A stretch of 25,586 bases of DNA from a virus: positions 1-25,586 of IMG/VR virus record IMGVR_UViG_3300001443_000001; one strand, 5' to 3'. The translations under genes and the position numbers were made by a program. How positions within the stretch are numbered: the stretch's first letter is position 1; every line of letters starts with the position of its first letter. Of this stretch, positions 1 through 25,586 are shown one piece after another. The notes beneath the pieces were generated by a model. The model ran no database searches. It was not told the origin of the DNA and was given only the letters and a program-made list of their open reading frames with translations.

Positions 1-1252
1 GGTACGCGAAAATCCGCTTATCTTTGCGATAGGCGTACTTTTGCGCCCGCGAGACGATGTAGTCGGCCAGCCCTCTGTACCCATGCCGACCTAGGTGCTG
101 GCCATTATTCACTTCATGCATGGTCTCGCAGGTCGTGCAGGTGGCCGGTAGCTCACCGTGAACCGTAATCACATCGCCGACGACACTCTTAATGCCGTAA
201 GAATGGTAGCGGTCTGCCGTCGCGTCATGAACGACGACGGCGCCACCGGCGCTAAGCTTTCCTCCCTTCCCGCTGGCGACGGTGAAAGCGGCCGCGCTGT
301 CGCGCGCAACGATGCTGATAGTCTCGACGGGTGCAGCGGTCAGATAACTTTTGGTGAATTCGCTAGTCAGGATAAAAAGGGGTCTGCTGGCATCGGCCTG
401 AATATCCAGCTCGTTGACGAGGTCCGACACTTGCTCCTGAAGCGCAAGGATCTGACCCTCTTGTTGGGTCAAGGCAGCCGCCACGCTGCCGCCATCATAT
501 TGCACTGCCGATGCAGGCAGACTCGGCGGGTGCTGCTCAGCAATGCGCTTGACCTGATCGACGCTAAGTCGCCCTTCGACAGGACGGAAATACGCCCCCG
601 GCAGAGCCGGCAGGGAAGTTGAGACGCGAACAAACCGGGCATTGCTTGGCGAGGTGTGCGTCGACGCCTCAAGGTCCGTTCCGGCACCGGAGCCTCTGAA
701 TGCTGAAATGAACACCTGATTGGCGTCATACCAAGCATTCCACGCCGTTCCCGTCAGGCCGCCTGCGTGAACATAGGCGACGCCCCCCTCGACCTTCAGG
801 AAGCCTGAAGTGCGAAAATTGGCGTGAGCAACAGCGTTGCCCGAGCTAGAAATAAGCATAGCCTCGCTAAAGGCCGTGCTGTTTACGCCCTGGTCGGCGG
901 CCTTGCCGTAGTCGATTTGCGTCTGGATGCCGGGATCGACCCAAGGCCCGACCCAAGTCCACGCCGATCCGCTCCACGACCAGACGCCGTTACCATTCGG
1001 GACGTCGCCAAGCGGGTCGCTGGTCACGCGCGCGCTATCGCCAACCTCAGGCGACGGGATAGTCGAGAGTTGGGCCTTCGTGGCGACAGCCTTGGTCACG
1101 GTCGCCTGCGAGGCCAGGTCGATCAGGGCGTCGATGCCTGCGCGCACCTCGGGCTTTACGGGCTCATTCGCTCCTGAGGCCGGCACGCCGTCCACGCGGA
1201 AATCGCGAAACGCCGAACGCAGCTTCGCCTTCACCTCAGCCGGATCGGCCAT
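1..1252 (-). CDS. Tail fibre / receptor-binding protein, 3' end outside window
   Basis: The minus-strand frame stays open from the ATG at 1252 to the window edge, giving 417 codons and no stop. A GAGGTGA Shine-Dalgarno lies about 4 nt before the ATG, 43 nt after the gpJ-like gene ends. Roughly residues 1-75 are a helical attachment-type segment. Residues 80-115 are rich in Trp, Gly and Ser (SWSGSAWTWVGPW). A segment near 150-205 contains AWNAWYDANQVFISAF and SNARFVRVSTSLP, a beta-sandwich pattern I associate with carbohydrate-binding parts of phage tail proteins. A short heptad-like stretch follows (QEGQILALQEQVSDLVNEL). The last part (NNGQHLGRHGYRGLADYIV) recalls the C-terminal region of SGNH-type esterases, but I see no GDS motif, so an enzymatic role is unproven. 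Position downstream of the tip protein supports host recognition. Confidence 0.6.
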   Translation of the reverse strand, partial: MADPAEVKAKLRSAFRDFRVDGVPASGANEPVKPEVRAGIDALIDLASQATVTKAVATKAQLSTIPSPEVGDSARVTSDPLGDVPNGNGVWSWSGSAWTWVGPWVDPGIQTQIDYGKAADQGVNSTAFSEAMLISSSGNAVAHANFRTSGFLKVEGGVAYVHAGGLTGTAWNAWYDANQVFISAFRGSGAGTDLEASTHTSPSNARFVRVSTSLPALPGAYFRPVEGRLSVDQVKRIAEQHPPSLPASAVQYDGGSVAAALTQQEGQILALQEQVSDLVNELDIQADASRPLFILTSEFTKSYLTAAPVETISIVARDSAAAFTVASGKGGKLSAGGAVVVHDATADRYHSYGIKSVVGDVITVHGELPATCTTCETMHEVNNGQHLGRHGYRGLADYIVSRAQKYAYRKDKRIFAY

Positions 1253-1295
1253 GGGTCACCTCAGATTATGATGAGTTGCAGGGCCGCGCGGTCGG

Positions 1296-3473
1296 TTAGA
1301 CCAGCACGACCATTTCGTTGCCGTTCGAACCACCCCATCCGGGCGGCGATGGCGGTGGCGTCGGATAGGCGCCGCCGCTGTCGGACGTGAACACCCAGCC
1401 GAGGAAGATCCATTGGCCGGTCGTCATGCGCACGGCGGCCGGATGTTCCTCCGCCTGGAAGCCGAGGTCGGAGCGCCAGAACACGCCCCAGCGCTTGCTG
1501 GAGGCCAGACCGGTGATCGTGCCCGCCGGGATGGAGATGGTCGTGCCGTCGTCCATGTAAGCGTCGAAGTCGCCGATGGTGATCATGTCAGCGTTGGCAG
1601 TGATGGTGACGGCGTCGCGGCCGACCGGGGTCCGAGCGGCGTCTGTGATCTGGGCCGGAATTGTCACGAAGGTTTCAGCGTAAGGTCCTGGCGCACTCGT
1701 CACCAGAGCAACGCCGATCTCGATATAGGCGCCTGTCGGAACGATGGACGTGCTGAACTCCACCGTCTCCCCAGAATTCCAAGGTGTCGGGTCTTCGTTC
1801 ACATAGCCGAGCCACGTCATCGACACTTCCCGCCACCGCAGACGATAGGTGACGTCGGGCCGGTTCGGGTTGCTGATCGTGATGCGGATTCGTGCACCAT
1901 TCTCAGTCGGATACGGAATGGCCGAGACAATGACGGGCTTGGCCAGTTCCTCTGGCTCGGGCCGCACGATGGGCGCCGGCAGTTCGCCCTCTTCCTCCGC
2001 CGGGTTCCAGGCGTCGATATTCACGTCAGCCTGGATGACGTCGAACACGACCTGTGAGGACGCGAAGTCGATTTCGACGTTCATGACCTCGCAGACGACG
2101 TCGGCCATGCTGACCAGTTCGGGGTTCTGGACCCGGATGTAGCGTTGACCGAGGCCGTTCAGGCCGTAGATGCCGGTGCGGATCTGACCCCGGCGCGGGG
2201 CGTTCAGGCGGGTCATCTTGCGCTTGGCCAGCCGCATGGCCTGGGCACGCGAATAGACCCACGTCAGGCCGAGGGGTTCGGAGCGCACACGGCCCGTGTC
2301 GCTGATGTCGCTCTCGTCGCGCCAGACCCCGGCTTCAATCTCGGTGAAGTCGTGGTCCGGCGAGACATAGGACACGATCAGCTCGTTGACCGTCTCCTCG
2401 TCGGCCTGGAAGGCCCGCCAGCTATAGCCATCGATATACTCGCCGGTGAGGGTGAAGGTTGGCGCGAGGTAGCGTCCGACCTTGAGGATCAGATGCCCCT
2501 TGCCGCTGACCGACAGCCAGCCGTCCATGCTGGCGAGGATCGCCGCGCGAATGGCGGCCGGTTCGGTGTTGACCGGATAGTTGCCCGCCAGGCGGTAGCG
2601 CGGTTCGGTCCCGCCTGCCTTGAGGGGCACGGGCTGGTCGCAGTAGTTCGCCTCGGTTGTCAGGTCCGCCAGGACTGGCGCGATGCAGCGGTTCCAGTTG
2701 CGCCCGAACTGCGCCCATTCGAGGTGCACCATCCACACGACCGGGTTGGCGCAGGCCTTCCAGGTCGCCTCATTGGACCGGCTCTGGGACGGATCGCGCC
2801 AGTCGTAACAAACGGGCCGACCGACGACAGAAGGGATGGGCTCGCCGTTCGGGAAGTGACGAGGGAAGCTCTCTTTCGAGCGGTGTTGAGCGAACAGGGC
2901 CAGCGAGGCGACGCCATCGCCGCGCGCGTCAAAAGGCCAGTAGCTGCTGAAGGTGGGGTCGAGGTTAGCGTGGCGTGTCTCGACCGGATTGCCCATGCGT
3001 AGCGAGACGTTGACCAGATCCCCGGTCCCGTAGCGCTCATTCGCCATGCCCGCGACCCAGCCTCCGGCGCCGAGCGTCACCCGGTCGTCGTTTAAATAGA
3101 CCCGGCTGATCGCCGCCAGACGGTCGTCGCACAGGGCGATGACGGCGCCGTATTTATTACCGACCGTCTCGCGCAGCATGTATGGGCCAGACATGCGGCT
3201 GTCCCAGCCCACGGCGCGGACGCGTGGCGGACGGGTCTGCTTGCGGGTGATCTTCTGCCCCTCGGGGTCAGGGACCGACGCCTTGGCGATGGCCGTCAGG
3301 CCCATGCTTATGCCCGCCGTCAGGCCGACATAGGTCACGGCGTAGGCGGTGATGTAGGCGAGGTTCGCCAAGGTGGCAGCGGCCGTGACAGTCAGGGCCG
3401 TCGAACCCGCAAACGTGGCTCCCGCCACCCAGGTCGCAACGGCGGCGGCGGCGGCCGAGATCGGATCAGCCAT
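1296..3473 (-). CDS. Tail tip protein, gpJ-like central fibre
   Basis: This 725-aa protein occupies the place of lambda gpJ, the last large structural gene before the fibre, though it is shorter than the roughly 1,130 aa of lambda gpJ. Residues 1-65 are an Ala/Gly-rich hydrophobic segment. A tip-attachment core follows, with DDRLAAISRVYLNDDRVTL and many aromatic residues. About 505-610 looks like one fibronectin type III domain (VTYRLRWREVSMTWLGYV). The C-terminus ends in a Pro/Gly-rich tail (PTPPPSPPGWGGSNGN). I chose the ATG at 3473 because GGAG lies 9 nt upstream and the ATG overlaps the TGA of the previous gene by 8 nt. An in-frame start 18 nt earlier lacks this support. Tail assignment is solid by context; receptor contact is inferred. 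Confidence 0.75.
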   Translation of the reverse strand: MADPISAAAAAVATWVAGATFAGSTALTVTAAATLANLAYITAYAVTYVGLTAGISMGLTAIAKASVPDPEGQKITRKQTRPPRVRAVGWDSRMSGPYMLRETVGNKYGAVIALCDDRLAAISRVYLNDDRVTLGAGGWVAGMANERYGTGDLVNVSLRMGNPVETRHANLDPTFSSYWPFDARGDGVASLALFAQHRSKESFPRHFPNGEPIPSVVGRPVCYDWRDPSQSRSNEATWKACANPVVWMVHLEWAQFGRNWNRCIAPVLADLTTEANYCDQPVPLKAGGTEPRYRLAGNYPVNTEPAAIRAAILASMDGWLSVSGKGHLILKVGRYLAPTFTLTGEYIDGYSWRAFQADEETVNELIVSYVSPDHDFTEIEAGVWRDESDISDTGRVRSEPLGLTWVYSRAQAMRLAKRKMTRLNAPRRGQIRTGIYGLNGLGQRYIRVQNPELVSMADVVCEVMNVEIDFASSQVVFDVIQADVNIDAWNPAEEEGELPAPIVRPEPEELAKPVIVSAIPYPTENGARIRITISNPNRPDVTYRLRWREVSMTWLGYVNEDPTPWNSGETVEFSTSIVPTGAYIEIGVALVTSAPGPYAETFVTIPAQITDAARTPVGRDAVTITANADMITIGDFDAYMDDGTTISIPAGTITGLASSKRWGVFWRSDLGFQAEEHPAAVRMTTGQWIFLGWVFTSDSGGAYPTPPPSPPGWGGSNGNEMVVLV

Positions 3474-3858
3474 GCGGCACGCTCCACGCAAAGATGATGT
3501 CGTCAGGCTTCAGGGCGTCCAGACCCCGGCTGGATTTCACGGCCCAGCGCTCGCCCAGGCAGATGCCGGCGAGGATCTGTCCGCGATGGCAGAGCGTCCC
3601 TACGTCGCCGCGAACCGCGTTCGTCGCGGGGAGAAGTCCGGCGCGGATCGCGGCCTCGGCCATGATCGCGTGCAGGCCTCCCTTTCGTTTCAGCACCCGT
3701 TCACGCCCAAGGGCCGTGCTGTAGCGGCCGCGCAGCTCGGCGGCGGGGTCGTCACACCCAGTCGCGACCATGACCCAATCCGCGACGGTCAGGGCGCAGT
3801 CCGCCTTACCGTCCACGAAAGGCGCGGCAGCCATGCGCTCCAGAAAGGCGTCCAGCAT
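3466..3858 (-). CDS. DUF6950-type tail protein in the gpK position
   Basis: 130 aa. Motifs include GKADCALTVADWVMVATG near the N-terminus, ELRGRYSTALGRERVLKRKG in the middle, and GDVGTLCHRGQILAGICLG later. I associate this layout (DC...vADW, rGrY, GDv, alGvclG) with DUF6950, found between the distal-tail and tip genes of many alphaproteobacterial phages. Lambda encodes the NlpC/P60 peptidase gpK at this position. Here a conserved Cys is present (C25 in the DCALTV motif), but no clear His catalytic partner follows, so peptidase activity is only possible. The ATG at 3858 lies 1 nt after the preceding stop; the longer upstream frame only reads through that gene. The stop overlaps the tip-protein start by 8 nt, implying coupled translation. 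Confidence 0.65.
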   Translation of the reverse strand: MLDAFLERMAAAPFVDGKADCALTVADWVMVATGCDDPAAELRGRYSTALGRERVLKRKGGLHAIMAEAAIRAGLLPATNAVRGDVGTLCHRGQILAGICLGERWAVKSSRGLDALKPDDIIFAWSVPHG

Positions 3859-3859
3859 C

Positions 3860-4453
3860 CTAGTTGCCGGGCCAGACGATGGTGCTGTCGACGCTGTAGG
3901 ACGCCACCCGCGCACAGAAGGCGTCGGTCGGGCTGCGGCGGCGCTGGTCCGCATCGGTGTAAAAGCCCAGCTGCGGCCGGGTGCGATCGGTGAAGGCCGA
4001 GCCGACCGACAGGCTCACCCGGCGCGTCACCTGACCGCCGGAGCCGTCGCGGTCCACGGCGGGAACGTCGGCCGTGCCCTCCCATAGCCACGCGACGGGG
4101 GCGACGGCCTGCCACTCCTCGTCGAAGAAGATGATGCCGACATGAACCGGGGCGCCCCGCGCTTCCTCGACCTGATCGTCAGCGAGGCGGAAGGTCGTTT
4201 CGTCGGCGCCGTTCAGCGAGAACTCGATGCGTTCCGCTACACCGCCGACCAGCTGCCGCAGCGCCGGCACCTCACCGACCAGGCCGATGCCGAGATAAGT
4301 CCCGCCCTCGATGTCCACGTCGTCAGGCGCGACCTCGAAATCCCCCACGCCCATCCAGGCGCGCACGACGGACGACTTACATTCCATGCGAAAGAAGATC
4401 GACCAGCGCGGTGCGCCGGAAGCCGACAGGATTGCGGCTTGTTCGGGGAGCAT
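3860..4453 (-). CDS. Distal tail (minor tail) protein, probable gpL analogue
   Basis: 197 aa. The protein is rich in beta-strand patterns, with DIEGGTYLGIGLVGEVP, IEFSLNGADETTFRLADDQ and GIIFFDEEWQAVAPVAWLWEG. Near the C-terminus is GFYTDADQRRRSPTDAFC, which I have seen in phage tail proteins preceding the tip gene. I cannot place it in a named family with certainty. Its ATG shares one base with the TGA of the upstream gene (TGATG), and it ends 1 nt before the DUF6950-type gene, so it belongs to the tail-tip block M-L-K-J of lambda-like phages. A hub or ring role at the tail end is inferred from position and not from motifs. Confidence 0.55.
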   Translation of the reverse strand: MLPEQAAILSASGAPRWSIFFRMECKSSVVRAWMGVGDFEVAPDDVDIEGGTYLGIGLVGEVPALRQLVGGVAERIEFSLNGADETTFRLADDQVEEARGAPVHVGIIFFDEEWQAVAPVAWLWEGTADVPAVDRDGSGGQVTRRVSLSVGSAFTDRTRPQLGFYTDADQRRRSPTDAFCARVASYSVDSTIVWPGN

Positions 4454-5109
4454 CAGAAGGCCTCCACCCAGCGGGCGGTAACTTCGACAATCCGCGACGG
4501 GTCTAGGGCGCCGAAGAACTCGTCAGGATTCGCAAGCCTCGACGCCATGCCTACGCGGGCGAAGTACAGCGAGGTGTCTGAGGTGATGGCTTCGCGGAGC
4601 GGCGGGCGGATCTCGGCGAAGCCGTCGCCGACGCGCGCTACCCGATATCTACGCCAGCCGCGCGTTTCGTGGATGATCGAAAGGTTCTCGCCGCCTTGCA
4701 AGACGCCTGAGATCATCGTCAATGGGATGATGGTGGCTCGTAACGGACAGGCGGCCGTGGTGGTGGCGCCGACAGGCACGGTTCCATAGAGCGACCCATC
4801 ACCGAAGGGCGAACCGTCCGAGTGTGGAACCGACGCGGCGGTGAGGTCTCCTGGCACGAATGGGCGCTCAAACGACCATGCCACGATCTGACCGACGCCG
4901 CCGTCAAGGCTGGCCTCAATGGCGCGGGCGGCCTTGATCTGATCTCGCGTGCTCAGCAGGAAGGATTGCTCGCCGACCCAAATGCCGCCGCCGTCTGTGC
5001 GGGCCACGGTCGTGTTGCCGCCGACGTTGACGCCGCCGTTCAAGGCGACGCCTTGCAGCCGCCAGCGCTCCTGTCGGGGCGTCAGTAAATCCCACGGCCA
5101 GTAATCCAT
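4453..5109 (-). CDS. Distal tail protein after the tape measure, probable gpM analogue
   Basis: 218 aa, starting MDYWPWDLLTPRQERWRLQG. The protein is predicted mostly beta, with several Trp/Arg-rich strands (IHETRGWRRYRVARVGDGF, ITSDTSLYFARVGM) and no cysteine-based or hydrolytic motifs. The start overlaps the tape-measure stop by one base (TGATG), and its own stop overlaps the next start the same way. This gives strict stoichiometric coupling typical of tail-tip genes. In lambda the gene after tape measure H is minor tail protein M. I infer an equivalent role at the tail end, but sequence similarity to lambda M is not visible by eye, and the family is unknown to me. Confidence 0.55.
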   Translation of the reverse strand: MDYWPWDLLTPRQERWRLQGVALNGGVNVGGNTTVARTDGGGIWVGEQSFLLSTRDQIKAARAIEASLDGGVGQIVAWSFERPFVPGDLTAASVPHSDGSPFGDGSLYGTVPVGATTTAACPLRATIIPLTMISGVLQGGENLSIIHETRGWRRYRVARVGDGFAEIRPPLREAITSDTSLYFARVGMASRLANPDEFFGALDPSRIVEVTARWVEAF

Positions 5110-7532
5110 CAGGTCGTCCCCAGTCGGCGGTGAGACTGCTGCGCTCCGGCCATCGAGCGCTTGGAAGCGTCAAGAACGGTCTTGCCCATTTGGGCACTGG
5201 CGTTCTGGGCGATGGGTCGAGCGGCGTCCGACGCCAGGGTGATGAAACTGTCGCGCTCGGGGCGGACGATGACCTCATGGAGAATGCGCTGCGAGGCGCC
5301 GCCATATCCCCCGCCGCCTGCCATGCTGAACGACGGCGACGGCATGCCGACCAGACCGCCGAGGGCATAGCCTCTGAGGTTTTGGTGCAAGCCTTCCAGC
5401 CGGGCCGCGCCGATGCGCTTCACCGCGTCAGCCGAGAAGACGTATTCGCCGCGGTGGACCACGCCGGCGGGCTCATTCTTCCCGCCGTCGCCGGTATATC
5501 CGCCATCAGCGAAGCCGAACATGCTGCGGCCGATGCTGATCGCCTTCGACATCCAGTCCGAACCGCCGCCTTTGGCTGCGCGAGCCGCGGCCTTGGGATC
5601 GCCTCCGGTTGAGCCGCCAAATAGCATTCCGGCCAAGGGCTCGATGATCCCTCGGCGGACCGAGATCGACAGCAGGTCGGCCAGGATTTGTTTGGCCACT
5701 TGGGAGAAGGTCTCGCCGAGGTCCTTGCTGTTCATGATCGCGTCCACGATCCCCGAGTTCAAGGCGTCGAGGCCGTTGGCGGCGATGGCCTCGTAGGCCT
5801 GCGAAACCTCAGCCGCGTCCTTAAGCGCTCGATCACGCCACGCGTCCAGCGGCCCCATGTTGGCTCGGTTCGTGGCGTCGGTCTGTGCCTTGAATACGCG
5901 GTCCTGTTCGTTCAGTGCCTGCTGCTGCTGCTCGGGCTTGAGCTTCATGAACGTGGGGTCGCGCTGGAGGTCTTCGCGGGCCTTCTGCTGCGCGGCTGCC
6001 AGAAGCTGAAGCTCAATCGCAAGCCGTTCCTTGGCTGTCCGCGCCGCGCCCGACTGGAGGGATAAAAGGTCCGCCGTGAGGTCCGTCAACAGGCGCTCTT
6101 TGACCAACCGCTCGTCTGCCAGGTCGCGGGCGAGGATGTCGGCCGAAACCCGGTTCTCCAGTTTGGCGGTACGAGTCTGGATCAGCTTGAGCTGGTTGAA
6201 CTCGGCCTGGGTGATGTCCTTGCGGGCGAGGCGGCTCTCTAGTTCCTTGGCCTCGGCCTCGCGCTCCATCTCGACCTGCTTCTTGGCGAGGTCGAAGCGT
6301 TCCTGAACCGTCATCAGCTCATCGTCGGCGATGCCCAGGGCGCGTTGGCGGAGGCGGAAGATTTCTTGCTCGACGCGCTCTGCTCGGCGGGCTTCACGCT
6401 CTTCGGAGCGGTCTACACGTGAGGCTCTTGCCTTTGGAGTGCGTGGCGTTGGCAGCGCGAGAGTGGCCCCGTCCTGACGATCAGTGGTGCGGTTGCTGCG
6501 CTCGATTTCGCGGCGGGCGCGGCGCGCGATCTCAGCATCGGACTCAGCCAGCTCGCGCTCCCAGCCTTGCTGAACAGGCGAAAGCTGGCCGTTCACGCCT
6601 CCGGGACGCCGGTGGGCGTGCGTCACCTTGTTCCGCAGTGACTGGTTCTGATCAGCGAGGCCGCGCTCTGTCTTGTCCTCGTAGTCGCGGAACGCATCCA
6701 TGGCATTGCCGAGGGCTCTGGCCAACTGTGCAACGAGGTTGATCACGCCAACAATGGCCGGCGCCATGTCGATGAAGGCCGACTTCAGGTTCACGTCGAT
6801 GATCTGGGAGAGGATTTCGAATTCGCCCTGCGCCTTACTGGCGCGCTCGATCATGTTTGCGTCCATGACGACGCCGAGTTGCCGGGCTTCGTCCCTGAGG
6901 TCGGCGATATCAACCGCGCCGTCTCGCAGGGCCACAGAAAGCGACCCCAGCCCAAGCGCCTCAGCCACAGCAGCGCGGTCAGCTTCAGACTTCAGGTTCT
7001 TGATGGCGTCCGTGACCTTGTCCAAGGCCTGCTCGGTTGATCCCAGACCCTTCAGTTCGTCGCGGCCCATGTTGAGGAAGGCGAACGCCTTCACCGCGTC
7101 CTTCGACGTACCGGCCCTTGCTTGGGACAGCTTGGTGGCGAACTTGTCGAGTGCTTGGTCTGCATCGCGCGCCTCGCCGCCGGTGGCCTTCGCCACGTAC
7201 CTCCACTCCTGCAAGGCGTCTGTGCCGATGCCGATCCGACGGGCCGAGTTAGCGATGTCATCGGCCATTCTCATGCCTTGGAGGCCCAGGTTGAGGGCAC
7301 CGGCGGCGGCGAGGCCCAAAACTGTGACGAGGCTGGAGACCGCGGCCATCGCACCGGTCGCCATTCGACCGAAAGAGGCCCCGATCCCGCGCGCACTCTT
7401 ATCTGCATCGCGCTCGACCCGGCCCATGGAGGCCTTCAGGTCGTTCTCGGCGCTTTTGATGTCTTCGCCGAGCTTCCGCTTGGTGGCGCGCAACTCAAAC
7501 TCAGCGCTGCCGACGACTGTGCCTTCGGACAT
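5109..7532 (-). CDS. Tail tape measure protein (gpH-like)
   Basis: 807 aa, the largest protein in the window. Residues 1-50 are helical and charged. Residues 57-83 form a hydrophobic, membrane-like segment (MAAVSSLVTVLGLAAAGAL). Long coiled-coil regions rich in Ala, Arg, Glu and Gln follow, and a second hydrophobic Gly-rich part comes near 650-690. The C-terminus carries FADGGYTGDGGKNEPAG and VHRGEYVFSADAVKRIG, the typical ending of lambda-H-type tape measures. I chose the ATG at 7532 because GGAGGTG lies about 5 nt upstream; the frame can start 12 nt earlier without such a site. By the usual ruler relation of about 0.15 nm per residue, the tail would be near 120 nm. The 5' side faces a plus-strand gene, not the chaperones as in lambda. 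Confidence 0.9.
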   Translation of the reverse strand: MSEGTVVGSAEFELRATKRKLGEDIKSAENDLKASMGRVERDADKSARGIGASFGRMATGAMAAVSSLVTVLGLAAAGALNLGLQGMRMADDIANSARRIGIGTDALQEWRYVAKATGGEARDADQALDKFATKLSQARAGTSKDAVKAFAFLNMGRDELKGLGSTEQALDKVTDAIKNLKSEADRAAVAEALGLGSLSVALRDGAVDIADLRDEARQLGVVMDANMIERASKAQGEFEILSQIIDVNLKSAFIDMAPAIVGVINLVAQLARALGNAMDAFRDYEDKTERGLADQNQSLRNKVTHAHRRPGGVNGQLSPVQQGWERELAESDAEIARRARREIERSNRTTDRQDGATLALPTPRTPKARASRVDRSEEREARRAERVEQEIFRLRQRALGIADDELMTVQERFDLAKKQVEMEREAEAKELESRLARKDITQAEFNQLKLIQTRTAKLENRVSADILARDLADERLVKERLLTDLTADLLSLQSGAARTAKERLAIELQLLAAAQQKAREDLQRDPTFMKLKPEQQQQALNEQDRVFKAQTDATNRANMGPLDAWRDRALKDAAEVSQAYEAIAANGLDALNSGIVDAIMNSKDLGETFSQVAKQILADLLSISVRRGIIEPLAGMLFGGSTGGDPKAAARAAKGGGSDWMSKAISIGRSMFGFADGGYTGDGGKNEPAGVVHRGEYVFSADAVKRIGAARLEGLHQNLRGYALGGLVGMPSPSFSMAGGGGYGGASQRILHEVIVRPERDSFITLASDAARPIAQNASAQMGKTVLDASKRSMAGAQQSHRRLGTT

Positions 7533-7570
7533 GGGCACCTCCATAGAAAAAGGCCCGCCGGAGCGAACCT

Positions 7571-7585
7571 GTTCGAATTCTGTTC
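7571..7585. promoter_or_regulatory. Candidate LexA (SOS) box, GTTC-N7-GTTC
   Basis: The sequence reads GTTC, seven bases, GTTC. This is the direct-repeat LexA operator established for alphaproteobacteria such as Caulobacter. It lies in the 91-bp gap between the divergent tape-measure start (7532) and the HEPN-type gene start (7624), 38 bp upstream of the latter. With eight fixed bases, a window this size gives close to one random match over both strands, so the argument rests on its placement in front of an independently transcribed gene. I see no convincing -35/-10 pair around it. Confidence 0.45.
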
Positions 7586-7623
7586 AGGGTGACGGGGACG
7601 AAGTGGCGCCGCAGGGTCGGTGC

Positions 7624-8232
7624 ATGAACTACGCTCAAGCTGAAGCCCCGATGGTGGCCTACTGGACCGAACTCGGCCGCTTTATGCACGAGTTTTCAAG
7701 GGTCGAAGCGCTGCTGGTAAATCTGCTGCGGCACTATTCGGGAGTGACCGATGCAGTCGGTGGCGCTGTCCTGAACGGGTTTCGAGCTGATGCGGCAAAG
7801 GACGCCATCAACCGTGTTCTGGAAGCTACTGGACGGGCAGACGCGGCAAAACGATTGGCTCCGGCGTTCAGCCATTTGTCGATCATCGCGGGAATGCGGA
7901 ACAAAATTGTCCACTGGGGCGCGACCCACCAAGGCGATGATGAGTTCCTCGTTACGAATGCAAAGCTGAATCCGTCAAAAAGCCGGCTGACTGAAATTCG
8001 CATTACAACCGGCGATCTCCACGCCATGAGCCTTGATCTTTATAAGATCGGTATTCATTTCATTTTGGAGGTTCGGTTTGAGCGCGCTCAACCGACGCAG
8101 ACCCTTTCCGAGGTGATCGCGGTCTTAGAGGATGCATGGCTCTATAAACCGCCTCAGCAAGCTCCATCGAAGAATGGGACCCGCGCCCGTCGTCGAGAGC
8201 GACAGAACCGGCCTCCCGCATCTCCCAGGTGA
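7624..8232 (+). CDS. HEPN-type helical protein, candidate RNase or abortive-infection moron
   Basis: 202 aa on the plus strand, inside a minus-strand late operon. The fold looks all-helical. The N-terminal part (YWTELGRFMHEFSRVEALLV) is an amphipathic helix, and residues 91-97 read MRNKIVH, which fits the HEPN motif R-N-x3-H (R92, N93, H97). Many HEPN proteins with this motif are ribonucleases in toxin-antitoxin or abortive-infection systems; others are inactive. The tail from about 175 is basic and low in order (RARRRERQNRPP). The ATG at 7624 starts the recognisable protein, although the Shine-Dalgarno is weak. A GTTC-N7-GTTC box lies just upstream. No antitoxin partner sits beside it in the same direction. 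Function as phage-encoded defence is inference. Confidence 0.65.
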   Translation: MNYAQAEAPMVAYWTELGRFMHEFSRVEALLVNLLRHYSGVTDAVGGAVLNGFRADAAKDAINRVLEATGRADAAKRLAPAFSHLSIIAGMRNKIVHWGATHQGDDEFLVTNAKLNPSKSRLTEIRITTGDLHAMSLDLYKIGIHFILEVRFERAQPTQTLSEVIAVLEDAWLYKPPQQAPSKNGTRARRRERQNRPPASPR

Positions 8233-8251
8233 TGTCTATGTCGTCTTCCAT
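8060..8251 (-). CDS. Small protein of unknown function, antisense to the HEPN 3' end
   Basis: 63 aa, beginning MEDDIDITWEMREAGSVALD, with an acidic first half and a basic, Pro/Ser-rich second half. The evidence for it is its start: AGGAGG lies 8 nt before the ATG, the best Shine-Dalgarno of the block, on the strand of the late operon. It overlaps the last 173 bases of the plus-strand HEPN-type gene tail to tail. Both may be real, with the HEPN gene inserted so that its weakly structured C-terminus reads the complement of this gene. I recognise no family. It could equally be a fragment of a longer gene cut by that insertion. Confidence 0.5.
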   Translation of the reverse strand: MEDDIDITWEMREAGSVALDDGRGSHSSMELAEAVYRAMHPLRPRSPRKGSASVERAQTEPPK

Positions 8252-8295
8252 AGGACAATCCTCCTACGCCTGTACGTCAGTTTCGGGCAGATGGT

Positions 8296-8319
8296 GGGGC
8301 GGCTCCAAAAAGCCGCCCC
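8296..8319. terminator. Perfect 9-bp GC hairpin, probable terminator or attenuator
   Basis: GGGGCGGCT (8296-8304) pairs without mismatch with AGCCGCCCC (8311-8319) across a 6-nt loop. Read on the plus strand it lies 64 nt after the stop of the HEPN-type gene and could end that transcript. Read on the minus strand the loop is TTTTGG, and the hairpin lies between the GGYNN array and the 63-aa gene. Neither side has a following U-tract, so intrinsic termination is uncertain; RNA processing or attenuation is also possible. Confidence 0.5.
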
Positions 8320-8328
8320 GGTTAGACC

Positions 8329-8440
8329 AGCCTTACCAGGCCCCGCACGGACGCACCGCGCCACACCTTGCCTCGCCTAGCCTGCCGCGCCGAACCCCGA
8401 CACGCCACACCTTGCCCCGCCTCACCGCGCCATGCCTGCC
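8329..8440. repeat. 5-nt periodic array, GGYNN on the minus strand
   Basis: On the minus strand this 112-bp stretch splits into consecutive five-base units that start with GGC or GGT, with two free bases: GGCAT, GGCGC, GGTGA, GGCGG, GGCAA, GGTGT and so on. The phase is kept from 8331 to 8382, slips by one base at 8385, then holds to 8436. About 20 of 23 units keep the leading GG; three are decayed. A four-unit block containing GGCAAGGTGTGGCG occurs twice. No reading frame uses it, since the period is five. It lies in the intergenic part of the minus-strand transcript, just before the 8296-8319 hairpin. Confidence 0.8.
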
Positions 8441-8476
8441 ATGTTTTGTCTCGAGAGACCGGCCTCAACAGAGCCG

Positions 8477-8944
8477 TTACGCTGATGCTTGATCCATTGC
8501 CGCAAAGACGCCCGCCAACTCCTTAAGGTCAGCGTATCGGGCTCTGAAGGATGCCAACTCGGCCCAAGCCCGCTCAAGAACCTGTCGACGCAGGTCGGCG
8601 TCGGACATCGCGGTCTGCACCCCGACGTAGGATCGCTCGCCTTTGCGCTCGACAGAGACGAAGGCCCGCGTAGGTTTGGCGGGCTCTACATTCGACCGGC
8701 TCACGTCGATGGTGATGGACCGGATCAGTTCGCCAGCCTGCCCCAAGCGATGCTGCTCGGCGGCGATGCTGTCGTCCCACTCGAAGTGGTCGTGCAGCGA
8801 CGAGTTGGCGCTCCTGGCCCTCTCCAGCACGACAGCAGGGGTCAGTTCGCCTGCCTTGCGCTCTATGCTCGCCAGTTCACGGCCCGCCTTGTCCGCGTCG
8901 ATGCTGACCCGTGAGCCGGGACGCCATGCATATCTCACCGACAT
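8477..8944 (-). CDS. Phage hypothetical protein, 155 aa
   Basis: The ATG at 8944 has GGGGAGGA about 6 nt upstream. The protein carries VVLERARSANSSLHDHFEWDD, a pattern (LeRAR...SPLHdhFeWDD) that I know from conserved phage proteins of unknown function, followed by a helix (IAAEQHRLGQAGELIRSI), a beta part (AFVSVERKGERSYVGV) and a C-terminal helical segment (VLERAWAELASFRARYADL). I see no catalytic motif. It overlaps the upstream 214-aa gene by 10 nt and so belongs to the same small operon. Such genes usually sit in early or accessory phage regions, and its presence within the tail block is unusual. Confidence 0.7.
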   Translation of the reverse strand: MSVRYAWRPGSRVSIDADKAGRELASIERKAGELTPAVVLERARSANSSLHDHFEWDDSIAAEQHRLGQAGELIRSITIDVSRSNVEPAKPTRAFVSVERKGERSYVGVQTAMSDADLRRQVLERAWAELASFRARYADLKELAGVFAAMDQASA

Positions 8945-9579
8945 GGCAGTTCCTCCCCGGTCTTGGCGACATGGAAGCGACCGTTGACCCCGTCCTTCTC
9001 GGGGCGCCAGTCGCCGATGCCGACGCCGAACCCGCCAGCCTCAAACAGGCCAATGACCTGTTCAGCCGACAGGACGTTGGCGTTGTGCTGGACCCGCAGG
9101 ATAGCGCCCCACTGTTCGAACTCGGCGCGGTGCCGAATGTCAGCGGTCCCCATCGCCACCCGAACCATGTCCTCACGCATCGACGGCGCCGGGCCGAGGA
9201 TTTCGACGTACTCGCCGACGATATGGAAGCACTGTCGGGCCATGACCTTCGTCATGCCGCCGGTGCTGGTGACAGCCGTGATCGCCGCCGACTTGAACGC
9301 GACTGCCGGGAAGCCGAAGCGCGCCGTCATGACGTCTTCCTCGGTCGGCTCCTCGGGCATCCCGTCGAGCCAGTAGAGCGTCTCGCAGAAGTCGCGCCAG
9401 GGGTCCTTGGCGACCTTGCCGGTTGCAGCCTTCTTCATCTGCTTGTCGAGCATGGCCTTCTTGGCCTTCGCGGACCAAGCATGGCAGATCAGGCCGCTGT
9501 CCCCGATGATCGGGATGTCCAGCGTCTGGATGTTCATCGGCGGCAGTTCGACTGCCGTGGATTTCGGTGCGGCGGCCAT
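8935..9579 (-). CDS. Conserved phage protein, 214 aa, unknown function
   Basis: After a short N-terminal leader, the sequence runs DIPIIGDSGLICHAWSAKAK, KKAMLDKQMKKAATGK, RFGFPAVAFKSAAITAV, MREDMVRVAMGTADIRHRAE, and ends GFGVGIGDWRPEKDGVNGRF. I recognise this set of motifs from proteins common in siphophages of Proteobacteria, but no function is known to me. The Gly-rich ending and paired beta strands suggest a compact alpha/beta protein. The ATG at 9579 is preferred because its A is the last base of the preceding TAA (TAATG); a TTG six bases earlier is in frame but less likely. It overlaps the following 155-aa gene by 10 nt. Confidence 0.75.
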   Translation of the reverse strand: MAAAPKSTAVELPPMNIQTLDIPIIGDSGLICHAWSAKAKKAMLDKQMKKAATGKVAKDPWRDFCETLYWLDGMPEEPTEEDVMTARFGFPAVAFKSAAITAVTSTGGMTKVMARQCFHIVGEYVEILGPAPSMREDMVRVAMGTADIRHRAEFEQWGAILRVQHNANVLSAEQVIGLFEAGGFGVGIGDWRPEKDGVNGRFHVAKTGEELPCR

Positions 9580-9962
9580 TACCAAGCCTCTCCGACTTGA
9601 GCCCAGCGGCAGTTCACCGGCCCCACCTTGTCTCGCCCCTCTTGGTAGGAGCCCATCAAGAGCGAGCGACGGACCCAGCCTGGACGATCAGGGTCCGGCT
9701 CCTCTTGACGACGCTCGAACCCAACGGCCGGGCGCTTACTGTGGACGCCGCCGATGGCGTAGCAGAGTTCGTGCGCTTCCCAGCCGTCCGCCTTGGCGCG
9801 CTCAAGCACCGGCGCAAAGTCCGGATGGCTGGAGATGAGGCCCTCGGCGAACCGCTCCCAAGCAGTTTGCTCTTTCGCGACCTCGATGGCGTGAACGGCT
9901 ACAGGGGCGGCGGCTGCTGCGATGGCCGGGACGGCGCCGAACAAGAGGCGGCGGCTCAGCAT
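9579..9962 (-). CDS. Small exported protein with Tat-like signal
   Basis: 127 aa. Residues 1-25 read MLSRRLLFGAVPAIAAAAAP and end AVHA, with a twin-arginine-like SRRLLF start, an Ala-rich hydrophobic core and an A-x-A cleavage site near residue 25. The mature part of about 100 aa has WERFAEGLISSHPDFAPVLER and KADGWEAHELCYAIGG, with one Cys before cleavage-independent regions and several Trp. I do not recognise a domain. Its ATG overlaps the stop of the 56-aa gene by 7 nt, and its stop overlaps the next start by one base, so it is translated as part of a coupled four-gene set. A periplasmic role, for instance in excluding other phages, is possible but only inferred. Confidence 0.65.
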   Translation of the reverse strand: MLSRRLLFGAVPAIAAAAAPVAVHAIEVAKEQTAWERFAEGLISSHPDFAPVLERAKADGWEAHELCYAIGGVHSKRPAVGFERRQEEPDPDRPGWVRRSLLMGSYQEGRDKVGPVNCRWAQVGEAW

Positions 9963-10126
9963 GCGACCAGCTCCCGAGCGGGGGCCGGGCGAACCGGAGC
10001 AGGGCGAGCGATAACGGGGGCGGCGCCGCGACCGTTGAAGAAGCGGGCGAGGTCGCCGAGCGGGTAGGGCGCAGGCACCCAGGTTGGGTTACGCCGGGCA
10101 GGCGTGATAGAAGGCGCGTAGGCCAT
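9956..10126 (-). CDS. 56-aa Pro/Arg-rich small protein, first gene of the accessory set
   Basis: The ATG at 10126 is preceded by GGAGA at a spacing of 8, and the TGA overlaps the ATG of the Tat-like gene by 7 nt (ATGCTGA). The protein begins MAYAPSITPARRNPTWVPAP, continues with YPLGDLARFFNGRG, and ends in a Pro/Ala/Arg run. No domain is recognisable. The good ribosome site and tight overlap make it a real gene and not a shadow. It is the promoter-proximal gene of the minus-strand set that runs to 8477, with its 5' side facing the palindrome at 10196-10245. Confidence 0.6.
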   Translation of the reverse strand: MAYAPSITPARRNPTWVPAPYPLGDLARFFNGRGAAPVIARPAPVRPAPARELVAC

Positions 10127-10180
10127 GACCAGATCTCCGGGATCGGTTGCGGTTTAGGGCCGTTGCGAGGGTTGCCGCCC

Positions 10181-10209
10181 TTGCTTCGGTCCGTCCTTTC
10201 TGGCATTAG
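10181..10209 (+). promoter_or_regulatory. Weak candidate promoter for a leaderless RHH transcript
   Basis: TTGCTT (10181-10186), a 17-bp spacer and CATTAG (10204-10209) stand at the right distance for a sigma-70-type promoter. A start of transcription about 7 bp after the -10 would fall at or next to the ATG at 10216. That fits the absence of any Shine-Dalgarno before this ATG; leaderless messages are common in alphaproteobacteria. The -10 match is poor. Confidence 0.25.
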
Positions 10210-10245
10210 AAACGCATGACGTCAAGCGTTTCTAACATCAGAAAG
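10196..10245. promoter_or_regulatory. 50-bp palindrome over the RHH start codon, candidate operator
   Basis: The centre of symmetry is between 10220 and 10221. TGACGTCA (10217-10224) is a perfect palindrome. TTAGAAACGC (10206-10215) matches GCGTTTCTAA (10226-10235) exactly, and CTTTCTG (10196-10202) matches CAGAAAG (10239-10245) exactly. In all, 21 of 25 base pairs are symmetrical; the mismatches are one at 10216/10225 and three at 10203-10205/10236-10238. It covers the start codon of the ribbon-helix-helix gene and lies 70 bp upstream of the divergent accessory operon. Repressor binding by the RHH dimer, as an autoregulator and possible switch for both sides, is the simplest reading. Confidence 0.7.
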
Positions 10246-10431
10246 AAGATTGGTCGTCCTGCGATCAACGCCGTCCCGCTTTCAGTGCGGGTGCCGCCCG
10301 ATTTGATCGCAGCGGTAGACGCCTTCATTTTAGAGCGCGTTGCCTACGGTGAGAGCTTGTCTCGGCCCGAGGCCGTGCGCCGACTTGCCACCGAAGCGCT
10401 AGAGAAAATGGGCCTGTATCAGCCTAAATAA
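10216..10431 (+). CDS. Ribbon-helix-helix DNA-binding protein
   Basis: 71 aa. PLSVRVPPDLIAAVDAFILE (21-40) gives the beta strand and first helix, and LSRPEAVRRLATEALEKMG (49-66 or so) the second helix. This is the CopG/Arc-type fold that binds DNA as a dimer. A Lys/Arg-rich N-terminal arm (NIRKKIGRP) precedes it. It is coded on the plus strand against all neighbours and overlaps the zinc-ribbon gene tail to tail by 13 nt. The ATG lies inside the 50-bp palindrome and has no Shine-Dalgarno, which suggests a leaderless message under self-repression. It could be a lone antitoxin relative, but no toxin gene follows it on this strand. Confidence 0.75.
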   Translation: MTSSVSNIRKKIGRPAINAVPLSVRVPPDLIAAVDAFILERVAYGESLSRPEAVRRLATEALEKMGLYQPK

Positions 10432-10730
10432 TGATCGGCTGATCCTGACGCCTGGGGCGCGGGAACTTCGAAACGGCTGCCGCAAAACCGGCAGACCTGG
10501 GCCTCGGCCTTCACGATCTCCGCGCACTGCGGACACTTCTTGGTGTCGCCGGTCCGTAGGGATTGCTGGTCGATAGCGGCCTGATCCTTCTTCAGCATCA
10601 AGGCGCAGGGCAGGGCGACGATGAACAGCAAGGCCCCGAATATCCACCAGCCGATGAAGCTGCGGCCCTTGCCGCTGGCGATGGCGGCGGGGATCAGGCC
10701 GATCAGCACCGCGATGATTAGGATTTCCAT
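10419..10730 (-). CDS. Zinc-ribbon inner-membrane protein
   Basis: 103 aa. Two membrane helices are visible: residues 2-19 (EILIIAVLIGLIPAAIAS) and about 25-46 (FIGWWIFGALLFIVALP). A cytoplasmic zinc ribbon follows, with CPQC (66-69) and CRFC (80-83). The start is the ATG at 10730, with GGAGGGG about 6 nt upstream. Homologues of this layout are common in bacteria and phages without known function. It follows the second chaperone frame by 30 nt on the same strand, so it may be co-transcribed with the tail genes as a moron. Superinfection exclusion would fit a small phage membrane protein but is only a guess. Confidence 0.7.
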   Translation of the reverse strand: MEILIIAVLIGLIPAAIASGKGRSFIGWWIFGALLFIVALPCALMLKKDQAAIDQQSLRTGDTKKCPQCAEIVKAEAQVCRFCGSRFEVPAPQASGSADHYLG

Positions 10731-10760
10731 GATTGCCCCCTCCAAGTTTGAGGCGCGAGG

Positions 10761-11072
10761 CTATGGCGCCTCACTCAGCGGCTCAACCTCGAGCCCCCAA
10801 TCGGTCGCCATGCGGTGGAACATCGCCGCCGCCATCGCTTCGGCTTCCTTCGGATCAGGCGCGTCCAGCATCGACTTGATGTAGCTGGCCGGACCTTGGA
10901 GACGTTCCTCGCGGGCAAAGCGCTCGCCGAACCATCCGGCGTAGAGCGAGGCTTCGATCTGGGCCCGGCCGAGTGATTGGAGCCGCAGCGCCAGTCGATA
11001 AGGTGTCAGGTGCCAGAACTCTGTCTCCGTGACCCCAGCTTTCAGGGCCGCCCGAAAATGCGCCTCAACCAC
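10761..11072 (-). CDS. Tail assembly chaperone, second frame (gpT-like)
   Basis: 103 aa from a GTG at 11072. Key part: ALKAGVTETEFWHLTPYRLA, the 'FW.LTP.el' motif typical of phage tail assembly chaperones that follow the G protein, and then a helical segment ending in AEAMAAAMFHRMATDWG. It overlaps the preceding frame by 31 nt and lies in the -1 frame relative to it, as lambda T does to G. The -1 frame stays open upstream of the GTG, so either ribosomal frameshifting or re-initiation at the GTG could express it. A GGAAGAG sits too far upstream (about 12 nt) to be a clear ribosome site. Confidence 0.7.
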   Translation of the reverse strand: MVEAHFRAALKAGVTETEFWHLTPYRLALRLQSLGRAQIEASLYAGWFGERFAREERLQGPASYIKSMLDAPDPKEAEAMAAAMFHRMATDWGLEVEPLSEAP

Positions 11073-11425
11073 GTCGGTCGGGCGCTCTTCCGAGGGTTGG
11101 CGGTGTCGGCTTCGACGGACCTCCCTTGAGGGCCGTACTGCGCCAGTTCCCAGGCGGCCCAGACGGCCTTGAGACAGACCGCGAGGGGATAGGCGGCCAT
11201 GGGGGCAGCCAGGACGTCAGCGGCCTTGATCCCGCCTCCCGACATGACCTCCAGCGCCTCGGCCAGCGCAGTCGAGCCGCCGGAGCGGCCCTTCTGCATG
11301 GCCTTGAACTGCTCCAGAAGCCAGTCGTGCCCCTTGGCGTCGAGGGCCGCGTAGGTGAGTTGCAGCGGGATCGCCCGGCCGTCCGGCAGGTTCAGCGGGA
11401 CGATCCCTTCGCGCGCGTCGTTCAT
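11042..11425 (-). CDS. Tail assembly chaperone, first frame (gpG-like)
   Basis: 127 aa. The N-terminus (GIVPLNLPDGRAIPLQLTYA) is a beta pattern, followed by helices (WLLEQFKAMQKGRSGGST, ALEVMSGGGIKAADVL, LAVCLKAVWAAWELAQ) and a basic tail. Its place right after the tail tube matches lambda G, whose product coats the tape measure during tail assembly. The ATG at 11425 shares one base with the TGA of the tube gene (TGATG). The next frame, 10761-11072, is overlapped at -1. I found no canonical X-XXY-YYZ slippery heptamer in the overlap; the closest run is ATTTTCGGGC. Confidence 0.65.
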   Translation of the reverse strand: MNDAREGIVPLNLPDGRAIPLQLTYAALDAKGHDWLLEQFKAMQKGRSGGSTALAEALEVMSGGGIKAADVLAAPMAAYPLAVCLKAVWAAWELAQYGPQGRSVEADTANPRKSARPTWLRRIFGRP

Positions 11426-11853
11426 CAGTCCTGAGCTTCCCGCGTCGGGGCGGCCAGCGGCTCGAGCGTGCCCGAGTAGGTGACCTTGCCATCGACAGGA
11501 GCGGCGAGCGTCAAGTTCGGAACCGCCATGAAAGTGATCTGCTTGCCGGTGACGCCGGCACCCAAGGTTGCCTTGAAGGGCAGGGGCGTGTTGGCAGCCA
11601 TGGCGGTGAACATGGCCTCCTGCTGGGTGTCGCCCTGCTCGTAGTGCATGTCGAAGGTGTAGGGCGAGGGCTCGCGCGGGCCCGAGATGTACTCGCGGGT
11701 GCCCGGCGGGGTGTCGAAGTCGGTCGCGTCGATCTTGTTCGGCGTGAACCCACCCCCGTTGAGGTTCGTCACGCCGGGGATGTTGACGTAGCTGATGGTG
11801 CCGCTGCCGGAGCCCAGCAGCAGGTGCATGAAGCCTTGAGCCAGGACGGCCAT
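11425..11853 (-). CDS. Tail tube protein (gpV-like)
   Basis: 142 aa, mostly beta strands. SGTISYVNIPGVTNLNGGGF is followed by DFDTPPGTREYISGPREPSP and later by LPFKATLGAGVTGKQITFMA and KVTYSGTLEP. The 'D.T.......i.G......' arrangement and the length agree with the major tail tube of lambda-type siphophages. I chose the ATG at 11853: the Shine-Dalgarno AGGAGA abuts an in-frame ATG six bases upstream, leaving no room there, whereas 11853 has normal spacing. The gene lies between the gpU-like terminator and the chaperones, exactly as V in lambda. The product polymerises in stacked rings around the tape measure. Confidence 0.8.
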   Translation of the reverse strand: MAVLAQGFMHLLLGSGSGTISYVNIPGVTNLNGGGFTPNKIDATDFDTPPGTREYISGPREPSPYTFDMHYEQGDTQQEAMFTAMAANTPLPFKATLGAGVTGKQITFMAVPNLTLAAPVDGKVTYSGTLEPLAAPTREAQD

Positions 11854-11924
11854 GGTCATTCTCCTGAGGAAGGATGGCAGGTTGAGGAAGGTCGCGCACC
11901 GCCTGCCACGGCGCGCGAAAGGGG

Positions 11925-12350
11925 TCAGGTGTTGACGAGATCCAGGCGGATCGAGACGCGCCGGCCGATGAGGGAGGCGTCCGTAGTCGGCGACGGCATG
12001 GGGCCATTGACCCGGCAGACGTCGCACTTGCCGCCGGTCACGACGAGGTCGCCGGGGCGATTGTGGAAGAGGTCGCGCACCGCCCGCATGAGCGTGTCGA
12101 GGCCTGCGCCGGAGCCGGTGTCCCGCTGATAGCCGCGCACGTCCTGGACGATCAGGCGGCCGGTCTCGGTGAAGGTTTCCATAGGCTCGTCGCGCGTCGG
12201 CACGGCGATGATCAGGAACGGCTTGGTTGGCGGCGTGTCGAGGAAGTCGTCCGGCGCCCGCTCGGAGAAGATGGCCGGGGCGCCGTTGTACGTCGCCAGC
12301 GAGGCCGCGAGGCCAGCCAGCCGGGCGAAAATGGTGGCGGTCGAGTTCAT
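11925..12350 (-). CDS. Tail terminator (gpU-like)
   Basis: 141 aa beginning MNSTATIFARLAGLAASLAT. PPTKPFLIIAVPTRDEPMET and later RLIVQDVRGYQRDT lead to an alpha/beta core, with a C-terminal ASLIGRRVSIRLDLVN strand. Order and size match lambda U, the hexameric ring that ends tail tube growth and joins the tail to the head. It overlaps the gpZ-like gene by 4 nt. The 71-nt gap to the tube gene is the largest space in this part of the operon and contains the tube's Shine-Dalgarno and nothing else clear. One pair of Cys (CDVC) is present; its role is unknown. Confidence 0.65.
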   Translation of the reverse strand: MNSTATIFARLAGLAASLATYNGAPAIFSERAPDDFLDTPPTKPFLIIAVPTRDEPMETFTETGRLIVQDVRGYQRDTGSGAGLDTLMRAVRDLFHNRPGDLVVTGGKCDVCRVNGPMPSPTTDASLIGRRVSIRLDLVNT

Positions 12351-12745
12351 TCCTTGGCTCCAGCAATGAACGCGTCGCGCAGCTCGTCGGCGTAGTCGGT
12401 GGCCAGCAGGGTCAGGAAGGGGCGGGCGGCCATGCGCTCTGTGCCCTTCTCCAGCGCTTCGGCCTGGGCAGAGTTGGCGACGATGCGGCCGACCAAGTCC
12501 TCGCCTTCGCGCCTGATCTGCTCGTCGGCGTTGGTGTTGGCCGACAGCGCGCCGGTGTCCTTTGCCGGCGGCTCACCGGGAGCCGATGCCTGATGCTTGC
12601 CGTAGACCCTGCCGCTGCCGGGCCGGTTGAGGATGTCGCCCTTGAGGATTTGCTCGCCCTTACCGAGAGCGCCACGGAGGCCTGCCTCGCCCGCGTCGGT
12701 GGCGATCTTGGCGATGACCCCGTCGTAGAGCGTGACCTTGCCCAT
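12347..12745 (-). CDS. Tail completion protein, HK97 gp10 / gpZ type
   Basis: 132 aa. The stretch GSGRVYGKHQASAPGEPPAK followed by DTGALSANTN and EALEKGTERMAARPFLTLLA is the standard HK97 gp10-family pattern ('rSG..Y..ASapGepPa.DtG.L', 'E.GT..maarPfl'). These proteins sit at the head-tail interface and are needed for tail joining. The gene starts directly after the head-closure gene with no spacing and overlaps the gpU-like gene by 4 nt. Confidence 0.8.
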   Translation of the reverse strand: MGKVTLYDGVIAKIATDAGEAGLRGALGKGEQILKGDILNRPGSGRVYGKHQASAPGEPPAKDTGALSANTNADEQIRREGEDLVGRIVANSAQAEALEKGTERMAARPFLTLLATDYADELRDAFIAGAKE

Positions 12746-13117
12746 TTACCGGCCCTGAAGCTCGTACAGGGCTGCGGCCGGGTCGCCGGTTTTAGCGATG
12801 ACGTCGAAGGTGGATAGGGCTAGGCCTTTGGCGGGGTCGGGCGCGGTGATCTTGTGGCCCCCAGCAGGGATGACGCCCGCCGGGAGACTGCCGCCGAGGA
12901 CAAGGATCAGGCGGTCAGACGCCGGGACGCCCTGCGGTCGGCGGTAAACGTCGTAGTCCATTACCAGAGCCTTGCAGGCGTGCGGGGTGGGCTGGCCTGA
13001 GACATAGCCGCCCTGGCCATCTGAGACCTGCTCGCCGGGCACGATCAGGACGCCGTCCTCGAAATCCTCGGCGAAATCGGAAAAGGCTTCAGCCTGAAGG
13101 CCGGTAATGATGCTCAT
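12746..13117 (-). CDS. Head closure / head-tail joining protein
   Basis: 123 aa, beta-rich, beginning MSIITGLQAEAFSDFAEDFE, with VLIVPGEQVSDGQGGYVSGQ and ALVMDYDVYRRPQGVPASDR. The combination of size, acidic N-terminus, a 'DgqGGy' loop and location between the MuF-type gene and the gpZ-like gene suits a lambda FII / SPP1 gp16-like closure protein. An SD (GGAGGG) precedes the ATG at 13117, and ATGA overlap joins it to the MuF-type gene. The family call is from context and pattern, not from a named motif. Confidence 0.65.
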   Translation of the reverse strand: MSIITGLQAEAFSDFAEDFEDGVLIVPGEQVSDGQGGYVSGQPTPHACKALVMDYDVYRRPQGVPASDRLILVLGGSLPAGVIPAGGHKITAPDPAKGLALSTFDVIAKTGDPAAALYELQGR

Positions 13118-14136
13118 GCGGCCCTCCGAACGGCGATGCTCTCGTCACAGCGGCAGGCCACGACTTCCTCAGTGCCAGCCCCAAGCGAAACGTCCCCTGG
13201 GAACATCAGCAGCGCGCCGCTTGGGCTCTGAAAGGGCAGGGACAGGCCCCGAACCGTCTGGCCGCCCATGCCTTCGTGCGTGTCGCGGACGCGGCGGTCG
13301 CCAGCTGTGTGCCAGCCCCGTTCAATGTCGGCTTCGGCGATGCGGCCTTCATCGACCAACTGCTGATAGGCTTCGTGCTTGGCGGCGCGGATAGCCGGTA
13401 GCCCCTCGGTGCGGGCGATGACTTCGCCACGGAGTTGGACCAGGCGAGCGGAATAGCGGGTGACCATGAGCGAGGCGGTGTCGCGGTCGATGGCCTTGCC
13501 CTCACGGATCGCCTTCAGGACCGTGCGGTCATAGCGGCGGTCGCGGCGGGTGCGGGTCAGGTACTGCTTCAGCAGCTTCGGATCGGCCGAGGCCAGTTCG
13601 ATGCGGGCCGCCTGGACGTAGGCTCGTTGCGGCGCCGACAGACCGATCAGACCTCCAGTCCTTTGGCCGGTGGCGCGACTGATGCGTCCGACCAGGTCGA
13701 GGGCGACTGCGCGGGGATGCGCGCCGCGTGCCATGCCGTCAGCGAGGAAGTCTCTGGCCTGTTGGCGCTCCCCCTCGACTAGGCCGGTGATCAGGTTGCC
13801 CGAGAACTGGCGTATCCAGCTGGCGGCGCGCTGATTGCCGGGGTCGAAGCGGAAGCCGATCGATACGGCGGCGGGCATGGATGCGACGGCGCCCTGGCCG
13901 CCTGCGACGAAGGCCTCGGTGATCTTGGCTTCCAGCGGGAAGAAGGCGGCTCGGTCTATGTGCAGCGCTTCGAGGGCCGCCTGCAGGTTGCTCTGTTCGA
14001 TGGCCAGCTTCAGCCTCTGAAACTCGACACCGCTCTTCAGATTGTTGACGGCTTCGCGGAAGGCGAGGGCGACCTCCAGGCCGAACTTCGCCGCCAGCTC
14101 CCTGAAGAGCTGTCGTTGGGTCGGACGTCGGGCCAT
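13114..14136 (-). CDS. Minor head protein with MuF C-terminal domain
   Basis: 340 aa. The N-terminal half is helical. The C-terminal part contains EVIARTEGLPAIRAAKHEAY, then GWHTAGDRRVRDTHEGMGGQ, FQSPSGALLMFPGD, and ends with VVACRCDESI. 'ARTE', 'W.taGD.rVR.tH..m.Gq' and 'CRC' form the Mu gpF / SPP1 gp7 head-morphogenesis domain. Such proteins bind the portal and are packaged in the head in small numbers. In many phages this gene follows the portal directly. Here it comes after the capsid and connector genes, a modest rearrangement relative to Mu- or SPP1-type order. The GCATGAG junction overlaps the head-closure gene by 4 nt. Confidence 0.85.
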   Translation of the reverse strand: MARRPTQRQLFRELAAKFGLEVALAFREAVNNLKSGVEFQRLKLAIEQSNLQAALEALHIDRAAFFPLEAKITEAFVAGGQGAVASMPAAVSIGFRFDPGNQRAASWIRQFSGNLITGLVEGERQQARDFLADGMARGAHPRAVALDLVGRISRATGQRTGGLIGLSAPQRAYVQAARIELASADPKLLKQYLTRTRRDRRYDRTVLKAIREGKAIDRDTASLMVTRYSARLVQLRGEVIARTEGLPAIRAAKHEAYQQLVDEGRIAEADIERGWHTAGDRRVRDTHEGMGGQTVRGLSLPFQSPSGALLMFPGDVSLGAGTEEVVACRCDESIAVRRAA

Positions 14137-14140
14137 GGGC

Positions 14141-14404
14141 TTAGGGTTTCAGCTTGCCGGCGTGGTGGGCAGCCTCGGCCATCAGATCGAGGTAGGCTTC
14201 GAACTGCGCGCGGGCCAGGTCGCGATAGCGCTGAACCTCGGACTGCGGCTGCTGATTTGCGATGGCTTGCTGCATCTGACCTGCCATCGAGGCGCAGTCG
14301 AGGATGGTCTCGGTCGCCAACTCCATCGGCATGCGATGGGCCTTCAGGCGCGGATCATCATGGGCGATGCGTTTGGTCATCGAGGGCAAAGTCGCACAGG
14401 TCAT
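14141..14404 (-). CDS. Small helical protein between connector and MuF genes
   Basis: 87 aa if started at the ATG at 14404, four bases after the preceding stop, or 79 aa from the ATG at 14380 (MTKRIAHDDPRLKAHRM). Neither has a clear Shine-Dalgarno, so coupling to the upstream stop favours 14404. The C-terminal half is strongly helical (SEVQRYRDLARAQFEAYLDL) and ends in a His-rich AEAAHHAGKLKP. No family recognised. It may assist head assembly or be a DNA-binding helix bundle; only the position inside the head operon is certain. Confidence 0.55.
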   Translation of the reverse strand: MTCATLPSMTKRIAHDDPRLKAHRMPMELATETILDCASMAGQMQQAIANQQPQSEVQRYRDLARAQFEAYLDLMAEAAHHAGKLKP

Positions 14405-14408
14405 AGCG

Positions 14409-14885
14409 TCAGACCACAAAGATCGCCGGGAAGGCGACGGCGAAGAATGGAGCGAGCAGCCCTTCAACGGCACTCAGCTTCAGGGTGCCGTCGGCAACGG
14501 CGTCACCGCTGCCTTCGAAGTATTCCTTTTCGAGCGGGCCGATTTTCTTGCGCTTCAGGGCGCCGGCGGCGGTCACAGCGATGGCTAGGCTGCCGGGGCT
14601 CAAGGCCTCCTGATAGGCCGCGTGATAGCTGGCGTGCTCGATGGCGACCGGCACGATGTCGGACGGGATAGCCTGGCCGTGGGCGCACGCGCCGACGCGG
14701 GGCCAAGCGCGCTCTTGCTCAAAGCCGACAGTCGGCGCCCCGGAGAAGCGGGAGCCATATACCCCGTCGAGGTACTGGCTCCCGCGCTGGCGTAGGACGG
14801 CGGGCGTGGGCGCAGCGGTAGGCAGCGACAGGCCGGCTTCCACCAGCCATGCCGCGAACTTATCGTCGGTGCCATAGCCCGCCAT
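14409..14885 (-). CDS. DnaT-like head-tail connector (adaptor) protein
   Basis: 158 aa. MAGYGTDDKFAAWLVEAGLS, then PAVLRQRGSQYLDGVYGSRF, GFEQERAWPR and ASYHAAYQEALSPGSL are the motifs of the 'DnaT-like ssDNA-binding' family of phage proteins. They resemble gp6-type head-tail connectors that extend the portal. The annotated ssDNA-binding name comes from remote similarity, and a structural adaptor role suits this context better, just after capsid and before the MuF and closure genes. The stop lies 5 nt before the next likely start. Confidence 0.75.
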   Translation of the reverse strand: MAGYGTDDKFAAWLVEAGLSLPTAAPTPAVLRQRGSQYLDGVYGSRFSGAPTVGFEQERAWPRVGACAHGQAIPSDIVPVAIEHASYHAAYQEALSPGSLAIAVTAAGALKRKKIGPLEKEYFEGSGDAVADGTLKLSAVEGLLAPFFAVAFPAIFVV

Positions 14886-14888
14886 CGG

Positions 14889-15254
14889 TCAGCCCTCGGT
14901 CTTGGTCTTGTCGGCGATGAAGGCGGCCTTGGCGTCGGCGTCCAGCTTATTGAACGCCTCGGCTTCGTCCTTGCTCAGCTTCTCGACCAGTTCCTTGTCG
15001 CCATCGACGACCGAGTAGGAGCCGGCGCCGCGGTGAACGGCTTGCGGGCCCTCCGACGGCTTCTCGCCCTTCTTGGCCTTCTCGACGAGCTTCACCTTCA
15101 CGCCGTCGGCGGCGTATGCGTCGATCTGCTCTTCCGTCAGTGGGGAGGTCGTGGTGACCTCCCCATCCTTGCCGGCGTCGATGACCTGATGGCCACCGTC
15201 GACCTTGAAGGCCTTGCCGATCGAGGAGCCGTTCTTGACGGTGTAGGTCGTCAT
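14889..15254 (-). CDS. Small acidic/basic protein in the lambda FI position
   Basis: 121 aa, ending 2 nt before the capsid gene's downstream neighbour. The sequence begins MTTYTVKNGSSIGKAFKVDG and has TEEQIDAYAADGVKVKLVEK, then a Lys-rich stretch, a short beta segment (GAGSYSVVDGDKELV) and a helical, Ala/Asp-rich end (KLDADAKAAFIADKTKT). Its highly charged nature and place after the capsid gene recall lambda gpFI, a packaging helper, but no sequence resemblance is evident to me. A role in prohead or genome packaging is inferred from order only. Confidence 0.55.
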   Translation of the reverse strand: MTTYTVKNGSSIGKAFKVDGGHQVIDAGKDGEVTTTSPLTEEQIDAYAADGVKVKLVEKAKKGEKPSEGPQAVHRGAGSYSVVDGDKELVEKLSKDEAEAFNKLDADAKAAFIADKTKTEG

Positions 15255-15256
15255 GA

Positions 15257-16282
15257 TCAGGTCCTCTTGCCGGTGCGGAGGACGTCGGGACGTTGGCAGA
15301 AGTACAGCGGGTAGCTGTAGAGTTCGCCACGGGTCCAGGCCTGACGATCCCGGTCAGGGATGTTCATGGCGTAGGTGTCCTGACCGAGGGTGTTCACGTA
15401 GGGGCCGAACTCGGCCGGAGCCATGGCCTTCTTGAACACGTCCTTGGCGCCGACCGGGAAGAACTTCGCCTCGTCGGGGGCGATGGCCACCGTCGAGTTG
15501 TCATCTGTGCCCTGGTAGTTGTGGTAGGTGATGCCCGCGTAGGTGAAGGCCTGGAACGACTTGTCGGTGCGCAAGTCCGCAGCGGCCGCCCAGTTCAGAT
15601 ACGACTTCTCGACCTCGGCGCTGGTGACCAGGGCGTCGAAGAACGCATCGCCAGCCAGCGCGTGGATCGTGGTGCCGGGGGTGAACGAGCCGCCGGCCGA
15701 CCGGCGCATCGACCGGATCAGCGCCGCCGACTTCAGGCGGATCGCGCCTTGGGCCGGGGTAGCGTTGTCGAGGTCGAAGTCCACCACGGTCGGCTGGGTG
15801 ACGCCGAACTCGGTGAAGTAGTTGTAGATGACCGAGGTGCCGTCAGCGTCCAGCAGGAGGCCCTGAAGGGCGCCGAGGCGGTGGAACTCGTGGGTCAGCT
15901 CCATGTCGTCACGAACGGACGACATGCGCTTCAGGTACTCGGTCTGGACTTGGACGAACTCGCTCTCCGAACCGAAGGCGCGGATGCCTTGGACTTCCTC
16001 GGCGTAGAGCGTGAAGCCCTCGGCTAGGCGGGTCGTCTTCAGCGGCACGGCGTTGCGAGGATCGACGACCAGTTCCTTCGGCGGCGCGCCGACGGGGCTG
16101 GAAGGGATCAGCGTCAGCTTGTCGTCGCGACGATCCACGAAGACCGTGCGGGTGCGAACCGGCATGGGCTCGAAGATGGCGAGCGACCCCAGGAGCTGAG
16201 GCTTGTAACCGACCTTCGAGACGGCGCCGGTCAGCGACGTCATCGAGAAGGCCGAGTTGTTGAAGATATCCATGGCAGCCAT
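15257..16282 (-). CDS. Major capsid protein, lambda gpE family
   Basis: 341 aa, equal to the length I recall for lambda gpE. MDIFNNSAFSMTSLTGAVSK leads into PVRTRTVFVDRRDDKLTLIP, the E-family start. AEEVQGIRAFG forms the E-loop side, and the C-terminus has FPVGAKDVFKKAMAPAEFGP and RQAWTRGELYSYPLYFCQRP, typical of PF03864-type capsids. A strong AAGGAGG lies 8 nt before the ATG at 16282, so that start is preferred over the in-frame ATG nine bases later. This is the best ribosome site of the head genes and fits the large amount of product needed. Confidence 0.93.
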   Translation of the reverse strand: MAAMDIFNNSAFSMTSLTGAVSKVGYKPQLLGSLAIFEPMPVRTRTVFVDRRDDKLTLIPSSPVGAPPKELVVDPRNAVPLKTTRLAEGFTLYAEEVQGIRAFGSESEFVQVQTEYLKRMSSVRDDMELTHEFHRLGALQGLLLDADGTSVIYNYFTEFGVTQPTVVDFDLDNATPAQGAIRLKSAALIRSMRRSAGGSFTPGTTIHALAGDAFFDALVTSAEVEKSYLNWAAAADLRTDKSFQAFTYAGITYHNYQGTDDNSTVAIAPDEAKFFPVGAKDVFKKAMAPAEFGPYVNTLGQDTYAMNIPDRDRQAWTRGELYSYPLYFCQRPDVLRTGKRT

Positions 16283-16296
16283 GGGTTCAGCCCTCC

Positions 16297-16662
16297 TTAG
16301 CGGACGATGATGCCGAGGGCTTTCAGCGCCGCGTTGGCCGTGGCCTTCGCAGCGGCATCAGCCCCAGCTTGGTAGATGAGGTGCGCGCCGTTCACTTCGG
16401 CGTCGCGGGTGACGATGGCGCGCTTGACCGTGCCGATGGCGGCTTCGAACAAGATGCCGGCGATGGTCTGGGCGCCTGTAGCCGCGCCGGGGTCATAAGC
16501 GACGAAGTTGCCGCCCGCCGTCAGCTTGCCGAGAATGGTGCCGGCGGTCAGGCCGGGCGCGGCGCCAGCGGCGACGGTCCCGACATCACGCGAGCGGTAC
16601 ATGCCGTTGGCTTCCGAGACGAGGAAGTTGGCGGTTCCGCGGGTTTCGTTGAGCTGGGCCAT
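16297..16662 (-). CDS. Head decoration protein (gpD-like)
   Basis: 121 aa. ANFLVSEANGMYRSRDVGTV, followed by AAGAAPGLTAGTILGKLTAG and QTIAGILFEAAIG, is the lambda D / HDPD pattern ('fl.sEanG..SRd..tv..g..l.aGtvlGk'). Decoration trimers bind the expanded capsid and stabilise it. The gene lies between the protease/scaffold gene and the capsid gene as D does in lambda, 14 nt before the capsid start and 2 nt after the protease stop. Confidence 0.88.
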   Translation of the reverse strand: MAQLNETRGTANFLVSEANGMYRSRDVGTVAAGAAPGLTAGTILGKLTAGGNFVAYDPGAATGAQTIAGILFEAAIGTVKRAIVTRDAEVNGAHLIYQAGADAAAKATANAALKALGIIVR

Positions 16663-16664
16663 GA

Positions 16665-17180
16665 TCAGCGAGCCTTCTTCTGATCGACGCCAGCCGAGGC
16701 GAACACGCTGTCACCCCAGGCGTCGTTGGCGTTGATGGAGTGGTCCTGGTGGCGGATCGCGTCGCGAATGCCGTCGTTGGTCGCGGCGGTCTTCATGTCC
16801 CAGGCGGCGTCGATGTAGGCCTCGGACTTGTCCTTGACGCTGTCGCCGAGGACGGCGCGCTTGATCTCGGCAATGGACTTGCCGTCGGTGACGACGTTGG
16901 CGTCCAGAGCCTTGGCCTTGGTCACCACGGCCGCACGATCGGCGACCAGGGCGTCCAGAGCAGCGTCGTCGAGAACCTTCTTCTTCAGTTCCTCGATCTC
17001 GCCGTCCTTCTTGGCCAGTTCAGCGTCCTTGTCGGCGATGACCTTGGCGTGGGTGGAGTTGGCGTCGGTCAGTTTCTGGCCGGCGGTGTCGAGCAGGCCG
17101 CGCAGCTTATTCACTGCAGCTTCGCCTGCGTCCGTGGTCTCGACCGGGAGGCCGTCCACGATGATCGTCTTGAGCGCCAT
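16665..17180 (-). CDS. Nested scaffold protein from an internal start (Nu3-like)
   Basis: An in-frame ATG at 17180, codon 200 of the protease gene, is preceded by AAGGAGA at a spacing of 8 nt. Initiation there gives a 171-aa product (MALKTIIVDGLPVETTDAGE...), entirely the helical scaffold part: a central coiled-coil-like stretch (DKDAELAKKDGEIEELKKK) and a C-terminal helical region that could bind the capsid shell. Lambda makes Nu3 from within gene C in the same way. The strong internal ribosome site, next to a linker between domains, is what supports this. Confidence 0.75.
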   Translation of the reverse strand: MALKTIIVDGLPVETTDAGEAAVNKLRGLLDTAGQKLTDANSTHAKVIADKDAELAKKDGEIEELKKKVLDDAALDALVADRAAVVTKAKALDANVVTDGKSIAEIKRAVLGDSVKDKSEAYIDAAWDMKTAATNDGIRDAIRHQDHSINANDAWGDSVFASAGVDQKKAR

Positions 17181-17777
17181 GTGGCGGTCTCCTTGGATTG
17201 AGGGCGGGGGAGAGATGACCGCGGGGGCGCCCTGTTGATCCCCGATGCGGCATTCGGAACCCGCGCGACCGCGCCCGACGATGGCCAGGTGGTTGCCGCG
17301 GATGTTGGTCTGGATGGCGTCGTAGGCCTCGCCCTCGGGCGTGGTGCCGGCGTCGAAGACGATCTGGCTCTCGTACCCACACGACAGCTCGCGCTTGCCG
17401 TCCTTCCAGTTCTGGATGGAGGCCGCGTCCATGACGACCATGGGCACCCGGATAAAGGCACCGTCGCGGGCGATCTCGTTGCCCGTCATGCCGACGCTGT
17501 GCGCCTTCCAGTTCTTGGAGGAGACGGCCTCAGAGGGGTGGTCGTCGGTGATCGGCTTGTGCGCGAAGCTGGCCATGGCGTCGGTCGAGAAGACCTCGCT
17601 CTCGGGCCGGTAGACGCGGACCAGCGCCTTGTCGCGCCAGCCCTGCTTGTTCTCGGGGTCCACTTCCTTGCCGGAATAGAGCTGGATCCCGGTGCGCGCG
17701 ATCTTGGCGTCGGCCACGAGGTATCCATCCCGCGTGAGCCTGGGCTCGCCGAGGGTGACGGCATCGAACAGTTGCAT
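16665..17777 (-). CDS. DUF2213 prohead protease with C-terminal scaffold region
   Basis: 370 aa. The N-terminal 180 residues show the DUF2213 pattern: TRDGYLVADAKIARTGIQLY, KPITDDHPS with H80, REL-S-CGY with S132 as a candidate nucleophile, and NIRGNHLAIVGRGRAG. A Pro-rich linker (about 185-195) precedes a helical, Lys/Asp-rich second half (200-370) that looks like a scaffold. The protein thus corresponds to lambda C with Nu3 as its C-terminal part. GAGGA lies about 5 nt before the ATG at 17777, and the portal stop is 3 nt upstream. The catalytic residues are inferred by pattern. Confidence 0.8.
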   Translation of the reverse strand: MQLFDAVTLGEPRLTRDGYLVADAKIARTGIQLYSGKEVDPENKQGWRDKALVRVYRPESEVFSTDAMASFAHKPITDDHPSEAVSSKNWKAHSVGMTGNEIARDGAFIRVPMVVMDAASIQNWKDGKRELSCGYESQIVFDAGTTPEGEAYDAIQTNIRGNHLAIVGRGRAGSECRIGDQQGAPAVISPPPSIQGDRHMALKTIIVDGLPVETTDAGEAAVNKLRGLLDTAGQKLTDANSTHAKVIADKDAELAKKDGEIEELKKKVLDDAALDALVADRAAVVTKAKALDANVVTDGKSIAEIKRAVLGDSVKDKSEAYIDAAWDMKTAATNDGIRDAIRHQDHSINANDAWGDSVFASAGVDQKKAR

Positions 17778-17780
17778 GGG

Positions 17781-19634
17781 CTATTCCTCGGACAGCTTCG
17801 AGGACCAGTCTTCGTCGACCTCCGAGAACAGCTCGGGGCCGAAGACCAGCTTGCCGCGGTACGGGTCGACCTTGGACAGATCGAGGTCGCCGCCGGCGTA
17901 GGTGATGGTCACGTGCGGCTGGTAGGACGGGAAGTCCCACGACGCGTCGGCCTCGCGCTTGATCGCCTCATGGCGCCACGACAGTTCCGACGAGTTGAAC
18001 AGCAGGACGACCGCCCCCTTGTCGCCGAGGGGCTCGACGAGGCGGGCCCCGCCGGGCGCGATGGTCAGCTTGCCGTCCTTGTCGCTGCTCCAGGTCTCGC
18101 CGACCTTCATCCAGTCCACCGGTCGTCGGCTGAAGGCGATGGTGACGTGCAGATCGTCGGCCGGGGTGGTGGTGTCGAAGCCCTGAGCCTTAGCCCAGGC
18201 GATCAGGTCGGCGGCGTTCAGCAGCTTGCGCTGGACGTAGAGGGTGCGAGGTGCGGCGTCCTGGGTTTCGATAGGGTTGGGCTGCAGGGCAGGCTGGGCA
18301 ATGGCCGCAGCTTCGTCCTCGCCTTCATCGTCCTGCTCGCTGAGCTTGCCGTATTCCTCCATGGCGCCCTCAAGTCCTGCCAGCGACCCGTCCTCGATCA
18401 GTTCGTTGACCAGGGCGTCGGACAGCGCCTCGATGGGCATGAGGGGCTCTGAGGTCCCGCCCGTTCCCGCGATGGTGCGCGCCGCGTCGGCCTTGGTCTT
18501 GAAGATGGTCGCCTTGTCGCTCTCCGACAGTTGCCAGAGCGGGTTCCAGTCGTAGTGGATGCCGGGATCGCGGGCGCCGGTGGCTGACCGGATCAGCGCC
18601 TCGTCTAGGCGCGTGAGGGCAGGGCCCATCTCTAGCGTCTGACCAGCGGAAACCCGGTCGTAGTAGTTGCGTAGGTCGCTCTCGCCCGTGCTGTTCATCC
18701 CGCCCGGCGACATGCCCATAAAGCGGGTCATCGGAATGTCGGCGGCGCCCGCGGCGTGCTGGTCGAAGCGATCCATCAGGTCGGGCAGGGAGGCGAAGCT
18801 GACGGCCTTGCGCTGGTAGGTGTTCTTGGCGTCCAGGACGAGGGCGCGAAGGTTCGACTTGGCGTCGAGGTTCATCTTCAGCAGGTCGCGGACCTTGTCC
18901 TCGCCGCCCGGCAGCTTGAGGATTTCGGCCAGGCCTTCGATCGACACGACGTCGACGTTGGCTTCGTAGATCAGGCTGTTGATGTTGGCCGAGGCGCTCT
19001 CCGCTTGCTTCACCGCCGACATGACCGCGATCAGGACGCTGTCGCCCCAGCCGAAGGCGCTGGAGGTGATGTCCCGGTCGGGCAGGTCGTTGCCGTAGAA
19101 GGTGGTCAGGCGGGAAGGGTGGATCGTGGCCTGGCCGCTCGCGCCGCCTGCGATTGTGAAGTCCTTCGGCATCCCGAAGAACTCGGACATGGGGTCCGTC
19201 TCGATCTCTCCCGGCACCAGCTGGCGCGGGGTGAAGACGGTCAGGAAGCGGATGCCGCCCTTGGCCACTCGGCTGACGTCGAGAGGCTTGGACGCGTCGT
19301 CACCGAAGTCCGCATAGACCGCAGCGCCGCCGAACAGCCGAGCCTTCTTGCGGGCCTCCAGCACCTTGCCGCGAACGTTGAGGCGCTTCTCCTCAGCTTC
19401 GATCAGTTCGATCTGTTCCTGCGAGGCCTGCCAGGCGCGCCAGTTGCGGCAGCTATCGAGTGCTGGGATGTCCACGATCTTCCGCGCCATCCAGGAGCCG
19501 CGATAGGCGTTGACCAGTTCCATCGCGTCGATGGTCGGCTCGGCGTAGTAGCTGTGCGCCGCCTTGTCCCGCTCGGTGTTCAGGCCGGACAAGGCGTTGG
19601 CCAGGCCGTCGCCGATGGTGATCACTTCACCCAT
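17781..19634 (-). CDS. Portal protein fused to a C-terminal 2H phosphoesterase domain
   Basis: 617 aa. Residues 1-430 match the DUF1073-type portal (WMARKIVDIPALDSCRNWRA, TTFYGNDLPD, FMGMSPGGMNSTGESDLRNY). After an acidic linker (430-460), residues 463-617 hold two H-x-T motifs, LHVTIAF (H496, T498) and PHVTITY (H574, T576), spaced as in 2H phosphoesterases. The anti-CBASS protein Acb1, which cleaves cyclic nucleotide signals, is a 2H enzyme, and I recall Acb1-like annotation attached to this portal family. GAGGT precedes the ATG by 8 nt. The portal role is firm by position between large terminase and protease; the enzymatic role is inferred. Confidence 0.85.
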   Translation of the reverse strand: MGEVITIGDGLANALSGLNTERDKAAHSYYAEPTIDAMELVNAYRGSWMARKIVDIPALDSCRNWRAWQASQEQIELIEAEEKRLNVRGKVLEARKKARLFGGAAVYADFGDDASKPLDVSRVAKGGIRFLTVFTPRQLVPGEIETDPMSEFFGMPKDFTIAGGASGQATIHPSRLTTFYGNDLPDRDITSSAFGWGDSVLIAVMSAVKQAESASANINSLIYEANVDVVSIEGLAEILKLPGGEDKVRDLLKMNLDAKSNLRALVLDAKNTYQRKAVSFASLPDLMDRFDQHAAGAADIPMTRFMGMSPGGMNSTGESDLRNYYDRVSAGQTLEMGPALTRLDEALIRSATGARDPGIHYDWNPLWQLSESDKATIFKTKADAARTIAGTGGTSEPLMPIEALSDALVNELIEDGSLAGLEGAMEEYGKLSEQDDEGEDEAAAIAQPALQPNPIETQDAAPRTLYVQRKLLNAADLIAWAKAQGFDTTTPADDLHVTIAFSRRPVDWMKVGETWSSDKDGKLTIAPGGARLVEPLGDKGAVVLLFNSSELSWRHEAIKREADASWDFPSYQPHVTITYAGGDLDLSKVDPYRGKLVFGPELFSEVDEDWSSKLSEE

Positions 19635-19644
19635 GGGTCAGACC

Positions 19645-21216
19645 TCACAGCAGGCTATCGATGTCGAGCATTGCGGGGGCGTTGAGCGCCAGCTCGTTGA
19701 AGGCGTCGGCAGCGGCATCGACTTGGTCGTCGTGGGCGGCCGACGGGAAGGAGCAAAGCTCATCGACGAAGGGCTCTATCCACGCGTCGCGGACCGGATC
19801 GCCAGTCGTCAGGATGTAGACGTTTCCGGCCTCAGCTTGTGTGGCCAAGGCGGTGGCGCGGGTGATCTTCGAGCCCGTGGGCTGCTCGGTTCGGACGGCA
19901 TAGCCGCGGAGCTTGTTCACGAGGGTCTGCACATAGCCCTTGCCGGCGGCACCGGGGTCCTGGGGCAGGCGGATCGTGACGTCTTGCGTGTCCGACGCGG
20001 CGGTCAGCTTCAGTTCTGCTTCCAGCTGGGCCGGGCTCCACTGGCCGGTGCGGCAGTGGGTGAAGTAGTAGGCCGCCTCATCGCCATACCCGACCTGGGT
20101 GCAACGAGCGCCGGCGCTGGGGTCGCCCCCGCCTTCTGTGGCCCCGATGTCCCAGGCGCGGACCGTGCGCTTCGGACCCGCAGGCAGGATTGAAGCGGTC
20201 TTGAACCATTCCCGCTGGAAGATACCGCCATCGCGAGGCGAGGGGCGCTGCTGATACTGGCCGGCCCATGCGTATGAGCCCTTGGCCCTCTTGAGCTTGG
20301 CGACCTCAGGGGCGGGGAAGCGCTCGGGGAAGAGCAATTCGCCCTCATCGGTGCGCGGATCCTCGAAGAACAGTTCGCCGTCGATGTAGGTCCGGCAGGG
20401 ACCGCCGGTCACCTTGCCGTCGTCGCCCGTCCGAGCCGCCTCGAACTCCATCGGCAGGTTCAGGTGGACGAAGCCGATGTCCAGTTCCAGCGCTACCGCC
20501 GCCACGTCCTTGGCGTGCAGGCGCTGCATGATGATCACGATGGCCGACGTGGTGACGTCGTTCATCCGGTCGGAGATACCTTCGCGGAAGATGCGGACGG
20601 CGGTCTCGCGCTCGGCGTCGGATTCGGCGCTCTCGGTCGAGTGCGGGTCATCGACCTTCACCCGGTCGCCCCGGCCGCCGGTCATCGAACTGAACGGGCG
20701 GGCCTCGCTGAACCCGTTGTCGGTGTTCTCGAACTTGCCCTTGGCGTTCTGGTCGGCCCGCAGGTTCAGCGGCCAGAGCGCGCGGTACTGGTCGCTCTCA
20801 ATCAGGCGCCGAAGCTTGAGGTTGTCCCGGAGGACGTTGGCCTGGCTGTAGGAAGTGGCCAGCGTCTGAAGATCGGGCCGCCCTTTCGGCCCCCATTCCC
20901 ATGCGGTCCAGAAGACCAGCACGAGCGACTTCATCATGCCGGGCGGGATGGTGATCAGCAGGAACTGGATCTGACCGTAGGTGACGGCCTCCAGGTGCTT
21001 GCACATGGCCCGCAGAGCCCATCCGGACTTGAACGGGCGCTTCGGCTCCAGAACGGTCCAGTGCTCCTCGATGAACCCATGCAGGCTGTCGCAACGGGCG
21101 CGGATCTCGCCCTGGCGTTCAGTCAGGCGCTTGCGGTCGGCCTCAGCCTTCCGTCTCGCCCGCTCCGCCCTGATCTCTTCCAGCGTCGGCAGCGCGACGA
21201 GTGATGAAGCGCTCAA
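19645..21216 (-). CDS. Terminase large subunit
   Basis: 523 aa. ATPase part: PPGMMKS (91-97) as Walker A and VDDP (188-191) as Walker B region. Nuclease part: AWDIGAT with D356, D365, and HDDQVDA (495-501) with the conserved Asp residues. This is the packaging motor plus endonuclease. No ATG lies in the first 70 codons. The best start is the TTG at 21216, with GAGGAG about 10 nt and GGAGGT 2 nt upstream, giving a 74-nt overlap with the small subunit. A TTG start would lower its output relative to neighbours. Confidence 0.92.
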   Translation of the reverse strand: MSASSLVALPTLEEIRAERARRKAEADRKRLTERQGEIRARCDSLHGFIEEHWTVLEPKRPFKSGWALRAMCKHLEAVTYGQIQFLLITIPPGMMKSLVLVFWTAWEWGPKGRPDLQTLATSYSQANVLRDNLKLRRLIESDQYRALWPLNLRADQNAKGKFENTDNGFSEARPFSSMTGGRGDRVKVDDPHSTESAESDAERETAVRIFREGISDRMNDVTTSAIVIIMQRLHAKDVAAVALELDIGFVHLNLPMEFEAARTGDDGKVTGGPCRTYIDGELFFEDPRTDEGELLFPERFPAPEVAKLKRAKGSYAWAGQYQQRPSPRDGGIFQREWFKTASILPAGPKRTVRAWDIGATEGGGDPSAGARCTQVGYGDEAAYYFTHCRTGQWSPAQLEAELKLTAASDTQDVTIRLPQDPGAAGKGYVQTLVNKLRGYAVRTEQPTGSKITRATALATQAEAGNVYILTTGDPVRDAWIEPFVDELCSFPSAAHDDQVDAAADAFNELALNAPAMLDIDSLL

Positions 21217-21625
21217 TGACCTCCAACTCCTCGTCGCTTGCGGTCGTCAGGTCGAAGCTGTGGGATTGCCGGATCGGGGCGTCGGTCTTGTCGCCGCCGA
21301 CCAGGGCGACCTTGTCCCCGTAGGCCTTGGGCCGAAGCTTTCCGGCCAGCCACTTCCGGGCATCGATCCGGACGCGCTTGTCGTTGGGCTCCAACGCCTT
21401 GTTGTCCGCGATGTCGACGATGTCGTCGGCGAGACTGTCGGCCTGGGCTTCCCGAGCCCGCGCGTACTGGTCCGCGAATGCAGGGACGAGGCCAAGCCAT
21501 TTGAACACGGTCGACTTGGCCGGCATCTCGCTATCGCTGCAGATGGAACGCAGGCTTTCCCCGTCAGCCAGGCGCTCGCAAATGGCGTCCGCCACCGCCT
21601 CGTTGAACTCAAGCGGCCTTGACAT
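21143..21625 (-). CDS. Terminase small subunit
   Basis: 160 aa from the ATG at 21625 with AAGG about 6 nt upstream; an in-frame ATG at 21646 would add seven residues. The N-terminal HTH segment reads DAICERLADGESLRSICSDS and EMPAKSTVFKWLGL, which suits recognition of the packaging site. A middle coiled region (AQADSLADDIVDIADNKALE, then RIDARKWLAGKLRPKAYGDK) drives oligomerisation in this family. The C-terminal part interacts with the large subunit. It overlaps the 57-aa gene by 17 nt and the large subunit by 74 nt. Confidence 0.85.
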   Translation of the reverse strand: MSRPLEFNEAVADAICERLADGESLRSICSDSEMPAKSTVFKWLGLVPAFADQYARAREAQADSLADDIVDIADNKALEPNDKRVRIDARKWLAGKLRPKAYGDKVALVGGDKTDAPIRQSHSFDLTTASDEELEVIERFITRRAADAGRDQGGAGETEG

Positions 21626-21782
21626 TCCGGGCCTTCGGCTGGGCATCGCCTTTCACGCGCTCAGCAACGCCAGCGGCTTCCAAGCGGTCAGCGGCTTTGG
21701 CGTCGGCAGCGTTGAACGGGGCGCCGGCGGCGGCAGCGCCATCAGGCAGGGAGAAGCCGACGAGGGCTTTCATGGGGACCAT
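21609..21782 (-). CDS. 57-aa protein upstream of small terminase
   Basis: Starts MVPMKALVGFSLPDG at the ATG at 21782, with AAGGA 7 nt upstream; a second in-frame ATG (21773) is three codons on. The sequence continues AAAAGAPFNAADAKAADRLE and ends in a basic tail. This short 'MkAlvgFs.PDG....G..f...da..AdrLv.AGvAe' protein is common in phages before the terminase genes, but its function is unknown to me. It opens the minus-strand late operon, overlaps the terminase start by 17 nt, and diverges from the plus-strand 78-aa gene at 21861. Confidence 0.65.
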   Translation of the reverse strand: MVPMKALVGFSLPDGAAAAGAPFNAADAKAADRLEAAGVAERVKGDAQPKARNVKAA

Positions 21783-21860
21783 GTGAGGTTCCTTGGTCAG
21801 TATTTGGACACTGGAAACTGGTCGCAATCTCGATGCGTTCAGCGCTCCCAAGGAGGAGCC

Positions 21861-22097
21861 ATGACGTTCACACAACTCGACCCCGCACTGCCGATCCGCG
21901 TTGAGGACAAGGGAGAGGGCTATGCCTTCGCCGTCATCGACTACGGCCAGGAGCACAACCTGATCTGGGTCACCGCCATCAACGACACCGGGGAAATCTG
22001 GTGTGCGCCGAACCCCAAGGTCCGGATGATGGCCAACTGGACAATGGGCCGGAAGAAGCCGCCAAAAGTCGGCGGCGATGATTGCATGCAGACCTAA
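21861..22097 (+). CDS. 78-aa phage protein, plus strand
   Basis: The ATG at 21861 follows AAGGAGGAGCC, a near-perfect ribosome site. The sequence has DKGEGYAFAVIDYGQEHNLI and WVTAINDTGEIWCAPNPKVR, a compact beta-type fold with conserved Trp, and ends with GRKKPPKVGG. I have seen similar small proteins in many siphophages of Proteobacteria, with no known role. It is divergent from the terminase operon; the 78-bp gap between the two starts must contain at least one promoter, but I could not pick a clear -35/-10 pair. Confidence 0.75.
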   Translation: MTFTQLDPALPIRVEDKGEGYAFAVIDYGQEHNLIWVTAINDTGEIWCAPNPKVRMMANWTMGRKKPPKVGGDDCMQT

Positions 22098-22117
22098 GCC
22101 TGTGGGGGAGGGAGGGA

Positions 22118-22139
22118 CGCCCCAGGGTGGTCCGGGGCG
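22118..22139. terminator. Candidate hairpin between convergent genes
   Basis: CGCCCC (22118-22123) pairs with GGGGCG (22134-22139), with GG/CC inside allowing two more pairs around a short loop. It lies 20 nt after the stop of the plus-strand 78-aa gene and 30 nt past the stop of the convergent minus-strand gene at 22170, so it could end both transcripts. No U-tract follows on either side. Confidence 0.35.
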
Positions 22140-22169
22140 CTGTGGTTCTCACCGTGTCCGGCTGGCCTG

Positions 22170-22541
22170 TCAGGAAGTAGCGTAAGCGGCGCCGTACTTG
22201 CCGTCCTTCTTGTGGCCGATACCCCAGTTCAGTTTCGTCCCATTGGCGAACACAACCGAATAGGTCTCGACCCGGCCCTCGGGGGTGTCGTCAGCCTTGG
22301 TGAAGGTCATCGACTGCACATCGCCCAGGCTGGCGAGGCCCGCAGACATTTGGGCAATCTGCTGTCGGCAGGCGGCCAGGAGCTGCTCGGCCATGATTTC
22401 AGTTGGACAATTGCCGGACGCAGTTTCCGTGATCATCCGACGGAGGTCGGCGGAATACTGCCCTTCGCTCTCATGAGCCGAAGCGGAGAAGGCTGTCAGG
22501 CTGGCGGCGGTAGCTGCGATGGCGAAGAGTTTCAGGCGCAT
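22170..22541 (-). CDS. Small exported protein, function unknown
   Basis: 123 aa from the ATG at 22541, with AGAGGAA about 3-4 nt upstream. Residues 1-22 (MRLKLFAIAATAASLTAFSA) form a classical Sec signal with cleavage after SASA. The mature protein has ADLRRMITETASGNCPTEIM and LLAACRQQIAQMSAGLASLG, with two Cys that could pair in the periplasm, then a beta-rich end (VETYSVVFANGTKLNWGIGH). I do not recognise the family. The layout resembles small periplasmic proteins carried by phages as morons, but lysis or exclusion roles cannot be read from the sequence. Confidence 0.65.
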   Translation of the reverse strand: MRLKLFAIAATAASLTAFSASAHESEGQYSADLRRMITETASGNCPTEIMAEQLLAACRQQIAQMSAGLASLGDVQSMTFTKADDTPEGRVETYSVVFANGTKLNWGIGHKKDGKYGAAYATS

Positions 22542-22663
22542 GGTTTCCTCTTTGAGCTTGGAGAACCATGGATGGTCAACAGGCGGCGGGCAAGCGCGCT
22601 TGGCCTCGCGGTTCATCCTGATCCAGCCATTCCCGTAGGGCCGAACATGGTCAGGCGGGGCAC

Positions 22664-22695
22664 TAAAAAAGGCCCCGACACAGGGTCTGGGGCCT
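22664..22695 (-). terminator. Rho-independent terminator of the HTH/toxin-like operon
   Basis: AGGCCCC (22670-22676) pairs with GGGGCCT (22689-22695), and GAC/GTC extends the stem across a small loop with one bulged base. On the minus strand the stem is followed directly by six T residues. It lies 50 nt after the stop of the gene at 22746-23285, so it ends that operon and insulates the exported-protein gene that follows. Confidence 0.85.
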
Positions 22696-22745
22696 CTCGG
22701 CGCATTGCTGCACCATGGGCTGTGTCCGTGATTACCTGTCCGGTG

Positions 22746-23285
22746 TCAAGCGATCACCAAGTCTGGCATACGCGCCTGCACGCGATCATGCAGTGCGCTG
22801 GCGAAGTCCGCCTCACAGCAATCAATCACGTCGTTGGCCTCGCTGACAACCATTGCATTCACCGCCACGGTTCTGGAAACACGCTTATGCCTATAGAGCC
22901 AGGCTGAAGTCTCAGCCCAATCCCAGAGGGGGCTCTCGGTAGTGACCCGCGCGCGCGGAGCGGGGAAGCCCTCACCGCGATCACCCTTGAAATAGTTGGA
23001 CATGGCCGAACGGGATAAGTTGGCGCGCTTAGCCATGTCCGCAAGACTTACGAGGGGGTCGGGCTCGACGTGCTCCACCGTGGCGCCGGCGGCTTTGACG
23101 TTCTCCACCGCGCTGACAATTGCGGCCTCGATTGACTCGGCCGTTCGGGCAAAATCAACGAGGATATGGCCCTTTTGGAAGGACACCATCGCATCATCAC
23201 AGCCCGCATCGAAAAAGCGGCCTTCGAAATCATCAGCCTTAGGATCCAAGCCGGTCGCAATGACCGTGAATTCAAACGTCTCCAT
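22746..23285 (-). CDS. HTH protein, HicB-like antitoxin or regulator
   Basis: 179 aa from the ATG at 23285, with AGGAGGT 6 nt upstream. Residues 1-75 form an alpha/beta domain (METFEFTVIATGLDPKADDF, GHILVDFARTAESIEAAIVS). Residues 79-103 are an HTH (VSLADMAKRANLSRSAMSNY). Then follows FPAPRARVTTESPLWDWAET, a conserved pattern of regulators in which the 'F..P..r....plW.W..v..Wl' part follows the HTH. It overlaps the preceding 83-aa gene by 14 nt. A partial RNase-H-like N-terminus plus HTH next to a small basic protein resembles HicAB organisation. It may repress its own promoter at 23536-23563. Confidence 0.6.
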   Translation of the reverse strand: METFEFTVIATGLDPKADDFEGRFFDAGCDDAMVSFQKGHILVDFARTAESIEAAIVSAVENVKAAGATVEHVEPDPLVSLADMAKRANLSRSAMSNYFKGDRGEGFPAPRARVTTESPLWDWAETSAWLYRHKRVSRTVAVNAMVVSEANDVIDCCEADFASALHDRVQARMPDLVIA

Positions 23286-23523
23286 CTTCGACCTCCTCTT
23301 CTCTCTCTTGGTGAGGGCACCGATCAACGGCCCGCATGACTTGGCGAGCATGATTGTCAGCGTTCCTCGGGGTACCGAACACACCTACTTGGCAGCCGTC
23401 ACGGTCAGCATGTGCGCAATACATTCGACCCCAATGGCCTAGCATGCGTACGGTCCAACCGCGCTCCTCAGCGTACCGGACTGCCTCCTCAACCTCCTTG
23501 TTGGGGTGGCGCGACCTACTCAT
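23272..23523 (-). CDS. Small HicA-like protein, candidate toxin
   Basis: 83 aa. Helix EVEEAVRYAEERGWTV is followed by GHWGRMYCAHADRDGC and the strand QVGVFGTPRN, then the helix NHARQVMRAVDRC and an acidic tail. The helix / 'GW.V' / 'GH.WGR..C' order recalls HicA, a dsRBD-fold mRNA interferase, with H30 as the possible catalytic His. Four Cys could bind a metal. It comes first in the operon, with the HTH partner second, as in hicAB. The ATG at 23523 has no Shine-Dalgarno and lies 12 nt from the -10, so the message is nearly leaderless. A non-toxin regulatory role is not excluded. Confidence 0.5.
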   Translation of the reverse strand: MSRSRHPNKEVEEAVRYAEERGWTVRMLGHWGRMYCAHADRDGCQVGVFGTPRNADNHARQVMRAVDRCPHQEREEEVEDGDV

Positions 23524-23535
23524 CGGCGCACCCGA

Positions 23536-23563
23536 TATCTAGCGTGGTGTGAACACCTGTCAA
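23536..23563 (-). promoter_or_regulatory. Promoter with inverted-repeat operator in its spacer
   Basis: On the minus strand, TTGACA (23563-23558) is a perfect -35; after 16 bp comes TAGATA (23541-23536) as the -10. The spacer begins with GGTGTTCACACC (23557-23546), an inverted repeat with 5-bp arms around two bases. Bound repressor there would block RNA polymerase, so autoregulation by the HTH protein of the operon is likely. Transcription would start about 6 nt before the ATG at 23523. Confidence 0.65.
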
Positions 23564-23633
23564 CAGCTGGGGTTCCTTTTGTCACTTTAAAGGTGAAAGG
23601 GGGATGAACGAGAGTGCGAGAAAATATCGTCGT

Positions 23634-24428
23634 TCACTCCAGCCCGTACGCTATTGCTGCACAGTCGAGCCCGACAATCAACGCCTCAGAGATCGCCGTT
23701 CGCGTTGATCCACTGGAACTTAGCGTCAGCAGGTTCGCCCCCTTGCCCGCCACCTCCCGCAGAGCCCAGACCGCCCGCCCGACCCGCTCCACATCCGACC
23801 GGCCCAATGCGCCCCGGAAAGTCCGGTCCTCCTCCTGGATCATCGCCTCTAAGTCGCGCACGAACTCCTCCCGCTCCCGGCGCTTCTGCGCGAAGCCGTC
23901 GCCGCCCCGGGTGATCTTGCGGGTCTGGTCGATGGAGGGAGGGGTCAAGCCCTTCTCCGGGTCCAGCAGCTCGTAGTCGTCTCGATAGCGGAGGCCGGCG
24001 GCGTGCTGGGTGCGGGTGATCGAGCCGGCGGTCAGGAGGGTCTCCAGTCCGTCACGCGAGGCGCGCGGGGCGCCCTTGGAGCCTTCGTGCTTGGACGTGC
24101 CGATGGTCAGGCCGCGCAGGGCCTCCAGCCCGCGAAGCTCCTCCAGCCCCTCGGCGGCGGCGCGGTCGGCCAGCCTGGCGTCGATCTCCCGGTCCAGAGC
24201 TTCCAGCATCCGGTGCCCGATCCGCTGCACGGTCAGGTCGGGGCCCGCGATCTTCCGTTCAGCGTCGGCGAAGCGCCATGCCTGGCCCTCGGTCAGCGTC
24301 ACGCCCCGGATCGTCACCGGCGCCATGTTGTCGTTTGCCACGGCGATGTTGTCGTTGGCCCCGATGACGCGGGGGAGCGAGGGTTTCGCATAGCGCTGGC
24401 GCTTCTTGCGGCGGTCTTCCTTGCTCAC
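23634..24428 (-). CDS. Regulator-like phage protein of unknown family, GTG start
   Basis: 264 aa from the GTG at 24428, with GGAG 7 nt upstream; longer in-frame starts lie inside the divergent promoter gap. The N-terminus is basic (SKEDRRKKRQRYAKP), then repeats AxNDN (ANDNIAVANDN). Central helices are rich in Glu/Arg. AGLRYRDDYELLDPEKGL recalls the 'YR.DYe' segment of DUF6456-type alphaproteobacterial regulators. The C-terminus (GRSDVERVGRAVWALREVAG) is helical and ends in a Leu/Ser-rich part. Between replication genes and the late operon, it could control late transcription, but no standard HTH is evident. The DUF6456 comparison is tentative. Confidence 0.55.
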   Translation of the reverse strand: MSKEDRRKKRQRYAKPSLPRVIGANDNIAVANDNMAPVTIRGVTLTEGQAWRFADAERKIAGPDLTVQRIGHRMLEALDREIDARLADRAAAEGLEELRGLEALRGLTIGTSKHEGSKGAPRASRDGLETLLTAGSITRTQHAAGLRYRDDYELLDPEKGLTPPSIDQTRKITRGGDGFAQKRREREEFVRDLEAMIQEEDRTFRGALGRSDVERVGRAVWALREVAGKGANLLTLSSSGSTRTAISEALIVGLDCAAIAYGLE

Positions 24429-24465
24429 GATGAGGCTCCATGGCTGGCGAGGTTCGTGGGAATCT

Positions 24466-24496
24466 GACAATCGGCTTCGAGGGATCCCGACAATCG
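24466..24496. repeat. Two direct GACAATCG repeats in a divergent promoter gap
   Basis: GACAATCG occurs at 24466-24473 and 24489-24496, 23 bp apart start to start (about two helical turns), between the divergent starts at 24428 (minus) and 24527 (plus). Same-face repeats of this kind can be operator half-sites. Only eight bases match, so chance is possible. Confidence 0.3.
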
Positions 24497-24526
24497 TTTC
24501 TCGATCGGGCAGTGAGAGGATCGCCA

Positions 24527-24718
24527 ATGCGATTTGTTGTGAAGTCGCGGAAAAGCTTTTGGACGGGGCAGTCGACGAAATACGTCGCCGTTACGGGGCT
24601 TCAGGAGGGACAAGAGCTCTCGGAATCCCAGGCTATGATTTTGGCTCTTCACGATATCAGCGATACTTTGGCGGCAATCGCTGAGACGACTGAAGAAATC
24701 CGTAAGCGCCAAAAATAG
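24527..24718 (+). CDS. 63-aa plus-strand protein of unknown function
   Basis: Starts MRFVVKSRKSFWTGQSTKYV at the ATG at 24527, with GAGAGGA about 6 nt upstream; the longer frame from 24440 lacks a ribosome site. The N-terminal half is basic and beta-like; the C-terminal half (SQAMILALHDISDTLAAIAE) is one amphipathic helix ending in Lys/Arg. No family recognised. It converges on the HTH gene, whose stop lies 2 nt beyond its own, and diverges from the GTG-started gene. Confidence 0.55.
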   Translation: MRFVVKSRKSFWTGQSTKYVAVTGLQEGQELSESQAMILALHDISDTLAAIAETTEEIRKRQK

Positions 24719-24720
24719 CA

Positions 24721-25071
24721 TCACGCCGCCGCCCTCCACTGGCGATCCTCATGGTTCAGCCAGTAGGTCGAGCCGTTGATGCTGACGGCGCGGGGGAAGC
24801 CGCCCGCCCGGAGGCACATGCTGACCAGCACGCTGTCGTTCGCCAGTTGCAGGGGCGGCTGGACGATGGCGAGCGGCGGCGCGGCGGCCCGGCGGTCATC
24901 AACGGTGTAGCTCTTCGGCAAGCGGCCAGACCGACGCAGGGCACCGATGTGTCCGCGAACGGCGCGCGGGCTACGGCCCAGCACGGCGCCGATCTCCTGC
25001 GAGGTGCATCCGTCGAGGGTCAGCTTCACGATCCGGTCCAGGTCGCTTTCGGAGAAGGGTTGAGGGGTCAT
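24721..25071 (-). CDS. Small helix-turn-helix protein
   Basis: 116 aa from the ATG at 25071, with AAAGGAG 8 nt upstream. FSESDLDRIVKLTLDGCTSQ and EIGAVLGRSPRAVRGHIGAL give a clear HTH over residues 6-48, of the type 'W..e.l..l...G.s..eIa..LGrs..aV', as in GcrA- or sigma-region-4-like DNA-binding modules. The C-terminal half has a separate beta part (RAVSINGSTYWLNHEDRQWR). Its ATGA start overlaps the stop of the probable replication gene by 3 nt, so the two are co-translated. A role in replication or early control is inferred. Confidence 0.65.
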   Translation of the reverse strand: MTPQPFSESDLDRIVKLTLDGCTSQEIGAVLGRSPRAVRGHIGALRRSGRLPKSYTVDDRRAAAPPLAIVQPPLQLANDSVLVSMCLRAGGFPRAVSINGSTYWLNHEDRQWRAAA

Positions 25072-25586
25072 GCGGCGGCTCCTTTGGCGAATAGGTCGGG
25101 ATCGTTGGCGGCCGGCGGGCTGAACCCGAACTCGGCCAGCAGGGCGGGCGGGACACGGCAGGCGGGATGCCCAGGGCGCGGCCCGGCGTCGTCTGACGGC
25201 CAATGGCCGTTCTGACGGAACTCCCGCAGCCAGCGGCGCCAGCGGTCGGCGTCGGACGGCTGGGCCCGGTCGAGCGTGGCGGCCAGCGCCGTCTTCGGGG
25301 CGCGCTCGATCGCCGCAGCGATCCAGTTCCGCCACGCCGCGCGCCAATCGGCGCAGCGCCGGTCGTTCTGCTCGGCGTGGTTCCGGAAACGGTCGGCCTG
25401 AGCTCTGACGTCGAGGTTCGCCCCCGCCGCCCTAGCCTTGGCCTGCTGCTCGGCGATGTCCTCGTCGGTCGGGAAGCCCGGCTGGATCGGTCGGCTGGGC
25501 TTCCGCCGCGAACGGCCCTCGGGGGGTAGGGGGGTATTATCTACGCGGGTAGGGGTGGGTGGTTGGGGGGTCTGGGGGGAAGGAGG
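25068..25586 (-). CDS. C-terminal part of a probable phage replication protein
   Basis: The frame is open from the window edge to the TGA at 25068, 172 codons, with its start outside. It begins with a Pro/Thr-rich linker (PPSPQTPQPPTPTRVD). Then comes FPTDEDIAEQQAKARAAGAN, RFRNHAEQNDRRCADWRAAW and RNWIAAAIERAP. The 'F......i......fr.......r..dW..aWrnWi' ending is common to DUF1376-type and lambda O-like replication initiators. The final 100 residues (WRRWLREFRQNGHWP, FGFSPPAANDPDLFAKG) form a second small domain. Without the N-terminus I cannot confirm a DNA-binding initiator domain. Confidence 0.55.
   Translation of the reverse strand, partial: PPSPQTPQPPTPTRVDNTPLPPEGRSRRKPSRPIQPGFPTDEDIAEQQAKARAAGANLDVRAQADRFRNHAEQNDRRCADWRAAWRNWIAAAIERAPKTALAATLDRAQPSDADRWRRWLREFRQNGHWPSDDAGPRPGHPACRVPPALLAEFGFSPPAANDPDLFAKGAAA
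25547..25579 (+). other. G-quadruplex-forming motif in the linker code
   Basis: Runs of three or more G occur at 25547-25549, 25552-25555, 25557-25559, 25565-25570 and 25574-25579 with loops of 1-5 bases, satisfying the G3+N1-7 rule. Further G6 runs are at 25521 and 25529. On the coding strand these are CCC/CCN codons for the Pro-rich linker of the replication protein, so codon usage alone may explain them. Confidence 0.5.

Follow-up and report, generated by a model that had tools for sequence, protein, structure and literature searches.

In Staphylococcus aureus, the prophage HEPN RNase Tha, which carries the motif RNSIMH, is activated by tail proteins and is inhibited by Ith, the product of a 201-nt overlapping antisense gene (PMC11087260). 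The 83-aa tail assembly blocker Tab of Pseudomonas phage JBD26 is encoded on the minus strand and has its own promoter, and its counterpart anti-Tab is produced from the late operon (PMC10884400). Anti-phage genes also accumulate in the hotspots of P2 and P4, which are small, high-turnover loci with diverse anti-phage systems (PMC9122126). The LexA consensus of alphaproteobacteria is GTTC-N7-GTTC, as cited in PMC8565304.

The locus described here lies in a 25,586-base viral contig from IMG/VR, which is referred to as a whole as the window. This 25.6-kb fragment contains no lysogeny genes, and its minus strand encodes structural genes: terminase, protease, head morphogenesis, connectors, tape measure, distal tail, and fibre. 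The closest phage terminases are those of Rhizobium, Paracoccus, and Erythrobacter phages, suggesting that the host is likely an alphaproteobacterium. As in the Tha/Ith system, a probable prophage HEPN protein with an R-N-x3-H motif (P0001) is encoded by a gene that is overlapped by a small antisense gene (192 nt), an architecture that, by analogy, may likewise be linked to the lytic switch. The likeness is one of layout alone: Tha is a 301-aa protein with a C-terminal HEPN domain and is encoded in the cI operon near the integrase, whereas P0001 has 202 aa and is encoded within the tail operon, where the small open reading frame (ORF) is in late sense. The window also resembles Tab/anti-Tab, in that the putative defence gene lies opposite the late operon and the putative counter-gene within it; the separate promoter is a documented property of Tab and a predicted one of P0001. 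However, Tab is encoded between terminase genes and is not a HEPN protein, and the overlap of the small ORF with the 3′ end of the cargo gene belongs to the window. Finally, the P2/P4 hotspots and the slot that holds P0001 both place anti-phage cargo between two conserved phage genes; the former adjoin cos, whereas the latter precedes the tape measure gene inside the tail operon and has a shared element and a terminator-like hairpin (Table 1).

Table 1. Features of the P0001 locus in the window (25,586 bp; positions count from its first base).
Feature	Position	Strand	Basis or remark
Tail tape measure protein, anchoring the slot on its right	5109..7532	-	phrog_24 E 9e-29, phrog_339 E 1e-23
Accessory slot, tail chaperone to tape measure	7533..10760	.	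variable cargo and variable length in relatives
Terminator-like hairpin facing the late operon, just ahead of the tape measure ribosome-binding site	7551..7570	-	RNA features; kept in relatives
25-bp element, GTTCGARTTCTGTTCAGGGTGACGG / GTTCGAATTCTGTTCAGGGTGACGG; first 15 bases = GTTC-N7-GTTC	7571..7595	+	near-identical in 10 phage cassettes
GCAGGGT, at constant spacing after the element	7611..7617	+	column counts, 10 cassettes
HEPN-type protein P0001, 202 aa	7624..8232	+	intact ORF and translation; antisense to the late operon
Codons for R92-N93-K-I-V-H97 (R-x4-H HEPN motif)	7897..7914	+	invariance in homologues
Small late-sense ORF, 63 aa (192 nt), candidate inhibitor	8060..8251	-	tail-to-tail overlap with last 173 bp of P0001; L001 homologue in same place
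AGGAGG ribosome-binding site of the small ORF	8260..8265	-	sequence, before ATG
Strong hairpin GGGGCGGC..GCCGCCCC, separating the small ORF from the late genes upstream	8296..8319	.	late-strand RNA fold -21.9 kcal/mol, z -3.4
Tail assembly chaperone-like protein, anchoring the slot on its left	10761..11072	-	conserved motif match; weak Phage_TAC_6

P0001 is a probable HEPN-type protein

The hallmark of the HEPN superfamily is an R-x4-6-H motif, commonly with a polar residue after the arginine. The sequence-only reading of this DNA had described an intact 202-aa ORF running backwards relative to the tail operon, with R-N-x3-H at residues 92-97, and this description was borne out; a GTG at 7603 is an alternative start that would lengthen the protein to 209 aa. 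The motif R92-N-K-I-V-H97 agrees with the superfamily pattern, and R92, N93, I95, V96, H97, W98, and G99 are invariant in the alignment of three homologues, down to 26% identity. Homologues were found in L001 (43% identity) and in Pseudomonas phages D14C/PP9W2 (26.5% identity), whose protein also occurs in many IMG/VR contigs, and none was detected in the species-genome scans or in plasmids. Both the D14C and the L001 homologues are antisense among late genes, the former after the tape measure gene and the latter adjoining a head-tail adaptor gene. In L003, a separate sequence, CTGGAAGGTTGTACAG (5766-5781), lies about 90 bp ahead of the Pseudomonas phage homologue and has the form CTG-N10-CAG (gammaproteobacterial LexA-like), which would arise by chance in a gap of that size about 3% of the time.

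The earlier assignment of P0001 to the HEPN type stands with respect to the invariant motif and a resemblance in fold, and finds no counterpart among curated profiles: Pfam, NCBIfam, and PADLOC yielded zero HEPN matches, an absence that is compatible with HEPN membership. A match to phrog_26374 (function unknown) was obtained at E 4e-6, while a TetR_C_36 match at E 0.11 was dismissed as chance. The AlphaFold model, built from a three-sequence input, is all-helical, with the motif closing helix 72-95, and is of low confidence (pLDDT 63, pTM 0.58). A Foldseek search of this model against the PDB returned many unrelated helical bundles and nothing significant. In a second-look alignment, the best-aligning solved HEPN protein for the weak model was HepS of the Salmonella prophage Gifsy-1 (PDB 9oij; Z 7.3, rmsd 3.4 over 107), and the HepT toxins 6m6w and 5yep aligned at Z 5.8 and 5.7; these scores fall inside the range of unrelated bundles, among which Z values of about 7 are common. 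HepS, like P0001, is a prophage HEPN-type protein, of about 190 aa, but no sequence similarity between the two was found. Thus, the invariant R-N-x-I-V-H motif, together with the fold resemblance of a weak model, supports a HEPN identity of P0001, which is probable.

A near-invariant 25-bp element precedes reversed cargo genes

As previously noted from the sequence, a GTTC-N7-GTTC box (GTTCGAATTCTGTTC, 7571-7585) is located 38 bp (7586-7623) before the ATG of P0001. The gap between P0001 and the tape measure gene has the 91 bp first given for it when the conserved MSEGTVVGSAEFELRAT start at 7532 is used for the tape measure, and shrinks to 79 bp with a start at 7544. The box occurs once within the window, against an expectation of 0.80 (mean of shuffles) or 0.55 (base composition), and its expectation for the P0001 gap is about 0.14%, in approximate agreement with the earlier estimates of close to one per window and 0.3% per 100-bp gap. 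Chance is more strongly excluded by the recurrence of the entire 25 bp in nine other phages, each time heading a reversed cargo gene.

An IMG/VR scan with GTTCN7GTTCAGGGTGACGG returned ten loci, including a chance match in coding sequence (L043) and a second record of the L041 phage (L045). A second scan, in which the first GTTC was not demanded, recovered the nine cassettes again, along with unrelated coding sequence, and all nine, as well as the window, kept GTTCGA at this position. As element loci, L043 and L053-L062 were dismissed as chance matches or as lying inside unrelated coding sequence. Variants that depart from the scan patterns would be missed, since much of the element was prescribed in each scan. 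Across the ten cassettes, 24 of the 25 positions are invariant, the sole exception being an A/G within the N7 spacer; besides the GTTC half-sites, the seven spacer bases and the ten following bases are therefore near-fixed.

A reversed cargo gene stands behind the element in all ten cassettes, and five of these genes carry a HEPN motif. The cargo comprises P0001 itself, three MtlR-like proteins with RNxFAH (L041, L050, and L051), a protein with RDALAH (L048), a two-member family of about 120 aa (L046 and L047), two other small proteins (L044 and L052), and one protein truncated where the contig ends (L049). In L044 and L047, the cassette is located after the tape measure gene and has a different left flank, and conservation still begins at the first GTTC. 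No recognisable sigma-70 promoter was found at the element, and searches with the combined sequence of hairpin and element returned generic terminators only in phages and nothing in plasmids. A reading of GTTCGAATTC as a tRNA T-loop or attachment site was dropped, as the matching stem is absent. In L052, a transposase gene follows the first tape measure codons, and the tape measure gene seems to be interrupted past its conserved N-terminus.

A cargo hotspot between the chaperone and tape measure genes

Among the 44 tape-measure relatives surveyed, the interval between these two genes is a hotspot of cargo turnover. Its length is 87 bp in L071 and more than 4 kb in L063, and it displays the variable cargo between two conserved flanks that is characteristic of anti-phage hotspots, in which such cargo measures 1-5 kb. 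The slot contents include a KAP-like NTPase (KAP/PDC-S20) with a RES toxin and an Xre-like antitoxin in L038, a reversed MtlR-like HEPN gene with HigB (HigBA type) in L041, a PD-T4-10_B homologue in L067, a DUF3800 protein in L068, GmrSD/NsnA with HEPN_MAE_28990 and Dcm in L073, Dcm with a HATPase restriction enzyme in L076, and an HTH-M78 protein in L106; in L040, a lipoprotein-like gene lies upstream of the tape measure gene. Some slot cargo is without a known defence role, which counts against a defence reading. Relatives found via the distal tail protein lack P0001 and have other genes upstream of the tape measure gene. The relatives are temperate phages, as shown by an integrase in 9 of 15 related records; a Peptidase_S24 match was obtained in five. 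In L073, the GmrSD-type, HEPN_MAE_28990, and C-5 cytosine methylase genes are found together (1924-4915) and possibly form one composite restriction-like system.

The hairpin directly before the tape measure gene (GGCTCGCTYCGGCGGGCCTTTTT on the late strand), or an analogue of it, was detected by a simple pattern in 31 of 41 related loci. The presence of a hairpin with a T run inside the late operon of most relatives (L063-L106) implies that tape measure expression is subject to antitermination or attenuation. Elsewhere in the window's slot, two more late-sense cargo ORFs occupy 8477-9585 (minus strand), one of which matches phrog_4652 (unknown function; E 8e-22), and a 108-aa zinc-ribbon protein (UPF0547) is encoded immediately after the tail chaperone gene (10419-10745, minus strand). 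A run of five-base repeats of the GGC(R)NGG type (GGCGCGGTGAGGCGGGGCAAGGTGTGGCG on the late strand) spans 8330-8440 and separates the HEPN cassette from the late gene upstream of it.

Small late-sense ORFs overlap the HEPN genes

A small late-sense ORF (43-70 aa) overlaps the 3′ end of every HEPN cargo gene examined (7/7), two of which are homologues without the element. The overlaps outside the window, six in number, measure 128 bp in L001, 71 bp in L003, 56 bp in L041, 4 bp in L048, 95 bp in L050, and 56 bp in L051. In shuffle tests, the small ORF of the window was related to that of L001 (0/500), those of L041, L050, L051, and L048 were linked mutually (at most 2/500), and that of L003 bridged both groups (0/500 against L051, 2/500 against L050, and 5/500 against the window). 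Compared directly, the small ORF of the window showed no pairwise significance with those of L041, L050, and L051, to which it is connected through L003 only. A shared sequence, AGGAGATCACCATGACTGAG, is common to the small ORFs of L048, L050, and L051. The overlap with the HEPN frame partly confounds the similarity between the window and L001, although conservation there is higher in the small ORF (19 of 42 residues) than in the HEPN tail (roughly one third, as judged by eye). None of the four non-HEPN element cassettes (L044, L046, L047, and L052) yielded a significant small-ORF match.

Proposed role of P0001 and alternative explanations

On balance, we lean towards the view that P0001 is the product of an anti-phage gene of HEPN ribonuclease type (a 'moron'), which the prophage carries and which is on in lysogeny and suppressed at induction. 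The 25-bp element would provide the cargo with a promoter/operator of its own that is read in the lysogen, and the HEPN protein would remain latent until triggered by an infecting phage, plausibly via a structural protein, whereupon it would cleave RNA and the infected cell would stop. Upon induction of its own prophage, late transcription of the opposite strand would suppress the HEPN gene, and the co-expressed 63-aa protein would neutralise the HEPN protein, such that the phage would be spared self-attack. Lysogenic defence with shut-off at induction is favoured because Tha/Ith and Tab/anti-Tab each show half of this arrangement and the window combines both layouts; a gene that is on in lysogeny and off at induction also fits the antisense position and the overlapping late-sense small ORF. 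The opposite timing had been put forward from the sequence, namely a damage-induced RNase that acts on host or competitor translation at induction, and is not supported, given that anti-phage systems occupy this slot in temperate relatives.

More tentatively, temperate phages, probably of alphaproteobacteria, might share a recurrent 'defence socket' in their tail operons, in which a fixed 25-bp launch element serves interchangeable backward cargo, and unrelated HEPN RNases have independently adopted a tail-to-tail overlap with a small late-sense gene whose product disarms them upon induction; the switch for self-immunity would then be the antisense placement itself, convergent with Tha/Ith and Tab/anti-Tab. 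If true, this would reveal how prophages can equip their hosts with weapons while sparing their own lytic growth, through gene orientation and a small overlapping protein, and the conserved element and anchor gene would provide a handle for harvesting undescribed defence genes from metagenomic phages.

Each part of the favoured model has a competing explanation. The 25 bp may be a boundary, recombination, or repeat-derived sequence for cargo exchange and not a promoter, given that cassettes with completely different cargo share it, that it stands at another gene junction with an unrelated left flank in L044 and L047, and that it has no sigma-70 match. However, each cassette holds a single copy, without a counterpart on the other side of the cargo, and the element is invariably on the 5′ side of the cargo gene, so this explanation appears unlikely. 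A type II-like addiction module, in which a HEPN toxin and an overlapping small antitoxin stabilise the prophage and do not defend it, would account for the small ORF beside each HEPN cargo gene examined and has parallels in the toxin-antitoxin pairs (HigBA and RES/Xre) in the same slot of relatives. Such a role is improbable for genes that are convergent and not co-operonic, as the antitoxin would require late-strand expression in the lysogen, and the remaining slot cargo is mostly anti-phage. It is more doubtful still that P0001 is a non-catalytic, MtlR-type helical regulator merely retaining an RNxxxH-like motif: the same-place genes in L041, L050, and L051 are indeed MtlR-like (Pfam E down to 1e-4; 3brj E 9e-6), but R, N, and H are invariant within P0001's own family, and hhalign detected no relationship between this family and the MtlR-like one (probability 0.5%). 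The model of the MtlR-like protein itself was unusable (pLDDT 42).

With respect to the control of P0001, the sequence-only reading had identified the box as a LexA operator, through which host LexA would repress P0001 and DNA damage would turn on the HEPN RNase during prophage induction. The match to the alphaproteobacterial consensus is exact and conserved, the first GTTC was retained in 10/10 cassettes though one scan left it free, and the only variable base falls in the N7 spacer. A plain LexA operator, however, constrains its half-sites and leaves the spacer and flanks free, whereas the box is the left part of a 25-bp fixed element that heads non-HEPN cargo as well. Conservation of the box before homologues, which the operator reading had called for, does not extend to the closest homologue, as GTTC-N7-GTTC is absent across the entire record of L001. 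Moreover, late antisense transcription would counter expression at induction, and the host is probably, not certainly, an alphaproteobacterium. SOS control of P0001 is thus unproven and less likely than a cargo-specific element, and we consider LexA repression of this gene rather improbable. LexA may nevertheless act on such phages, since GTTC-N7-GTTC with other spacers occurs in some element-bearing phages, and in two of them it precedes early-type genes; the cargo element is more specific. These two sites, GTTCTTATTTCGTTC at L108:477 and GTTCTCTTTTCGTTC at L109:834, each followed by AGGAGTCCGCCYCGGGTCGG and located upstream of an early-type gene, are more plausible as ordinary LexA-type sites than the cargo element is.
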